Assembly: GCA_017527065.1 (NCBI GenBank)
Contig: JAFXQO010000007.1
Span: forward strand, 1 to 61,966
Direction of reading: 5' to 3'
DNA length: 61,966 bases
Source: Clostridia bacterium
GTDB lineage: Bacteria > Bacillota > Clostridia > Christensenellales > Aristaeellaceae
In this document: positions 1 to 61,966 of the stretch, piece by piece
How positions within the stretch are numbered: the first letter of the stretch is position 1
Layout of the letters: every line of letters begins with the position of its first letter
Program-made: the position numbers and the translations under genes
The notes under the pieces: model-generated
Databases searched by the model: none
Seen by the model: only the letters and a program-made list of their open reading frames with translations
What the model was told of the DNA's origin: nothing

Positions 1-72
1 GAAAAGCAGAGAGCGAAGTGATAGAATAAAGTCACCACAACCCAAACTATCACGGGAAAGGAGCTCTCTGCC

Positions 73-126
73 ATGGATAGGATAGCACAGGAGGCACACG
101 CGCGTCAACGGTTTCTGAAGTATTAT
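73..126 (+). pseudogene. Possible IS transposase N-terminal remnant
   Basis: A frame opening with MDRIAQEAHARQRFLKYY recalls from memory the N-terminus of IS481/IS3-type transposases, which carry a helix-turn-helix here. It is preceded by GGAAAGGAGC, a plausible ribosome-binding site. After about 18 residues the frame stays open to 297 but its residues no longer resemble a transposase, while the overlapping frame encodes a restriction endonuclease. I infer that only the start of an insertion sequence survives, joined to the endonuclease gene. The family match rests on a short segment and is uncertain. Confidence 0.35.
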
Positions 127-719
127 CTGGGGCATGGGGATTCTTTCTGGTCAAGAACTATGCAGACGAATTTCTTTCTGCTCTTGAAAGCAATGGAAAG
201 AAGCTGCCTTTACCGGAAGATGATGAAGATGAAAGCGTCGGAGCTACTGCTGACGATATCATTGAGGGCACAAGGGATTTCATTCTCAAAGAGCTGAGTC
301 GGCAGTTAAAAGGCTATGACCTTGAAAACTTTGTATCTGATCTTCTCCGGGCTATGGGATATCGTGCTACTGTATCACTGCATGGTGGTGATAGTGGGAT
401 CGATATCACCGCCTACAAGGATGAACTGCCTCCTCGGATTCTGGTTCAAGTCAAGAGTCAGGACAGCGATATAAAGGAAACCACAATTCAGTCCCTGAAG
501 GGCGCAATGCGCGAAGGCGATTACGGCCTGTTCGTGACGTTATCCAATTATACGAAAAACGCTCAAAAATATCTGGATAGCACTCCGATCATCCGAGGTA
601 TCAATGGTACTGAACTGGTTGATCTTATACTGAAATACTACGAAGACCTGAGCGAGAAATACCGCAAGATGATCCCGCTGAAGATGGTTTACATACCTGT
701 ACCCAAAGAAGAGCTTTAA
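81..719 (+). pseudogene. Mrr-family restriction endonuclease, 5'-truncated
   Basis: This frame is open from just after a TAG at 78-80 to the stop at 717-719 but has no start codon before 354. It encodes about 210 residues matching the C-terminal two thirds of Mrr-type enzymes. A helical segment (FFLVKNYADEFLSAL) and an acidic linker (PEDDEDES) come first. The Mrr_cat fold follows, with GIDITAYKDE and VQVKSQ supplying the D...QxK nuclease motif. The end, KMVYIPVP, is typical of the family. The N-terminal DNA or modified-base recognition part (about 100-150 residues in relatives) is missing, apparently replaced by the segment upstream. Starting at ATG 354 would lose part of the catalytic fold, so I call it a broken gene. 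Base composition is more AT-rich than the genes from 1.5 kb on. Confidence 0.7.
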
Positions 720-938
720 TATATCGACAACCTTTCACTCACCGGCACCGTGCCGACGTTTGATGGGGGTGTCGCTTTGTAGCCGCATAAACGCAACGTG
801 CCGCCTACGTTTGCCCCGTCGCGGGCTTGTCCGCTTCCGGCGACCACGTGGGCGACAGAGCGCGAGCACCTGGTTAAGCCTCCGCTGACCTTTTTTGTTT
901 CCTTCTCCCGAAGGAAACAGGCCCTATGTCCCGTCTCT

Positions 939-1098
939 CACTTTTGCACGATTGCTCCGAAAATCCCCCGACCAATCGTGCTAAGGTGCACCCATCGAAA
1001 AAAGCAATCGTGCAAAAGTGGAAGGGGTTCAACGCCCGGAAACTCCACTTTTTCCGGTTTTCAGAAGGGGATATGAGAGGGGCAATCGTGCTAAAGTG
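939..1098. repeat. Four copies of a 17-bp GCAATCGTGCWAARGTG repeat
   Basis: The element occurs at 939-955 (minus orientation), 973-988 (lacking the first G), 1004-1020 and 1082-1098 (all plus). The minus copy and the 1004 copy are perfect 17-bp inverted repeats that could pair around a loop of about 48 nt. The other two copies differ at one or two positions (TAAGG or TAAAG instead of AAAAG). No convincing gene covers this stretch (720-1188), which otherwise holds only a short palindrome at 743-755 (CGGCACCGTGCCG). Role unknown: it could be a regulator operator, a REP-like mobile repeat or an attachment-type sequence beside the tRNA. Confidence 0.75.
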
Positions 1099-1140
1099 CC
1101 CGAAAAAGCCCGTAATTACTGGCATTTTGACAAAAAGAAA

Positions 1141-1187
1141 CTGCACGGCAATCCTGACACACTTTGTATCAAAATTGCCGTGCAGTT
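1141..1187 (-). terminator. Terminator of the tRNA-Ser gene
   Basis: The arms CTGCACGGCAAT (1141-1152) and ATTGCCGTGCAG (1174-1185) form a perfect 12-bp stem. Read on the minus strand it lies immediately after the tRNA CCA end and is followed by TTTCTTTTTG, so it fits an intrinsic terminator. The 21-nt loop is longer than usual. Confidence 0.8.
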
Positions 1188-1188
1188 A

Positions 1189-1279
1189 TGGCGGAGAGTC
1201 AGGGATTTGAACCCTGGGTGCGCTATCAACGCACACACGATTTCCAGTCGTGCGCCTTAGACCACTCAGCCAACTCTCC
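1189..1279 (-). tRNA. tRNA-Ser (anticodon GGA)
   Basis: Reading the minus strand, the gene starts GGAGAGTTGGCTGAGTGG and ends ACTCTCC-G-CCA, so a 7-bp acceptor stem pairs perfectly and the CCA is encoded. The anticodon arm is CACGA-CTGGAAA-TCGTG, giving anticodon GGA, which decodes UCC/UCU serine codons. A long variable arm (TGTGCG...CGCACC) and the T arm CAGGGTTCAAATCCCTG are present, as expected for a class II serine tRNA of about 91 nt. Confidence 0.96.
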
Positions 1280-1307
1280 AGATGACTTCCAGCCGTCAAC
1301 AGCGCAT

Positions 1308-1336
1308 ATTATACCGCCTTTCCCTGAAAAAGTCAA
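1308..1336 (-). promoter_or_regulatory. SigA promoter of tRNA-Ser
   Basis: On the minus strand, TTGACT (1336-1331), a 17-bp spacer and a perfect TATAAT (1313-1308) lie about 29 nt upstream of the mature 5' end of the tRNA, which suits its transcription start. Confidence 0.85.
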
Positions 1337-1419
1337 TATGTCTGCCACGCAAAATTTTCACGAGTTTCTCAGGTCAAATCCTATACACTTAATTGACACC
1401 GTCCGCCCGCGCAAAGAAC

Positions 1420-1448
1420 TTGCAAAGCGCGCGGTTTTGCGGTATGAT
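1420..1448 (+). promoter_or_regulatory. Probable SigA promoter of the zapA operon
   Basis: TTGCAA (1420-1425), a 17-bp spacer and TATGAT (1443-1448) precede zapA by about 40 nt. An overlapping TATAAT at 1448-1453 lacks a well-spaced -35 box. Confidence 0.55.
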
Positions 1449-1487
1449 ATAATCGTAGAAAAATGAATGCCGCGGCGAGGGAGATTT

Positions 1488-1769
1488 ATGGCAAAGACGA
1501 GAACAACCGTCCGCATCGCCGGACGCGATTATCCGATCAGCAGCAGCGACAGCGAGGCTTATGTGCAGCGCGTGGCGCGCTATGTCGACCGAAAAATAAA
1601 CGAGCTCAGCTTGGCAACGCGCCTGAACGCGCTCGACAGCGCGACCCTGGCCGCCATGACCATCGCGGACGAGCTGGCCAAGACGCAGGTGGAGCTCACA
1701 CGCCTGCGCGCCCAGCTGGAGCAGGAGCGGGCGGCGTTCCATGCTCAGCGCGGGGAGGACCAGGCATGA
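1488..1769 (+). CDS. zapA: Cell division protein ZapA
   Basis: This 93-residue protein begins MAKTRTTVRIAGRDYPI, followed by YVQRVARYVDRKINEL and a C-terminal coiled coil (ELAKTQVELTRLRAQLEQER). That is the layout of ZapA, which binds and cross-links FtsZ filaments at the division ring. I chose ATG 1488 because GAGGGAG lies just upstream; an ATG at 1467 in frame would add seven residues without a good site. The stop overlaps the ATG of the next gene (ATGA), so the two are translationally coupled. In many Firmicutes zapA lies close to mutS2, as it does here. Confidence 0.9.
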   Translation: MAKTRTTVRIAGRDYPISSSDSEAYVQRVARYVDRKINELSLATRLNALDSATLAAMTIADELAKTQVELTRLRAQLEQERAAFHAQRGEDQA

Positions 1770-4138
1770 GCATCGAGCTCCTCTCCCCCGCCGGCACGAG
1801 CGAGGCGCTGGTGGCCGCCGTGCAGAACGGCGCGGACGCCGTGTATCTCGGCGCGCAGATGCTCAACGCCCGGGCGGGCGCGGGGAATTTCGACCGGGAC
1901 GCGCTGCGCTGGGCGGCGGACTACGCCCACGAGCGCGGCGCGCGCATTCACGTGACGGTCAACACCATGGTGAAGGAGTCGGAAAGCGCGCTGCTGGAGG
2001 AAGTGGCGGAGCAGATGGCCTTCGCCGGCGTGGACGCCGCCATCGTGCAGGATCTGGGCGTGGCGAAGGCGCTCAGGGCCATGCTGCCCTCGCTTCCTTT
2101 GCACGCCAGCACGCAGATGGCCGTGCATAACCGGCAGGGCGTGCGCTTCGCGAAGGAAGCGGGATTCAGCCGCGTGGTGCTGGCGCGGGAGCTGACCTTC
2201 CAGGAAATCGCGGCCTGCGCGGCGGAAGGCCTTGAGATCGAGGCCTTCGCCCACGGCGCGCTGTGCGTGAGCTGTTCCGGCCAGTGCCTGTTCTCCAGCC
2301 TCGTGGGCGGCCGCAGCGGCAACCGGGGCCAGTGCGCCCAGCCCTGCCGCCTCCCCTACCGACTGGAAGGCGCGGTGAAGGCGGAGGGCTTCCTGCTTTC
2401 GCCGAAGGATCTGTGGACGCTCGACTGCCTTTCCGACCTGGCCGAAGCGGGCGTGCGCAGTCTGAAGATCGAGGGGCGCTTGAAGCGGCCGGAGTACGTG
2501 GCCGTGGTCACGCGGGCGTATCGCGAGGCCCTCGACCTGCTGGAAACCTACGGCGAATACGAGCCGGAGGAAGAGACGCGCGAGGCGCTCCGGCAGATTT
2601 TCAACCGCGGCGGCTTCACGCGGGGCTACGGTCCTGGCCTGATCGATCAGGAGCTGATGTCTCACCAGAAGCCGAATCACGCCGGCTCCCCGGTGGGCCG
2701 ATTGGTCGCGCCGGGCAAAATCGCGCTCACCCGGGACGTGGCCGCGGCGGACGCGCTGGCTTTCCGGGGCGGAAACGGCGCGGAATATCCCATGCGGCTC
2801 GAAGGCGCGGCGGGCGAGACCGTTCGTGCCAGGACGCCGGCCGGCGCGCGGCCGGGCACGACCCTCTGGCGGCTCACCAGCGACGAACAGATGAAGGAAG
2901 CCCGCGCCAGCATGAACGGCGAAAACCGCCGGGAACCGGTCTGCGGCCGGTTCTGCGCGCGCGTGGGCGAGCGGGCGGCGCTGGATGTGACCGACGGCGT
3001 CCGCACGGCGCGCGCGGAGGGCGACCTCGTGGCGCGGGCCACGGGCAAGCCCGCCGATCCCGCGCGGGTCCGCGCCCAGCTGACGAAGACCGGCGCGGTG
3101 CCCTATGAACTCATCGACCTGGCGCTGAACGTGGACGCGGACGCCTTCCTGCCCGCGTCCATGCTGAACGACCTGCCGCGGCGGGCCTTCGAGGCGCTGG
3201 GCGAAAAGCGCGTCGCGGACGCCCGCGTGTGCGACGCGGAGGCGAAGCCCCTGCCGCCTCCCGGCGATCCCGACCCGGACAAGCCGGCGGCCCCGCGGCT
3301 GCGGGTCCAGGCGCCGGACATGGCGAGTCTGCGCCTGGCGCTTCGATGCGGCGCGGACGAGGCCGTGTTCGCGCCGGAGGATCTGACCCGCGCGGCGCTG
3401 GACGAGGCCGCGGCCCAGGCGGATTTCCCCTTCGCGCTGGCGCTGCCGGACACCCTGGACGGCGCTTCGCTGGAGGCGCTGAACGCCTGGGCGTGGGAAA
3501 ATGAAGGGAAGATCACGGCGGTCCTCCGCTCGAACGCGGCGCACCTCGCCATGAAATGGCCGGGCGAAGCCCATCTGGACGCGGGGCTGAACCTGGCCTC
3601 GCGGCGGGCGCTGGAAGCGGCGGGGCTGGGCCGGGACGCGGCGCTCTACGCGCCCTCGATCGAGCTGAATACGAGCGAGATCAGGAGGATGGGCGCAGGC
3701 GGACGGCGCGAGCTGATCGTGTACGGCCGGATGCGGCTGATGTCGCTGCGGCACTGTCCTATCCGCGCGCAGCTGGGCGGCCGGCACGACGCCTGCGCCC
3801 GCTGCGACGCCGCGCCGGAGGAGAAAAAGCTGAACGCGCACCGGCTCGTCGACCGGACGGACGCGGCCTTCCCGCTGCGGCGGCAGAAGAGCCCGGGCGG
3901 GTGCATCGTGAAGGTGATGAACAGCGTGCCCCTGATGCTCCTGCGGCACGCGGGCCGGCTGCCCGCGGCGGCGGCCTGGCGCGTGATCCTCACCGATGAG
4001 GACGAGGCGAGGACGGCGGACATCGTGCGCCTGCACGCCATGGCCCTGCGGGGCGAAGATTACAAAAATACCGACGCCTGGCGGCGGCTGGAAAACGAGC
4101 CGTCCACCACGGGGCATTTTTTCCGGGGCGTGGAATAA
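1766..4138 (+). CDS. U32 family peptidase / RlhA-like protein
   Basis: The 790-residue protein starts MSIELLSPAGTSEALVAAV, the classic U32 N-terminus. Around residues 165-195 it carries the family cysteine cluster, seen as CVSCSGQC and, a little later, GQCAQPC, expected to hold an iron-sulfur cluster. A long C-terminal part (about residues 380-790) corresponds to the extended U32 type with the additional collagenase-like domain, ending in a further cysteine-containing segment (CPIRAQLGG...CARC). Family members include proteases and RlhA, which hydroxylates a cytidine of 23S rRNA; the long form with the Cys cluster favours the RNA-modification role, but this is inference. ATG 1766 overlaps the zapA stop. 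An open frame continues upstream to 1463 but lies within zapA and is not used. Confidence 0.88.
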   Translation: MSIELLSPAGTSEALVAAVQNGADAVYLGAQMLNARAGAGNFDRDALRWAADYAHERGARIHVTVNTMVKESESALLEEVAEQMAFAGVDAAIVQDLGVAKALRAMLPSLPLHASTQMAVHNRQGVRFAKEAGFSRVVLARELTFQEIAACAAEGLEIEAFAHGALCVSCSGQCLFSSLVGGRSGNRGQCAQPCRLPYRLEGAVKAEGFLLSPKDLWTLDCLSDLAEAGVRSLKIEGRLKRPEYVAVVTRAYREALDLLETYGEYEPEEETREALRQIFNRGGFTRGYGPGLIDQELMSHQKPNHAGSPVGRLVAPGKIALTRDVAAADALAFRGGNGAEYPMRLEGAAGETVRARTPAGARPGTTLWRLTSDEQMKEARASMNGENRREPVCGRFCARVGERAALDVTDGVRTARAEGDLVARATGKPADPARVRAQLTKTGAVPYELIDLALNVDADAFLPASMLNDLPRRAFEALGEKRVADARVCDAEAKPLPPPGDPDPDKPAAPRLRVQAPDMASLRLALRCGADEAVFAPEDLTRAALDEAAAQADFPFALALPDTLDGASLEALNAWAWENEGKITAVLRSNAAHLAMKWPGEAHLDAGLNLASRRALEAAGLGRDAALYAPSIELNTSEIRRMGAGGRRELIVYGRMRLMSLRHCPIRAQLGGRHDACARCDAAPEEKKLNAHRLVDRTDAAFPLRRQKSPGGCIVKVMNSVPLMLLRHAGRLPAAAAWRVILTDEDEARTADIVRLHAMALRGEDYKNTDAWRRLENEPSTTGHFFRGVE

Positions 4139-4171
4139 AGACAATTCAGTTGCGAAAGGAAGTTGAAAGGG

Positions 4172-6526
4172 ATGCGCGAAAGGAATTTGCGCGTGCTTGA
4201 ATTTCATAAAATCAGGGATATGCTCGCGGCGCTGGCCATATCCGACATGGGGCGGGAGCGCGTTCAGGCGCTGGAGCCTTCCTCCGACCCGACCGAAGTG
4301 CGCGGTCTGCAGCAGCAGACCGAGGAGGCGGGCACGGTCATCGCCTACACCGGCGGCAACCCCATGCTCTCCTTCGACGACGTGCGCGAGCATTTGAAGC
4401 GCGCCGCCGTGGGCGCGACGCTGAACCCCAAGGCGCTTTTAGAGGTGGCCGAGTCGCTGCGGGCGGCGCGGGGCGTTCGCAGCGCGCTGGTGACGGACCG
4501 GGAGAACACGCCCCTCATCACCGGCATGGCCTCGGGCCTGTCCACCAACCGACCGTTAGAGGAGGACATATTCGACGCCATCCTCTCCGAGGATGAAATA
4601 TCCGACCACGCCAGCCCGGAGCTGTACGACATCCGGCGGCACATCCGCCAGTGCAACGACCGCGTGCGCGAAAAGCTGAATTCGATCATCCACAACCCCT
4701 CCATGCAGAAATACCTGCAGGACGCCATCATCACCCAGCGCGCGGGGCGCTATGTCATTCCCGTGCGCGCCGAGGCGCGGCAGTTCGTGCAGGGGCTGAT
4801 ACACGACCAGTCCTCCAGCGGCGCCACGCTGTTCATTGAGCCCATGGGCGTTGTGGAGGCCGGCAACGACTTAAAGCAGTGGACCGGCAAGGAGCAGCAG
4901 GAGATCGAGCGCATATTGCGCGCCCTCTCCCAGAAGGTCGCGCCCGAGGCCGACCTGATGGCCGCCAACCTGAATATCCTCGCGGAGCTGGACATGATCT
5001 TCGCCAAGGCGTACCTGGGCCGCGACATGCGCGCCACCACGCCGAAGCTGAACACCGAGGGCCGCATCAACATCAAGTTCGGCCGGCACCCGCTGATCGA
5101 CCCGGCGAAGGTAGTGCCCATGAACCTATGGATGGGTCAGGACTTCACCACCCTGGTGGTCACCGGCCCGAACACCGGCGGCAAGACCGTGACGCTCAAG
5201 ACCGTGGGCCTGATGACGCTCATGGCCCAGGCGGGGCTCATGGTGCCCGCCGAGATCGGCACGGAGCTGGCCATATTCGACGAGGTGTTCGCCGATATCG
5301 GCGACGAGCAGTCCATCGAGCAGTCCCTCTCCACCTTCTCCAGCCACATGACCAACATCGTGTCCATCCTCGAGAGCGTGACGCCGCAGTCGCTGGTGCT
5401 GTTCGACGAGCTGGGCGCGGGCACCGACCCCACCGAGGGCGCGGCGCTGGCCATGTCCATCCTGGAGACGCTCAAGGAGCAGGGCGTGCGCACGTTGGCC
5501 ACCACGCACTACGCCGAGCTCAAGGCCTACGCGCTGTCCACCGTGGGGGTGGAGAACGCCTCCGTCGAGTTCGACATCGAGACGCTGCGGCCCACCTACC
5601 GGCTGTCCATCGGCGTGCCGGGCAAGTCCAACGCCTTCGAGATTTCCAGAAAGCTCGGCCTGCCGGAATACATCATCAAGAGCGCCAACGAAAAGCTGAG
5701 CAAGGACCAGATCCGCTTCGAGGACGTCATCGCCAACGCGGAATACCACCGGCAGATCGCCGAGCGCGAACGAAAGCTGGCCGAGGAGGCCCACAAGGAG
5801 ACCCAGACCCTGCGCGACGAGGCCGAGAAGCTCCGCCGCGAGATCAGTCAGCAGCGCGATAGCATGCTCAAAAAGGCCAAGGAAGACGCCCGCAAGGTGC
5901 TGGTGAAGGCCCAGCGGGAGAGCGAGCAGCTCATCTCGGACCTCAAGAAGGCCCGCTCCAAGGAAGGCCCCTCCTTCAAAGAGCACGAGCTGAACGAGAT
6001 CCGCAACAAGCTGCAGGGCTCCATCGACGACATGTCGGAGGGCTTGCGCATGCAGGCGGATACCCTCGTGGAGCCGCCGAAGGACCTGAAGCCTGGCGAG
6101 ACGGTGGAACTCTTGGCGCTGAACACCAAGGGCACCATCGTCACCCCGCCGGACGCAAAGGGCGAGGCGCTGGTGCAGGCGGGCATCATGAAGATGAAGG
6201 TGCACGTGTCGCAGATGCGGCGCGCGCAGGAGGAAAAGAAAAAGACGCGGCCCGCCAGCACGGTGACGCTGGCCAGCCGGCCGGTGAGCATGGAGTGCGA
6301 CGTGCGCGGCATGACGCTGGAGGAAGCCATCCAGGCGGTCGACCTGTTCATCGACGGCTGCGTGATGCAGTCGCTGAAGAACGTTCAAATCATTCACGGC
6401 AAGGGCACCGGCACGCTGCGCGCCGGCATCCAGCAGCACCTGAAAAAGCATCCCTCCGTGACCGAATTCCGCCTGGGCAAGTACGGCGAGGGCGAGGACG
6501 GCGTGACCGTCGTGACGCTGAAATAG
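4172..6526 (+). CDS. mutS2: Endonuclease MutS2
   Basis: The 784-residue protein has the MutS2 order: an N-terminal helical lever/clamp, the ABC-type ATPase with Walker A GPNTGGKTVTLKTVG (about residue 335) and Walker B LVLFDELGAGTDPTEGAAL, a charged coiled coil (about 510-620), and a C-terminal Smr nuclease domain (DVRGMTLEEA, then IHGKGTGTLRAG). In Firmicutes MutS2 acts on branched DNA and on collided or stalled ribosomes rather than in mismatch repair. ATG 4172 is preceded by AAAGGAAG at a normal distance; a TTG three codons upstream is possible but badly spaced. It sits 33 nt after the U32 gene, presumably in the same operon. Confidence 0.95.
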   Translation: MRERNLRVLEFHKIRDMLAALAISDMGRERVQALEPSSDPTEVRGLQQQTEEAGTVIAYTGGNPMLSFDDVREHLKRAAVGATLNPKALLEVAESLRAARGVRSALVTDRENTPLITGMASGLSTNRPLEEDIFDAILSEDEISDHASPELYDIRRHIRQCNDRVREKLNSIIHNPSMQKYLQDAIITQRAGRYVIPVRAEARQFVQGLIHDQSSSGATLFIEPMGVVEAGNDLKQWTGKEQQEIERILRALSQKVAPEADLMAANLNILAELDMIFAKAYLGRDMRATTPKLNTEGRINIKFGRHPLIDPAKVVPMNLWMGQDFTTLVVTGPNTGGKTVTLKTVGLMTLMAQAGLMVPAEIGTELAIFDEVFADIGDEQSIEQSLSTFSSHMTNIVSILESVTPQSLVLFDELGAGTDPTEGAALAMSILETLKEQGVRTLATTHYAELKAYALSTVGVENASVEFDIETLRPTYRLSIGVPGKSNAFEISRKLGLPEYIIKSANEKLSKDQIRFEDVIANAEYHRQIAERERKLAEEAHKETQTLRDEAEKLRREISQQRDSMLKKAKEDARKVLVKAQRESEQLISDLKKARSKEGPSFKEHELNEIRNKLQGSIDDMSEGLRMQADTLVEPPKDLKPGETVELLALNTKGTIVTPPDAKGEALVQAGIMKMKVHVSQMRRAQEEKKKTRPASTVTLASRPVSMECDVRGMTLEEAIQAVDLFIDGCVMQSLKNVQIIHGKGTGTLRAGIQQHLKKHPSVTEFRLGKYGEGEDGVTVVTLK

Positions 6527-6538
6527 AGGACGGACCAA

Positions 6539-7087
6539 ATGATAATCAGAAAAGCGGAGGCGCGGGACCTCCCGCGCATGATGGAAATCTACGCCAACGC
6601 GCGGGCCTTCATGGCCTCTCACGGCAATCCGAACCAGTGGGGGGCGACGAACTGGCCGCCGGAGCGCCTGATCCGCCAGGACATAAGCGAGGGAAACAGC
6701 TACGTCTGCCTGAACGGCGCGGGCCGCGTGGTCGGCGTGTTCTTCTTCATCTGCGGCGAGGACGTGGAGCCGGCCTACCGCGCCATCGAGGACGGCGCGT
6801 GGCTGGACGACAGCGCCTACGGCGTTGTGCACCGCATCGCCTCGGACGGCTCGGAAAAGGGAATCGGCGCGTTCTGCCTGAACTGGGCGTATGAACAGTG
6901 CGGCCACCTGCGCATCGACACCCACGGCGACAACATCGTGATGCAGAACCTTCTGAAAAAGCTGGGGTTCGTTCGCTGCGGCACGACCTACGTGGAGGAA
7001 GACGACGACCCCAGGCTGGCTTTTGAAAAATCGGAAAGGGCGAACCGCGAGGCGGGCGGCTCCGTCCAAAAGAGGTGGATTCAATGA
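6539..7087 (+). CDS. GNAT family N-acetyltransferase
   Basis: The 182-residue protein begins MIIRKAEARDLPRMMEIYANAR and shows the GNAT fold: a strand carrying GRVVGVFFF, then the acetyl-CoA loop region (HRIASDGSEKGIG), and a late NIVMQNLLKKLGFVRCG segment typical of the C-terminal helix. The extra WGATNWPPERLI segment is common in a clade of uncharacterised clostridial members, so the substrate is unknown. A GAGG site precedes ATG 6539. The end overlaps the ATG of the response regulator gene by four bases, so it belongs to the same operon and may be co-expressed with the two-component system. Confidence 0.85.
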   Translation: MIIRKAEARDLPRMMEIYANARAFMASHGNPNQWGATNWPPERLIRQDISEGNSYVCLNGAGRVVGVFFFICGEDVEPAYRAIEDGAWLDDSAYGVVHRIASDGSEKGIGAFCLNWAYEQCGHLRIDTHGDNIVMQNLLKKLGFVRCGTTYVEEDDDPRLAFEKSERANREAGGSVQKRWIQ

Positions 7088-7776
7088 ACAAACTCAAGAT
7101 CATGATCGTGGACGACGATCCCAACATCCAGCAGCTCATCAGCCTCTATCTCATCCGCGAGGGGTTCGACGTGACCACCGCGGCGGCGGGAGACGAGGCG
7201 CTCAGGCTCTTCAAGAGCGATCCGCCGAACCTGATGCTGCTGGACGTCATGCTGCCCGTGATGGACGGCTGGCAGGTGTGCCGCGAGGTGCGCAAGGTTT
7301 CCAACATCCCCATCATCATGCTCACCGCCAAGGACGAGACCTTCGACAAGGTGCTCGGCCTGGAGCTGGGCGCGGACGACTACATCGTGAAGCCCTTCGA
7401 CACGAAGGAGCTGGTGGCGCGCATCAAGGCGGTGCTGCGGCGGTTCCAGACGGTGGACGCCCCCGGCGCCAGCAAGGAGCTGTCCTTCCCCGGCCTCACG
7501 ATCAACATCAGCCAGTACACCGTCACCTACCTGGGCCGGCCGCTGGAGATGCCGCCCAAGGAGCTGGAGCTTCTGTATTTCCTGGCCAGCCATCCCGGCA
7601 CGGTGTTCACCCGCGAACAGCTGCTCGAACAGGTGTGGGGCTATGACTTCTTCGGCGATTCGCGCACGGTGGACGTGCACGTGAAGCGCATCCGCGACAA
7701 GCTGGTGGGCAGCGAGGAAATGGGCTGGTCTGTGCGCACGGTGTGGGGCGTGGGCTATAAGTTCGAGGTGAAATAG
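7084..7776 (+). CDS. OmpR/PhoB-family response regulator
   Basis: The 230-residue protein has a receiver domain with acidic residues D10-D12, phosphoacceptor D54 in LMLLDVMLPVMDG, T and K in MLTAKDE and VKPFD, and a C-terminal winged helix (REQLLEQVWGYDFFGDSR, then VDVHVKRIRDKL). It should bind DNA when phosphorylated by the kinase encoded four bases downstream. ATG 7084 overlaps the end of the acetyltransferase gene. The adjacent kinase and secreted HtrA-like protease suggest that it senses envelope stress and controls quality-control genes, but no operator was identified. Confidence 0.93.
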   Translation: MNKLKIMIVDDDPNIQQLISLYLIREGFDVTTAAAGDEALRLFKSDPPNLMLLDVMLPVMDGWQVCREVRKVSNIPIIMLTAKDETFDKVLGLELGADDYIVKPFDTKELVARIKAVLRRFQTVDAPGASKELSFPGLTINISQYTVTYLGRPLEMPPKELELLYFLASHPGTVFTREQLLEQVWGYDFFGDSRTVDVHVKRIRDKLVGSEEMGWSVRTVWGVGYKFEVK

Positions 7777-7779
7777 GCG

Positions 7780-9246
7780 GTGAAAAATTCGCTGTTCTGG
7801 CGGATGTTCTCCGCGTTCATGGCCGTGCTGATCGTCACGATCATGGTGCTGGCCTTCACCATGGTGGCGCTGATGCGCGCCGAACGGCAGGAGGCGCTGG
7901 AAGCGGAGGCGCGCGTTCAGGCGCGAGACCTGGCGCAGCTCATGCAGGTGCGCGACGTCACCGCCTACTGGCTGTTCGACCCCTCCGCCGCCTCAAGCGC
8001 GGCGGTCAACCGCAAGATCGACGAGATTCAGGAGACCTACGACGCCGAAGTGTGGCTGGTCAACGCCAGCGGTTACGCGGTGATCCTCAACGGCGACCAG
8101 GTGAGCGAGGAGACCCTCAGGGACGAGCGGGTGATCGAGCAGATCAGGCGTGTGCTCTCGGGCGAGGAGATCCGCCTGCAGGGCCTCACGGGCGCGCTCA
8201 CGGTGACCATCGGCGTGCCTTGGTACGGCGCGGGCCGCGCGGCGGTGGTGGGCGCGGTGCTGCTCAACGTGAGCGTGGATTCGCTGGCCGTGGACTATTC
8301 CGACCTCATCCGCTATTCGCTGCTGGCTGGCCTGCTGGCGCTCACCCTGGGCGCGGCGCTCACGCTGGTCATCGCGCGGCGGCAGACGCGGCCCATCCGC
8401 CAGATCAACGAGGCTGTCCAGGCCTTCGCCCACGGCGACTTCGACCGGCGGGTGGACATTCCCGGATCGGACGAGGCCGCGCAGCTGGCCCAGTCCTTCA
8501 ACGGCATGGCGGAGGAGATCGGCCGGCTGGATCAGTCGCGCCGCAGCTTCGTGGCGAATGTGTCTCACGAGCTGCGCTCCCCCATGACCTGCATACAGGG
8601 CTACGTGCAGGGCATGCTGGACGGCACCATCCGCGAGGACGAGCGCGAGAAATACCTGGGCACGGTGCTCTCCGAGACCCAGCGGCTGACGAAGCTGGTT
8701 TCGGAGCTTCTGGACCTGTCGCGCTTCGAGTCCGGCAAGATCCCGTTGGACAAGACGCGCTTCGACATCGACGAGATGATCCTGAACATCCTGTTCAAGT
8801 ACGAGCAGCGCATCGAGGCCAAGGGCGTGGACGTGGAGATCTCCTTCAAGGAGCAGCCCCTGTTCGTGCTGGCGGACAGCGCGCGCATCACGCAGGTGAT
8901 CACCAACCTGATCGACAACGCCGTGAAGTTCGCCGCGCAGAACGGCCGGATCATCGTGTGGACGCACGTGGTGGACAACCTGTGCTACGTGACCGTCAAG
9001 AACGACGGCGCGGGCATCCCGGCCGAAGACCTGCCCTTCGTGTTCGAGCGGTTCTACAAGGTGGACAAGGCCCATACCTCCGGCGGCGGCACGGGACTCG
9101 GCCTGGCCATCGCCAAGCGCATCGTTGAGCAGCACGGGCAGACCATCAGCGTCACCTCGGGCGGCGGACTGACCAGCTTCGTGTTCACGCTGGAGAAAGC
9201 CAGCCCGCCCGAAAGGGATACGCCAACCCAGGCGAGCGAAAAATGA
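7780..9246 (+). CDS. Membrane sensor histidine kinase
   Basis: The 488-residue kinase starts at GTG 7780 (VKNSLFWRMFSAFMAVLIV, first membrane helix). It has an extracytoplasmic sensor region of about 130 residues, a second helix near residue 175 (YSLLAGLLALTLGAALTLVI), a HAMP linker, HisKA with the phosphorylated H263 in ANVSHELRSPM, and a HATPase domain (NLIDNAVKFA, GAGIPAEDLPFVFERFY, GGGTGLGLAIAKR). The gene begins three bases after the regulator stop. The small sensor region with no obvious ligand fold prevents assigning a signal, though the HtrA-like gene downstream suggests envelope stress. Confidence 0.93.
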   Translation: MKNSLFWRMFSAFMAVLIVTIMVLAFTMVALMRAERQEALEAEARVQARDLAQLMQVRDVTAYWLFDPSAASSAAVNRKIDEIQETYDAEVWLVNASGYAVILNGDQVSEETLRDERVIEQIRRVLSGEEIRLQGLTGALTVTIGVPWYGAGRAAVVGAVLLNVSVDSLAVDYSDLIRYSLLAGLLALTLGAALTLVIARRQTRPIRQINEAVQAFAHGDFDRRVDIPGSDEAAQLAQSFNGMAEEIGRLDQSRRSFVANVSHELRSPMTCIQGYVQGMLDGTIREDEREKYLGTVLSETQRLTKLVSELLDLSRFESGKIPLDKTRFDIDEMILNILFKYEQRIEAKGVDVEISFKEQPLFVLADSARITQVITNLIDNAVKFAAQNGRIIVWTHVVDNLCYVTVKNDGAGIPAEDLPFVFERFYKVDKAHTSGGGTGLGLAIAKRIVEQHGQTISVTSGGGLTSFVFTLEKASPPERDTPTQASEK

Positions 9247-9279
9247 TTCAAAGACAAAAGCGAGGAAAGAGGTGCGAAG

Positions 9280-10338
9280 ATGAAAAACAGAACGATGAAG
9301 CTGCTGGCCCTGGCGCTGACCCTGGCGCTGCTGACGATGGGCACCGCGCGGGCCGAGACCCTTTCGGTGGCGGACGTGTACGAGCGCGTGTGCCGGTCGG
9401 TGGTGCAGGTGCGCAACATGGCGGAGACCTGGTCGCCGGATAACGGCGCGACGGTGGAAATGGCGCTGAGCGCGTCGGGCGTGGTGATCGCGGAGGACTT
9501 CGTGCTCACCAACTGGCACGTGGTCTATGAAGCGGACTACATGGAGATCGAAACGCTGGACGGGCAGATCGTGCGGGCGAAGGACGTCTACACCGACGAA
9601 AGCCTCGACCTGGCCGTGCTGGCGCTCTCCGAACCGCTCAAGGGCGTCACACCGGTGACGATGGGCGATTCGACCGCCGTGCGGACGGGCGACCTGGCCA
9701 TCTCCATCGGCTACCCGGTGCTGGAGGACATCGTGTTCCCCGCCACGCTGACGGTGGGCTACATTTCGGGCCTCAACCGCAACAGCGAGAACATGGGCAA
9801 CTTTACCCGCGACGTGCCGCTCATCCAGTTTGACGCGGCGCTGAACAACGGCGGCAGCGGCGGCGGCCTGTTCAACGCGGCGGGCGAGCTGATCGGCCTG
9901 TCCACCCTCAAGGGCGGCCTGACCGACGACATCGTGTATGAAAACCTGGGCCTCGCCATTCCCACGGCCACCATCGAGCGCGTGGCGGGCGACCTGATGG
10001 CCTACGGCGTGGTGAAGCGCCCGCGCATGGGCGTGATGGTGAGCGACCTGGACGGCCCCGAGGAGCCCATCCGCACCTATCCCCCCGCCGGCCTGCTGGC
10101 CAGCGAAGTCGACCCGGACGGCCCCGCGGGCCAGGCGGGCATGGAGGACTACGACGTGATCGTCGAATTCGACGGCGTGCGCGTGCACACCTTCAACGAA
10201 CTCTCCGCCCTGCTGGACACCCACGCCGCCGGCGACGTGGTGCGCGTGAAGGTCTACCGCTGCCTCGACGAGGAGGGCTACCTGATCGACAATCCGGAAT
10301 ACATCGAGATGGACATCACGCTGGGCATACTGGACTGA
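9280..10338 (+). CDS. Secreted HtrA-like serine protease with PDZ domain
   Basis: The 352-residue protein has a signal peptide (MKNRTMKLLALALTLALLTM...ARA) with probable cleavage before ETLSV. The trypsin-like domain shows the catalytic triad: His in LTNWHVV, Asp in ESLDLAVLAL and Ser in NNGGSGGGLFN. A PDZ domain follows (about residues 250-335; GLLASEVDPDGPAGQAGM, DVIVEFDG). Unlike many Firmicute HtrA proteins it appears to be cleaved free rather than anchored. AGAGGTG precedes ATG 9280. It lies 33 nt after the kinase gene, an arrangement like CssRS with HtrA, so its probable role is degrading misfolded exported proteins. Confidence 0.9.
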   Translation: MKNRTMKLLALALTLALLTMGTARAETLSVADVYERVCRSVVQVRNMAETWSPDNGATVEMALSASGVVIAEDFVLTNWHVVYEADYMEIETLDGQIVRAKDVYTDESLDLAVLALSEPLKGVTPVTMGDSTAVRTGDLAISIGYPVLEDIVFPATLTVGYISGLNRNSENMGNFTRDVPLIQFDAALNNGGSGGGLFNAAGELIGLSTLKGGLTDDIVYENLGLAIPTATIERVAGDLMAYGVVKRPRMGVMVSDLDGPEEPIRTYPPAGLLASEVDPDGPAGQAGMEDYDVIVEFDGVRVHTFNELSALLDTHAAGDVVRVKVYRCLDEEGYLIDNPEYIEMDITLGILD

Positions 10339-10380
10339 CGGACGCGTCAGTGCTCTGGACACTTTCGCATGCATATGAAG

Positions 10381-10413
10381 CGAGCCGCGTCGGCGACGCG
10401 GCTCGTTTTCTTT
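10381..10413 (+). terminator. Intrinsic terminator after the HtrA-like gene
   Basis: CGAGCCGCGTC (10381-10391) pairs with GACGCGGCTCG (10395-10405) across a short loop and is followed by TTTTCTTT. It closes the plus-strand run that starts at zapA and faces the converging HD-GYP gene. Confidence 0.85.
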
Positions 10414-10427
10414 GCCCTGTGACGGCG

Positions 10428-12845
10428 CTATGGCCTGCTCTCTGCCTCCCGCATGACGCGAATATTCGTCAGCGAGCATTGGTCGCCGGTGAGCGCGATG
10501 TATACGTCGCCGATCTCGTCCTTGATCGTCGTCAGGCTGTCAATCACAATGCCAACGTTTTCAGTGTGAATCGTGATGCGGTTTCCATCCCGCCTGATGG
10601 AGACCTCGCAGTCCATTCCCCGCTTGTTCTTATCCTTCCATACGCTCCAGCCCGGGAAGCCCTTCGTGTGATTGATCTGCACCTCGTTATCGGCGTGGTC
10701 GTCTGATTCCCAGTTTTCGCCGTCCAAACGAAGCAGCAGGAATTCCCGATAGCCCTCCCCTTTCACGCTGCCATTGTTTGACGTAAAGATGCTGACGTAG
10801 GGACAGTGCCACACAAGCCTGGCCGTGGGCAGGCTCTGCGTGTGGAAGACGATCCTCATGTCGTCCGTGATCGGCATACCTTCCGTCGACGCCTGGCGCC
10901 AGCCGTCAATCTGCACGTTCGGCACATCCCCCTGCGGACAATCCCGTATGTAGCTGATCTCCTCGGCGATGCGTGGGATATAGTCCTCGGCGACGCTGTC
11001 CTCATCCCGGTCAACACGGATGTTGCTTATCTGGCAATGCTCTCCAGTGAGGGAGATATAAGAGAATCTGGCGCTGTCAGGCAGCGCGACAATGGTCTCC
11101 GCGAGCTTATCGCCGTCCGAAATCCGAATGAGCACATGATCCTTCACGCGCACCGCCTCGATATCATAGCTGACGAAGCGCGCGTCCGCCGCATTTCCGG
11201 GTCCGGCATTCAGCGTTTTCACGCTGGTTTCCATCTTCCGCGCCTCTTTGCAGATCGTCCTGCCGTCGACCCTGATCTGCCCATATTCAAGATAGAGAAG
11301 ATCGTTCTTTTTGGCTTCATTCTCATGTATTCTGGCGTCCAGCGCGTCAAACAGCACGAGCGTCGGCAGGCTTTTGTCTTTCGGGAAACCGTCGTCGGCC
11401 TTGCTGTACAGATGAATCCGAACCATATGGCTGGTCACCTGGATGCCCGTTGAGCGGTCATGATAGATTGTCTCGCAGTGGAGCCGGGTCGCAAAAACGT
11501 CGTCCGTCCCCGTGTTCTGCTCGCGCATGGTGTAGTCGACATCCAGATCGATCAAATGCAGCATGATCTTCGCGTATTCGGGATCAAACTGCATGCCAAT
11601 GCCCTTGACCATTTCCTCACGCGCGTTCTGCTGGGGCATCGGGTCCCGATAGCTGCGCTTGGAGGTCATGGCGTCGTATGAATCCGCCACCGCGATGATC
11701 CGGGCGATATCCGGAATATCCTCGCCCTTCAGTCCCTCCGGATAACCCTTGCCGTCGTATCGCTCGTGGTGATAGTGCGCTCCGATGCTCAGATAAGGCC
11801 ACAACTGTATGTTGGAGAGAATCTTGCTGCCGTAAACGGGGTGCTGCTTGATCTGCGCAAATTCCTCGTCGGTCAGCTGAAAGTCCTTGCCGATGATGGC
11901 GTCGCTTATACCGATCTTGCCCACGTCGTGCAGCAGCGCCGCGAAATAAACCTGCTCGCATTCTTCGTCCGTTTTCCCCGCTTCCCGCGCGATCTGGGTT
12001 GAATACATCGCCACGCGGGTCGAATGACCATGAGTATACTTGTCCTTGGCGTCGATGGCCGTCGCAAGCGCTTCTGCCGTCTGTTCAAACAGGGCGTGTT
12101 CCTTCTTCTTCTCTTCCTTGTAATATTCAATTTCCAGCTTCCGCACGCGATCCAGTTCCTGATCCATGTCCTTCAGCGCGAATATATACAGAAGCGCGGC
12201 CATGGCGACAATCATCATGTTGTTCAGGGAGACGCCGTAAACGAACGCCTGAAGCACCGAAGCGATCACGGAGAAAATCGCAAACAGCAGAATGGAAAAC
12301 CCGATGCCGCGCCTCAAGCGTTTGAGATACTGCACGATGACGGACATTTGCAGGACCAGAACCGACATCGGAACCAAATAGCACACAATATACCCCGGCG
12401 CGCGCTGGTAACGATTCATTTCGTCAAAGGTATAATAGAATCCGGTGAATTGGGAAACGACGACCATCGCCATGCCCACAAGCATCAGAACGCTCGCGGC
12501 CTTCAGCCTCTTTGGCGGCGCGTCGAGCCCGCCTTCGTGAGTATACAGGTCGATCAAGTACCTGTTGAAGCTGTATAACACGACGAGCGTCAGGAAGAAC
12601 ACGAGAAAATTGCTGATGCGCACCATCCACCAGCCCAGTGAGCTGGTGTCGCCCCGGAAAATATAGGCCCGGCGGTCGGAAATCAGCAGGAGCATGGCGC
12701 TGAATTCCAGCAGCATCAGCGACAGCTTGCGGCTTTTCGTCATGGTCTTCGTCAAATAAACGAACAACGTCATGATGCCGCATATCCCGCTCAGAACCAA
12801 CATAATATCGGCTTGGTTTTGTCTCAACGCTTCCACAATTATCAC
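10428..12845 (-). CDS. Membrane HD-GYP domain protein with large C-terminal extension
   Basis: This 805-residue protein has about six to eight N-terminal membrane helices, a cytoplasmic linker, and an HD-GYP domain at roughly residues 255-420. The metal-binding and GYP motifs are visible: HGHSTRVAMYS, LLHDVGKIG, HHERYDGKGYPEGL, and ADSYDAMTS. HD-GYP proteins usually hydrolyse cyclic di-GMP. The last 380 residues form a beta-rich region with two related segments ending YISLTGEHCQISNIRV and YIALTGDQCSLTNIRV, which I do not recognise. The start is GTG at 12845; a GTG three codons later (12836) is also possible from the GAGGCGA site. The gene is somewhat less GC-rich than its neighbours and is followed by a GlpP-like gene on the same strand. 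Confidence 0.88.
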   Translation of the reverse strand: MIIVEALRQNQADIMLVLSGICGIMTLFVYLTKTMTKSRKLSLMLLEFSAMLLLISDRRAYIFRGDTSSLGWWMVRISNFLVFFLTLVVLYSFNRYLIDLYTHEGGLDAPPKRLKAASVLMLVGMAMVVVSQFTGFYYTFDEMNRYQRAPGYIVCYLVPMSVLVLQMSVIVQYLKRLRRGIGFSILLFAIFSVIASVLQAFVYGVSLNNMMIVAMAALLYIFALKDMDQELDRVRKLEIEYYKEEKKKEHALFEQTAEALATAIDAKDKYTHGHSTRVAMYSTQIAREAGKTDEECEQVYFAALLHDVGKIGISDAIIGKDFQLTDEEFAQIKQHPVYGSKILSNIQLWPYLSIGAHYHHERYDGKGYPEGLKGEDIPDIARIIAVADSYDAMTSKRSYRDPMPQQNAREEMVKGIGMQFDPEYAKIMLHLIDLDVDYTMREQNTGTDDVFATRLHCETIYHDRSTGIQVTSHMVRIHLYSKADDGFPKDKSLPTLVLFDALDARIHENEAKKNDLLYLEYGQIRVDGRTICKEARKMETSVKTLNAGPGNAADARFVSYDIEAVRVKDHVLIRISDGDKLAETIVALPDSARFSYISLTGEHCQISNIRVDRDEDSVAEDYIPRIAEEISYIRDCPQGDVPNVQIDGWRQASTEGMPITDDMRIVFHTQSLPTARLVWHCPYVSIFTSNNGSVKGEGYREFLLLRLDGENWESDDHADNEVQINHTKGFPGWSVWKDKNKRGMDCEVSIRRDGNRITIHTENVGIVIDSLTTIKDEIGDVYIALTGDQCSLTNIRVMREAESRP

Positions 12846-12878
12846 TCGCCTCGTATGCGTCTCGTCTTTCCCTTCAAT

Positions 12879-13466
12879 TCACAGAAGCCCCATCCGCCAC
12901 AGCGCCCGGGCGCTGGAGGACACCGCCAGCGCGCCCGCGGCGAGGGCCTGCTCCACGTCCCTTTCCTCCGTCACCATGCCGCCCGCGATCACGGGCAGGC
13001 CCAGCGTGTCTTTCAGGCGCGTGATCGCCTTGGGCACCAGGCCGGGCAGCACTTCGATCAGGTCGGGCGGGTTGGCCGTGAGGTGGCGGATGCCGCCGTT
13101 CAGCGAGCTGGAATCGACCAGGAACAGCCGGTGGATGGTCATCACGCCCTGCTCCGCGGCCTTGCGCAAAAGCTGGGCGCGGGTAGAGATCAGTCCGTCC
13201 GGCGAAAGCGTCCTGGCACACCATTCCACCGCCGCGGCGTCGCGCCCCAGGCCGTCGCAAAGGTCCAGGTGGATGAACACGTATTTGCCCGCCTCCCGCA
13301 GCGCCGCCGTGATCTCCGGCAGGGTCAGGATCGACCCGCCCAGCACGAACACCGCCGCCACGCGGCTTTGGGCCGCCTCGCACGCGTCCTCCATGGTTCG
13401 CGCCGCGGCGATCACGGGCCGCTGGTGAACCGCCGCCAGAAATTCATCGCGCCGTGCCGGCTGCAT
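12879..13466 (-). CDS. glpP: Glycerol-3-phosphate responsive antiterminator (GlpP-like)
   Basis: The 195-residue protein matches the GlpP TIM-barrel family: RPVIAAARTMEDA at the N-terminus, VFVLGGSILTLPE, FIHLDLCDGLGRD, STRAQLLRKA, IEVLPGLVPKAI and PVIAGGMVTEERD, with a phosphate-binding GG...SSS end. In Bacillus GlpP binds leader RNA of glycerol genes when glycerol-3-phosphate is present and blocks termination. No glycerol genes are in the window, so the target is elsewhere or differs. ATG 13466 has AGGGAGG seven bases upstream; a further upstream ATG is not supported. Confidence 0.88.
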   Translation of the reverse strand: MQPARRDEFLAAVHQRPVIAAARTMEDACEAAQSRVAAVFVLGGSILTLPEITAALREAGKYVFIHLDLCDGLGRDAAAVEWCARTLSPDGLISTRAQLLRKAAEQGVMTIHRLFLVDSSSLNGGIRHLTANPPDLIEVLPGLVPKAITRLKDTLGLPVIAGGMVTEERDVEQALAAGALAVSSSARALWRMGLL

Positions 13467-13501
13467 GGCTTTCCCTCCCTGAAACATGTCTCCATCCGAT
13501 C

Positions 13502-13543
13502 AAACGAGGGCCCTCCCGCGATGGGATGGCCCTTCGTTTTTTG
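13502..13543. terminator. Stem-loop between the YARHG gene and glpP
   Basis: AAACGAGGGCC (13502-13512) pairs with GGCCCTTCGTTT (13528-13539), with extra CTCCC/GGGAT pairing inside. The T-run lies on the plus side (TTTTTTG), but the position suits ending or attenuating the minus-strand YARHG transcript before glpP. Confidence 0.5.
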
Positions 13544-13555
13544 TATTGCGCTCGG

Positions 13556-15550
13556 TTACGCGTTGGCTTCCATCCACTTGATCAGGTCGATGTTGTACCA
13601 CTCGACCGAGTTGATGTCGCTGGAGGAATAGCCGCCGGGCTTGTACCAGCTCTTGGAATTGAAGTAGTTGCTGTAGGTGCTCTTGCTGAACTTGTAGCCG
13701 TGGCGGGCCAGGATCTCGTTGCGGGCGTAGGGCCACAGGCTGCGGTCGATGGACAGTATGTCGCTCTTGGTCAGCTTCACGGTGCTGGAATTCGGGAAGA
13801 TGTAGTCGCCCGAGGTGGACACCTGGGAACCGCTGCTGGAGGAGCTGCTGGAGGAACTGGAGGAGGTGTTCGGGAATTCCTTCTCCATCGCCTTGATGAG
13901 CTCCATGTTGTCCCATTCGATGGCGTTCAGGTCGCTGGTCTTGAAGCCGCCGGGGTGATACCAGCTCTTCTTGGCGAAGTAGTCCGCGTAGGCCCTGGTG
14001 TCGAACACATAGCCGTGACGCGCGTAGATCTCATTGCGGGCGTAGGGCCACAGGCTGCGGTCGATGGAGAGCACGTCGTCCCGGGTGAGGCGCACGGTGC
14101 TGGACTTGGGGAAGATGGAGCTGGAATCGGTGCCGCTCTTGGAAGCCTTGGGCGCGTTGTCCTGGTTGATGGCGTTGATGGTGGCCTTGCCCGCGATGCC
14201 GTCCGCATACAGGCCCGCCGCCCGCTGGAACGCCTTCACGGCGTTGGCGGTCTTATCGCCGTAGATGCCGTCCGCCTTGCCGCTCAGGTAGCCCAGCGCG
14301 ATCAGGCGGTTCTGCAGCTTGGTCACTTCGTCGCCGGTGGCGCCATAGGTCATGCTGCCCGCGGCGGTATAGCCGTTCACCGTCTGGCCGGTGGTATTGC
14401 CGGTCTGGGTGTCCGGAGTGGTAACGCCGGTGTTCTGGCTGTCCGCGCCGGTCTGCGTGTCGCTCGGCGCGACGGTCTCGGTAGGCACGACCTCGCCGCC
14501 CTGGGAGTTATAGCTCACGAACGCGCCTTCCCACAGGAGCGTGGTCTGGCTGTCCTTCAGGTTGATGCGGCTCAGCTTGGGCTGCGCCAGGTTGTACTCG
14601 AAGATGATCACGGCGTCGTCGAGGATGGCCATGTAGTTGTAGGGGTCGGGTTCGTACACCAGCACCTCGTTCTGGCCGCTCAGGTCCGCCTGCAGCAGCG
14701 CCTTCTCGCGATAGATCACCAGGCCGTAGTCGGTGGGGCGGTAGCTCCAGTCGTACTGGCTGAGCACCTTGATATACTGGGCGGTGTTCACGTTCAGGCG
14801 GTACAGGCAGCCGTCCAGCCACTCCTGGGTGTCGGAGGAGACGATGTAGCTGTCGCCCATATTGTGGAAGTAGACGTACTCGTCGTAGGCAAACAGGGTG
14901 GATACGCCCTGATCGAACTGCAGCATGTCGTTGCTGCCGTCCAGCATCATGCCGTAGAGGCGGCCGCTGGAGCCGTTCACGGTGGCGCCCGCGGTCAGCG
15001 CGGAGGGCATCTGGTAGGAGGCCAGGTCGTCCGAGGACTCATAGTACACGATGCCGTCGGCGATGGTGTAGGCCGTCATGCCCCGCCCGGAGAGCTGCTT
15101 CGCGGCGCGGGTGGTCAGGTCGATCTCCATCAGGCGGTTGTTGACCAGACAGTAGAGCTTGCCGTTGTACAGGCACAGAGAATGGGCGATTGAGCCCGCG
15201 CCGAACTCGGCCACGATGGCGCGCTCGCCGTCGGTCTTGCGCATGATGGCCTGGAAGCTCGCGCCGGTATAGCGCAGGTAGTACACGTTGCCACTGGCGT
15301 CGGCCACCAGGTCGCTGATCTGCGACGCGGTCTCGATCAGCGTGAGATAGCCGCCCGCGCCGGGCATGGAATACAGCGAGGAAACGCCGTCGCCGGGCAG
15401 AATCATGAACAGCTTGTCGCTGGTCTCGGCGGCGAACGCGCCGAACCGCGCCTTTACGCCGGTGTCAGCCGAGGCCGAGGGCATGACGAGCGCCGCCAAA
15501 CACAGCGTCAGCGCAAGCGCCAGCACGAGGAATATCTTCATGTGTTTCAT
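13556..15550 (-). CDS. Secreted DUF5050-like/peptidoglycan-binding/double YARHG protein
   Basis: The 664-residue protein begins with a signal peptide (MKHMKIFLVLALALTLCLAA...SASA). Residues about 30-340 look like a DUF5050-type beta-propeller, with repeated GNVYYLRYT, GKLYCLVNN and GIVYYESSD blades. A Thr/Ser-rich linker follows, then a peptidoglycan-binding domain (GATGDEVTKLQNRLIALGYL...GKATINAI). Two YARHG domains end the protein: SIDRSLWPYARNEIYARHGY and SIDRSLWPYARNEILARHGY, separated by a serine tract. It is probably a cell-surface protein bound to the wall; function unknown. ATG 15550 has GGGAGG nine bases upstream. Confidence 0.85.
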   Translation of the reverse strand: MKHMKIFLVLALALTLCLAALVMPSASADTGVKARFGAFAAETSDKLFMILPGDGVSSLYSMPGAGGYLTLIETASQISDLVADASGNVYYLRYTGASFQAIMRKTDGERAIVAEFGAGSIAHSLCLYNGKLYCLVNNRLMEIDLTTRAAKQLSGRGMTAYTIADGIVYYESSDDLASYQMPSALTAGATVNGSSGRLYGMMLDGSNDMLQFDQGVSTLFAYDEYVYFHNMGDSYIVSSDTQEWLDGCLYRLNVNTAQYIKVLSQYDWSYRPTDYGLVIYREKALLQADLSGQNEVLVYEPDPYNYMAILDDAVIIFEYNLAQPKLSRINLKDSQTTLLWEGAFVSYNSQGGEVVPTETVAPSDTQTGADSQNTGVTTPDTQTGNTTGQTVNGYTAAGSMTYGATGDEVTKLQNRLIALGYLSGKADGIYGDKTANAVKAFQRAAGLYADGIAGKATINAINQDNAPKASKSGTDSSSIFPKSSTVRLTRDDVLSIDRSLWPYARNEIYARHGYVFDTRAYADYFAKKSWYHPGGFKTSDLNAIEWDNMELIKAMEKEFPNTSSSSSSSSSSSGSQVSTSGDYIFPNSSTVKLTKSDILSIDRSLWPYARNEILARHGYKFSKSTYSNYFNSKSWYKPGGYSSSDINSVEWYNIDLIKWMEANA

Positions 15551-15659
15551 CAAAAAGAACCTCCCAACGCGTAAAATAGCAGGAACAGATATACTTATCT
15601 GACGCAATTCTACAGGAAAAGTTGCGATGCGTCAATATCTCCGCCGCATATTTAACCCG

Positions 15660-16505
15660 TCAAAGCGTCACAACGGGGATTTTCCGCCGTTCAAACGGTC
15701 CCGTGTCGATTCTGACCGGCCGGTCGACGTCGAATTCCGGCTTGTACTCCAGGCCCACCATGCCGTATTTCGCGCCGGCCGTCTTGTGGTAGGGCAGCAT
15801 CTCCACCCTTTGAAGCGCCTTCGCCCCCGCCACGCGGGCGGCCACGGCCTCGAAGTGCGCCGTCTCGTCGTTCACGCCCGGTATGAGCGGCATGCGGACG
15901 ATGAAGGGGGTGCTGCCCGCGCAGAGCATGTCCAGGTGCCGCAGTATGGGCGCGTTGTCCACGCCGGTGAAGCGGCGGTGCTTTTCCGGGTCGGTCAGCT
16001 TCACGTCCATCATCACCAGGTCCAATGTATCCATGACCTCGCGGAACACCGCGTCCGGCGCGTAGGCGCTGGTTTCCACGGCGCAGTGCACGCCGTCCAG
16101 CAGAGCGATCACTTCACGCACGAAGGGCCACTGCATCAGCGGCTCGCCGCCGGAAAAGGTGAACCCGCCGCCGCTCTCCTCCAGGAGCGCCCGGCCGCGC
16201 AGCAGCTTCTCCGCCAGCGCCTCCGCCGTCATGCGCCTGCCCGCGATGCGGCGAAGCCCCAGGCGGCAGAAAGGGACGCAGCGCCCACAGGCGGTGCAAT
16301 GGCCGGGCGTGGGGCAATGCTTCAGGCATTCGCCGCAGCCCGTGCAGGCGGCCCGGCTCACGGTGAGCTGCGGCTCGGGGCGCAGGCCCTCCGGATTGTG
16401 GCACCACTGGCAGCGCAGCGGACACCCCTTCATGAACACCGTGGTGCGGATGCCCGGCCCGTCGAACACGGCGAATTCCTTGATGTCGAAGACGACGCCT
16501 TCCAT
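15660..16505 (-). CDS. Glycyl-radical enzyme activase (radical SAM)
   Basis: The 281-residue protein contains the radical-SAM motif in GCPLRCQWCHNPEG (CxxxCxxC), the GGEPLMQ motif, and an inserted ferredoxin-like segment with two four-cysteine clusters (CTGCGECLKHC, CTACGRCVPFC). This is the layout of activases for GRE lyases and dehydratases, larger than pyruvate formate-lyase activase. It uses S-adenosylmethionine to install the glycyl radical in its partner. Its ATG overlaps the stop of the enzyme gene (TGATG), so the two are translationally coupled. It is the last gene of the run that starts at 21321. Confidence 0.93.
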   Translation of the reverse strand: MEGVVFDIKEFAVFDGPGIRTTVFMKGCPLRCQWCHNPEGLRPEPQLTVSRAACTGCGECLKHCPTPGHCTACGRCVPFCRLGLRRIAGRRMTAEALAEKLLRGRALLEESGGGFTFSGGEPLMQWPFVREVIALLDGVHCAVETSAYAPDAVFREVMDTLDLVMMDVKLTDPEKHRRFTGVDNAPILRHLDMLCAGSTPFIVRMPLIPGVNDETAHFEAVAARVAGAKALQRVEMLPYHKTAGAKYGMVGLEYKPEFDVDRPVRIDTGPFERRKIPVVTL

Positions 16506-18553
16506 CACGCGCCCGCCGTCAGCTCCACGCGCTGGATGATGTGATCCTGGTAGCACTTGTCCAGCTCCACGAAGTAGCCGCTCCATCCCCACACGCGCAC
16601 GATGAGGTTTTTGTAGTTTTCCGGATGCTTTTGGGCGTCCAGCATCCGGTCGCGGTTGACGGTGTTCAGCTGGAGCTGGTGCCCGCCGCCCTCAATGAAG
16701 GAACGCACCAGCCGCGCCACCTTGGCGACGGCCTCTCCGTCGCGGAACACGCTGTCGTGGAATTCGATGGTCAGGGGGCCGCCGTTCACCACGCGGGTGA
16801 GGTCCGGCTTGGTGAAGGAGCGGATGAGCGAGGCCGGGCCGTTCAGGCGGGTGTTCAGCGCGGGCGCGTAGTTGGCGGGCAGCGGCTCCGCGGCGGTGCG
16901 GCCGTCGGCGGTCGCGCCCAGATCCGCGGCGTGCCAGATGTAGTACATGGCCGAGCCCGTACCCGCGCGGAAAATGCCGCCGCGCTCGTTCTTCAGGCCC
17001 TCTACGGCGTCCGCGAAGGCGTCCAGCAGGAAGCAGGCCAGGCCGTCCGCAGCGTCTTCGTCGTTACCCATCTTGGGGCATTCGTTTTTCAACTGCCAGC
17101 GAAGCTCGTCGTAGCCCTCGAAGTCCGCGTCCATGGCGGCGATGAGCGTTTCGGGCGCGAGGCCGCGGCGGAACACCATCTCCTCCACCGCCGCCAGTGA
17201 ATCCGCGGCGGTGGCCAGGCCGGTGCCGTGCAGCCCGTAGTTGTTGTACTTGCAGCCGGAGGCGATGTCGCGCCCCTTCTCCACGCAGCCCTCGAAGAAC
17301 ACGGAGAGATAGGGCGAGGGAATGACGTAGAGGTTTTTAAGCCCGGCGGCGATGCGGCGCACTTCGGCGAAGATGGCCTCCCGCACGGCGGTTTTGAGAT
17401 CGTCCATGTCCCTGATTTCGCCCAGCTTTTCGCGGATGACGCGGTTCACCACGCCGGCGAAGGGCAGCGCGCCGATGTTTGGAATGTCCATGCCCGCGCC
17501 GGGCACGATGAACTCCCAGCAGGCGGCCACCACGTAGTTCCGGGCGTCCCGTTCCTCGTAGCCCAGCCGCATGAGGCCGGGGATGACCACGTCGTCGTTT
17601 TCATACTGCGGGAAGCCCAGGCCCAGCCGGGTGAGGCGGGTGCCCTTCTCAAAGAGAGAGAGGGGCGTTCTGCCGTTCACGCGCAGGTTGATCTTGGGGT
17701 CGATGACCATCAGCTCCGCCGAAGTGGTCAGGCACATGTCGGTCAGCTCGTTGTATCCGTCCTCCCCCTCCGGGGTCATGCCGGCCAGCACGATGGACTG
17801 GCCGTTGTCGCCCTGCTGCATGCCGGTGTAGAGGTCGCTGTCGCGGTTGCAGGCGAGAAAGAACTCCTCGATGAGCTCCTGCGCCTCCTCGGGCGTGATG
17901 CGTCCCGCGGCCAGGTCGCGGCGGTAGTAGGGCAGCATGTAGCGGTCGAAGCGGCCCAGGGTGTTGTGGTAATCGCCCTCGCACCACATGCAGAAGTGCA
18001 GCGCGCGCAGCGACTGCAGCGCCTCGAGGAAGGTTTCCGCCGGGCCGGCGGGCACCTTGTCCAGCACGCGGGCGATGTCCTCGCGGCCGGCCGCCCGGGT
18101 CGCTTCGGCGTAGCGGGCGGCGAAGGCGATCACGGCGAAGAGGCTCGTGCGCATGGCGTCGTAATAGGCGCGGTTTTCGCCCGCGTCCGCCGCGTCGATC
18201 TCCCCGAGCACGGCCCGCAGGCCCTTTCTGATGACCGTTTCATAATCCGGCGAGAGGTTGCACACGCGGCCCTGCTCGTGGATGTAGTGGTCCTTCGTGA
18301 TTTCGGCCCATTCCGCGTCCGTATAGATGCCCGGAATATCCGGCAGGGTGCGCAGGAAGGCGATGCGCTCCTCCGGCAGGATGACGGGGGTCTCCGCCTC
18401 CAGGAAGGTCTTGAGGCGCAGCGCGGTGCGCTCGAAGTCCTTCAGTTCCGCGCGGCGGTAGGGCGACGGGTCGACGGCCGTCTCCCGCCTGAAGGCGCGA
18501 TGGGCCTTCCGCTCCACGATGAGCGCGCGCAGCGCCCTGATTCGTTCGGTCAT
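16505..18553 (-). CDS. Pyruvate formate-lyase-family glycyl radical enzyme
   Basis: The 682-residue enzyme has the C-terminal glycyl-radical motif VRVWGWSGYF with the likely radical at G656. Its active-site Cys345 lies in ACWEF, keeping the Cys-x-Glu pair (C345, E347) used by dehydratases and related lyases. It is shorter than usual GREs (about 760-850 residues), and the sequence around the active site departs from the common GCVEP. I therefore do not assign a substrate; true pyruvate formate-lyase is unlikely because it has a Cys-Cys pair. ATG 18553 is preceded by AGGAGGGG at good spacing. The activase follows with overlapping codons. Confidence 0.88.
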   Translation of the reverse strand: MTERIRALRALIVERKAHRAFRRETAVDPSPYRRAELKDFERTALRLKTFLEAETPVILPEERIAFLRTLPDIPGIYTDAEWAEITKDHYIHEQGRVCNLSPDYETVIRKGLRAVLGEIDAADAGENRAYYDAMRTSLFAVIAFAARYAEATRAAGREDIARVLDKVPAGPAETFLEALQSLRALHFCMWCEGDYHNTLGRFDRYMLPYYRRDLAAGRITPEEAQELIEEFFLACNRDSDLYTGMQQGDNGQSIVLAGMTPEGEDGYNELTDMCLTTSAELMVIDPKINLRVNGRTPLSLFEKGTRLTRLGLGFPQYENDDVVIPGLMRLGYEERDARNYVVAACWEFIVPGAGMDIPNIGALPFAGVVNRVIREKLGEIRDMDDLKTAVREAIFAEVRRIAAGLKNLYVIPSPYLSVFFEGCVEKGRDIASGCKYNNYGLHGTGLATAADSLAAVEEMVFRRGLAPETLIAAMDADFEGYDELRWQLKNECPKMGNDEDAADGLACFLLDAFADAVEGLKNERGGIFRAGTGSAMYYIWHAADLGATADGRTAAEPLPANYAPALNTRLNGPASLIRSFTKPDLTRVVNGGPLTIEFHDSVFRDGEAVAKVARLVRSFIEGGGHQLQLNTVNRDRMLDAQKHPENYKNLIVRVWGWSGYFVELDKCYQDHIIQRVELTAGA

Positions 18554-18573
18554 GGCTATGCCCCTCCTTATTG

Positions 18574-19950
18574 TCATTCCTTTTCCACGTAGCGGCCGAT
18601 GAGCCGCGTGACGGTGCGGCCCTGATACTCGGCCTGACCGGAAATGTCGGCGTAGATGCTGTAGCGCCCGCCGGCCTCGTCGATGGGCAGGTCGGACTGG
18701 TTCTCGATGACCAGGTATTGGCCGCTGTTGTTTTCGGACACGTCGATGACGACCACGTTCGGCTCTTCCGAGAGCACGGCCTCGATGCGGCCGCGGCACA
18801 GGAAGATGCGGCCGTCCCAGATATCCCAGCAGTAGAGCACCTGCTGGTAGTCCATCTTCCAGGCGGCGCGGGAGTACTCGTTCAGCGTGGGCAGGTAATA
18901 CACGTTGAACTCGATCACCGAATCGCGGAAGCCGGGCTTGCTGGCGCGCACCGTCACGGTGTTGTCGCCGAACCGGGTAAAGTTGGCGATGAACTCGAAT
19001 TCGCCGTTCTCGGCCACCTTGATGGAGTCCGCCGCGTGGGGCGAATCGACGCTGAGCGTGGCGGTCGGGTCCACCGCGCCCCGCACGATCATGGCGTTGC
19101 GCTCGGAGGTGAACTCTGTGGTGGAGGCCAGCTCGAGGTTGATTTCCATGGGCTGGCGGTAGAACACCAGGTCTTCGCGCACCTCCAGGTGATTCGGCGT
19201 CTGAACCAGTATGGAGACCGGATTGTCGCCGTGGGGATACACGGCCACGTTCACGCTGAGGTTGCCGCGACGGTCCACCATGCCGGTCACGTCCTCGCCG
19301 CCCACCAGCACCGTGGAGCCGTAGACCACGTTTAATTCGATCTCATACGTCGATGACAGTGTGGTGACGTATTTCTCCGTGGGCCTGAGGATGGTCAGCG
19401 GCGACACGGGCATCTCCACGGTAAACGCCACAACGGGCAGCAGCCGCTTCCCGCCGCCCTCGCTGATCTGAATGGGCGTGAGGGAGATCTCGGCGGTGGA
19501 TACGTTGCCGCTGGAAGGGCCGAACCACTCCGCGTCCGCCACTGCCACGACGGCCTTGCCGCCCACCACCATGAAGCGCTCGTCCAGCTCCTCGATGTAG
19601 ATGATGTCGCCGTCGTCGCCGAAGAAGGTGATGGCGTGGCCGTTGCGGCCGTCTTCGAGGGTCACGCGCGCCAGCTCCGGCATCTGCACGGTGCCGTTTT
19701 CATAGAGCCGGTGCATGGCGCTGGACTGCCGCCAGTAATACGCCTTGTAAAGGCCGAAGCCCAGTATGCTGAGGGAGAACAGCCAGATCAGCACGTGAAC
19801 CAGGATCCGCATGACCACGGTGAGCGTGGCTTCCCACTCGGCGCGCTCGTCCTCTGGCGTTTCCCGGGAAGCGCGGGGCAGCGCCTCGCCGCATTCGGGA
19901 CACACGGCGAGACCGTCGCGCAGCTTTGTGCCGCAGGCGGGGCAGGTCAT
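18574..19950 (-). CDS. Zinc-ribbon single-pass membrane protein, beta-rich
   Basis: The 458-residue protein starts with a zinc ribbon (CPACGTKL, CPECGEAL), a polar linker, and one membrane helix at about residues 46-68 (ILVHVLIWLFSLSILGFGLY). The rest is a large extracytoplasmic, beta-rich region with Ig-like repeats (e.g. ERNAMIVRGAVDPTATLSV, DNTVTVRASKPGFRDSVIEF) and a possible OB-like end (GRIEAVL...RLIGRYVEKE). The zinc ribbon plus helix recalls TcaA-type surface proteins. I do not know its function. ATG overlaps the recF stop by four bases, and the glycyl-radical enzyme gene follows after 20 bases. Confidence 0.75.
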   Translation of the reverse strand: MTCPACGTKLRDGLAVCPECGEALPRASRETPEDERAEWEATLTVVMRILVHVLIWLFSLSILGFGLYKAYYWRQSSAMHRLYENGTVQMPELARVTLEDGRNGHAITFFGDDGDIIYIEELDERFMVVGGKAVVAVADAEWFGPSSGNVSTAEISLTPIQISEGGGKRLLPVVAFTVEMPVSPLTILRPTEKYVTTLSSTYEIELNVVYGSTVLVGGEDVTGMVDRRGNLSVNVAVYPHGDNPVSILVQTPNHLEVREDLVFYRQPMEINLELASTTEFTSERNAMIVRGAVDPTATLSVDSPHAADSIKVAENGEFEFIANFTRFGDNTVTVRASKPGFRDSVIEFNVYYLPTLNEYSRAAWKMDYQQVLYCWDIWDGRIFLCRGRIEAVLSEEPNVVVIDVSENNSGQYLVIENQSDLPIDEAGGRYSIYADISGQAEYQGRTVTRLIGRYVEKE

Positions 19951-21056
19951 GCTTCATCGCCTCCTTCGGGGCGGATCGAGCCGTCCTGAATGCGCCAGGC
20001 CGCGCCGATTTCGGCCTCGGCCAGGTCGCTCAGGTCGGTGCAGGTGACGATGGTCTGAACGCCTTCCAGCCGCCGGAGCAAATGGCGGCGGCGCTTGGGG
20101 TCCAGCTCGCTCATCACGTCGTCCAGCATGAGCGCGGGCGCTTCGCCCAGCGCGCGGCGCATGATGTCCAGCTCCGCCAGCTTGAGCGAGAGCGCCGCGG
20201 TGCGCTGCTGCCCCTGGGAGCCGTAGACGCGCGCGTCCATGCCCGAGAGCGCCAGCACCAAATCGTCCCGGTGCGGGCCGACGGCGGTGGCGCCGCGGCG
20301 GATATCGACTTCGCGAGCCACGGCCAGCGCGGCGAGCAGCGCGCGCGCCGGATCCTCCCCGCCCGCGTCGAGGGACGGCGCGTAGCGGACGGTCAGGTCT
20401 TCCCGGCCGCCGGATATTTCCAGATGGTTTTCATGGGCGGCCTCGCTCACCTCCCGCACGAACGCCGCGCGCATGGTCATGATGTCCGCGCCGTGCCGCG
20501 CCAGCTGGGCGTCCCAGTCCTCAAGGGTGTCGCGCAGGGCGGGGTTGAGGGGGATGTCCCGCAGGAGTCTGTTGCGCTGCATGAGGGCGTGGGCGTAGCG
20601 CTGAAGCGCGTAGTAATACGCCGGGCGGATCTGGCTCAGCTCCATGTCGATGAAGCGCCGCCGCTCGGCCGGGCCGTCCTTGACCGTCCTGAGATCCTCC
20701 GGCGCGAAAAGGACGCTGTTCACATGGCCCATGAGCTCTCCCGTGCGCTGGAGCGCGCGGCCGTTGACCTTCACGGTCTTGCGCCGCTGCTGGCTGAGCA
20801 GCATCTCCACCTCGTGGCTGCCGTCGCGCCGCTCGACCCGGACGAACACGCGGCCCGCGTCCTGCCCCCAGCGGATGAGCTCCCGGTCGCGGGGGGTGCG
20901 GTGGCTGCGTCCGGTGCAGCTGAGCACAACCGATTCCAGAAGCGCGGTCTTGCCCTGGGCGTTGTTGCCGTAAAGCACGGTGATGCCCTCGCAGGGCCGC
21001 AGCTCGGCGCGTTCATAATTCCTGAAATCGGTTAGCTGGATGCTGGTGATGCGCAT
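19947..21056 (-). CDS. recF: DNA replication/repair protein RecF
   Basis: The 369-residue protein begins MRITSIQLTDFRNYERAEL and carries Walker A GNNAQGKTALLE, the signature SQGQQRTAALSLKLAEL and Walker B ALMLDDVMSELDPKRR. RecF loads RecA at gaps as part of RecFOR. It is usually found in dnaA-dnaN-recF-gyrB near the origin; here it follows a DUF4250 gene and precedes a membrane protein and a glycyl-radical enzyme, so it has been moved from its ancestral place or those genes lie elsewhere. AGGAG precedes ATG 21056. Confidence 0.94.
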   Translation of the reverse strand: MRITSIQLTDFRNYERAELRPCEGITVLYGNNAQGKTALLESVVLSCTGRSHRTPRDRELIRWGQDAGRVFVRVERRDGSHEVEMLLSQQRRKTVKVNGRALQRTGELMGHVNSVLFAPEDLRTVKDGPAERRRFIDMELSQIRPAYYYALQRYAHALMQRNRLLRDIPLNPALRDTLEDWDAQLARHGADIMTMRAAFVREVSEAAHENHLEISGGREDLTVRYAPSLDAGGEDPARALLAALAVAREVDIRRGATAVGPHRDDLVLALSGMDARVYGSQGQQRTAALSLKLAELDIMRRALGEAPALMLDDVMSELDPKRRRHLLRRLEGVQTIVTCTDLSDLAEAEIGAAWRIQDGSIRPEGGDEA

Positions 21057-21093
21057 GGGTGTCTCCTGTTCCTGTTTTTGTCCGTAACTTTAT

Positions 21094-21321
21094 TTATTTC
21101 GCCGCGCTCCCCGCGTTTTCCTCCCGCGTCGGCGTTTTTTCCTGTCCGCGCACGAACTGGTTCGCTTCCCGGTCGTACCGCCAGCCGGCGGCGGCCAGGC
21201 GGGCGGCGAGGGCGTCCTCATCCTCGTCCAGCGCGGCGCACAGCTCGGACAGACTGGCGTATTCGTCGCGCAGCCTGGTGTTGACAAGACTCAGCAGAAT
21301 GTTCGGATCGTTCGGCAGCAT
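21094..21321 (-). CDS. DUF4250 family small protein
   Basis: The 75-residue protein starts MLPNDPNILLSLVNTRLRDE, followed by SLSELCAALDEDEDAL and WRYDREANQF, the pattern of DUF4250 proteins common in Clostridia. Function unknown; the middle resembles a small helix-turn-helix. AGGAGG lies eight bases upstream of ATG 21321, and a strong promoter is just upstream. recF follows after 37 bases, so the two are probably co-transcribed. Confidence 0.85.
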   Translation of the reverse strand: MLPNDPNILLSLVNTRLRDEYASLSELCAALDEDEDALAARLAAAGWRYDREANQFVRGQEKTPTREENAGSAAK

Positions 21322-21342
21322 GGCGTCGCCTCCTTTCGTTTC

Positions 21343-21372
21343 ATTATAAGACCCACCCGCGGGCCGCGTCAA
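21343..21372 (-). promoter_or_regulatory. SigA promoter of the DUF4250-recF run
   Basis: Minus strand: TTGACG (21372-21367), 18-bp spacer and TATAAT (21348-21343), ending about 22 bases before the DUF4250 start. It probably drives transcription toward 15660. Confidence 0.8.
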
Positions 21373-21453
21373 CAGATTTTGACAAAATGCGATCTTTCTT
21401 ACAGTTGATGTTAAGTGAAATTTTATTTTTTTAATATTCTGAAAAAAACCAGC

Positions 21454-21482
21454 TTGACATTTCCATACGCTGATTATATAAT
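21454..21482 (+). promoter_or_regulatory. Consensus SigA promoter of the sugar ABC operon
   Basis: A perfect TTGACA (21454-21459), 17-bp spacer and perfect TATAAT (21477-21482) lie in an AT-rich gap between divergent units. The A/T-rich tract just upstream (21411-21450) could act as an UP element. Expression of the binding protein is probably very high. Confidence 0.92.
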
Positions 21483-21551
21483 GGGTTTGGATATGGATCA
21501 GCTTTTTTCATCTGATTATTGTGTTTTCTGCAAACCCGCCCTGAATCCGAA

Positions 21552-21593
21552 ATAACAGGCACGCCGCCAGCCTGTTATCCGCACGTTGAGTGC
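21552..21593 (+). promoter_or_regulatory. Stem-loops in the leader of the sugar ABC operon
   Basis: ATAACAGGC (21552-21560) pairs with GCCTGTTAT (21570-21578), followed by a small GCAC/GTGC hairpin (21581-21593). They lie in a leader of about 140 nt with the AGGAGGG site starting some 25 nt later. They do not match a riboswitch I know and could affect mRNA stability or bind a repressor. Confidence 0.5.
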
Positions 21594-21627
21594 GAATGGC
21601 GGTAATACTTTTTTCAGGAGGGACACA

Positions 21628-23274
21628 ATGAATAAGATCGCGAAGATTCTGTGTCTGGTTCTTTCCCTGATGATGGTTGCTTCGGCCGCCCTGGCGGTTG
21701 AGAGCTCCCAGATCGTGGGCACCGCGGTGATCACGCGCCATGATTACGGCGCCCGCGGCCTCACCCAGCTGCCCATCGTCGACGAGCCCCTCACCATTCA
21801 GGTGTGGAAGGGCCTCAACGAGCCGGTTATGACGAGCTGGGATCAGTGCATCGTCTACGACGAGCTGGAAAAGCGCACTGGCATTCACATCGATTGGGTT
21901 TATCCGCCGGTTGGCTCCGAGCGCGATAACTTCAACCTGCGCATCGCCAGCAACGACCTGCCCCACATGTTCGTCGAGGGCCGCAGCCAGTATGCGGGCT
22001 CCCTGGATGAGATCTGTGACGACGAAGTCTTCATGGACATCACCCCCTACTACGAGGCGGGCTACACCCCCAACTACAAGTACCTGCGCGATAACCACGA
22101 GGATATCCGCATGGACACCATCCTGGACAGCGGCAAGCTGGCCGTGTTCTGGCAGTTCGACTACGTCGGAACCTCCCCGTGGTCCGGCTTCTGGGCCCGC
22201 AAGGACCTGATGGACAAGTACGGCCTCGAGGCTCCCGTGACCTTCGAGGACTGGGAGAACTTCATCAAGACCTGCTATGACGAGGGCGGCTACAAGATCC
22301 TCATCCAGGTCGGTGAAAACGGCGGCGGCGGCGGCGACCTGGACACCTGCTACTATGTGTTCTCCGCCTTCGACGTGGGCTACTACTACTATCAGGTGGA
22401 CGGCACCGTGAAGTACGGCGCAATGGAAGACGGCTACCAGCAGGCGCTGGAGATCCTGGCCAAGTGGTATGCCAACGGCTGGATCGATCCCGACTTCGCC
22501 GGCTATGACTGGAACACCTACACCGCCCGCATCGCGGATCCCGCCAACTACTCCATCTTCGGCATGAACTACGGCGAAGTCGGCCAGACCGTGACCACCT
22601 CCCGCCTGAGCGTGCCCGAGTATGACCTGATCCCGATCAACGGCCCCAAGCAGACCCCCGATCAGGAGCTGCATCTCCGTCAGTATGACTTCACCACCCG
22701 CGCTCAGTGGGACGCCCTCACCTGGCGCTGCGTGGAAGACGGCATCGCCGAAAAGGTCTGCCAGTGGAAGGACTACTGGTACAGCCAGGAAGGCGCCGAG
22801 CTGTTCTCCTACGGTGTTGAAGGCATCAGCTACATCTGGAACGACAAGGGCGAGCTCGAGTGGGTCTATGACAAGCCCGAGAACGCTCAGTACTTCCCGA
22901 TCGACATGGCTGACGAGACCAAGGACTTCTGGACCGTGTATCCGCTCTTCAAGCTGCACAACGGCGGCTACCTGCGTGACTCCGGCTCCTACATCATGTC
23001 CGACTACGTCTGGGCTTGCATCGACGAGTGGGCCAAGGTTGAGCCCACCTACGGCATCCCGATGACCAGCTTCACCGCCGAAGAGGCGACCGACTACGCC
23101 GCCCTCAACACGCCCATCCAGAGCTACCTGAATGAGTGCGTCGGCAAGATCATCACCGGCCAGATGGATGCTTCCGAGTGGCCCACCGTCCAGCAGACTC
23201 TGAAGGACATGGGCATCGAAGAGTGCATCGCCTATCAGCAGGCCGCTCTCGAGCGTTACAACGCCCGTAGCTGA
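21628..23274 (+). CDS. Extracellular sugar-binding protein (LplA-like)
   Basis: The 548-residue protein has a signal peptide (MNKIAKILCLVLSLMMVASAALA). Typical features of family 1 oligosaccharide-binding proteins of the LplA type follow: EPLTIQVWKG, RTGIHIDWVYPPVG, NDLPHMFVEG, ARKDLMDKYGLEAPVTFEDWENF, and repeated aromatic residues. There is no lipobox cysteine at the cleavage site, unusual for a Gram-positive binding protein. Probably binds a complex plant-derived oligosaccharide or its fragments; substrate unknown. ATG 21628 follows CAGGAGGG. The two permease genes follow after a stable stem-loop. Confidence 0.92.
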   Translation: MNKIAKILCLVLSLMMVASAALAVESSQIVGTAVITRHDYGARGLTQLPIVDEPLTIQVWKGLNEPVMTSWDQCIVYDELEKRTGIHIDWVYPPVGSERDNFNLRIASNDLPHMFVEGRSQYAGSLDEICDDEVFMDITPYYEAGYTPNYKYLRDNHEDIRMDTILDSGKLAVFWQFDYVGTSPWSGFWARKDLMDKYGLEAPVTFEDWENFIKTCYDEGGYKILIQVGENGGGGGDLDTCYYVFSAFDVGYYYYQVDGTVKYGAMEDGYQQALEILAKWYANGWIDPDFAGYDWNTYTARIADPANYSIFGMNYGEVGQTVTTSRLSVPEYDLIPINGPKQTPDQELHLRQYDFTTRAQWDALTWRCVEDGIAEKVCQWKDYWYSQEGAELFSYGVEGISYIWNDKGELEWVYDKPENAQYFPIDMADETKDFWTVYPLFKLHNGGYLRDSGSYIMSDYVWACIDEWAKVEPTYGIPMTSFTAEEATDYAALNTPIQSYLNECVGKIITGQMDASEWPTVQQTLKDMGIEECIAYQQAALERYNARS

Positions 23275-23305
23275 TCTGGTTCAAAGGCATAAGTCAAGCT
23301 GTTTT

Positions 23306-23337
23306 CCATACCGGGCGGATCCTTCCGCCCGGTATGG
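23306..23337 (+). promoter_or_regulatory. Stable stem-loop between binding-protein and permease genes
   Basis: CCATACCGGGCGGA (23306-23319) and TCCGCCCGGTATGG (23324-23337) form a perfect 14-bp stem with a four-base loop. No T-run follows, so it is more likely a 3' mRNA-stabilising or partial-termination element that lets the binding protein be made in excess over the permeases. Confidence 0.75.
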
Positions 23338-23385
23338 ATTCATTGTAATCCGGTACACCAAAACGGGAGTATGAGGTGATAATAC

Positions 23386-24840
23386 TTGACTCAGAATAAC
23401 AGCAAGAAAAGCACCGAGATGAATTTGCTGACAAAGATTCTGATCATCGCGCTTACCATTGTAACCCTGTGCAGCCTGGCGCTGGGATATATTTCTGCCC
23501 TGGATCAGACAGCCAATGAAAACGTGTTGTCCTACAACGGCATACAGATGCTGTTCGGCGGCACGGGTGGGAAAAGCGCGAGCTCGCTCAATCCCATGCT
23601 TCTGCTCTCGTTGGTTTGCTACGTTTTGTTGATTGTCGGCATTTTCTTCCGCAAGGACAATTCCTTCATGTGCATCGCCTGCTCGGCCCTCGGCTTCGCG
23701 GCGCTGCTCATGTTCATGTTCGACGCCCGCTTCGCAGACAGGCGCGAATTCAACTTCGCCGAAGGGAGCGTTTCTCCCCAGATCGGCTGGTGGATCGGCG
23801 TCCTGGCAGCGCTGGCCATACTGATCGTCGCCATCGCCAACAAGAGCGCAATCGCCGCCGCAAAGCGGCACAACCAGCGGCTGCGCCTTTACGAGAACCG
23901 CGATCTGCCCGCGGGCTACAAGGATCCCACCGTGTGGGAAATCATCAAGCGCGACTTTGAAAAGCACTGGCCCGTGTACCTCATGGTGCTGCCCGTGCTG
24001 GCGTTCTATATTATCTGGTGCTACGGCCCGATGTACGGCATCATCATCGCCTTCAACGACTACAAGCCGAAGAAGGGCTTCCTCGGCAGCCCCTGGGTGG
24101 GCCTGGACTGGTACCGCGAGTTCTTCCGCGGCCCCTTCGCCTGGCGCACCATCCGCAACACCCTGTTCATCAGCGTCTACAACATGCTGATCGGCTTCCC
24201 CGCGCCCATCGTGCTGGCGCTCATGCTGAACGAAATGCGCTCCATCGCCTACAAGCGCGTCGTTCAGACCATCACCTACATTCCCCACTTCATCTCGCTG
24301 GTCGTCATGTCCGGCCTGCTGATCGACTTCCTCTCCTCCGACGGCGTGATCACGACCGTGCTCTCAAAGGTATTCGGAATACCGGCAAAGAACTACCTGG
24401 GCTACGCGCAATATTTCAGAACGGTATATGTCGGCTCTGAAATATGGCAGCACCTGGGCTGGGATTCCATCATCTACCTGAGTGCCCTGTCCGCCGTCGA
24501 CCAGGAACTGTATGAGGCGGCCCGCATCGACGGCGCGGGACGGCTGAAGCAGACCTGGCACGTGACGCTGCCCGGCATCGCGCCCACGATCACCATCCTG
24601 CTGATCCTGCGCATCGGCCAGCTCCTCAGCGTCGGCTACGAGAAGATCATCCTGATCTACAACTCTTCGATCTATGAGACGGCGGACGTCATCTCCACAT
24701 ACGTCTACCGCGTCGGTATAACGGACAGCAAATTCTCCCGTTCAACTGCCATCAACACGCTCAACAGCGCAGTGAATTTCTTGCTCGTTGTCATGGCAAA
24801 CAAGATTTCCGGCATGCTCAGTGAAACCAGTTTGTGGTAA
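23386..24840 (+). CDS. Sugar ABC transporter permease (LplB-like) with N-terminal extension
   Basis: The 484-residue protein starts at TTG 23386 behind GAGGTGA. Residues about 180-484 are a normal LplB-type permease: WPVYLMVLPVLAFYIIWCYGPMYG, six membrane helices, and the EAA loop EAARIDGAGRLKQTWHVTLPG that docks the ATPase. The first 165 residues add four extra membrane helices (e.g. LLLSLVCYVLLIVGIFF, WWIGVLAALAILIVAIA), roughly half again the length of ordinary members (about 300). It forms a heterodimer with the next gene product. No ATP-binding subunit is encoded nearby, so a shared MsmX-type ATPase is likely. Confidence 0.92.
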   Translation: MTQNNSKKSTEMNLLTKILIIALTIVTLCSLALGYISALDQTANENVLSYNGIQMLFGGTGGKSASSLNPMLLLSLVCYVLLIVGIFFRKDNSFMCIACSALGFAALLMFMFDARFADRREFNFAEGSVSPQIGWWIGVLAALAILIVAIANKSAIAAAKRHNQRLRLYENRDLPAGYKDPTVWEIIKRDFEKHWPVYLMVLPVLAFYIIWCYGPMYGIIIAFNDYKPKKGFLGSPWVGLDWYREFFRGPFAWRTIRNTLFISVYNMLIGFPAPIVLALMLNEMRSIAYKRVVQTITYIPHFISLVVMSGLLIDFLSSDGVITTVLSKVFGIPAKNYLGYAQYFRTVYVGSEIWQHLGWDSIIYLSALSAVDQELYEAARIDGAGRLKQTWHVTLPGIAPTITILLILRIGQLLSVGYEKIILIYNSSIYETADVISTYVYRVGITDSKFSRSTAINTLNSAVNFLLVVMANKISGMLSETSLW

Positions 24841-24854
24841 GGAGGGTGTAAAAC

Positions 24855-25754
24855 ATGGCAGCGATTAAAAGAACCATCGGCGAACGCGCTTTTGCGGTGT
24901 TCAATTATGTATTTATGACCGTGCTCTGCATCCTGTGCCTTTACCCCATGTGGTATGTTTTCTGCGCGGCCTTCTCCGACCCGGCCTACATGTACGGCAG
25001 CCGCGGTATCCTGATCTGGCCCTACGCGCCCTACAACGTGAAGGGCTTCCAGCTGGTGTTCACCAACGACTACATCATCAGCAGCTTCCTCAACACGCTG
25101 TTCTACCTGGGCGTGGGCACCTTCCTGAACATGTTTTTGACGACCCTGGGCGCCTATTCCCTGAGCCGCCAGAACTGCTACTGGAACGGCAAGATCATGA
25201 AGTTCATCGCCTTTACCATGTACTTCCAGGGCGGCCTGATCCCCTTCTACCTGATGGTCAAGAACATGGGCCTGCTGGACACCTACAGCTCCATCATCCT
25301 GCCCGTGCTCGTGTCCACATGGAACCTGATCGTGCTGCGCACGGCCTTCGGCGCCGTGCCGGTCTCCCTGGAGGAGAGCGCCCGGCTGGACGGCGCCAAC
25401 GACTGGACGATCCTCTGGCGCATCGTGTTCCCGCTGAGCCAGGCGACCGTGGCCGTCGTCACGCTGTACTACGCGGTGTACTGGTGGAACAACTGGTTCA
25501 ACCCCAGCATCTTCCTGCAGACAAAGGCCAAGTACCCGCTGCAGCTCCTGCTGCGCGAGATCCTGCTCCAGAACGACGCCTCCATGACCTCCGGCGCGAA
25601 CATGAGCATGGTGGGCCAGGAATCCATTTCCCAGTACAAGCTGCTGGTCAAGTACTGCGTCATTGTGGTCGCCACGGTGCCGATCCTCGTCACCTATCCC
25701 TTCCTGCAGAAATACTTCGTGAAGGGCGTCATGATCGGCTCCATCAAGGGCTGA
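24855..25754 (+). CDS. Sugar ABC transporter permease (LplC-like)
   Basis: The 299-residue, six-helix protein has the sequence KRTIGERAFAVFNYVFMT at its start, LCLYPMWYVFCAAFSDP, and the EAA loop EESARLDGANDWTILWRIVFPLS. It ends in KGVMIGSIKG, as LplC/YtcP proteins do. It pairs with the preceding permease. AGGAGGG lies ten bases before ATG 24855. A terminator follows, closing the three-gene unit. Confidence 0.94.
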   Translation: MAAIKRTIGERAFAVFNYVFMTVLCILCLYPMWYVFCAAFSDPAYMYGSRGILIWPYAPYNVKGFQLVFTNDYIISSFLNTLFYLGVGTFLNMFLTTLGAYSLSRQNCYWNGKIMKFIAFTMYFQGGLIPFYLMVKNMGLLDTYSSIILPVLVSTWNLIVLRTAFGAVPVSLEESARLDGANDWTILWRIVFPLSQATVAVVTLYYAVYWWNNWFNPSIFLQTKAKYPLQLLLREILLQNDASMTSGANMSMVGQESISQYKLLVKYCVIVVATVPILVTYPFLQKYFVKGVMIGSIKG

Positions 25755-25777
25755 TCCCACGAAAAACCAAAAACGAT

Positions 25778-25818
25778 CCGAGGCCGCCTCAATCGCGGGG
25801 CGGCCTCGGGTTTTGTTT
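25778..25818 (+). terminator. Terminator of the sugar ABC operon
   Basis: CCGAGGCCGCC (25778-25788) pairs with GGCGGCCTCGG (25799-25809), followed by GTTTTGTTT. Confidence 0.9.
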
Positions 25819-25826
25819 ATCTATCG

Positions 25827-26531
25827 TCAGGCCCGATCGAGGGTCGCGATCAGCGGCCTGTGGTCGGAGTTCTGGGTGTCCATGGAGCGGAGCGACAGCG
25901 TTTTGAAGGCGGCGGAATGCAGGATGTAGTCGATCTTGATCTCCGGCGCGCCGGAGGGGAAAGTCCTTATTTCATCCCGCTCCCCCGCCGAATCGGCCAG
26001 GACGTCGAAGAGCGGCCGCAGGATCGCATCGTCCGGCTCCATGTTGAGGTCGCCCATCAGGATGACGGGATTCCGCTCCTTCGCGACGGCCTCGCAGGCG
26101 GTCTCCACGGCGGCGCGCTTCTCCGAATCGTTCAGGCCGAAGTGGGTCTGCAGCACGGTCACGGGCCCGCCGTCCAGCTCCAGCACGACGCGCAGCAGCG
26201 TGCGGTGTTCTGTGTGCCGCGCGCCGGGCTCGAAGCGGTCGGGGATCTGGACGACCTCGCGCTCCAGGAGGGGCCGGCGCGTGAGGAAGGCGTTGCCGTA
26301 TGCGCCGCCGGCGATGTCAATGGACTTGCCAAACACGGGATAGTAGCCTGTGAGCCGGCCGAGCGCGTCGGCCTGGTCGTAGGGCGCGTCGGTCGTGAAG
26401 GCGCGCACCTCGTTGACGCCGCAGAAATCCGGCTGCGCGTCGCGGATCACTTCCGCGGCGAAGGCGATGTTCTGCTCCCGCTGAAGGTTGCGGCCCGAGC
26501 AGATGTTGTAGGTCATGGCGGTGAAGGGCAT
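25827..26531 (-). CDS. Endonuclease/exonuclease/phosphatase-family hydrolase
   Basis: The 234-residue protein has the EEP motifs in order: TYNICSG, a metal-binding Glu in CGVNEVR, TVLQTHFGLND, ILMGDLNMEP, IDYILHS and SDHRPLIATL. No signal peptide, so it acts in the cytoplasm, probably on a phosphodiester or sugar/inositol phosphate. ATG 26531 has AGGAG eight bases upstream; a GTG three codons earlier overlaps the ribosome site. The gene follows the putative glycosidase gene by 18 bases, and the two are probably transcribed together. Confidence 0.87.
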   Translation of the reverse strand: MPFTAMTYNICSGRNLQREQNIAFAAEVIRDAQPDFCGVNEVRAFTTDAPYDQADALGRLTGYYPVFGKSIDIAGGAYGNAFLTRRPLLEREVVQIPDRFEPGARHTEHRTLLRVVLELDGGPVTVLQTHFGLNDSEKRAAVETACEAVAKERNPVILMGDLNMEPDDAILRPLFDVLADSAGERDEIRTFPSGAPEIKIDYILHSAAFKTLSLRSMDTQNSDHRPLIATLDRA

Positions 26532-26549
26532 ATCACGCACTCCTTTCTG

Positions 26550-27914
26550 TCAGATCATGGCGATGTCGGGCCGTTGGACGGTTTCGCGGAGTATGTCGCG
26601 CCATTCGCGGGCGGGATCCCAGAGGCACTCCGCGAACAGCGCCACGGGCAGCGGGATCTCCCGCTCGAACAGGCCGTCGTCCACCAGGTTATACACGGCC
26701 GCGCCGTCATTCGCGGCGAACTGGCGCGCCGTCTCAAGGCACTTTTCGCCGTGCGCCAGCCACTCGCCCGCGACGTAGCGCCAGATCTGGCGGAACAGCG
26801 GAAGCCTGGCCTCTATCTCCGCCTCGCTGCCGCAGCCCAGCATGGCGGGGCCCGTCTGGTGCTGGAAACGGCCCCAATCCAGCTGCACCATGCTCTTGAG
26901 CACCGCGCCGGCGACGCCTTCCGGCCGGAGGGTGATGATTTTTTCCGTGAAGGCGCGGGTCTCCTCGGGCGCGTCCGTATGGTCCGGCAGGGAGTGATAG
27001 GGAAAATCGCCGCAGTTCTCCCAGATGATCTCCACCCGGGGGTCCACCTGCGCGATGTAGGCCAGCCGGTTTTTCACCGAGGCGGCGTGCAGGCCGAACT
27101 GCAGCCGCAGCCCCGGATGCTTTTCCAGCAGGCGGCCCGCCGTCCGGTTCACAAACTCGGTCACCGCCTCGGCGATGAGGCGGCCGTCCAGGGTCTCCGA
27201 GCCGGTCTCGGTGAAGCTCTGGAAGTAGATGCCGTCGCCGCCGAGCGGGGCGTATTCGCGCTCGTATGTGGCGATGATCCGCTCCACCGCCTCGTCCGAC
27301 ACATCCAGGCGCATAGTGGTGTCCCAGCCCCAGGCGTAGCCCCAGATGACGCCGATGCCCAGGCTGTGGGCGCGTTCCACGATCTCCCGCCCGTTGAGCG
27401 GCGCGAAGTCATTCCAGATGATGACCTCGTTCAGCCGCAGCCGCGCCATGTTCTCGAGGTATCCGCGCCAGTCGTAGACCGACATGCCCCATGTCCACAG
27501 CCCGCGGCGCTGGATCGCGGGGGCGCTGGTGTAGTCGGTTTGGGGCAGGGGCGCTTCGGTGAAAAGCGGATTGAAATAATACGGATTCGCCGTGCGGCGG
27601 GCCAGGCGCGCCTGGCCGAGATACCGGCCGCAGAATTCCATGCAGCCGTGCATGAGGGCGACGTCGTCCGCGCCGAAAATGCGGGCGAGCTGCCGTCCGT
27701 CCCGCGGCGCTTCAACGGCGATCCGATAGCCATGGGCGGGTACGTGATCCTCCGGCGCGGCCAGCGCCAGGCGCACGCCGCTGAACGCCGCGTCCTCCGG
27801 CCCGACATGGGGCCAGTAGCGCGCGTATTCGTGGATGGCGGCGGAGACCGCCTCAACACCGAAGCGCACCGGCGGCGTGAGTTCTCCCTCAAAGATGATC
27901 TGCCATTGATTCAC
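26550..27914 (-). CDS. Putative glycoside hydrolase-like TIM-barrel protein
   Basis: The 454-residue protein begins GTG-NQWQIIFEGELTPPVRFG behind AGGAGG. An N-terminal GH-associated alpha/beta domain (about 1-120) is followed by a barrel with WTWGMSVYDWRGYLENMARLR, LNEVIIWNDF, GIGVIWGYAWGWD, GIYFQSFTETGSE and VEIIWENCGDFP. This layout recalls GH20/GH67/DUF4838-type enzymes, in which adjacent acidic residues act as catalysts (the FTETGSE and WENCGD acids are candidates). There is no signal peptide, so it would act on imported oligosaccharides. I cannot assign a family with certainty. It lies next to the oligosaccharide transporter operon but on the opposite strand. Confidence 0.6.
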   Translation of the reverse strand: MNQWQIIFEGELTPPVRFGVEAVSAAIHEYARYWPHVGPEDAAFSGVRLALAAPEDHVPAHGYRIAVEAPRDGRQLARIFGADDVALMHGCMEFCGRYLGQARLARRTANPYYFNPLFTEAPLPQTDYTSAPAIQRRGLWTWGMSVYDWRGYLENMARLRLNEVIIWNDFAPLNGREIVERAHSLGIGVIWGYAWGWDTTMRLDVSDEAVERIIATYEREYAPLGGDGIYFQSFTETGSETLDGRLIAEAVTEFVNRTAGRLLEKHPGLRLQFGLHAASVKNRLAYIAQVDPRVEIIWENCGDFPYHSLPDHTDAPEETRAFTEKIITLRPEGVAGAVLKSMVQLDWGRFQHQTGPAMLGCGSEAEIEARLPLFRQIWRYVAGEWLAHGEKCLETARQFAANDGAAVYNLVDDGLFEREIPLPVALFAECLWDPAREWRDILRETVQRPDIAMI

Positions 27915-27927
27915 GGACGAATCCTCC

Positions 27928-28239
27928 TTACCTGAGCTTCACCGCCGTGCCGTAGGCCATGACCTCCGCGGCACCCTGCATGATAGAGGAGGAGACGTAG
28001 CGCACGCCGACGATGGCGTCAGCGCCGAGGGACTGCGCATCGGCGGCCATGCGCTCGGTGGCGAGGGCGCGGGCCTTGGCCATCATCTCGTTGTACTTGG
28101 TGAGTTCGCCGCCCACCAGCGTTTTGAGTCCCGCGCCGATGTCGCGGAAGGCGTTCACGCTCTGGATGGTGCTGCCCTTCACGAGGCCGAGGGGTTCGAC
28201 TGTCTTTCCGGGAATGGATTCGATGGTGACGATCAACAT
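27928..28239 (-). CDS. YbjQ (UPF0145) family protein
   Basis: The 103-residue protein fits YbjQ: STIQSVNAFRDIGAGLKTLVGGE, a helical middle (MMAKARALATERM), and SLGADAIVGVRYVSSSIMQG ending in YGTAVKL. Members form pentamers, with unknown function. It lies 13 bases upstream of the putative glycosidase gene and downstream of a DUF3795 gene, probably as one transcript. Confidence 0.9.
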   Translation of the reverse strand: MLIVTIESIPGKTVEPLGLVKGSTIQSVNAFRDIGAGLKTLVGGELTKYNEMMAKARALATERMAADAQSLGADAIVGVRYVSSSIMQGAAEVMAYGTAVKLR

Positions 28240-28274
28240 GGTTCATGCGCTCCTTTCAATGGTTGAAATGGTCG

Positions 28275-28691
28275 TTATTTCAAGCCGGGGTTTTCCCTTT
28301 CCCCGGTTTGGATGAAACGGATCAGCTCTTTGAGGTCGTCGAAATCGTCGTAATCGCCCATGATGCCCTCGCGGTGATAGACGACGCCGTTCCGCTCGTT
28401 GCGCTCCAGGCAGTCGAGAAGCGCCTCCGGGCCGTATCGCCGCGCGAATTCCGCGAAGGCGCGCGGTTTGATCTTCTCCGCGTACAGGCCCTTGCCGCAT
28501 TGCGCCGGTTCGCACTCATAGCATCCTTTCAGCTTCTTTTCGATGACGCACTTGCGGTTTTCGCACCATTCGGCGTCCTGGCACCAGGAAAGCTCCAGAA
28601 AGCCATCCCGTTTGCAGCCCTTGCAGGAGACGTTCTCCGAGCAAAGGCAGCAGGCCAGCCCGCAGCGCGCGATGCCAAGCTCACGTTTCAT
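28275..28691 (-). CDS. DUF3795 cysteine-rich protein
   Basis: The 138-residue protein carries ten cysteines in its first half (CGLACCLCSENVSCKGC, then CQDAEWC, C, CYECEPAQC), typical of DUF3795 proteins thought to bind metal or iron-sulfur clusters. The C-terminal half is helical. Function unknown. GGGAGG lies seven bases before ATG 28691. Confidence 0.88.
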   Translation of the reverse strand: MKRELGIARCGLACCLCSENVSCKGCKRDGFLELSWCQDAEWCENRKCVIEKKLKGCYECEPAQCGKGLYAEKIKPRAFAEFARRYGPEALLDCLERNERNGVVYHREGIMGDYDDFDDLKELIRFIQTGERENPGLK

Positions 28692-28707
28692 GGTATTACC
28701 TCCCCTT

Positions 28708-29175
28708 TCATCCCAATTCGTCCGGCGTAACGCCCGTCTGTTCCCCGCGGCCTGCCCGCCGCCCGGCTTCCCGGAAAAGGACTGGCGTCACCAGCGGATA
28801 GGTCAGGTTGTCGGGCAATGTGTCGAAGGCCTGGATCCCGCTCATTTCATAGGGCGGCAGTCGGTCGATCCGGCAGATGATCGCGGCGTATACGCGCCCG
28901 TTGGACGACCCTTCCGAATCGAACGCGCGGTAGTCGCACACGGGGATGATTTCGGCGTCGCTCACGCCGCTTTCCTCATACAACTCGCGCCGCGCGGCTT
29001 CTTCGGGCGTTTCGCCCGCCTCGATGTGCCCGCCCTGCGTCTCCCAGGACTGATGTCCGCCGTGGTAGCTCAGGAGGTACCGCTCCCCATAGAAGGAGCA
29101 GACGACGACGAAACGCAGCGGGCTCAGGGAGCCGAGCGGATGGAGCGAGCACTGCAGTTCGCGGTGGCCGGTCAT
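28708..29175 (-). CDS. Nudix hydrolase
   Basis: The 155-residue protein has the Nudix box GHIEAGETPEEAARRELYEE followed by SG, which binds metal and cleaves a nucleoside diphosphate linked to another group. The box is preceded by SWETQG. Substrate unknown; sequence CDYRAFDSEG resembles members acting in a salvage or house-cleaning role. ATG 29175 is behind AAGGAGAGG; an ATG seven codons upstream lacks support. Confidence 0.9.
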   Translation of the reverse strand: MTGHRELQCSLHPLGSLSPLRFVVVCSFYGERYLLSYHGGHQSWETQGGHIEAGETPEEAARRELYEESGVSDAEIIPVCDYRAFDSEGSSNGRVYAAIICRIDRLPPYEMSGIQAFDTLPDNLTYPLVTPVLFREAGRRAGRGEQTGVTPDELG

Positions 29176-29228
29176 GGCAGCCTCTCCTTCCTTCATGTAC
29201 CGCTTATGACGCCAATTCCCGATCGGCG

Positions 29229-29407
29229 CTATTCCTCAAAATAACGGATGGTTTCCCTGGCGATGGCGTCGATCGTGCGCCTGTCGATCACAAACCGGAT
29301 CGCCGGATTGACCGCCTGCGCGTTTTCAGCGCCGCGGCCCGGATTTCAGCGACGGTCTTCTCGTCTTTCTCGGCATACATCACCGGCTGGTCATGGTATG
29401 GGTTCAT
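29229..29407 (-). pseudogene. Small gene with a single-base frameshift
   Basis: On the minus strand ATG 29407 follows GGAGGCG and encodes MNPYHDQPVMYAEKDEKTVA, continuing EIRAAALK. Around 29325 the coherent frame switches: the shifted frame reads ENAQAVNPAIRFVIDRR, continuing TIDAIARETIRYFEE, and stops at 29231-29229. The total length of 179 bases is one base off a multiple of three, so one base is missing or extra in the run gccgcggcg. The intact product would be about 59 residues. I do not recognise it. It lies directly downstream of the ABC-F gene. Either a real pseudogene or a sequencing/assembly error. Confidence 0.55.
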
Positions 29408-29437
29408 ATGCGGCGCCTCCGTCATATCGGCCGCTGC

Positions 29438-31366
29438 CTATGCCTCGGCTTCCTCCGCCAGCGCGGCGGTGTCCGTCCATTCCTCGTAGAGCGCTTCCAG
29501 CCGCTCCTGGGCGGCCTTGTGGTCGCGCGCCACGGCGGCGGCCCTGTCGGGATTCGCGTAGACCTCCGCGTCGCCCATGGAGGCTTCGAGCCGGGAGATG
29601 AGGTCTTCCGCGTCCGCGATGTCCTGCTCCAGCTGCTGCACGCGCGCCTTCAGCGCCTTTTTCGATTCGCGCTTCAGCCGCTCCAGGCGCTTCTCCTTGT
29701 CCAGCTGGGTGCGCGTCTTGCCGCCCTGGATGGTTTCCTCCGCCCCGGCTTCCATCAGGCGCTTCTTTTCCAGATAGTCGTCGTAATTGCCCAGGTACTC
29801 GGTCACGCCGTCCGCGCTCATCTCGATCACGCGGTTGGCCACCCGGTTGATGAAGTAGCGGTCGTGCGACACGGTGAGTATGGTGCCGGTGAAGCCGTCC
29901 AGCGCGCCTTCCAGCACCTCGCGGGAGTCCATGTCCAGGTGGTTGGTGGGCTCGTCCAGCAGCAGCAGGTTGTCCTTGCGGAGCATCAGCTTGGCCAGCG
30001 CCACGCGGCCGCGTTCGCCGCCGGAGAGCGTCTCGATCTTCTGAAACACGTCGTCGCCCATGAACAGGAAAAGCGCCAGCACAGAACGCACCTCGTCCGG
30101 CTCCATGCGGGGGAAGTCGTCCCACAATTCGTCCATCACGGTCTTTTCCATTGTGAGGCCGGCCTGGTGCTGGTCGTAGTAGCCCACGTCCACGTTCGCG
30201 CCGTAGCGCACGTCGCCGGTGTCGGGCGGGAGCTCCTTCACCAGGATGCGCAGCAGCGTGGTCTTGCCGATGCCGTTCGGGCCGATCACCGCCACCCGGT
30301 CGCCCGAGCGCAGGTGCAGGTCGAAATGCTTAAACAGCGTGCGCCCGTCGAAACCCTTCGACAGGTCGCGCGCCATGAGCACGTCCTCGCCGGTGCGGCG
30401 GCGCGCCTCGAAGGAGAAGCGCACGCGCTGCTCGTCCACCGGCTTTTCGATGAGCTCCATCTTTTCGAGGCGCTTTTCGCGGCTCTCGGCGGCCTTGATG
30501 CTCTTCTCGCGGTTGTACATGCGGTAGCGCTCGATGATGGCCTGCTGCCGGGCGATTTCCTTGCGCTGCATCACGTATTCCTTCATCTGCCGCTCCAGGT
30601 TCATCTGGCGCTGCTGCATGTAGGCGTCGTAGTTGCCGGCGTACTGGGTGAGCCGCGTCATGGACAGCTCGGCCATGCAGTCGCACACGGCGTTCAGGAA
30701 GTAGCGGTCGTGGGAGATGACGATGACCGTGCCCTTGTACTTGCGCAGCGTGTCCTCCAGCCACTGGGTGGCGGCCAGGTCCAGGTGGTTGGTGGGCTCG
30801 TCCAGCATGAGCAGCTCCGGCTGCATCAGCAGGATGCGCGCCAGGCACAGCCGCGTCTTTTCGCCGCCCGACAGGAGGCTCGCGGGCTGGGTCTGCCGTT
30901 CTTTGGAAAAGCCCAAGCCGGCCAGAACGCCCTGGATGCGGCTGGGCCACTCGTAGCCGCCCTCCCGCTCGAAGCGGTCGGTCAGGCGGGTGTATTCGCG
31001 GCTGAGTTCCTCAAGCTGCCCGGGATCTTCGTGGTTTTCGGCCATCTGCGCCTCCAGGTCGCGCAGCTTCTGTTCCATTTTCTTCAGCGGATCGAACACG
31101 CGGCTCAGCTCGTCCACCACGGCGAGGTCGGAGGTGATGTCGGCCTGCTGGGTGAGGAAGCCCACCTGCGTGCCGCGAATGAGGCTGACGGAACCGGAAT
31201 CGAGGGGCATTTCACCCGCGATGATCTTGAGCAGCGTGGATTTGCCGCTGCCGTTCACGCCCACCAGGCCCAGCCGCTGCCCCTCCTTCAGCGTGAGGGA
31301 GACGTCGTTCAGTATGACGTTCAGCCCGAACGCCTTCGTCACGTTTTGCAAAGTCAGAAGAACCAT
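29438..31366 (-). CDS. ABC-F family ATPase
   Basis: The 642-residue soluble protein contains two ATPase domains. The first has Walker A GVNGSGKSTLL, signature LLSGGEKTRLCLAR and LLMLDEPTNHLD. The second has GPNGIGKTTLLR, TLSGGERGRVALAK and LLLLDEPTNHLD. The long helical linker between them (about 230-320) and a C-terminal coiled coil (about 550-640) mark the ABC-F group, which acts on ribosomes as translation factors; some members protect against antibiotics. The subgroup resembles the housekeeping YkpA/YdiF type. ATG 31366 has GGAG upstream; a GTG four codons earlier does not. It has its own promoter. Confidence 0.92.
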   Translation of the reverse strand: MVLLTLQNVTKAFGLNVILNDVSLTLKEGQRLGLVGVNGSGKSTLLKIIAGEMPLDSGSVSLIRGTQVGFLTQQADITSDLAVVDELSRVFDPLKKMEQKLRDLEAQMAENHEDPGQLEELSREYTRLTDRFEREGGYEWPSRIQGVLAGLGFSKERQTQPASLLSGGEKTRLCLARILLMQPELLMLDEPTNHLDLAATQWLEDTLRKYKGTVIVISHDRYFLNAVCDCMAELSMTRLTQYAGNYDAYMQQRQMNLERQMKEYVMQRKEIARQQAIIERYRMYNREKSIKAAESREKRLEKMELIEKPVDEQRVRFSFEARRRTGEDVLMARDLSKGFDGRTLFKHFDLHLRSGDRVAVIGPNGIGKTTLLRILVKELPPDTGDVRYGANVDVGYYDQHQAGLTMEKTVMDELWDDFPRMEPDEVRSVLALFLFMGDDVFQKIETLSGGERGRVALAKLMLRKDNLLLLDEPTNHLDMDSREVLEGALDGFTGTILTVSHDRYFINRVANRVIEMSADGVTEYLGNYDDYLEKKRLMEAGAEETIQGGKTRTQLDKEKRLERLKRESKKALKARVQQLEQDIADAEDLISRLEASMGDAEVYANPDRAAAVARDHKAAQERLEALYEEWTDTAALAEEAEA

Positions 31367-31412
31367 GTTTTCAAACACTCCATGCGCGCATACTCATCCA
31401 ATTTACACCAGC

Positions 31413-31441
31413 ATTATAACACATTCCCGGCCGCTTGTGAA
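31413..31441 (-). promoter_or_regulatory. SigA promoter of the ABC-F gene
   Basis: Minus strand: TTCACA (31441-31436), 17-bp spacer and TATAAT (31418-31413), with a TGT just before the -10, about 46 bases upstream of the start. Confidence 0.75.
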
Positions 31442-31454
31442 TCCCCCGGCGGCT

Positions 31455-32759
31455 TCACACATCCTCGCCCCGCAGCAGCGCCAGCGCGAACAGCGCCGCG
31501 CCGCGGGCGGCTTCCTCGCGCCAGGGCGACAGCGCGACGGGCAGGGAGAACGCCTCGCCCAGTATGCGCCTGAGCGCCGGATTGCGCCGCACGGCGTTGC
31601 CCGAGGCGGTCAGCCGCTCGGGCGGCTGCGCCAGATACGGCCTCATGGCTTCGTAGCCCTCGAAAAGCTCCCGCGCCATGCCCTCCAGCGTCGCGCGGAT
31701 GAGATGCGCCGGCGTGAAATTATCCTCGCTCAGGCCGGTGATCGCGCCGCGGCGGTCCGGCTCCGCGCGCGTTCCGGCAAAGCGCGTGTCCACGGCGAGG
31801 CCGCCCGCGCCGGTTTCCCCGGCCAGGCGGTTCATGACCTCGTACAGCGGCGCGCCGGCATCCGCCCCGGCGAGGGCGGCGCAGGCCCGAAAAAATCTCT
31901 CCAGAATCGCGTAGCTGCGCCCGCCGCACAGGGAGGAGCAGACCAAGAGATACCGGCCCGCCGTGAAGGGCCGGGTGTCGAAGACCGGGCTTTCGACGAA
32001 ACGGCCAGCGCAGGCGGAAATCTGCCCGCCGGTGCCGATGTTCGCCAATAAGGCATGATCGGGCTCCTCCGCCGCGCCGAGGAAGCTGGCCTGGTTGTCG
32101 CCGATGGACACGGCAACCGGTACGCCGGATGGCGTATTCCCCAGCCACGCGCCCCGCGCCGTCGACTCCGGCAGCGCCCCGCCGGCCACGGAGGCGGCGT
32201 GCCCGTCAAAAGCGTACCGGTCCGCCCGATAACCGCCGAGGCTGGCGGCATCCGAGGCGTGCAGGAGCGGCGCCGGACGGCCGGTGAGCCGCATGCCGAC
32301 ATACGCCCCGATGGTGGCAAGGGAAGCGGCGTTCTCGTACAGGCCGTGGCGGCGGTTGAAGGCGTGGGTCACCAGGCCGTAGCCGGTGGCCAGCGGCAGG
32401 CCGATCTCTTCCGACAGCCGCCGCGCCAGCGGGCTGCCGCCCTCGTCCAGATCGCCCCGGCCGTCCTGCCAGGTAAAGAGCGGGCCGAGGGCGCAGCCGG
32501 ATGCGTCCAGCGGCACCACGCCGTGCATCTGCCCGGTGAGGCCGATGGCGGCGGGGGCAAATTCGCGCGACAGCCGGCCGGCCAGGGCCAGCGCGCGTCG
32601 GGCTGTCTCCTCCGGGTCCTGCATGCGCTCATAGCCCTTGGGCGCGGGCAGGAACGGCGCGCCGGGCTGCGTCTCCGTGTGCAGCGCGGCGCGGGTATCC
32701 GCGTCCAGCACGGCGGCGGAGAGCGTCGTGGTGCCGATGTCGAGGCCGAGGATCGTCAT
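31455..32759 (-). CDS. FGGY-family carbohydrate kinase (sedoheptulokinase-like)
   Basis: The 434-residue protein starts MTILGLDIGTTTLSAAVLD, with the sugar-kinase phosphate motif, then GLTGQMHGVVPLD, LFTWQDGRG, SIGDNQASFLGA and ALLANIGTGGQIS, followed by LTASGNAVRRNP near the C-terminus. These match the sedoheptulokinase branch of FGGY kinases, which phosphorylate seven-carbon or other ketoses. Substrate preference is inferred. ATG 32759 follows AGAGGTG; the long open extension upstream has a different composition and overlaps the promoter of the aminopeptidase gene, so I reject it. Confidence 0.85.
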   Translation of the reverse strand: MTILGLDIGTTTLSAAVLDADTRAALHTETQPGAPFLPAPKGYERMQDPEETARRALALAGRLSREFAPAAIGLTGQMHGVVPLDASGCALGPLFTWQDGRGDLDEGGSPLARRLSEEIGLPLATGYGLVTHAFNRRHGLYENAASLATIGAYVGMRLTGRPAPLLHASDAASLGGYRADRYAFDGHAASVAGGALPESTARGAWLGNTPSGVPVAVSIGDNQASFLGAAEEPDHALLANIGTGGQISACAGRFVESPVFDTRPFTAGRYLLVCSSLCGGRSYAILERFFRACAALAGADAGAPLYEVMNRLAGETGAGGLAVDTRFAGTRAEPDRRGAITGLSEDNFTPAHLIRATLEGMARELFEGYEAMRPYLAQPPERLTASGNAVRRNPALRRILGEAFSLPVALSPWREEAARGAALFALALLRGEDV

Positions 32760-32840
32760 TGGGAAACACCTCTCTGAATGGGGAATTGAAGTTTGTCTGA
32801 AACAGGAATTCGATGAGGGAAACGGGGTTTCCTGCCGGGA

Positions 32841-32868
32841 TTGATTTTTCGGCGGGGCGTGGTATAAT
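32841..32868 (+). promoter_or_regulatory. Promoter of the M18 aminopeptidase gene
   Basis: TTGATT (32841-32846), 16-bp spacer ending in TGG, and TATAAT (32863-32868): an extended -10 promoter about 40 bases before the gene. Confidence 0.75.
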
Positions 32869-32907
32869 ATTGGATATGAAATATGGAATACATGGAGGTT
32901 ACAGGTC

Positions 32908-34215
32908 ATGGCTGTGAATGAATTGATCCGGTTTATTGAAAATTCCCCCAACGCGTTTCACGCGGCGGAGGCGCTTTCCGGGATGCTGGACGCGGCGGGC
33001 TTTGAGCGGCTGCAGGAGAGCAGGCCCTGGGCGCTGGCCACAGGCAGGGGCTATTATGTGACGCGCAACCGGTCGAGCGTGATCGCGTTCTTCGTGCCGG
33101 AGAGCGGGTTCGGGCCCTTCCAGATGTGCGCCAGCCACAGCGACAGCCCCACCTTCAAGATCAAGGAGAACGCGGAGCTGGAGGTGCGCGGCAAGTACAT
33201 CCAGCTGGATGTGGAGCGTTACGGCGGGCTGATCCTGAACACATGGATGGACAGGCCGCTCTCCGTGGCCGGCCGCGTACTGGTGAAGACAGATAAGGGC
33301 CTGGAGACGCGGCTGGTGAAGGTGGATCGCGACCTGCTCGTGATCCCAAACGTGGCCATTCACATGAACCGCGAGGTGAACAACGGCTACAAATACAACC
33401 CCGCTGTGGATACCATGCCGCTGTTCGGCGCGAAGGGCGCGAAGGACAGCTTCCGCGGCGTCATCGCAGAGGCCGCCGGCGCGAAGGCGGAGGACATCGC
33501 CGGAACCGATCTGTTCCTCTACAGCCGCATGCCGGGCACGATCTGGGGCGCGCAGAACGAGTTCGTTTCCTGCGGGCGGCTGGACGACCTGGAGTGCGCC
33601 TTTACGTCCATGAAGGCCTTCCTCGGGGCGAAGCCCGGCGCGCACATCAACCTGTGCGCCGTGTTCGACAACGAGGAGGTGGGCAGCACCACCAAGCAGG
33701 GCGCGCACTCGACCTTCCTCTCCGACGTGACGCGCCGCATCGCGCTGAGCCTGTGCGCGGGCGAAGAGGCGTACCTCGCCGCGCTGGCCTCCAGCTTCAT
33801 GCTCTCGGCCGACAACGCCCACGCCGTGCATCCCAACCACCCGGAATTCTCCGATCCGGTCAACCAGGTCTGGATGAATGAAGGCATCGTGGTCAAGTTC
33901 AACGCGAACCAGAAATACACCACGGACGGCGTCTCCGAAGCGGTGTTCCACCGCATCCTGGCGGAGGCGAACGTGCCCTGCCAGCATTACGCCAACCGCT
34001 CCGACCTGGCCGGCGGCGGCACTCTGGGCAACATCTCCGGCTCCCACGTGTCCATCAACACGCTGGACATCGGCCTGGCGCAGCTGGCCATGCACTCCGC
34101 CTACGAGACCGCCGGCGTCAAGGACGTACAGTACATGATCGACGGCATCCGCGCCTTCTATGAGACGGACATCACCTGCGCGGGCGACGGGGATTACGAG
34201 CTCCGGAAGGTATAA
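32908..34215 (+). CDS. M18 family aminopeptidase
   Basis: The 435-residue protein shows the M18 metal and catalytic motifs: CASHSDSPTFKIK (His and Asp ligands), FDNEEVGSTTKQGA (Glu pair), SADNAHAVHPNHPEF and the C-terminal DIGLAQLAMHS. These dodecameric zinc enzymes remove acidic or neutral N-terminal residues from peptides in the cytoplasm. Full length. GGAGG lies nine bases before ATG 32908. Confidence 0.94.
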   Translation: MAVNELIRFIENSPNAFHAAEALSGMLDAAGFERLQESRPWALATGRGYYVTRNRSSVIAFFVPESGFGPFQMCASHSDSPTFKIKENAELEVRGKYIQLDVERYGGLILNTWMDRPLSVAGRVLVKTDKGLETRLVKVDRDLLVIPNVAIHMNREVNNGYKYNPAVDTMPLFGAKGAKDSFRGVIAEAAGAKAEDIAGTDLFLYSRMPGTIWGAQNEFVSCGRLDDLECAFTSMKAFLGAKPGAHINLCAVFDNEEVGSTTKQGAHSTFLSDVTRRIALSLCAGEEAYLAALASSFMLSADNAHAVHPNHPEFSDPVNQVWMNEGIVVKFNANQKYTTDGVSEAVFHRILAEANVPCQHYANRSDLAGGGTLGNISGSHVSINTLDIGLAQLAMHSAYETAGVKDVQYMIDGIRAFYETDITCAGDGDYELRKV

Positions 34216-34239
34216 CAGCGCGGCGTCGCGCCATATCCT

Positions 34240-34275
34240 CGGGCCGGGCGACGGGTTTGCGCGCCCGGCCCGTTG
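34240..34275. terminator. Bidirectional stem-loop between M18 and ZIP genes
   Basis: CGGGCCGGGCG (34240-34250) pairs with CGCCCGGCCCG (34262-34272) between two converging genes. There is little T-run, so it is a probable rather than strong terminator. Confidence 0.55.
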
Positions 34276-34296
34276 CCTGCCGGAAGGCTGCGTTTC

Positions 34297-35067
34297 CTAT
34301 GCCGACAGCGCCACGTCCAAGGCCATCATCAGCGTGAACCCCAGCGAAAACAGCGCCGCGCTGCAGCCTGCGCCCTCCCCCGCCTCGGGCAGCAGTTCCC
34401 GCGCCACCACGTACAGCATCGCCCCGGCCGCGAAACCCAGGAGATGCGGCATCATCGGCGCGATCAGGCCGGAGAGCCAGATCGTGAGCAGCGCCCCCAG
34501 CGGCTCCACAGCCCCGGAGAGCGCCCCGAACAGGAACGCGCGGCTTCGCCCCATGCCGCCCGCGCGCAAGGGCATGGAGATGATCGCGCCTTCCGGCACG
34601 TTCTGGATGGCGATGCCCAGCGCCAGCGACAGCGCGCCCGCCGCCGTGACGCCCGGCATGCCCTGCAGGAGCGCGGCGCAGGCCACGCCCACCGCCATGC
34701 CCTCGGGCAGGTTGTGGATCGTCACCGCCAGCGCCAGCAGGGCCTCGCCCCGGGCGCGCCGCGAGGGTCTCTCCCCCGCCGCGCGCAGCCGGGGCGTCAG
34801 CTTTTCCAGCCCCATCAGGAACAGGACGCCGGCCCAGAACCCCGCGGCCGCCGGCAGGAACGCCCAGGTCCCCAATGCCCCGCTCTGCTCGATGGCGGGC
34901 AGCAGCAGGCTCCACACGGACGCCGCCGTCATCACCCCCGCCGCAAAGCCGGCCAGTGCCTTCGACAGCGCCTCCGACAGGCCGCCCCGCATGCCGAACA
35001 CGCAGGCCGCGCCCAGCGCCGTCCCGAGGAAGGGGACCAGAACGTCGCGCCACATAGCCATGCTCAC
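34297..35067 (-). CDS. ZIP family metal transporter
   Basis: The 256-residue protein has eight predicted helices and the two ZIP metal-binding helices, VTIHNLPEGMAVG and IAIQNVPEGAIIS, with a variable loop carrying charged residues between helices 3 and 4. It probably imports zinc or another divalent metal. GTG 35067 has GGAGG eight bases upstream; an ATG two codons further in or a start three codons upstream are alternatives. Confidence 0.9.
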   Translation of the reverse strand: MSMAMWRDVLVPFLGTALGAACVFGMRGGLSEALSKALAGFAAGVMTAASVWSLLLPAIEQSGALGTWAFLPAAAGFWAGVLFLMGLEKLTPRLRAAGERPSRRARGEALLALAVTIHNLPEGMAVGVACAALLQGMPGVTAAGALSLALGIAIQNVPEGAIISMPLRAGGMGRSRAFLFGALSGAVEPLGALLTIWLSGLIAPMMPHLLGFAAGAMLYVVARELLPEAGEGAGCSAALFSLGFTLMMALDVALSA

Positions 35068-35183
35068 CGAAATCACCTCCGCCCTGGCCAGCGTATTCGG
35101 GAAGGCCCGCGGGCGTTCGCGGAGAGCGCTCTGTAAAACTTGTGAAAACTCGCGTGAAAGCGCGGCGATTCACCGCAACCGCT

Positions 35184-35212
35184 TTGAAAACGCCATGATT
35201 TTATGCTATAAT
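35184..35212 (+). promoter_or_regulatory. SigA promoter of the aminopeptidase C gene
   Basis: TTGAAA (35184-35189), 17-bp spacer ending TGC, and TATAAT (35207-35212), about 65 bases before the gene. Confidence 0.85.
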
Positions 35213-35276
35213 ATCCATGTTCACCGGGCGAATCGCCCCGATTTTCTGAAAATTATGTCAGAAGGGATGGATTTTT

Positions 35277-36611
35277 ATGAAACAGACGCCCATCACACAG
35301 GAACAGCTCGCCGCCTGGTCCGGCGCTTTCAACGGCTGTCCCCAGCGCCAGCTGGCCACCCTGGCCCTCTCCAAGACGGACATCAACGCCGTCTCCTACG
35401 TGCCTTCGGCCGCGTTCGCCATGCGCCAGAAGTTCTCCATCGACATTCCCACGCTGGAAGTGACCAACCAGCAGGCCAGCGGCCGCTGCTGGCTGTTCGC
35501 CGCCACCAACGTGCTGCGCGAGCGCATCGCCCAGGCGCTGAACCTGGAGAAATTCGAGCTCTCCCAGAGCTACCTCGCCTTCTGGGACAAATTCGAGCGC
35601 TGCAATTTCTTCCTGGAGAGCATCATCGACACCGCCGACAAGCCCACCGACGACCGCACCGTTCAGTTCATTCTGGAGACCGGCGTACATGACGGCGGCC
35701 AGTGGGACATGTTCGCCAACATCGTGGAGAAGTACGGCGTGGTGCCCAAGGACGTGTACGACGAGACCTACCAGTCCTGCCACACCGGCCCCATGAGCCA
35801 CATCCTGAACCGCAACCTGAAAATCTGCGCCGCCAAGCTGCGCAAGATGATCGCGGGCGGCGCGTCCGAGGCCGATGTGCAGGCCGCCAAGGGCGAGATG
35901 CTGTTAAAGCTCTACGGCTTCCTCTGCTCCTGCTACACCGAGCCGCCGAAGCAGTTCGACTTTGAATACGTCGACAAGGACAAGGTCTATCACATCGAGA
36001 AAGGCTTCACGCCGCAGAGCTTCTGCGAAAAGTACGTGGGCGACCTGCTCAAGAAGACCGTGAGCATCATCCACGCCCCCACCGCCGACAAGCCCTATCA
36101 CAAGACCTTCACCATCCAGTACCTGGGCAATGTGACCGGCGGCAAGCCCGTGAAGCACCTGAACCTGACCATGGACGAATTCAAGGCCGCCATCATCCGT
36201 CAGCTGGAGGCGGGCAAGGTGGTCTGGTTCGGCAGCGACGTGGGCAAGTTCGGCGAGCGCGAGAAGGGCGTCTGGGATGACCAGTCCTTCAACGCCTCCC
36301 TGCTCACCGGCCTCGACCTGGCCATCTCCAAGGAGGACAGCCTGAACTACTGGTTCTCCGCCATGAACCACGCCATGGTCATCACCGGCGTCAACCTGGA
36401 CGAGGGCAAGCCCACCCGCTGGAAGATCGAGAACAGCTGGGGCGACAAGAACGGCGAAAAGGGCTACTACATCTGCTCCGACACCTGGTTCGACGAATAC
36501 GTGTTCCAGGCCGCGGTGGAAGCCGAATACCTGGGCGAGCTGGCCGAGCTGGCCAGGCAGGAGCCCGTCATGCTCGCGCCCTGGGATCCCATGGGCACGC
36601 TGGCGGACTGA
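35277..36611 (+). CDS. pepC: Aminopeptidase C (C1B peptidase, bleomycin hydrolase-like)
   Basis: The 444-residue protein is full length for PepC. The active-site Cys is in NQQASGRCWLFAATN, the His in YWFSAMNHAMVITG and the Asn in WKIENSWGDKNGEKG. The family is a cytoplasmic hexameric barrel that trims peptides. AAGGG precedes ATG 35277 at a somewhat long distance. A stem-loop follows. Confidence 0.95.
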   Translation: MKQTPITQEQLAAWSGAFNGCPQRQLATLALSKTDINAVSYVPSAAFAMRQKFSIDIPTLEVTNQQASGRCWLFAATNVLRERIAQALNLEKFELSQSYLAFWDKFERCNFFLESIIDTADKPTDDRTVQFILETGVHDGGQWDMFANIVEKYGVVPKDVYDETYQSCHTGPMSHILNRNLKICAAKLRKMIAGGASEADVQAAKGEMLLKLYGFLCSCYTEPPKQFDFEYVDKDKVYHIEKGFTPQSFCEKYVGDLLKKTVSIIHAPTADKPYHKTFTIQYLGNVTGGKPVKHLNLTMDEFKAAIIRQLEAGKVVWFGSDVGKFGEREKGVWDDQSFNASLLTGLDLAISKEDSLNYWFSAMNHAMVITGVNLDEGKPTRWKIENSWGDKNGEKGYYICSDTWFDEYVFQAAVEAEYLGELAELARQEPVMLAPWDPMGTLAD

Positions 36612-36636
36612 CGCCCCCGAAATGAAATAATCCATT

Positions 36637-36665
36637 GCCCGAAACGCCCGCCCGGCGTTTCGGGC
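36637..36665 (+). terminator. Stem-loop after pepC
   Basis: GCCCGAAACGCC (36637-36648) pairs with GGCGTTTCGGGC (36654-36665) around a five-base loop. The following bases are not T-rich, so termination may be partial. Confidence 0.6.
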
Positions 36666-36712
36666 TTCGCCTGTCGCGCAGGCCCACACGGCCCACGGGA
36701 GGAGCGATCTCA

Positions 36713-37939
36713 ATGAATCACAAAAACCGCCTGCGCGACCTGGCGGCGCAGGTCAACGAAATCGCCCGGAGCGATGAAATGCGGGCGCGGCGGGCGCGCT
36801 GGCGCGATCAGAACAGCTTCCGCGGCGAACGGCCCCTCATCTATGTGCGTGCCTTCGCCTTCGACGAATGGTTCGATTTCGCCGCCCTCGGCTGCGAAGA
36901 CCCTGAGCTGCGCTATTATGAATACCTGCTCCACCAGTCGATCTGGCGCAGCCGGCTGGGCGACGACTTCATCGTCGAGCCATGGCTGGAGATGAACGCC
37001 TCCTATGTGATGCCGAACGGCGAGCGCTGGGGCGTGCCGGTCAGCCTGGGCGAAAAGCCCGCCCGGGGCGGGGCGGCGGCGTTCAAGCCCCTCCTCTTGG
37101 AGGAAGACTTTTCCTTCCTGCGGGCCGCGCCGTATGAGGTGGACGAAAAGGCGACCTCGCTGCGCCGGGAAAAGCTGGAGGAGGCGCTGGGCGGCGCGCT
37201 GCCGGTGTTTGTGTCCCGGCAGGGGCCGTATGTCATGTGGAGCGGCGACATCTCCACGGACCTGGCCAAGCTGCGGGGCCTGGAGCAGATCATGTGGGAC
37301 GTCTACGACAATCCCGAATGGCTGCACAGCCTGCTGGCCTTTATGCGCGACGCCATCCTGCAAAACCACGCGCAGGCCGAAGCGGCGGGCGGCTATTCGC
37401 TGGCCGACCACCAGAACCAGTGCATGCCCTACGCCCGGGAGCTGGACGATCCCGACCCGGCTGTGAGGGGCGTTTCGCGCAAGCGCCTGTGGCGGTTCCT
37501 CGCCGCCCAGGAGTTCACCGGCTTCAGCCCGGAGATGTTCTGGGAATTCATCCTGCAATACCAGCAGCCCATCATGGAAGCCTTCGGCCTGACCGCCTAC
37601 GGCTGCTGCGAAAACCTGACCGGCGTCATCCCATACCTGCGGCGGATCAGGAACCTGCGGCGCATCGCCGTGTCGCCGTTTGCGGACGCGCGCCGGTGCG
37701 CCGAGCTCATCGGGCCGGACTACATCCTCTCCTGGCGGCCGAGCCCCTCTCTGATGCTGGCCACCGGGCTGGATGAAGACCTCGTGCGGCGGCACATGCG
37801 CGCCCATTTCGCCTTCTTCAAGGAGAACCGCAACCACTTCGACATCACCCTCAAGGACGTGGAGACCGTGGCCCATCATCCTGAAAACGTGGGCCGCTGG
37901 GTCCGGATCGTCCGCGAGGAAATCGACCGCTGCTTCTGA
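36713..37939 (+). CDS. Uroporphyrinogen decarboxylase-like protein
   Basis: The 408-residue protein is a distant member of the URO-D/methyltransferase superfamily: residues such as FTGFSPEMFWEFILQYQQPIM, the TAYGCCENLTG segment where metal or tetrapyrrole ligands sit in relatives, and IRNLRRIAVSPFADAR. Such proteins in Clostridia often act as corrinoid methyltransferases or metabolise plant compounds rather than making haem. ATG 36713 has GGAGGAG upstream. It is followed 30 bases later by a Gfo/Idh oxidoreductase, so both probably act on the same small molecule or sugar. No haem biosynthesis genes are near. Confidence 0.75.
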   Translation: MNHKNRLRDLAAQVNEIARSDEMRARRARWRDQNSFRGERPLIYVRAFAFDEWFDFAALGCEDPELRYYEYLLHQSIWRSRLGDDFIVEPWLEMNASYVMPNGERWGVPVSLGEKPARGGAAAFKPLLLEEDFSFLRAAPYEVDEKATSLRREKLEEALGGALPVFVSRQGPYVMWSGDISTDLAKLRGLEQIMWDVYDNPEWLHSLLAFMRDAILQNHAQAEAAGGYSLADHQNQCMPYARELDDPDPAVRGVSRKRLWRFLAAQEFTGFSPEMFWEFILQYQQPIMEAFGLTAYGCCENLTGVIPYLRRIRNLRRIAVSPFADARRCAELIGPDYILSWRPSPSLMLATGLDEDLVRRHMRAHFAFFKENRNHFDITLKDVETVAHHPENVGRWVRIVREEIDRCF

Positions 37940-37969
37940 CAGAACGCCAATCACAGGAGGGATTTTCCC

Positions 37970-38824
37970 ATGTTCAGAGTCGGTATCATCGGATCAGAAA
38001 ACTCCCACGCCATGGCCTTTTCCGAGCTCTACAACCTGTCCGGTGCGTACGACGACATCCGCGTCGCCGCCGTGTGGGGCGAGGACGGCGAGGCCAGCCG
38101 GAAAATCGCCGAGAAGTGCGGCGTTCAAATCGTGAGGCCCGAGGAAATGCTGGGCGCGGTGGACGCCGTGATGGTCACCAGCCGCAACGGCGCGCTGCAC
38201 GCCGGCTACGCCCGCCCCTTCATCGAGGCCGGCAAGCCCGCCTTCATCGACAAGCCCATCGCCAACGACGGCCGGGAAGCCGCATCGCTCATCGGCCTGG
38301 CGGTCGAAAGGCATGTGCCCGTGATGGGCGGCTCATCCCTCAAGCTGGTGGACGGCACGCTAGCGGCCAAGGCCTTCGCGGACGAACAGAAGGCGAAGGG
38401 CGGGCTGCTGGGCGGCTTCGTATACGCGCCGGTGAGCATGGAGAATCCCTACGGCGGGTTCTATTTCTACGCCTCGCACCTGGTGGAGACGGCACTGACC
38501 GTCTTCGGCTACGATCCCGCCTTTGTGAGCGCGGCCCGCACGAAGGCCGGCGTCTCCTGCACGCTGGAATACGCGGACTTCTGCGTCTCCCTGTGCTACA
38601 CCGACGGCGTGTACAACTACGGCGCGACGGTACTCGGCAAAGAAGGCGCCTTCATGCGGGCCATCACCCTGGAGGACGCCTACGCCCGGGAGGGCGCGCA
38701 CTTCGCGGCCATGCTGCGCACCGGCGATATGCCGCAGCCCGCGCAGGACATCGTGAAGCCGGTGCTGGTGCTCAACGCCATCGAAAAGGCGTATGAGACG
38801 GGCGAAAGGCGCGAGATCGGATAG
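37970..38824 (+). CDS. Gfo/Idh/MocA-family oxidoreductase
   Basis: The 284-residue protein starts MFRVGIIGSENSHAMAFSEL, a Rossmann GxxGxxxSH variant for NAD(P) binding, then VDAVMVTSRNG and the conserved EAGKPAFIDKPIA (catalytic Lys in EKP-like position, here DKP). The domain behind it is shortened compared with typical members (about 330-380). It probably oxidises a sugar or inositol derivative. AGGAGGG lies eight bases before ATG. Paired with the URO-D-like gene. Confidence 0.85.
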   Translation: MFRVGIIGSENSHAMAFSELYNLSGAYDDIRVAAVWGEDGEASRKIAEKCGVQIVRPEEMLGAVDAVMVTSRNGALHAGYARPFIEAGKPAFIDKPIANDGREAASLIGLAVERHVPVMGGSSLKLVDGTLAAKAFADEQKAKGGLLGGFVYAPVSMENPYGGFYFYASHLVETALTVFGYDPAFVSAARTKAGVSCTLEYADFCVSLCYTDGVYNYGATVLGKEGAFMRAITLEDAYAREGAHFAAMLRTGDMPQPAQDIVKPVLVLNAIEKAYETGERREIG

Positions 38825-38845
38825 GGAAAAGGCATAAGAGCGCGC

Positions 38846-38883
38846 AAAAGGATTCCCGCCCCAGCCGGAGCGGGAATCCTTTT
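38846..38883. terminator. Bidirectional terminator
   Basis: AAAAGGATTCCCGC (38846-38859) and GCGGGAATCCTTTT (38870-38883) form a 14-bp stem with A and T tracts on both sides, placed between converging genes. Confidence 0.88.
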
Positions 38884-38927
38884 GATATGCGTTTTTTGAC
38901 AGGCTGCCGCGCCGGGCGGCGGGACGA

Positions 38928-41009
38928 TCAATCCTCGTCCTCGTCCTCGCGCTTCGCGCTCTCGATGATCTTCTTGGCGTCGGCCTCCGGCACCTGCTCG
39001 TAGCGCTCAAAGCGCATGGTGAAGGAGCCGCGCGCCTGCGTCATGGAGCGCAGGTCGGTGGCGTACTTGAACATTTCGCCCTGGGGCACTTCGGCGGTGA
39101 CGCACTGCTGGCCGTCCACCTGGTCCATGCCCATCACGCGGCCGCGGCGCTTGTTCATGTCGCCGATGATGTCGCCCATGTACTCGTCGGGCACCATGAC
39201 CTCAACGTGATAGATCGGCTCCAGCAGCACGGGGCTCGCGCCGGTCAGCTGCTTGAAGGCCAGGCGGGCCGCGGTCTTGAAGGCCATTTCAGAGGAGTCG
39301 ACCGGATGGTACGCGCCGTCGTACAGCTGGGCTGTCAGGCCCACCACCGGGAAGCCGGCCAGCACGCCGTGCAGGATGTTCTCGCGCAGGCCCTTTTCAA
39401 CGGCGGGGATGAAGTTGCGCGGAACGGTGCCGCCCACGACCGCGTCCTCAAAGTGGAACTCGGTATCAGTCGGGTCGTCGTTCGGGCGGAACTTGATCTT
39501 GACGTCGCCGAACTGGCCGTGACCGCCGGTCTGCTTCTTGTGGCGGCCTTCAACGTCGATGGGCTTGCGGATGGACTCGCGATAGGGGATCTTCGGGAAC
39601 TGCAGGTCGCAGTCCGCGCCGAACTTGCTGAGCAGCTTCTTCGCGGTCACGTCGATGTGCATTTCGCCCAGGCCCTCGAGCACGGTCTCGGTGGTCTCCA
39701 CGTTCTTGGTCAGGCGCAGGGTCGGGTCTTCCTCGATGAGGCGGTTCAGGCCGGAGAAGATCTTGTCTTCGTCGCCCGCCTTCTTGGCGTAAACGGCCAT
39801 GCCGATGCAGGGGGCCGGGAAGTTCAGCGGCGGGAAGACGATGGGCTTGGACTGGTCGCACAGGGTGTTGCCGGTGGAGGTAGCCTGCAGCTTGGCCAGC
39901 GCGCAGATGTCGCCCGCCACGACCTTGGGCGCGGGCATGGTCTTCTTGCCGCGCATGAAGTTGACGGAGCCGGCCTTTTCGACCTTTTCCAGATTGCTGT
40001 TATAGAGCACGGTGTCGCCGGCCAGCGCGCCGCTGGTCACTTTCACCAGCGACAGCTTGCCCACGAACGGGTCGGCCAGGGTCTTGAACACGAGCGCGGA
40101 GAAGGGCTCGTCTTCCTTGCAGACGCGCTTCTCTTCCTCGCCGGTCTTGGGGTTTTTGCCGGTCTTCTCGGTGTCCAGGGGAGAGGGCATCAGGTCGATC
40201 AGGTTGTCGAGCAGCTTGCTCAGGCCGACGCGGGTGAGCGACGAAACGCACACCACGGGCACGACCACGCCTTCCTTGGTGCCGAGGCGGATGCCGCGGA
40301 TGGTGTCCTCGGGCGAGAGCTCCATCTCCTCGAAGTACTTTTCCATGAGCTCTTCGTCCGCGCCGGCGGCCGCTTCCATGATGGCCTCGCGGGCGGTGTT
40401 CACGGCGTCGGCCATGTCGGCGGGAATCGGGATCTCCTTGCGGTTCTTGCCCTCGCCGGTGTAGGCCTTGTTTTCCAGCACGCATACGACGCCGGCGAAC
40501 TGGCCGTTTTCAATGATGGGCAGCTCGATGGGCGCCACGGAGGTGCCGTACTTATCCGTCAGGGTCGCCAGCGCCTTTTCAAAGTTGGCGTTCTCGCGGT
40601 CCATCTGGTTGATGACGAACATGCGGGCGGTATTCGACTTTTCGCAGGCGGCATACGCCTTCTCCGCGCCGACGCTCAGGCCGGACACGGCGCTCACGGT
40701 GATCATCGCGCCCTCGGCCACTTCCAGTGGGCCGACCATTTCGCCGGCGAAATCGAAGAAGCCGGGCACGTCGATCAGGTTGATCTTGGTCTCTTTGAAC
40801 TCCAGCGGAGCCACGGCCGCGCTGATGGAAATGTGGCGCTTCAGCTCCTCGGGATCGTAGTCGGTGGTGGCGCTGCCATCCTCGACGCGGCCCTGGCGGT
40901 CGATGGTTCCGGTCGCATACAATAGCGCTTCAACCAAGGTGGTCTTGCCGTCTCCGCCATGGCCGACGACAGCGATATTGCGAATGTTGGCGGTGGTGTA
41001 GTCTTTCAT
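38928..41009 (-). CDS. Elongation factor G paralogue
   Basis: The 693-residue GTPase has G1 GHGGDGKTTL, G3 DVPGFFDF, and G4 NQMDREN, followed by EF-G domains II-V (e.g. ETVLEGLGEMHIDV, PYRESIRKP, GHGQFGDVKIKF, and EVMVPDEYMGDIIGDMNKRRG). The diverged G motifs (GHVDHG becomes GHGGDG and NKMD becomes NQMD) mark it as a secondary EF-G rather than the main fusA product. Such paralogues are widespread in Clostridia; role unknown, possibly in ribosome recycling or stress. The tail is acidic (KREDEDED). ATG 41009 has GGGGGAG six bases upstream. Confidence 0.9.
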   Translation of the reverse strand: MKDYTTANIRNIAVVGHGGDGKTTLVEALLYATGTIDRQGRVEDGSATTDYDPEELKRHISISAAVAPLEFKETKINLIDVPGFFDFAGEMVGPLEVAEGAMITVSAVSGLSVGAEKAYAACEKSNTARMFVINQMDRENANFEKALATLTDKYGTSVAPIELPIIENGQFAGVVCVLENKAYTGEGKNRKEIPIPADMADAVNTAREAIMEAAAGADEELMEKYFEEMELSPEDTIRGIRLGTKEGVVVPVVCVSSLTRVGLSKLLDNLIDLMPSPLDTEKTGKNPKTGEEEKRVCKEDEPFSALVFKTLADPFVGKLSLVKVTSGALAGDTVLYNSNLEKVEKAGSVNFMRGKKTMPAPKVVAGDICALAKLQATSTGNTLCDQSKPIVFPPLNFPAPCIGMAVYAKKAGDEDKIFSGLNRLIEEDPTLRLTKNVETTETVLEGLGEMHIDVTAKKLLSKFGADCDLQFPKIPYRESIRKPIDVEGRHKKQTGGHGQFGDVKIKFRPNDDPTDTEFHFEDAVVGGTVPRNFIPAVEKGLRENILHGVLAGFPVVGLTAQLYDGAYHPVDSSEMAFKTAARLAFKQLTGASPVLLEPIYHVEVMVPDEYMGDIIGDMNKRRGRVMGMDQVDGQQCVTAEVPQGEMFKYATDLRSMTQARGSFTMRFERYEQVPEADAKKIIESAKREDEDED

Positions 41010-41230
41010 AAGAATCTCCCCCTGTTTATTTTGCGCATAATAATGTATGCGATTCACTTCATCGATTGACGTGACATCATGCGCCGTTTAATATTTTAAC
41101 ATGGATTCGCGCAAAAGAAAAGCCCCTTTTGCAGGAATTTTCCAAGAATCCGTGGAAAATTCACTTTTAACAAAGGATAAACGCCGCTTTGAGCGCTTTC
41201 CCGCGCAAAAGCCCATGAAAGAGGCCCGAT

Positions 41231-42535
41231 ATGACCCGTTTTCGCCGCTGTCTTTCCGCCGTCTGCCTGCTCCTGCTCTGCGCCCTGCCCGCGCGGGCGG
41301 AGCTGTGGGTCTATCCCCGCGTGAATCTTTGGAAGGCCCGGGAGGCCGTGCGCGCGCTGGCGGCCGACACGCTCGTTCCCCCGCCCGATTCTCTGTTCGC
41401 CGAAGAGCCCTCCCCCACCGCGCCCTATGACACCGGCGCGCTGGAGCCGGGCCTGGTCGACGCCGCGCTGAGCCGGATGAACTTCATCCGCGCGCTGGCC
41501 GGGCTGAACCCCGTGGAAGCGGACGGGGCCCTGTGCGATATCGCCCAGCACGGCGCGACGCTCATGGCCGCGCTGGAGACCATCACCCACGCCCCGGAAA
41601 GGCCGGTGGACATGGACGAGGCGTTCTTCTCGAAGGGCGCGCTGGCCGCGGCCAACTGCAACCTGGCTTTCTTCAACTGGCTCTCGCCTTCGCTGGCCGC
41701 GGAAAGCGTCGATGAATTCATCATGGACGACACCGACGGCAACCTGGCCTTCCTGGGGCACCGGCGCTGGCTGCTCAGCCCGAACATGGGCAAAATCGGC
41801 TTCGGCCTGGCCGCGGACGGGGAAGGCTGCTGTTACGCGGCGCTGTATGTGACCGATACCTCCGCCCCGGCCGACTACGACCTCATCTGCTGGCCGCCGG
41901 AAGGCGCGATGCCCGCGGAGCTGATGCGCGCCGAAACGCCCTGGTCCGTTTCGCCCAACACGGCGAAATACGATATGAACCTGAGCGAGCCGCGCGTCAC
42001 GCTGGAGGAGTTTGACAGCGGCGCGCGGTGGGTCTTCGACGCGCCGGACAGCGCGCCGAAGGACGGTTCGTATTTCCTCATCGAGACGAGCGGCTTCGGC
42101 GACGGCCCGGCGCTCATCTTCCGGCCCAACCTGGCGGAGGAACCGCTGCTGGAGGACGGCTACGAGCAGAACCAGATCTGGACGGTGACGCTCTCCGGCC
42201 TGGTTTCGGCGGACGGCGCGCCCGTGGAGGACATCGTCTACTCGGTGGGCATCGTCTCCCTGACGCCCATCGACCCGGCCAGCGTGGAGATCGAGCCGCG
42301 GGCGCTGGCGCTGGCCGCCGGCGAGCGGCTGACCGTCGACGCCACGGTGTATCCCCGCTGGGCGGACGATCTCAGCTATACCCTTTCCACCAGCGACGAG
42401 ACAGTAGCCGTCGTAGAAAACGGCATGATCGTCGCCCTGTCGGAGGGCGAATGCGTCCTGCGGGCGGAGACGGTCAACGGACGGTATGACGAAATCCCCG
42501 TCGTGGTAAAAGAGATGCAGAGCCTGCACAGATAA
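41231..42535 (+). CDS. Secreted CAP-domain protein with C-terminal Ig-like domain
   Basis: The 434-residue protein has a signal peptide (MTRFRRCLSAVCLLLLCALPARA), a CAP/SCP-like domain at about residues 60-220 with MNFIRALAGLNPVEADGALC, THAPERPV, and NLAFLGHRRWLLSPNMGKIGFG, and a C-terminal bacterial Ig-like (Big2) domain (SVEIEPRALALAAGERLTVD...YTLSTSDETVAVVENG). CAP proteins in spore-formers include SafA/YkwD-like ones of unknown activity. AAAGAGG precedes ATG 41231. Confidence 0.85.
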   Translation: MTRFRRCLSAVCLLLLCALPARAELWVYPRVNLWKAREAVRALAADTLVPPPDSLFAEEPSPTAPYDTGALEPGLVDAALSRMNFIRALAGLNPVEADGALCDIAQHGATLMAALETITHAPERPVDMDEAFFSKGALAAANCNLAFFNWLSPSLAAESVDEFIMDDTDGNLAFLGHRRWLLSPNMGKIGFGLAADGEGCCYAALYVTDTSAPADYDLICWPPEGAMPAELMRAETPWSVSPNTAKYDMNLSEPRVTLEEFDSGARWVFDAPDSAPKDGSYFLIETSGFGDGPALIFRPNLAEEPLLEDGYEQNQIWTVTLSGLVSADGAPVEDIVYSVGIVSLTPIDPASVEIEPRALALAAGERLTVDATVYPRWADDLSYTLSTSDETVAVVENGMIVALSEGECVLRAETVNGRYDEIPVVVKEMQSLHR

Positions 42536-42572
42536 AGCGGGATTGATATCAGGCTCGCCAAGGAGGGCAGTA

Positions 42573-43091
42573 ATGGAAAGGATGATTGTGGAAACGGAGC
42601 GATTGTTCCTTCGCGAAATGAATATGGATGATTTTGAGGCCCTGTATGCGGTTCTTGGAGATTCGGAAACCATGCAGCATTATCCTTATCGTTTTGACGA
42701 AGAACGGGTCCGCCAATGGATAGAGCGAAATATGACTCGCTATAAGGAGAACGGATTCGGTTTGTGGGCGGTGTGCCTGAAAGACACCAAAGAAATGATC
42801 GGGGACTGCGGCCTTACATTGCAGAACATTGACGGCGAAATGCTTCCGGAGATTGGTTATCATATTCGCCGGGATTGTCAGCAAAAAGGATATGCAAAGG
42901 AAGCCGCAAGCGCGGTGCGTGATTGGGCGTTTGAGAACACGGATTATCCGGCAATCTACTCATACTGCAAATACACCAATGTACCTTCTTACAAAACCGC
43001 GGAATCAATCGGGATGAAGTTTGAGAAGGAATATCCTGATGAGGCAAATGAGATGACGCGCGTATCAGTCATTTATCGAAGCGGGGAATAA
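42573..43091 (+). CDS. GNAT acetyltransferase (RimJ/RimL-like), low GC
   Basis: The 172-residue protein starts MERMIVETERLFLREMNMDD and shows a GNAT3 layout: ETMQHYPYRF, FGLWAVCLKDTKEMIGDCGL, EIGYHIRRDCQQKGYAKEAA (acetyl-CoA loop) and VPSYKTAESIGMKFEKEY. AAGGAGGG lies five bases before ATG 42573. Codons are much more AT-rich than flanking genes, which suggests recent transfer. Substrate unknown. Confidence 0.88.
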   Translation: MERMIVETERLFLREMNMDDFEALYAVLGDSETMQHYPYRFDEERVRQWIERNMTRYKENGFGLWAVCLKDTKEMIGDCGLTLQNIDGEMLPEIGYHIRRDCQQKGYAKEAASAVRDWAFENTDYPAIYSYCKYTNVPSYKTAESIGMKFEKEYPDEANEMTRVSVIYRSGE

Positions 43092-43163
43092 CTGCAAATC
43101 TCTATCTGTATGGATGCCGTTAAAACCGGGATTATCTTTGAATTGTATGGGGAAGGATAAGCC

Positions 43164-43308
43164 ATGGATTTGGTATATAGAAAGGCAAAATTATCTGATT
43201 CCAAAAGGATTGCGGAATTGTTCAAAGAAATGCTCACGACCATATATCATGCCAAAAATGTTGAAGGATATGAAGACGGATATCCCGACAGGTTTTTTTC
43301 TGAAGGCG
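43164..43308 (+). pseudogene. Truncated second GNAT-like gene
   Basis: ATG 43164 follows GGAAGGATA and encodes MDLVYRKAKLSDSKRIAELF, continuing KEMLTTIYHAKNVEGYEDGY and PDRFF, which looks like the first 47 residues of a GNAT acetyltransferase. The coding pattern then breaks and the frame runs into the GC-rich stem-loop downstream of rhaA. The acetyl-CoA-binding half is missing. It shares low GC with the gene before it. The exact end of the remnant is uncertain. Confidence 0.65.
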
Positions 43309-43323
43309 ACGATCCATCAAATC

Positions 43324-43354
43324 GCGCCCGGCCGAATCCCCTCCGGCCGGGCGC
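43324..43354 (-). terminator. Stem-loop after rhaA
   Basis: GCGCCCGGCC (43324-43333) and GGCCGGGCGC (43345-43354) form a 10-bp stem 24 bases after the rhaA stop on the minus strand. There is no clear T-run. Confidence 0.55.
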
Positions 43355-43378
43355 TCGCTCTGTTCAATTAAGCCGCGA

Positions 43379-44650
43379 TTATCCGCGCTTGCTCATGACA
43401 TCCTTCTCGTACTGCTTCACGATCTGGATCCAGCTGTCGCCCACGGGCACGTTCTGCTTGGCGCAGTAGGCGTCCCACACGGCGGAGAAGGGCAGGGTCC
43501 TGACTTCCTCCATCAGCGCCAGGCGCTTCGAATAGTCCAGGTTGTTCTCGGCCTCGCGCAGCAGAGCGGTGGGCTCCAGGTAGGCCTTCAAAACGGCCTT
43601 CTGGGCATTGCGCTCACCGATGACCCAGGCGGCCACGCGGTTGATGGAGGCGTCGAAGAAGTCCAGCGCAACGCACACGCGCTTGTCGTAGCCGTTGCGG
43701 ATGATCTCGCCCATGATGTTCATGAGCTCGTCGTCCAGGGTGATGACGTGGTCGCTGTCCCAGCGGACGCCGCGGGAGACGTGCAGCAGGATGTGATCCA
43801 GGAACTGCATGCAGGCGGAAATCTTCGCGGAGATGACTTCGGTGGGATGGAAGTGGCCGGCGTCCAGCGTGACCAGCTTGCCGCGGGTGAGGGCGTAGCC
43901 CAGCATCAGCTCGTGGGAGCCGACGGTGTAGCTCTCCAGGCCCAGCGCGAACAGCTTGCTCTCAACCGCCTCCAGCACCAGCTTCTCGTCGATCTTCTTC
44001 TCAAAGATCTTGTCCAGCGAGTCGATCATCCGCTGACGGGGCGCGGCGGTGTCGGCGGGCGTGTCCTTCATGCCGTCGGGCATCCAGTAGTTGATGACGC
44101 AGGTCTTGCCAAGCTGCTTCGCGAACTCTTCGCCGATCTCGCGGCAGCGCTTGCCGTGCTCGATCCAGAAATCGCGGACGGCCTTGTCCGGGCTGGACAG
44201 GGTGAACCCGTCCTTGACCATAGCGTGGCCGAAGTAGGTGGGGTTGAAGTCCAGGCCCACGTTCTTCTCCTTGGCCCAGTCCACCCAGTTCTGGAACTCG
44301 GCGATGGTGTAGGCGTCGCGGTCGATCTTCTTGCCGTGCAGCTCGGCGTAGCTGGCGTGCAGGTTGAACTTGCGCGCGCCGGGGATCATGCTCATGGCCA
44401 GATCGGCGCCGGCGCGGATCTCGTCCGCGTTCCGGGCGCGGCCGGGATAGTTGCCGGTGGTGGCGATGCCGTCGGTCGCGCCGCCGTCAGCGCCTTCGCA
44501 GCCGATGACGTCGTCGGCCTGCCAGCAGTGCATGGACACGGGCAGCAGCGCCGCCTTCTCCATCGCCTTGTCGATATCCACGCCGTACTGCGCGTAGATT
44601 TCCTTCGCGTAGTCGTACCCGGTCTGGATGAGCTTGTCGGAAATAGCCAT
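43379..44650 (-). CDS. rhaA: L-rhamnose isomerase
   Basis: The 423-residue protein matches RhaA: VSMHCWQADDVIGCE, GGATDGIATTGNYPGRARNA, KFNLHASYAE, YTVGSHELMLGYAL, LDAGHFHPTEVISAKIS (metal site), and DSDHVITLDDELMNIMGEII. It converts L-rhamnose to L-rhamnulose in the cytoplasm using Mn/Zn. No other rhamnose genes (kinase, aldolase) are adjacent; the window contains only a GH2 glycosidase and a mutarotase is not seen. ATG 44650 follows GGAGGACA. Own promoter. Confidence 0.95.
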   Translation of the reverse strand: MAISDKLIQTGYDYAKEIYAQYGVDIDKAMEKAALLPVSMHCWQADDVIGCEGADGGATDGIATTGNYPGRARNADEIRAGADLAMSMIPGARKFNLHASYAELHGKKIDRDAYTIAEFQNWVDWAKEKNVGLDFNPTYFGHAMVKDGFTLSSPDKAVRDFWIEHGKRCREIGEEFAKQLGKTCVINYWMPDGMKDTPADTAAPRQRMIDSLDKIFEKKIDEKLVLEAVESKLFALGLESYTVGSHELMLGYALTRGKLVTLDAGHFHPTEVISAKISACMQFLDHILLHVSRGVRWDSDHVITLDDELMNIMGEIIRNGYDKRVCVALDFFDASINRVAAWVIGERNAQKAVLKAYLEPTALLREAENNLDYSKRLALMEEVRTLPFSAVWDAYCAKQNVPVGDSWIQIVKQYEKDVMSKRG

Positions 44651-44688
44651 TTCGTCTTGTCCTCCTTGCAATTCTTTCTTTAGAAATC

Positions 44689-44717
44689 ATTCTAGCTGAT
44701 TTTGGCGCGGGAATCAA
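44689..44717 (-). promoter_or_regulatory. SigA promoter of rhaA
   Basis: Minus strand: TTGATT (44717-44712), 17-bp spacer and TAGAAT (44694-44689). Its -35 box overlaps the last codons of the upstream MmcQ/YjbR gene, so rhaA can be expressed alone. Confidence 0.7.
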
Positions 44718-45136
44718 GAGGCGGATCTCCGTTCTTTGCAATTATCCGCCAGCGGGCAGCCCGCGCAGCCGGTTTCGCAGGAGAGCGCCTCCCGCCGCTT
44801 CGGGCGGCTGAGCTTTCCCAGCACGAGGCGGTAGGAGCGATCCAGCAGCGTTTTCAGCAAATCGTCCGGCACGTCGCCGTCCGCCTTCACGGAATTCCAG
44901 TGCTCCTTGTTGCTGTAATAGCCGGGAATGATGTCCGGGAACTGGCCGCGCATCAGCGCGCCCTCGACGGGCTCCAGCTTCAGATTGATATAGTACGGCC
45001 TGTCGTCATCGTCCAGCAGGACGGCGGCGAACATCTTCCCGCCGATGTGATACCGGATCCAGTTCCAGTCCGGCTGCAGGTCCTTCGTGGCGCCGCGCTT
45101 GGCCGTCAGGTATTCGTCGATCCACGGGTATTTCAT
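44714..45136 (-). CDS. MmcQ/YjbR family protein with cysteine tail
   Basis: The 140-residue protein starts MKYPWIDEYLTAKRGATKDL. The family features DWNWIRYHIGGKMFAAV, YYINLKLEP, and SNKEHWNSVKADGDVPDDLL point to the MmcQ/YjbR fold. The last 25 residues (SCETGCAGCPLADNC) add four cysteines spaced C-x3-C-x2-C-x5-C, not expected in that family, and could bind zinc or an iron-sulfur cluster. ATG lies five bases after the GH2 stop on the same strand. Function unknown. Confidence 0.85.
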   Translation of the reverse strand: MKYPWIDEYLTAKRGATKDLQPDWNWIRYHIGGKMFAAVLLDDDDRPYYINLKLEPVEGALMRGQFPDIIPGYYSNKEHWNSVKADGDVPDDLLKTLLDRSYRLVLGKLSRPKRREALSCETGCAGCPLADNCKERRSAS

Positions 45137-45141
45137 GGCGG

Positions 45142-46860
45142 TTATCCCTTCTCGATGGCGGCCTCGCGGGAGGTGATGGCGTGAATCACCTTTGGGTCGA
45201 ACTTCGGGCGGCGGTCGTAGTAGTACAGGCCGTTGCGCTCCTGCTCCACGTCGGTCAGCTGGGTGTAGCAGAAGCCCATGTGGTTCGGGTTGTCCAGCAG
45301 CGCGTCGGTGAGGCCCCGGTAGCGCTCGATAAACTCCGCCTCGGTCTTCGGGCCATTGCCGTAGCCCCAGCCCTCGCCGTCCGGGTTCCAGCCGATGCCG
45401 CCGTATTCGCTCACGAACACCGGCTGCCCGCCGTAGCGCTGCTTCTTCGAGAAGCGGTCGTAGATGACCTCGGCGTCCGGGGCGTAGCGCGGCTTGAACA
45501 CGGCGGGGTCCTGCTCGTAGTCGTGCGTGTCGAAGATGTCGGTCTCCACGTGGATGCCGCCGCTGGTGTCGATGCAGGGGCGGGTGGGATCGACGGCCTT
45601 TGTCACGCGGTAACAGAGGCGCAGGGTCTCGGAGCGCTGGCCGTTCCCCTCCTCGTCCCACGTCTCGTTCCACGGGCACCAGCCAATGATCGAGGGGGCG
45701 CTGTAGTCGCGCCGGATCACCTGCAGCCACTCGTCAAGGAAGACGCCCGGCGTCCAGGGGTCCTTCGGGTCGATGCCCCAGCTCGCCATCTCTCCCCAGC
45801 AGAGGTAGCCCAGCCGGTCCGCCCAGTAGAGGAAGCGCGGCTCAAACACCTTCTGGTGCAGGCGCGCGCCGTTGAAGCCCATCGCCATGGACCGCAGTAT
45901 GTCCGCTTTGAGCTCCTCGTCGGTGGGCGCGGTGTAAACGCCGTCCGGATAGAAGCCCTGGTCGAGTATCAGCCGCTGGAACACCGGCCGGCCGTTGATG
46001 AGGCACTTCATGCCGTCGAAGGAGATGGTGCGCAGGCCGAAGTAGCTTTTGATCTCGTCCACCGGCTCGCCGTCCTCTTTCAGGGTGAGCCGCAGGTCGT
46101 ACAGGTTCGGCTCCCCCGCGCTCCACAGCCGCGCGTCGTCCACCTGCAGCAGCAGCCGTGCCGCGCCGCCGTCCGCCTCGGCGCTCACCGCGCCCTGCCC
46201 TTCGCCCTCGAAGGAGGCCTCCGCCTCGAGCACGAGGCCCTTCGCCGGGCCGTCGATCTCCGCCTCGACGAGCACCGTCGCGTTCGTCGCGTCGGGCGTC
46301 AGGCGCACGTTGGCGATGCGTGTCCCGTTCGTCCACTCCAGCCACACCGTCTGCCAGATGCCGGTGGTGCGGGTGTAGAAGCAGCCGTGGGAAAAGTAGC
46401 GGTTGCTCTGCTTGCCGAAGGGCTGGCGGCCGTGGCGCTGGTCGTCGTCCGCGCAGACGACGAGCGTGTTCTCGCCGGGCTTCACGGCCTTCGTGATCTC
46501 CAGCTGGAAGCCCGCGTAGCCGCCCCGGTGCGCGCCGACGGACACGCCGTTCACCCACACCTCGGCCAGGTAATCCACCGCGCCGAAGTTGATGAACACG
46601 CGCTTTCCCTCCGCCTCGTCCGGCAGCGTGAAGGCGCGCCTGTACCACACGGCGGCCATGAAATCGGTGTAGCCCACGCCGGACAGCCTGCTCTCCGGGC
46701 AGAAGGGCACGGTGATCTCGTCGGCCAGCTTCTCCTTCTCCACCAGGCCCCGCGCCCGGCCGGACGCGCCGTGGTCGATCTCAAACTGCCAGGTCCCGTT
46801 CAGGTTCAGCCAGCCCTCGCGCACGAACTGCGGCCGGGGATACTCCGCCCTCGGAATCAT
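45142..46860 (-). CDS. Glycoside hydrolase family 2 enzyme
   Basis: The 572-residue protein has the GH2 order: a sugar-binding jelly-roll (LNLNGTWQFEIDHG, VWYRRAFTLP, HRGGYAGFQLEIT), an Ig-like domain, and a TIM barrel with LDQGFYPDGVYT, MGFNGARLHQKVFEPR, the acid/base Glu in WCPWNETWD and the nucleophile Glu in PVFVSEYGG. No signal peptide, so it acts inside the cell on imported oligosaccharides. Substrate could be a beta-galactoside or beta-glucuronide; the short form (compare about 1000 residues in LacZ) leaves it open. AGGGAGGG lies upstream of ATG 46860. Confidence 0.92.
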   Translation of the reverse strand: MIPRAEYPRPQFVREGWLNLNGTWQFEIDHGASGRARGLVEKEKLADEITVPFCPESRLSGVGYTDFMAAVWYRRAFTLPDEAEGKRVFINFGAVDYLAEVWVNGVSVGAHRGGYAGFQLEITKAVKPGENTLVVCADDDQRHGRQPFGKQSNRYFSHGCFYTRTTGIWQTVWLEWTNGTRIANVRLTPDATNATVLVEAEIDGPAKGLVLEAEASFEGEGQGAVSAEADGGAARLLLQVDDARLWSAGEPNLYDLRLTLKEDGEPVDEIKSYFGLRTISFDGMKCLINGRPVFQRLILDQGFYPDGVYTAPTDEELKADILRSMAMGFNGARLHQKVFEPRFLYWADRLGYLCWGEMASWGIDPKDPWTPGVFLDEWLQVIRRDYSAPSIIGWCPWNETWDEEGNGQRSETLRLCYRVTKAVDPTRPCIDTSGGIHVETDIFDTHDYEQDPAVFKPRYAPDAEVIYDRFSKKQRYGGQPVFVSEYGGIGWNPDGEGWGYGNGPKTEAEFIERYRGLTDALLDNPNHMGFCYTQLTDVEQERNGLYYYDRRPKFDPKVIHAITSREAAIEKG

Positions 46861-46915
46861 GATCTTCTCCCTCCCTGGGGACGGCGCGCGGCCGCCCGGT
46901 TGATAAACTGCTTAC

Positions 46916-46924
46916 ATTATACCA
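46916..46924 (-). promoter_or_regulatory. Extended -10 promoter of the GH2 gene
   Basis: Minus strand: TGG followed by TATAAT (46921-46916), about 55 bases before the start. The -35 region is poor (TTTTAT), so an activator is plausible. Confidence 0.5.
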
Positions 46925-47005
46925 TATAAATCCGCCTAATAAAAGGCTCTTTTTTGCACAATCCGCCTTTTTGTCGCCCTGCGCAAACAATTCACATGAA
47001 AGGGC

Positions 47006-47034
47006 TTGTGTTCCGCGGAATATTATGCTATAAT
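47006..47034 (+). promoter_or_regulatory. SigA promoter of secG
   Basis: TTGTGT (47006-47011), 17-bp spacer ending TGC, and TATAAT (47029-47034). Confidence 0.8.
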
Positions 47035-47096
47035 ACATCCGTTTTGAAATTTGGGGCGGCGGAAAAGCCCGCTCGCTGTCAAGGAGGATATTTTTT

Positions 47097-47333
47097 ATGG
47101 CCGCATTGCTGGTTATCATCCAGATTTTCCTCATCATCTGCGCGATCGTGCTGATCGCCTCCGTCCTGATGCAGCAGGGCAACACCGCCGGCCTCGGCTC
47201 GATCGGCGGCGGCGCGGAAACCTTCTTGGGCAAGAACAAGGCCAAGAGCTACGAAGGCAAGCTGGAGCTGGCTACCAAGATCTCCGCGGGCGTGTTCGTC
47301 GTGCTCGCCATCATGATGACCGCGCTGCAGTAA
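47097..47333 (+). CDS. secG: Preprotein translocase subunit SecG
   Basis: The 78-residue protein has two membrane helices separated by the SecG signature: MAALLVIIQIFLIICAIVLI, then LMQQGNTAGLGSIGGGAET and a second helix (KISAGVFVVLAIMMTAL). It assists SecYE-dependent export. AGGAGG lies ten bases before ATG. It has its own promoter and terminator, unlike the usual secG-rnr-smpB arrangement. Confidence 0.94.
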   Translation: MAALLVIIQIFLIICAIVLIASVLMQQGNTAGLGSIGGGAETFLGKNKAKSYEGKLELATKISAGVFVVLAIMMTALQ

Positions 47334-47358
47334 GCGCCGGTTTCATCGCAAAAAAGCC

Positions 47359-47387
47359 AAGCCGCGGCCCCGTGCTGCGGCTTTTTG
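47359..47387 (+). terminator. Terminator of secG
   Basis: AAGCCGC (47359-47365) pairs with GCGGCTT (47377-47383), then TTTTTG. Confidence 0.75.
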
Positions 47388-47454
47388 CGCTGTATGCTTC
47401 GCGCGCCCCGCGTGACATTTGGAACGCGAAAAAGCGGTTTTCGCGCAAAAACCT

Positions 47455-47483
47455 ATGACAAACGCGGGGAAACGCGCTATGAT
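47455..47483 (+). promoter_or_regulatory. Possible promoter of the SPFH gene
   Basis: ATGACA (47455-47460), 17-bp spacer and TATGAT (47478-47483), in a gene-free gap. Moderate match only. Confidence 0.45.
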
Positions 47484-47563
47484 ATTCCCGTCGCGCGGAA
47501 AGAGAGCGCGAGAACGGGCCGACCCGGAAGGGAGTACGCTTGATGACCCGAAAGGAGATGCGA

Positions 47564-48433
47564 ATGATGAAGAAGACTTATCTGCCGCTTGCCGCCGTCG
47601 CGCTGGTCGTGATCCTGCTCGTGGCGGTCTACGCCACGATGACCGTGCGCGTGCCCACCGGCTACACCGCCATCGTGACCACGTTCGGCAAGGTGGAGGA
47701 CTACACGCTGGAGGCCGGCTTCCACTTCAAGAGTCCCATCCAGAACGTGGTGCTGATGGATAACCGAATCCAGAAGGTCACCTTCACCACCCAGGCCTTC
47801 TCCTCCGATATCCAGCAGGTCGATATCGCGGGCAGCATCAACTTCAGCATCGACAAGCAGACGGCCATGCGGCTTTACAGCGGCATCGGCGTGAGCTACT
47901 TCGAGAACCTGCTGCATCCCCGCCTGCTGGAGAAGATCAAGAGCGTCATCAGCGCGTATACCGCCGAGGAGCTGATCGGGAAGCGCGACACGCTCTCCGA
48001 CACCATCGTGGAGGAGCTGCGCGTGGAAATGCAGGACTACGGCGTCAACATCGCGTCGGTCAACCTGGAGGACATCGACTTCACCGACGCCTTCACCGAC
48101 GCCATCGAGGCCAAGCAGGTGGCTACGCAGCGGGCCCTGCAGGCCAAGGTCGAGCAGGAGCAGAAGACCATGGAGGCCCAGGCGGCCGCCGAGCGCCAGA
48201 AGATCGACGCCGAGGCCGCGGCCGAGGTGGCCCGCATCCAGGCCGAAGCCGCCCAGTACGCCGGCGAGAAGGAAGCCGAGATGAACCGCAAGCTGGCCGA
48301 ATCCCTCACCAACGACCTGGTACGCTACTACCTCGTCCAGAAGTGGGACGGCGCCATGCCCCGCTTCATGACCTCCGCCTCGGACAGCCTGATGCTGGAC
48401 ATCACCGGCGCGCTGGCGGGCGCCGGAGAATAA
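47564..48433 (+). CDS. SPFH/prohibitin family membrane protein
   Basis: The 289-residue protein has an N-terminal membrane helix (YLPLAAVALVVILLVAVYATM), the SPFH domain (VPTGYTAIVTTFGKVEDYTLEAGFHFKSPI and FDIASVNLED-like VNIASVNLEDIDFTDAFTDA), and a C-terminal coiled coil rich in Ala/Glu (KVEQEQKTMEAQAAAERQ). Such proteins form large oligomeric cages in the membrane and often regulate FtsH. ATG 47564 has AAAGGAG six bases upstream; earlier ATGs lack sites. ftsH itself lies 10 kb away. Confidence 0.9.
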   Translation: MMKKTYLPLAAVALVVILLVAVYATMTVRVPTGYTAIVTTFGKVEDYTLEAGFHFKSPIQNVVLMDNRIQKVTFTTQAFSSDIQQVDIAGSINFSIDKQTAMRLYSGIGVSYFENLLHPRLLEKIKSVISAYTAEELIGKRDTLSDTIVEELRVEMQDYGVNIASVNLEDIDFTDAFTDAIEAKQVATQRALQAKVEQEQKTMEAQAAAERQKIDAEAAAEVARIQAEAAQYAGEKEAEMNRKLAESLTNDLVRYYLVQKWDGAMPRFMTSASDSLMLDITGALAGAGE

Positions 48434-48448
48434 CCCCAAACACGCGCG

Positions 48449-48487
48449 CGAAGCGCCGGGCCAACGCCCGGCGCTTCGATTTTTGTT
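48449..48487 (+). terminator. Terminator of the SPFH gene
   Basis: CGAAGCGCCGGGC (48449-48461) pairs with GCCCGGCGCTTCG (48466-48478), then ATTTTTG. Confidence 0.92.
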
Positions 48488-48494
48488 GCCTCCC

Positions 48495-49838
48495 CTATCG
48501 GGTCAGGTCCTTCACCCAGATGTATTTTCGGAACCGCACCATCACCCAGGGGATCTTGCCCACCTCGTCCAGACAGGTGCAGGCGTACACGGCCAGCACA
48601 GGCCAGTGGAACACGAACGCGCCCAACGCCGCCAGCGGCACGGCGACGCCCCACATGCAAACCGCCAGGCTGTACATGTCGAAGATCGTGTCGCCGCCGC
48701 CGTCCAGCACGCCGTTGATCGTGACGGTGTTCACGCAGCGGCCGATCATGTAGAACGCCATGATCACCATCATGCCGGTCAGGTGCTCCCGGGCCGCGTC
48801 CGTCAGGATCACCATGCGCACCACCAGCGGCGTCAGCGCCAGCACAATCGCCGTCGAGCCGAAGCCGATCACATAGGAGATGTTCTTGAGCTTGATGCCG
48901 CAGGCCTTGCCCGCCTCCAGCCGGCCCGCGCCCAGCTCGTTGCCCACCATGATGCCCGCGGCGCTGCCCACGCCGTTGCACAGGCAACAGATCAGATCGC
49001 GCACCACCGCCGCCACCGCGTTGGCCGCGGCGGCGTCCGCGCCCACGTGGCCCAGTATGGCGGTGTAGGAGGTGAAGCCGACGCCCCACAGCATGTATGC
49101 CCCCAGCAGGGGCAGGCACTGGCGGGCGAAATCGCGGTCGAGCTGCTTCTGCTTTTCAAACAGCCGCCGCCACGCCGGGCGCACATAGCCGTCCCGGCGC
49201 GAGAGGATCACGCACAGCGCCAGCTCCGCGACGCGGGAAATGGTCGTGGCCAGCGCCGCGCCCCGGGCCTGCAGGCGGGGCGCGCCCAGCAGGCCGAAGA
49301 TGAACACGGCGTTGAGCGCGATGTTGACGACCACCGCGCTGGAGCTGATCACCGCGCTGGGCGTCACGTGGTCCGTCACCTTCATCACCGTCAGGTAACA
49401 CTGGGACACGCCTGTGATGAGATACGACCAGCCCGCGATGCGCAGGTACGCGCTGCCGATCTCGATGAGCGGCTCGTCGTGGGTGAAGACGCGCATCAGC
49501 GCGCCGGGCGCCAGCTCGCACGCCGCGAAGAAGGCGACGGAAACCAGCCCGCCGGCCCGGAGCATCAGGTTGAACAGGCTCTCCATCGTGCGCTTATCGC
49601 CCTTGCCCCAGTACTGCGCGCCCAGGATCGCCCCGGCCGCGGTCATGGCCCCGAGGAACATGTTCTGCACGAACTGGATCTGCGTAGCCAGCGACACCGC
49701 CGTCATCTCATCCTGCGCCACCTGGCCCAGCATCAGCGCGTCTCCCGCCGCCACGGCGGCCAGCATCAGGCTCTGCAGCGCGATCGGCAGCGCCAGGCGG
49801 TAGAGCTTTCCGTAGAAGGATTTGTTTTCCGCTTTCAT
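48495..49838 (-). CDS. MATE family efflux transporter
   Basis: The 447-residue protein has twelve predicted helices and MATE-like repeats: ALPIALQSLMLAAVAAGDALMLG, GAMTAAGAILGAQYWGKGD, and in the second half VGSAAGIMVGNELGAGR and INGVLDGGGDTIFDM. These pump cationic drugs or metabolites using a Na+ or H+ gradient. Substrate unknown. AGGGGTG precedes ATG 49838. Confidence 0.94.
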   Translation of the reverse strand: MKAENKSFYGKLYRLALPIALQSLMLAAVAAGDALMLGQVAQDEMTAVSLATQIQFVQNMFLGAMTAAGAILGAQYWGKGDKRTMESLFNLMLRAGGLVSVAFFAACELAPGALMRVFTHDEPLIEIGSAYLRIAGWSYLITGVSQCYLTVMKVTDHVTPSAVISSSAVVVNIALNAVFIFGLLGAPRLQARGAALATTISRVAELALCVILSRRDGYVRPAWRRLFEKQKQLDRDFARQCLPLLGAYMLWGVGFTSYTAILGHVGADAAAANAVAAVVRDLICCLCNGVGSAAGIMVGNELGAGRLEAGKACGIKLKNISYVIGFGSTAIVLALTPLVVRMVILTDAAREHLTGMMVIMAFYMIGRCVNTVTINGVLDGGGDTIFDMYSLAVCMWGVAVPLAALGAFVFHWPVLAVYACTCLDEVGKIPWVMVRFRKYIWVKDLTR

Positions 49839-49936
49839 GCGGGTCTTTCACCCCTGGTATCGTGTTTTTCGGGCCAGCGGCCCGTTACCCTATTCTACCA
49901 TATCCCAGCGGAGATTTCCACTGTCAATTTCCGCGA

Positions 49937-49974
49937 CGCATAACCCGGCGCGGCGGCTCGTATGCTGGGGTAGG
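49937..49974 (+). promoter_or_regulatory. Possible SigE-type promoter of spoIVA
   Basis: A GCATAA segment near 49937 and CGTATGCT near 49957 resemble weakly the mother-cell SigE boxes (ATA and CATACAAT types) at about the right spacing, 25-40 bases before spoIVA. SigE control is known for spoIVA in Bacillus; this match is weak. Confidence 0.3.
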
Positions 49975-49994
49975 ACAAAGGGAGGGACGCATCG

Positions 49995-51470
49995 ATGACA
50001 GAGCGCAATATCTACGGAGACATCGCGACCAGGACGGACGGAAACATCTACATTGGCGTCGTGGGGCCGGTGCGTACCGGAAAATCCACCTTTATCAAGC
50101 GCTTTATGGAGCTGCTTGTTTTGCCGAACATCGAGGAGGCGCATCGCCGCGAGCGCGCCATGGACGCCCTGCCCGTGAGCGGCGCGGGACGCACCATCAT
50201 GACCACGCAGCCGAAATTCGTGCCGGACGAGGCGGTCGAGGTGCGCCTGCGGGATCAGGCGGCGCTGAACGTGCGCCTGGTGGACTGCGTGGGCTATCTC
50301 ATCGACGGCGTGCTGGGCACCCAGGAGGACGATTCCGCCCGCATGGTGCGAACGCCCTGGTTCGACCACGACATTCCCTTCGAGGAAGCGGCCGAGCTGG
50401 GCACGCGCCGGGTTATCGCCGAGCACTCCACGCTCGGCCTGGTCGTGACCACCGACGGCACCGTGGCCGACCTGCCCCGGGCCGCCTACGCCGCGGCCGA
50501 GGAGCGCGTGGTGCGCGAGCTGAAGGCGCTGGGCAAGCCCTTCATCGTGCTGCTCAACAGCCGCGAGCCGGAGAGCGAAAAGGCGCGGAACCTCCAGGAG
50601 GCCCTCTCCGCCAAATACGACGTGCCCGTACGGCTGATGAGCGTGGAAAACATGACGCTGGAGGACATCCGCGCCATCCTGGAGGATGTGCTGTTCGAGT
50701 TTCCCGTGCGCGAGGTGTGGGTGGAGACGCCCCGCTGGCTCGAGGCGCTGGGGCCGGAGCACTGGCTGAACGCGGAGGCGGAAGCCGCCGTTCGGGAGGC
50801 GGCGGGCCGCATGCGCCGCGTGCGCGACCACGGGGCCGTAGCCGAGGCGTTCGCTGGCGGGCATTTCTCCGGCGTGCAGACAAAAAAGATCCGCCTGAGC
50901 GAAGGCGCGATCGAATGCGCGCTGGTGCCGGCGGAAGGGCTGTTCTATCAGATCCTTAGCGAGGAAAGCGGCGAGAACGTGACCGGCGAGGAGCACCTGA
51001 TGACGCTCATGTGCCAGCTCGTGAAGGCCAAACGGGAATACGACCGGGTGGCCGGGGCGCTCAGCGCCGCGCGGGAGACGGGCTATGGGCAGGTCCTGCC
51101 CGAACAGGGCGAAATGGCGCTGGAAAAGCCGGAGATCGTGCAGGCCGGCGGGCGCTATGGCGTGCGCCTCAAGGCCAGCGCGCCGTCGCTGCACCTGTTC
51201 CGCGTGGACACGCAGACCGAGGTGAGCCCCGTGGTGGGCGCGGAAAAACAGAGCCGCGAGCTGGCCGAACACCTGATGACGCAGCTCGAGCGCGACCCGG
51301 AGAGCATCTGGACGACCAACATGTTCGGAAAATCCCTGGGCGAGCTGGTGCGCGAGGGCCTCGCCGCCAGGCTCACCCGCCTGCCGCCGGACGCCGCGCC
51401 CAAGATGCGCGAGGCCCTCGCCAAGATCGTGAACGAGGGGCACGGGGGGATGATCTGCATACTGCTGTAA
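49995..51470 (+). CDS. spoIVA: Stage IV sporulation protein A (spore coat ATPase)
   Basis: The 491-residue protein starts MTERNIYGDIATRTDGNIYI and has Walker A GPVRTGKSTFIKRFMEL, the RTIMTTQPKFVP and LVDCVGYL motifs, the DGTVADLPR loop, and the end MICILL, all diagnostic for SpoIVA, which polymerises on the forespore surface and anchors coat proteins. It shows that the organism belongs to an endospore-forming lineage. GGGAGGG lies before ATG 49995. No neighbouring sporulation genes are present. Confidence 0.97.
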   Translation: MTERNIYGDIATRTDGNIYIGVVGPVRTGKSTFIKRFMELLVLPNIEEAHRRERAMDALPVSGAGRTIMTTQPKFVPDEAVEVRLRDQAALNVRLVDCVGYLIDGVLGTQEDDSARMVRTPWFDHDIPFEEAAELGTRRVIAEHSTLGLVVTTDGTVADLPRAAYAAAEERVVRELKALGKPFIVLLNSREPESEKARNLQEALSAKYDVPVRLMSVENMTLEDIRAILEDVLFEFPVREVWVETPRWLEALGPEHWLNAEAEAAVREAAGRMRRVRDHGAVAEAFAGGHFSGVQTKKIRLSEGAIECALVPAEGLFYQILSEESGENVTGEEHLMTLMCQLVKAKREYDRVAGALSAARETGYGQVLPEQGEMALEKPEIVQAGGRYGVRLKASAPSLHLFRVDTQTEVSPVVGAEKQSRELAEHLMTQLERDPESIWTTNMFGKSLGELVREGLAARLTRLPPDAAPKMREALAKIVNEGHGGMICILL

Positions 51471-51480
51471 AGAATGGATG

Positions 51481-51509
51481 TTGACCGTCAGGCGCTTATA
51501 TGTTATTAT
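51481..51509 (+). promoter_or_regulatory. Promoter of the BrnT-like pair
   Basis: TTGACC (51481-51486), 17-bp spacer and TATTAT (51504-51509), just after the spoIVA stop and about 38 bases before the toxin start. Confidence 0.6.
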
Positions 51510-51546
51510 AATCATGAAAACAGCTGATGCGACGCAAAGGATGTAT

Positions 51547-51942
51547 ATGAATACAAGGCAAACGGTTCGTTTCTCTCTGGGCGGCATGGTATTTGAGTAT
51601 GATGAGGCGAAGAACCTCATTAACATAAGAAAACACGGCATATCTTTCCGCAGCGCCGCCCGCGTTTTCTTTGATTATGACCGAATAGAATTATATGACG
51701 AGGAAAACAGCGCGGAGGAAGACCGTTACGACACCATTGGCGATGTTTTCGCGGGAGGCCTGAGTACAGAGAATACCATCATCGGCAATGTCAATCACGC
51801 GCATGACGCCATTCTCTTTGTGGTATACACAGAAAGAACGTCGATTGAAGAAAATGGAAAGCTGACAGATATTACCCGCATTATTTCAGCGAGAATGGCA
51901 ACGAGCTTTGAAAGGGGGTTATATTATGGCAAACTCAACTGA
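51547..51942 (+). CDS. BrnT-like toxin of a type II toxin-antitoxin pair
   Basis: The 131-residue protein matches BrnT: MVFEYDEAKNLINIRKHGISF, ARVFFDYDR, ENSAEEDRYDTIG, ILFVVYTER and RIISARMATSFERGLYY. BrnT is a RelE-fold ribonuclease that stops translation. It is longer than standard BrnT (about 90), with a short N-terminal lead (MNTRQTVRFSLGG) and insertion (DNF region GGLSTENTIIGNVNHAHDA). AAAGG lies six bases before ATG 51547. It overlaps the next gene by 17 bases. Low GC compared with spoIVA suggests acquisition. Confidence 0.85.
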   Translation: MNTRQTVRFSLGGMVFEYDEAKNLINIRKHGISFRSAARVFFDYDRIELYDEENSAEEDRYDTIGDVFAGGLSTENTIIGNVNHAHDAILFVVYTERTSIEENGKLTDITRIISARMATSFERGLYYGKLN

Positions 51943-52126
51943 ACTGACAGAAAAACTGCAGGAAGAACTTGCTTTCACAAAAGAGGAATTAGAGGAGCTG
52001 GAAAAAGCCAGAAATATGCCCATTACCTTTGATGAGAATTGTCCGGAAACGACACCGGACAGGGCGATTAAATTCAGAAGGGTCAATCCACCGCAGAAGA
52101 GGAATGTATCGTCATCTGCAAACTGA
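51926..52126 (+). CDS. Small acidic putative antitoxin
   Basis: The 66-residue protein begins MANSTELTEKLQEELAF, followed by TKEELEELEKARNMPITFDE, NCPETTPDRAIKFRRVNPP and QKR. Its position, overlap with the BrnT-like gene and acidic, low-complexity helices fit an antitoxin. It does not contain the ribbon-helix-helix DNA-binding part of BrnA; I do not recognise the family. AAAGGGGG precedes ATG 51926. Confidence 0.65.
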   Translation: MANSTELTEKLQEELAFTKEELEELEKARNMPITFDENCPETTPDRAIKFRRVNPPQKRNVSSSAN

Positions 52127-52151
52127 TACGCCTTTTCTCCTTTGATCCCTA

Positions 52152-52190
52152 GATACCGCCGGCCGGCATGGCTGGCGGTATCGTCTGTTT
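52152..52190 (+). terminator. Terminator of the toxin-antitoxin pair
   Basis: GATACCGCCGGCC (52152-52164) pairs with GGCTGGCGGTATC (52170-52182) with one mismatch, followed by GTCTGTTT. Confidence 0.75.
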
Positions 52191-52205
52191 AATCCGGCGC
52201 GGCTG

Positions 52206-52673
52206 TCACAGCGCCAGCATCTTCGGCATCATGAGGTCGCCCTTTTCGATTTCAATGAGCGCGTAGCGGCCGTCCTTGAGCGCGCCGGGATTGACCAGCA
52301 GCACGACGCCCAGGTTCCGCACGCAGCGCGCGTGGGTGTGGCCGAACAGCGCCAGACGCGCGCCCCGCTCCTCCGCGCGGTAGGAGAGCGGCTCCAGCGT
52401 GGTCTTGACGCGCAGCGTGTGGCCGTGGCAGAGAAAAACCGCCGTCCCGCCGAGGGAAATCACCCGCTCGGCGGGGTCTTTGAAGTTCATATCGCAGTTG
52501 CCGGGCACGCCGTAGACCGGCTGCGCGAGGTTTTTGCGCAGCCAGGCGGCGTCGCCCTCCATGTCGCCCAGGTGGATCACGGCGTCGATGTCGCCGCGCC
52601 GGTTGATCTCCCGGGCCAGGTTCATCAGCATGACCTTGTCATAGTGGCTGTCCGAAGCGACGATCAGCTTCAT
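52206..52673 (-). CDS. YfcE/MJ0936-family metallophosphoesterase
   Basis: The 155-residue protein has MKLIVASDSHYD, IDAVIHLGDMEGD, YGVPGNCD, LCHGHTLRVK and FGHTHARC, the metal ligands of small calcineurin-like phosphodiesterases. It probably cleaves cyclic or linear phosphodiesters. In many Firmicutes it follows rph-rdgB, as here. GGGAGG precedes ATG. Confidence 0.92.
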   Translation of the reverse strand: MKLIVASDSHYDKVMLMNLAREINRRGDIDAVIHLGDMEGDAAWLRKNLAQPVYGVPGNCDMNFKDPAERVISLGGTAVFLCHGHTLRVKTTLEPLSYRAEERGARLALFGHTHARCVRNLGVVLLVNPGALKDGRYALIEIEKGDLMMPKMLAL

Positions 52674-52685
52674 GCGCGCCTCCCG

Positions 52686-54011
52686 TCACAGCTGCCTGAG
52701 CACCGCCTCGATGGCCCGGGCGCGGTGCGACACGGCGTTCTTCTCCTCCAGCGAGGCTTCGGCGAAGGTCTTGCCGAAATCGGCGCTGAGGAACAGCGGA
52801 TCGTAGCCGAAGCCGCCCTCCCCCCGGTATTCGCGCAGGATCGTGCCCTCGCACGCGCCGCGTCCCAGGATGGGCGGATGCCCCGGCCGAACCAGCGCCA
52901 TGACGCAGGCGTAGCGGGCGGTGCGCTTTTCGTCCGGCACCTGCTCCAGCTCCTTCAGGAGCAGCTGGTTGTTGGCCTCGTCATCGCCGTGCACGCCGCA
53001 GTAGCGGGCCGAGCGCACGCCCGGCCGACCGCCCAGGGCGTCCACCTCCAGGCCGGAGTCGTCCGCGATGCAGGCGCAGCCGGTCAGCTTCATGAGCGCG
53101 TTCGCCTTGATGAGCGCGTTTTCCTCGAAGGTCTCGCCGTTCTCGTCGATGGCCGGGTCGAGGCCCAGTTCCTTCATGGAGACCACGTCGAATCTCCCGC
53201 CCAGCAGCATGCGCATCTCCCGCAGCTTGCCGAAATTGCCGCTGGCCAGCACCAGCCGGGGCTTCCTGCCGATCACCTGCGCGGCCTCGTCCAGCGCCTC
53301 GAGCTGCTTCTCCATGAGCGTCGCGATGCCGCCCTCCCCCAGCGCCAGCAGGGTATTGAGCTCCGATTTGTGCAGCGTGCGGCCCTCGCCCGTGCCCTGG
53401 ATCTCCACGTATTCCATCTCGCCGGTGGCAGCATCCCGGGTCATGACCAGGTTCATGTCCACCTGGGCGCGGCTGTCCTCCACGTATTCCAGGTCCAGCA
53501 GCGCGTCGTCCTCCACCACGCCGCAGCTCACCGCGGCCAGCTGGCGCGTGACGGGCGAATCCATCATCCTGCCCTCCCGCATCAGCTTGTCCACCGCCAG
53601 GCACAGCGCCACGAAGGAGCCGGTGATGGAGGCGGTGCGCGTGCCGCCGTCGGCCTGGATCACGTCGCAGTCGAGATACACGGTGCGCTCGCCCAGGCGG
53701 GTGAGATCGCAGCAGGCGCGCAGCGACCGGCCGATCAGCCGCTGAATCTCGACGGAGCGGCCGTCGCGCTTGGTGAACTCGCGCTGCTTGCGCCGGTCGG
53801 TGGAGCCGGGCAGCATGGCGTATTCGGCGGTGAGCCAGCCCTTGCCCGTGCCCTTGAGAAACGGCGGCACGCCTTCCTCCACCGAGGCGGTGCAGATCAC
53901 GCGCGTGCGGCCGCACTCGATGAGCACCGAGCCCGCGGCCATTTCCGTGAAATGGGGAATGATGTTGACGGGGCGGAGCTCGTCCGCCTTCCGGCCCTTT
54001 GTGCGCTGCAT
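52686..54011 (-). CDS. RNase PH - XTP/dITP diphosphatase fusion
   Basis: The 441-residue protein joins two enzymes that are usually separate. Residues 1-240 are RNase PH (MQRTKGRKADELRPV, GWLTAEYAMLPGSTDRRKQRE, GRSVEIQRLIGRSLRA, LDCDVIQADGGTRTASITG), which trims tRNA 3' ends with phosphate. Residues 250-441 are RdgB/Ham1 (RLVLASGNFGKLREM, ALIKANALMKLTG, CIADDSGLEVDALGGRPGVRSARY, GGFGYDPLFL, SHRARAIEAVL), which removes XTP, ITP and dITP. AAGGAGGAG precedes ATG 54011. The fusion is a known arrangement in some Firmicutes and agrees with the common rph-rdgB-yfcE order. Confidence 0.94.
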   Translation of the reverse strand: MQRTKGRKADELRPVNIIPHFTEMAAGSVLIECGRTRVICTASVEEGVPPFLKGTGKGWLTAEYAMLPGSTDRRKQREFTKRDGRSVEIQRLIGRSLRACCDLTRLGERTVYLDCDVIQADGGTRTASITGSFVALCLAVDKLMREGRMMDSPVTRQLAAVSCGVVEDDALLDLEYVEDSRAQVDMNLVMTRDAATGEMEYVEIQGTGEGRTLHKSELNTLLALGEGGIATLMEKQLEALDEAAQVIGRKPRLVLASGNFGKLREMRMLLGGRFDVVSMKELGLDPAIDENGETFEENALIKANALMKLTGCACIADDSGLEVDALGGRPGVRSARYCGVHGDDEANNQLLLKELEQVPDEKRTARYACVMALVRPGHPPILGRGACEGTILREYRGEGGFGYDPLFLSADFGKTFAEASLEEKNAVSHRARAIEAVLRQL

Positions 54012-54058
54012 AAATACGCTCCTCCTTATTGATTTCATGGCGTCCGGCGCGGCTTGCC

Positions 54059-54691
54059 TCAGAGCGCCGCCCTGATCAGCGCCTTGACGCTTTCGTCCGT
54101 TCCGTGCGAAAGGATGTAATCCGTCACGGCGCGCCGCTTCAGCGCCCGGCCCGCGACGGCCTTGTCATACAGGGGAAACGCCTCGGCCATCGGGCGCTTC
54201 GTGGCGGCGTTGATTCCCTTCAGCCGCGCCGTGTCGGCCGCCTTGCGCGGGGCGTCGGCCGGGGGATAGCCCGCGCCGAAGGGCCCGTCGAAGAGCTTGT
54301 CCAGCGTGCATTGCAGGTTGATCTCGCCCGACCAGCCGAAGTTCAGCCCCAACGGCAGCGACACGGCGTTGCCGGCGTTGATGCGCCCGAAGAGAAAGGC
54401 GTCCTGCGGGGTGGGCGCGTAGCCGCACAGAACGCCGGGCAGGCTGTTGCAGGCCAGCATCATGCCCTGCCCGGAGGAGCAGCCCGTGACGATGAAATCC
54501 ACCGCGCCGCTCGCCAGCAACAGCCCCGCGCAGAGCGCCGCCTCCACATAGGTGATATCGGCGTCCTCCCCGGGAAATACGCCGAAATTGACTACCTCGG
54601 CCCCCATCGCCCGGGTGGCGTTCACCGTGCACTCATACAGCAGGCCGTTCTTCTCCCGCTGGGAGGCGGCCTGAATGATTCCTACCGTCAT
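54059..54691 (-). CDS. RpiB/LacA/LacB-family isomerase-like protein
   Basis: The 210-residue protein has MTVGIIQAASQREKNGLLYE, then the family motif AVDFIVTGCSSGQGMMLACN (proton-abstracting Cys and phosphate loop), and a long C-terminal tail. It should isomerise a sugar phosphate such as ribose 5-phosphate, or a related C4/C6 sugar. The N-terminus differs from canonical RpiB (IGSDHAG missing), so substrate may differ. AGGAGG precedes ATG 54691. Confidence 0.75.
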   Translation of the reverse strand: MTVGIIQAASQREKNGLLYECTVNATRAMGAEVVNFGVFPGEDADITYVEAALCAGLLLASGAVDFIVTGCSSGQGMMLACNSLPGVLCGYAPTPQDAFLFGRINAGNAVSLPLGLNFGWSGEINLQCTLDKLFDGPFGAGYPPADAPRKAADTARLKGINAATKRPMAEAFPLYDKAVAGRALKRRAVTDYILSHGTDESVKALIRAAL

Positions 54692-54712
54692 GCGTTCCTC
54701 CTGTTCCGCGCC

Positions 54713-55639
54713 TCACGGCGCCGCGGCGCAGTCCTTCAGCGCCCGGGCGACGGCCTTCGCGTTGTCCAGCATGGCCCGCTCGTAGGCGGTCTCGTCGCCG
54801 TCGGCGGCGTGGGTCATGAGCGTGTCGATTTTGACGACGGCATAGCCCGCCGCCTCCAGCGCCTCCACGAAATTCTGCGGGGCCTGGCGCTCCACGAGCG
54901 CGATCCGCGCCCCGGAATCCGCCAGCGCGGCGAGCAGGTCGTCCAGGTCGTTTCCGTAGGGGTCGCTGCCGGGCTCCCGGGGGTATTCCAGGGCGATTTC
55001 CAGCTTCACATCCCGCGCGAAGTAGCCCAGCCCCTCGTGAAGCAGCGCCACCGGCTGAGCCGGCGCGCGCTCCATGGCGTGGGCCATGTCGTCGGCCAGG
55101 TCCTCCAGGCGCGCCAGGTAATCGGAGAGGTTCCGCTGATAGACGCCCGCGTAGGCCCCGTCCAGCTGGGCCATGCCCGCGGCGATGGAAATGCTCATCT
55201 CCATCGCGCCGGCCACGGAGAGGAACAGCCAGGGGTTGTCGCCCGCGAGGTGGCTCGATTCCTCGTTCGCCGCCTCCCCGCTGTTGTACAGTGTGAGTCC
55301 GCTCATGGCGGTGAGCACGGCGGGGCCTTCGCTCGCGCCTGTGAGCGCGGCCTCGAAGCCCTCCAATCCCCGCCCGCCGATGATGATCGCGTCCTGCCCG
55401 GCGATGAGCGCTGCGTCCCAGTCGGACAGCTCATAGCTGCGCGGGCAGCCGTCCTGGGGCTGCACGAGATTCGTCAGCGTCAGCGCGGGCACATCCTTCG
55501 CGAGGTTGAGCGTCAGGGCGTAGAGGGGATAAAACGTGGTCATGACGCGCGTTTCCTCGGGTACGTCAGCCATCAGATCGCAGCCCGCGAGCAGCGCCAG
55601 GGAAAGCGCCAGCGCGGCCAGCCGTTTGGTCTTTTTCAT
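54713..55639 (-). CDS. ZnuA-like metal ABC transporter binding lipoprotein, degenerate site
   Basis: The 308-residue lipoprotein has a lipobox (LALLAGCDL) and ZnuA-like blocks MTTFYPLYALTLNLAKDVP, DAALIAGQDAIIIGGRGLEGF, and LLHEGLGYFARD with IDTLMTHAADGDET. Expected metal ligands in the first (CPHDYEL-like, here CPRSYELSDWD) and second (DPHxWL-like, here GDNPWLFL) blocks are Arg and Asn instead of His; the His in LLHEGLGYF remains. No permease or ATPase genes are adjacent. AGGGAG precedes ATG 55639. It starts the operon continuing to yfcE. Confidence 0.8.
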   Translation of the reverse strand: MKKTKRLAALALSLALLAGCDLMADVPEETRVMTTFYPLYALTLNLAKDVPALTLTNLVQPQDGCPRSYELSDWDAALIAGQDAIIIGGRGLEGFEAALTGASEGPAVLTAMSGLTLYNSGEAANEESSHLAGDNPWLFLSVAGAMEMSISIAAGMAQLDGAYAGVYQRNLSDYLARLEDLADDMAHAMERAPAQPVALLHEGLGYFARDVKLEIALEYPREPGSDPYGNDLDDLLAALADSGARIALVERQAPQNFVEALEAAGYAVVKIDTLMTHAADGDETAYERAMLDNAKAVARALKDCAAAP

Positions 55640-55674
55640 GGTTCACTCCCTGCGGTCGATTCATGAGACGCCTT

Positions 55675-55703
55675 ATTATAGCACAGTTTGCGCCCGGGTT
55701 CAA
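55675..55703 (-). promoter_or_regulatory. SigA promoter of the ZnuA-like-rpiB-rph operon
   Basis: Minus strand: TTGAAC (55703-55698), 17-bp spacer and TATAAT (55680-55675), with leader of about 30 nt. Divergent from the aldolase promoter. Confidence 0.85.
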
Positions 55704-55721
55704 TCCGGCGGCGGCAAAAGC

Positions 55722-55750
55722 TGGACAGCCGGCGGGAGCGGGTGTATAAT
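55722..55750 (+). promoter_or_regulatory. SigA promoter of the fsa/tal gene
   Basis: TGGACA (55722-55727), 17-bp spacer and TATAAT (55745-55750), about 34 bases before the gene. Confidence 0.8.
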
Positions 55751-55783
55751 ATCACATGATTTGCAGATTCAGGGGGCTTGACC

Positions 55784-56467
55784 ATGGAATTCTTCGTTGA
55801 CTCCGCCGACCTCGAAACCGTGAAGGCCATCGCCGCGGTCTATCCCATCGACGGCTTCACCACCAACCCGAACATCCTCACCCAGGCTTCCCGGCCTCTG
55901 GACGGGGTATTCGCCGCCTACCGCGATTACCTTCGCGAGACCGGCTGCCGCCTCTTCGTGCAGGTCACGGCGAAGGACGCAGAAGGCATGACAGAGCAGG
56001 GGCTCAGGCTGCGGGCGTATTTCGGGGACAACCTGGTGGTCAAGCTGCCCGCCACCGGGGAAGGCTATCGCGCGCTGAAAGTCCTGAAGGCGCGGGGCCT
56101 CGCGGTGTGCGTCACCGTGATCCACTCGGTCATGCAGGCCCTTGTGGCGGCGCGGGCGGGCGCGGATTACGCCGCCCCCTACATCAGCCACATCGACAAC
56201 ATCGGCGCGGACGGCATCCGCTGCGCGGCGGAGATGGTTTCCGCCTTCGCGCGCTACGGCTGCCCCTGCAAACTGCTGGGTGCCAGCTTCCGCACGGTCG
56301 ATCAGATCGAACGGCTCGCCGCCGTGGGCTGCCACGCCGTGACCGTCGCGCCGGCCATGTTCCCCATGCTGATCGCCCATCCCTCCACCGACGTGTCCCT
56401 CGCCGGCTTCGACGCCGCCTGGCGCGGCGCCTTCGGAGACCGGGAAGTGACGGACTTTTTGCCGTGA
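55784..56467 (+). CDS. Transaldolase/fructose-6-phosphate aldolase family protein
   Basis: The 227-residue protein starts MEFFVDSADLETVKAIAAVYP and has GFTTNPNILTQ, a Schiff-base Lys in VVKLPATGEGYRAL, CVTVIHSVMQALVAARAGADY, and the phosphate region KLLGASFRTVDQI. It is the short type of TalB/FSA fold and probably cleaves or forms sugar phosphates such as fructose 6-phosphate. A TTG two codons upstream is possible. AGGGGG lies before ATG 55784. Confidence 0.9.
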   Translation: MEFFVDSADLETVKAIAAVYPIDGFTTNPNILTQASRPLDGVFAAYRDYLRETGCRLFVQVTAKDAEGMTEQGLRLRAYFGDNLVVKLPATGEGYRALKVLKARGLAVCVTVIHSVMQALVAARAGADYAAPYISHIDNIGADGIRCAAEMVSAFARYGCPCKLLGASFRTVDQIERLAAVGCHAVTVAPAMFPMLIAHPSTDVSLAGFDAAWRGAFGDREVTDFLP

Positions 56468-56518
56468 AAAACCGGACGGACAAACGACGTATAAATTATG
56501 AAAGGCAGGCGACGCCAG

Positions 56519-57448
56519 ATGACGCCGAGAGAGAGAATGATCACCGCCCTCAACCGAGGCGTTCCGGACCGCGTGCCCACATTCGAGCTGGAATTCCAGC
56601 TGAGCCGGGAGCTGGTCGGGAAAGAGTTCCTTCATGAAGAAGAACTGGACGGCCTGCCGGAGAACGAGGTTCAGCGCAGGCTGAAGGAGAACGCGGCGCT
56701 GCTGATCGAGGTATACGAAAAGCTGGAGCACGACGCCATCTGCCTGCACTACCTCAGCCTGGAGCACATCGGCCGCACGGCGGAGTACATCCGCGAGCTC
56801 TCCGGCGACCGCTTCATGATCCTGGCCCATGGCGACGGCACACTCGCCATTCCGGACGGCGCGGGGCTGTACGAGCTGAGCTACGCGCTCTTCGAGACGC
56901 CGGACGAAATGCGCGCCAAGTGCCGCCGCATGGCCGACGACGCCATCCACCGCAACGATTACCTGCTCGACCACGGGCTGGACGGCTTCATCCTCTGCTC
57001 CGACTACTGCTTCAACCAGGGGCCTTTCATGTCGCCCGCCATGTTTTCCGAGTTCATCACGCCTTACCTGCGCGACATCATCGCCGCCATCCGGGCGCGC
57101 GGCGGCTACGCCATCAAGCACACGGACGGCAACATCATGCCCATCATCGACCAGCTGGCCAGCTGCCATCCCCACGCGCTGCACTCCCTCGACCCCATGG
57201 CCGGCGTGGACATCCGCCTCGTGAAGGAGCAGTACGGCGACAGGCTCGCGCTGTGCGGCAACGTGCACTGCGCCGCCATGCAGACCGGCACCGAGCAGGA
57301 CGTGATCGACTCGGCCGAATACTGCCTCAGATACGGCAAGCCCGGCGGCGGCTACGTCTACTGCACCAGCAACATCCCCTTCCGGGGTCTGCCGCTGGAG
57401 CGGTATCAGCTGGTGCTGGACGTGTGGCGCAAATACAGGGATTACTGA
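56519..57448 (+). CDS. URO-D-like protein (possible corrinoid methyltransferase)
   Basis: The 309-residue protein begins MTPRERMITALNRGVPDRVP, as URO-D superfamily proteins do, and has CSDYCFNQGPFMSPAMFSEF, HTDGNIMPIIDQLA, GVDIRLVKEQYGDRLALCGN and YVYCTSNIPFRGLP. The HTDGN/CGN ligands suggest the methyltransferase (MtaA/CmuA-like) branch. No haem genes nearby. It follows the fsa/tal gene by 51 bases. A second, divergent member lies at 36713. Confidence 0.85.
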   Translation: MTPRERMITALNRGVPDRVPTFELEFQLSRELVGKEFLHEEELDGLPENEVQRRLKENAALLIEVYEKLEHDAICLHYLSLEHIGRTAEYIRELSGDRFMILAHGDGTLAIPDGAGLYELSYALFETPDEMRAKCRRMADDAIHRNDYLLDHGLDGFILCSDYCFNQGPFMSPAMFSEFITPYLRDIIAAIRARGGYAIKHTDGNIMPIIDQLASCHPHALHSLDPMAGVDIRLVKEQYGDRLALCGNVHCAAMQTGTEQDVIDSAEYCLRYGKPGGGYVYCTSNIPFRGLPLERYQLVLDVWRKYRDY

Positions 57449-57583
57449 GGCTGCCACATTGTCGTCAGAATGTTTTCACATAACGGCGCTGGATTGAGGC
57501 CCGCATCCGGCGTATAATGGTCAGAGAAGATAAAAACGGGCGGAGCGAACGGGCGGGCCGGTCGTTTCCGGAGGGAAAACAGC

Positions 57584-58216
57584 ATGGCGTTTGATTTCAG
57601 GAAGGAATACAAGGAGTTTTACATGCCCAAGGACCGGCCGCAGATCGTGACGGTTCCCCCGGCCAACTATATCGCCGTGCGGGGCAGCGGCGATCCGAAC
57701 GAGGAGGGCGGCGCTTACAAGCAGGCCATCGGCGTGCTGTACGCCGTCGCCTACACGCTGAAAATGAGTTACAAAACCGACTACCGCATCGAGGGCTTTT
57801 ACGACTACGTCGTGCCGCCGCTCGAGGGGTTCTGGTGGCAGGACGGCATCGAGGGCGTGGATTGCGCCGCCAAATCGGCCTTCAACTGGATCTCGGTCAT
57901 TCGCCTGCCGGATTTTATCACCGGAGAGAACGTGGGCTGGGCGGCTGAAACAGCCTCCGCGAAAAAGAAAATGGACTGTTCGCCGGCGGAATTCCTCACA
58001 GTCGACGAAGGGCTCTGCGCGCAAATCATGCACCACGGCCCATATGACGACGAACCCGCGACAGTCGCCCTGATGGACGAATTCCTGGCGGAAAACGGCT
58101 ATGTGAACGATTTCGGCGGCGGACGCCTGCACCACGAAATCTACCTGTCCGACGCCCGGAAGACGCCGCCCGAGAAGTGGAAGACCGTGATCCGGCATCC
58201 GATCAGGCGCGCGTGA
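57584..58216 (+). CDS. GyrI-like small-molecule-binding domain protein
   Basis: The 210-residue protein begins MAFDFRKEYKEFYMPKDRPQ, then NYIAVRGSGDPNEEGGAYKQA and YRIEGFYDYVVPPLEGFWW, followed by FLTVDEGLCAQIMHHGPYDDEPATV. These mark the GyrI-like (SbmC/DUF3788-type) fold; members bind or hydrolyse small hydrophobic compounds. No DNA-binding domain. A TATAAT (57513-57518) upstream suggests a promoter. ftsH follows after 26 bases. Confidence 0.85.
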   Translation: MAFDFRKEYKEFYMPKDRPQIVTVPPANYIAVRGSGDPNEEGGAYKQAIGVLYAVAYTLKMSYKTDYRIEGFYDYVVPPLEGFWWQDGIEGVDCAAKSAFNWISVIRLPDFITGENVGWAAETASAKKKMDCSPAEFLTVDEGLCAQIMHHGPYDDEPATVALMDEFLAENGYVNDFGGGRLHHEIYLSDARKTPPEKWKTVIRHPIRRA

Positions 58217-58242
58217 CGACCTTATGACACGGAGGGATACCC

Positions 58243-60270
58243 ATGAAAGAAGTCAACCGGAAGCCGCTCATATTCTACTATCTCATCGCGCTGGGCGTCA
58301 TCCTGCTGCTGAACTGGTTCCTGATGCCGAATCTGCTGAACCAGGCCATATCGGAGGTGGACTACTCCACCTTCCTGAAGATGCTGGACGACAAGCAGGT
58401 GTCCAAGGTGGAGGTGGAGGCGGACGCCATCTACTTCCTCGACAAGGACGAGCCGCCCATGCTTTACGCCACCACGCCCTTCAACGACCCGAACCTTGTG
58501 GACCGGCTGTACGAGGCCGGCTGCGAATTCGGCCAGGTGCGCGAGCGGCAGATGAGTCCCCTGCTCAGCTTCCTCATCAGCTGGATCGTGCCCCTGGGCA
58601 TGATGCTGCTGCTGGGCCAGCTGGCCTCCCGCTTCCTCATGAAGAAGATGGGCGGCATCGGCGCCAACGCCATGTCCTTCGGCAAGAGCAACGCCAAGAT
58701 GTACGTCGCCTCGGAGACAGGCATCAAATTCAGCGACGTGGCCGGCGAGGACGAGGCCAAGGAGGCGCTGCAGGAGATCGTCGATTTCCTGCACAACCCG
58801 CAGAAATACAAGGATATCGGCGCGAAAATGCCCAAAGGCGCGCTGCTCGTGGGCCCTCCGGGCACGGGCAAAACCCTGCTGGCCAAGGCGGTCGCGGGCG
58901 AGGCGAACGTGCCCTTCTTCTCCATCTCCGGCTCCGAATTCGTCGAGATGTTCGTGGGCATGGGCGCGGCCAAGGTGCGCGACCTGTTCAAGCAGGCCGC
59001 GGAAAAGGCCCCCTGCATAGTGTTCATCGACGAGATCGACACCATCGGCAAAAAGCGCGACGGCCACGGCTTTTCCGGCAACGACGAGCGCGAACAGACG
59101 CTGAACCAGCTGCTGGTTGAGATGGACGGTTTTGCCGTTAACGAAGGCATTATCGTGATGGCCGCGACCAACCGCCGGGATATTCTTGATCCCGCGCTGA
59201 TGCGCCCCGGCCGGTTTGACCGGCAGGTGACGGTGAACTATCCGGATCAGAACGGCCGCGTCGCCATCCTGAAGGTTCACAGCAAAGGAAAGACGCTGGC
59301 GGACGATGTCGATCTGAACAACATCGCCAAACGGATGCCTTATGCCACCGGTGCGGATCTGGAAAACGTGATGAACGAAGCGGCGATTCTGGCTGCGCGC
59401 GCCCGGAAAAAGAAGATCGACCAGCAGTTGCTGATCGACGCGATCGCCCGGGTTCAGATGGGCCCGGAAAAGAAGAGCCACAAGGTGAACGAGAAGGACC
59501 GCCGGATGGTTGCCTGCCATGAAGGCGGCCATGCGATCATCGGCCATGTACTGGAAGGCTGCGACGAGGTGCACCTGATCACGATCGTTCCGCGCGGACA
59601 GGCTGCCGGACATACGCTGGCGCTGCCGACAGAGGAACACGACAACATGAGCCGGTCACAGCTGCTGGACCAGATCACCATGATGCTCGGCGGCCATGCC
59701 GCGGAGGAGGTTGCCCTGGGAGAGATTTACACCGGTTCTTCCAGTGACCTGAAGCGCGCAACAGAGATCTGCCGGAAAATGGTTACCCAGTTCGGTATGA
59801 GCGACAAGATCGGCACGATCTATCTGGGCAGCGATCAGGAAGTCTTTGTCGGCATGGAATTCGGGCAGAGCCGGGAATACAGTGAAGAAGTGGCCGCGAA
59901 GATTGACCGGGAAGTGGCCGAAATGCTGGCAACCTGCTATGACAAGGCCAGGCAGATCCTGACGGACAACCTTGAGCGGCTGAACCAGCTGACCGAGGCG
60001 CTGCTCAAGTATGAGACGCTGAACAGGGCCGAATTCGTCGCGCTGATGGACACCGGCGAGGTACCGGAAGGCCTGGATGACGACAAGCCGCGGACGGCTG
60101 CGGAAGTGATTCAGCAGGCGAAGACTGAGCAGGCGGCAGCGGAATCTGCTCCTGCTGAGAATACTCCGACAAAAAAAGCGGATGATCCTGCTGAAGGCGT
60201 TCCTGCTGAAGATGTTCCGGCCGAAGAAATTCCGGCAGAAGCAACCGCATCAGCGGTACAGAAAGAGTAA
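58243..60270 (+). CDS. ftsH: ATP-dependent zinc metalloprotease FtsH
   Basis: The 675-residue protein has two N-terminal membrane helices (LIFYYLIALGVILLLNWFLM, about 7-28, and ISWIVPLGMMLLLGQLASRF, about 110-130), AAA with Walker A VGPPGTGKTLLAKAVAGE, Walker B CIVFIDEIDTIG, second region of homology (ATNRRDILDPALMRPGRFDR), and a zinc protease domain with HEGGH (HExxH). The C-terminus is long and repetitive, rich in Pro/Ala/Glu. Codon choice changes sharply at about 59,110, inside the AAA domain (see findings). GGAGGG precedes ATG. It degrades membrane and regulatory proteins. Confidence 0.95.
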   Translation: MKEVNRKPLIFYYLIALGVILLLNWFLMPNLLNQAISEVDYSTFLKMLDDKQVSKVEVEADAIYFLDKDEPPMLYATTPFNDPNLVDRLYEAGCEFGQVRERQMSPLLSFLISWIVPLGMMLLLGQLASRFLMKKMGGIGANAMSFGKSNAKMYVASETGIKFSDVAGEDEAKEALQEIVDFLHNPQKYKDIGAKMPKGALLVGPPGTGKTLLAKAVAGEANVPFFSISGSEFVEMFVGMGAAKVRDLFKQAAEKAPCIVFIDEIDTIGKKRDGHGFSGNDEREQTLNQLLVEMDGFAVNEGIIVMAATNRRDILDPALMRPGRFDRQVTVNYPDQNGRVAILKVHSKGKTLADDVDLNNIAKRMPYATGADLENVMNEAAILAARARKKKIDQQLLIDAIARVQMGPEKKSHKVNEKDRRMVACHEGGHAIIGHVLEGCDEVHLITIVPRGQAAGHTLALPTEEHDNMSRSQLLDQITMMLGGHAAEEVALGEIYTGSSSDLKRATEICRKMVTQFGMSDKIGTIYLGSDQEVFVGMEFGQSREYSEEVAAKIDREVAEMLATCYDKARQILTDNLERLNQLTEALLKYETLNRAEFVALMDTGEVPEGLDDDKPRTAAEVIQQAKTEQAAAESAPAENTPTKKADDPAEGVPAEDVPAEEIPAEATASAVQKE

Positions 60271-60326
60271 AACAGGAAGACATAAACAGAAAGCCTGAAA
60301 AGGCAAAAAGGAAGGAGGGAAGCAGC

Positions 60327-61966
60327 GTGGCGGATCAGACGCGGAAGCGGCGGAGCGCACGGAACGAACAGATTCCGCAGCGCGTTGAAAACGCCGCCCA
60401 GAACATGTATGCTTCCTCCGGACCGAGAAGAGGATATGTGCCGGGCGGATACGCGCCGACCGGAACAGCCCCGCAGCCAAACGGATGGGATCAGACCGGC
60501 CGGCAGCCGGGCGGACAGCCGTCAGACACGCAGAGGACATATACGGGCGGTTACGGTTATCAGCAGCAATACGGCGCGTCGCAGTCACAAATGACCGGCG
60601 CGCAGCACGGATTCCGGATGCAGGCAGCAACGCCTCCGCCGCCGAAGAAAAAGAAAAGCCACGCGGCAGCGGTGATCATTGTGCTGCTGGTCCTCGTGGC
60701 GCTTGGGACAGGCGGGTATTTCGCGGCGACAAGTTATCTTCATGACAAGAAGATTAACGAGAAAGTCCAGCCATATGACGCGCTGTTCTGCCCGAACGTC
60801 TATGTGGACGGGATTCATCTGGGCGGGATGACACCGGAACAGGCGATGAATTCCGTTCAATCCCAGATTCAGCAGCGGCATGACGCCTGGAAAGTGCAGC
60901 TGACCTGGAACGGCAGCGTTGTAGCCGAGATTAATTCCGATATGCTCGGGTTTAACGTGGATCCTGCGCAGGTCATGAATGAAGCCTGGCAGCAGGGACA
61001 TACCGGCGACAAGGAACAGCGCTACGAACAGATGACACAGCTGGAGCAGGAACCCTATGTCGCTTATACGGCCAAACCGGACGGGGATACGTCGATTATC
61101 GACACAAAGCTTAATGAGATCAAAAAAGCCATCGATCAGCCCGCGACAGACGCGGTGATGACCGGTTTTGATCCGTCGCTGGATTATCCGTTCACTTTTA
61201 CGGATGAGACTTACGGCCGCGTGCTGAATATCGAACCGATCAAGGAACGGCTTTACCAGATGGTCTCCACGATGGAGAGCGGAATGGTGGAACTGCAGCC
61301 CGAAAGGCTCGAGCCAAACGTGCGCAAGGCGGATCTGATGAAGCATTATATGCTTCGTTCTTCCGTGTATACACCCATCGATAAGCACTCCACCGATAAT
61401 CGGAACATGAATATTGCCCATGCCTTCGACTATATCAACGGATATGTGCTGGAAGCCGGAAAGACTTTCAGTTTCAACAACGTGGTCGGGGAAAGGACGG
61501 AGGCCAGAGGCTTTTATCCGGCCATCGAGTATGTTTACGGCGAACATGTGGAAGGTTTCGGCGGAGGCGTTTGCCAGGCCAGCACGACGCTGTATCAGGC
61601 GGCGGTGTGCGCCGGTCTGCAGGTCCTGAAGCGGGAGCCGCATTCCGATTCCGTTTCCTATGCGGAATACGGAAAGGACGCCACGGTGTACTGGGTCGGG
61701 AAGCGGAAAATCGACCTGACGTTCAAGAATACGACGGATGACTCGATCTATATCGTTGCCTCGGTGGAGAAGGATCCGTCGAACAAAAAACGGCTGATCG
61801 CGAAGGTGTCGATGTACGGGCAGGATATGGGCGACGTCCGCTACGAACTGCAGTCGGAAATCACGGAGACGCTGCCGGCGCCCTTTAATCCCGTTTATGT
61901 CAAGGATACCAACGGGACTTACGTCACCTATAAAGATCAGCAGGAAAGCGTTTCCAAGGCCAAGGA
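60327..61966 (+). CDS. VanW family protein, partial at window edge
   Basis: Starting at GTG 60327 behind GGAAGGAGGG, the frame is open to the last base, giving at least 546 residues with no stop. It has a disordered N-terminus rich in Gln/Gly/Tyr (about 1-105), one membrane helix (AAVIIVLLVLVALGTGGYFA), a peptidoglycan-binding-4-type region (VYVDGIHLGGMTPEQAM), and a VanW domain (RNMNIAHAFDYINGYVLEAG, FGGGVCQASTTLYQAAV). VanW proteins are linked to cell-wall and glycopeptide-resistance loci; activity unknown. It uses the AT-richer codon pattern seen after 59.1 kb. Confidence 0.88.
   Translation, partial: MADQTRKRRSARNEQIPQRVENAAQNMYASSGPRRGYVPGGYAPTGTAPQPNGWDQTGRQPGGQPSDTQRTYTGGYGYQQQYGASQSQMTGAQHGFRMQAATPPPPKKKKSHAAAVIIVLLVLVALGTGGYFAATSYLHDKKINEKVQPYDALFCPNVYVDGIHLGGMTPEQAMNSVQSQIQQRHDAWKVQLTWNGSVVAEINSDMLGFNVDPAQVMNEAWQQGHTGDKEQRYEQMTQLEQEPYVAYTAKPDGDTSIIDTKLNEIKKAIDQPATDAVMTGFDPSLDYPFTFTDETYGRVLNIEPIKERLYQMVSTMESGMVELQPERLEPNVRKADLMKHYMLRSSVYTPIDKHSTDNRNMNIAHAFDYINGYVLEAGKTFSFNNVVGERTEARGFYPAIEYVYGEHVEGFGGGVCQASTTLYQAAVCAGLQVLKREPHSDSVSYAEYGKDATVYWVGKRKIDLTFKNTTDDSIYIVASVEKDPSNKKRLIAKVSMYGQDMGDVRYELQSEITETLPAPFNPVYVKDTNGTYVTYKDQQESVSKAK

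Follow-up and report, generated by a model that had tools for sequence, protein, structure and literature searches.

The ftsH locus at the right end of contig C32

The window is the whole of contig C32 (61,966 bp), one of 85 contigs of a 3.07 Mb draft genome (G000) that is listed as 89% complete and 1.97% contaminated. At its right end lie a GyrI-like gene, ftsH and a vanW-domain gene (Table 1). Profile search of the ftsH product revealed FtsH_ext, AAA, AAA lid and Peptidase_M41 domains (PF06480, PF00004, PF17862, PF01434), and the presence of FtsH_ext, AAA and Peptidase_M41 in one protein identifies an FtsH protease, here a composite one. The earlier note on this DNA had stated that the protein reads through without a gap, which the open frame and the full set of FtsH domains confirm.

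Table 1 Features of the window. Type A and type B are labels coined in the present analysis from the protein trees; percentages are DNA identities; G numbers denote genomes and C numbers contigs.
Feature	Position	Strand	Evidence and remarks
HD-domain protein gene	10,428-12,845	-	GC3 0.74, lower than neighbours; adjoins HtrA-like gene
GyrI-like gene, upstream of ftsH	57,584-58,216	+	PF06445; congener copies G002:C206 (77%), G001:C22 (73%)
ftsH open reading frame	58,243-60,270	+	675 aa, open throughout
Native 5' part, type-A ftsH (FtsH_ext, most of AAA)	58,243-59,093	+	91% to G004:C49, 89% to G001:C173
Junction interval (DEREQTLNQLL)	59,081-59,117	+	Cut compatible with site patterns at any point of 59,080-59,093; words common to type-A and type-B relatives reach 22 bp
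Foreign 3' part, type-B ftsH (end of AAA, lid, peptidase M41), very probably of a genus-g26 organism	59,094-60,270	+	86% to G088:C168
VanW-domain gene, very probably foreign, truncated by the contig end	60,327-61,966	+	PF04294; collinear with G088 at 84%

Codon usage changes within ftsH

A break in codon usage near 59,110, continuing into the vanW gene, had been described before, and both parts of that description hold: GC3 falls from 0.913 up to about 59,110 to 0.707 beyond (Fisher p 1.3e-11, comparing both parts of ftsH) and stays low in vanW (0.690). Across the break GAT rises from 2 to 11, GAA from 5 to 23, GTT from 0 to 10, ATT from 0 to 7 and CGG from 3 to 13, all as claimed; CCG, which had been named with them, barely rises (6/14 to 9/15, CCA not counted). 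Codon usage alone locates the break loosely, because the strongest change point of the whole gene lies at 60,136 and marks the low-complexity C-terminal tail, a misleading result for which the search was rerun on codons 1-606. On these codons GC3 changes most strongly at 59,116, falling from 0.914 to 0.765 (log-likelihood gain 12.8), a strength reached in 1 of 10,000 permutations, and all positions from 58,978 to 59,131 lie within 2 log-likelihood units of it.

Such a fall could also arise within one native gene, if strong codon selection acted on the AAA core but not on the 3' end, and the further drop of GC3 in the low-complexity tail beyond 60,136 fits this reading. However, the type-A genes of two same-genus genomes (congeners) show no fall at the motif (left/right GC3 0.935/0.952 in G004 and 0.834/0.932 in G001), and beyond 59,243 the right half of the window gene is only 35-63% identical per 100 bp to these congener genes. 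We therefore give this explanation almost no credence, and the placement of the two halves in two tree clades refutes it.

The two halves of ftsH fall into different clades

We built protein trees from residues 116-284 (48 rows) and 292-606 (49 rows). In the first, the left half of the window gene groups with type A of G001 and G004 (support 100/97); in the second, the right half groups with G088 inside the type B of genus g26 (support 99/90), and over these residues it is 98% identical in protein to G088. Both halves are represented in the trees for 44 other ftsH genes, a count that leaves aside one divergent outlier on contig C23 of the same genome; of these, 18 are type A twice, 26 are type B twice and none is mixed. 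Searched separately, the halves likewise find their best matches in different genera, the left one in congeners (89-91%) and the right one in g26 (86%). That two DNA origins are present within this ftsH is practically certain, and the suggestion that two sources meet inside a conserved AAA segment is thereby upheld. By their placement in the trees the halves represent different paralogues, type A on the left and type B on the right, so this is not a simple orthologue replacement. The outlier is a third, very divergent FtsH-like gene of the same genome (L007, 2677-4143, 488 aa), long-branched in both trees.

A sharp switch at the AAA motif

To place the switch we aligned the window with the type-A genes of two congeners and with eight type-B genes of g26, and followed the 489 sites that distinguish one set from the other. 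One cut, placed at any point of 59,080-59,093, fits equally well, accounting for 469 of the 489 sites and, within ftsH, for 466 of 477; the remaining 12 sites lie upstream of ftsH, where the congeners have a different gene, and 3 of them fit. Within ftsH, 193 of 198 informative sites up to 59,085 follow the two congeners (5 are B-like), the interval 59,086-59,115 holds three B-like sites and no A-like one, and beyond 59,115 there are 270 B-like and 6 A-like sites, so that from 59,094 on 273 of 279 match g26 type B. Measured against this cut, the break position given in the earlier note was correct to about 30 bp.

Identity per 100 bp traces the same change. Towards the two congener type-A genes it is 82-98% up to 59,142 and 41-70% over 59,143-60,142 (for G004 alone 82-95%, then 70% in the next stretch and 39-59% thereafter), and towards the eight type-B genes of g26 it rises from 33-81% to 65-92% over 59,143-60,042 (for G088 alone from 33-72% to 83-92% over 59,143-60,142). 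At the junction the window runs exactly with four compared type-A relatives for only 16-18 bp, up to 59,090-59,093, and from 59,092 its exact agreement with g26 relatives extends up to 47 bp. On these site patterns the ancestry switch inside ftsH is real and sharp.

The left half and the rest of the contig resemble the congeners

A full type-A ftsH matching the left part of the window gene is found in two of the four congeners (G004 and G001); the other two give weaker matches only (73-74%), to parts of the left half, and no type-A match. In G004 and G001 the gene is unbroken and continues into a different 3' half (genes of 612 and 634 aa), which matches the right part of the window gene at 72-74% over 122-162 bp only. 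When L050:9200-17000 served as the query, the window's own genome yielded no native type-A 3' half, only fragments of 42-184 bp at 70-86% against the first 1.4 kb of that half.

The rest of C32, compared with the congeners over 2.2-10.3 kb, 9.5-29.4 kb and 40.0-59.1 kb, gave many matches of 75-93% plus weaker ones, in a much rearranged order. A convergent HtrA-like gene comes after type-A ftsH in G004 and G001; the window has its counterpart at 9,280-10,338, beside the HD-domain gene. Gene order was considered as a guide to the true continuation after ftsH and rejected: because order in the genus is much rearranged where compared, that of the congeners does not show what follows ftsH in the window's organism.

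Three further places on C32 were noted. The HD-domain gene has no match in any of the four congeners at E<=1e-60 and is patchily distributed, with matches at that threshold in 29 of the 308 family genomes (its own counted, some over part only); its candidacy as a second foreign join was rejected since the DNA on both flanks matches congeners, and we read it as an accessory gene. A block at about 2159-10349, with the HtrA-like protease, a histidine kinase and others, is opposite in orientation to the block from 12,885 when compared with G004 and G001, which would reflect either an inversion or a further assembly fault. At the left end of the contig (1-1300), tRNA-Ser (1189-1279, minus strand) adjoins DNA of 0.49 GC with a short open reading frame, perhaps the edge of an island.

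The right end of the contig points to genus g26

At E<=1e-100 the tail from 59,115 to 61,966 matches 149 of the 308 family genomes searched, among them the window's own, and its best matches lie in genus g26, of which 37 genomes carry a match and at least 8 among the genomes listed do not. None of the four congeners has a match at this threshold; they match the ftsH part of the tail more weakly, at 66-67%. The best match, G088:C168, is collinear over both genes, and G091 matches ftsH at 85% and vanW at 77%. In G088 the order is tilS-like, hpt-like, ftsH, vanW (the first two named by reading translations), and the DNA upstream of its ftsH has no match in the window's genome at E<=1e-10. The tail is 2.85 kb long and runs to the contig end without a return to native DNA.

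The window's genome also has a type-B ftsH of its own, which is split. Contig C78 (L055) carries tilS-like and hpt-like genes and the 5' part of ftsH and then ends, and contig C60 (L054) carries the 3' part, a PHP-like gene and a vanW-like gene (C78 and C60 genes named by reading translations). The end of C78 (equivalent to 59,002) and the start of C60 (equivalent to 59,097) are separated by some 95 bp of this AAA region. These breaks in the junction region would suit a within-genome artefact in which this gene was joined to the organism's own type-A gene. Yet C60 is only 69-70% identical to the right half of the window gene, it groups with the congeners' type B and not with g26, and its gene order differs: vanW follows ftsH directly in the window, which is the order of G088 and not that of C60, because C60 has the PHP-like gene in between. 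The chance of such an internal join is negligible in our judgement, identity and tree together refuting it. By collinearity with G088 and by the trees, the 3' half of ftsH and the vanW gene very probably belong to a g26 organism near G088 and not to the window's organism; the earlier expectation that the genes right of the break are foreign if the join is an artefact agrees with this assignment.

The junction lies where contigs tend to end

We surveyed ftsH in 50 genomes (the own one included) for contig ends, following 17 matches picked by eye as looking cut; 16 proved to be contig ends inside ftsH and one, G040:C166, was internal. With the end of G003:C72 the cluster had held 10 of 16, but that end was set aside because the contig opens with roughly 90 bp that are not ftsH. 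Nine of the 15 remaining ends fall within the 141 bp equivalent to 59,060-59,200, where 1.2 would be expected if ends were spread evenly along the gene (P 3e-7), and 8 of 13 do so without the own genome (P 1e-6), figures to be read with the crudeness of the even expectation and the choice of matches by eye in mind. On G003:C72 (L171), a congener contig, the terminal 90 bp or so are unrelated DNA that gives way abruptly to a type-B ftsH near residue 307; this may be a further faulty join at that AAA motif.

Type-A and type-B genes (4 and 10 compared) are alike here, with an identity of 0.78 over 59,081-59,120 vs 0.55 over 58,243-60,060. The three most alike 40-bp stretches are 58,844-58,883 (0.85), 59,095-59,134 (0.82) and 59,185-59,224 (0.82). 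Likeness alone does not explain the cluster of ends, because none of the 15 lies in the most alike stretch, 58,844-58,883, which contains the GPPGTGKT motif. At 59,081-59,102, which is the junction itself, relatives of type A and type B have exact words in common that reach 22 bp, as with G004 for type A and the g26 genome G029 for type B; in relatives of the two sources, words of this length would suffice for an assembler word length of about 21. The place of the junction thus looks like an assembly weak point.

Discussion

Our analysis makes it highly probable that the end of C32 is an assembly artefact in which the ftsH genes of two genera were joined. The earlier note had offered an assembler join or homologous recombination, and the evidence favours the former. 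Three marks of a chimeric contig were found: the sides are of different lineages, types A and B resemble each other where the join falls, and the join is missing from the independent genomes compared. Very probably, two or more related organisms from one family were present in the sample, including the window's own (genus g1) and one of genus g26 near G088. Around the AAA motif DEREQTLNQLLVEMDGF, type-A and type-B ftsH paralogues closely resemble each other in DNA. We infer that, in the assembly graph, reads of both genes had a short exact stretch in common within 59,081-59,117, the word itself having been measured in relatives of the two source genomes only, and that the assembler would have departed from the g1 type-A gene at the junction and gone on into the g26 type-B ftsH and vanW until the contig ended 2.85 kb later.

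Interspecies homologous recombination produces mosaic genes with a sharp ancestry switch in a conserved segment and the frame kept, and the window gene shares these features. On this account a g26 fragment would have been taken up and recombined into type-A ftsH via the conserved AAA motif, leaving a hybrid FtsH and a foreign vanW. The in-frame open hybrid with FtsH domains and the collinearity of g26 DNA over 2.85 kb agree with it, and so does the failure to find the native type-A 3' half in the own genome, which is weak either way in a draft that is 89% complete; a seamless in-frame protein, for its part, is expected under both recombination and an artefact. An artefact is favoured because the foreign tract reaches the contig end, with no return to native DNA; because the junction looks like a weak point for assembly, where contig ends cluster and where the genome's own type-B ftsH is also interrupted; and because the join occurs in none of the 44 other genes, and the tail (E<=1e-100) in none of the four congeners. 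Unlike recombination mosaics, moreover, the switch lies between paralogues of two genera, at a site prone to contig ends. Natural recombination between the genera is thus unlikely, at a small fraction of the total probability, and we hold it equally improbable that the organism carries the hybrid that would follow from it, a type-A membrane and N-terminal part with a type-B protease.

Among FtsH proteins (AAA+ membrane proteases), each half of the window protein is an ordinary FtsH half and the whole frame an A/B composite. The passages of PMC12108083 on metagenome-based gene catalogues flag chimeric genes in which the expected family is matched by one region and a different taxon by another, the two overlapping slightly, and propose misassembly as the cause. 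The window ftsH is like the chimeras described there in that its regions match two taxa and only a small overlap matches both; unlike them, as those passages present them, its parts are also different paralogues, joined at a motif where the contigs of other genomes repeatedly end.

This gene is a clear case of a chimeric contig in a genome listed at only 1.97% contamination, and it escapes notice there since the frame runs on across the join and the gene appears complete. Users of the genome would attribute a hybrid FtsH and a vanW gene of another genus to the organism. The pile-up of contig ends at the ftsH motif in related drafts suggests a screen in which the two halves of FtsH are compared for paralogue type. 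For the organism itself, the hybrid is very probably not a real biological feature, of low interest as biology and of moderate interest as a warning.
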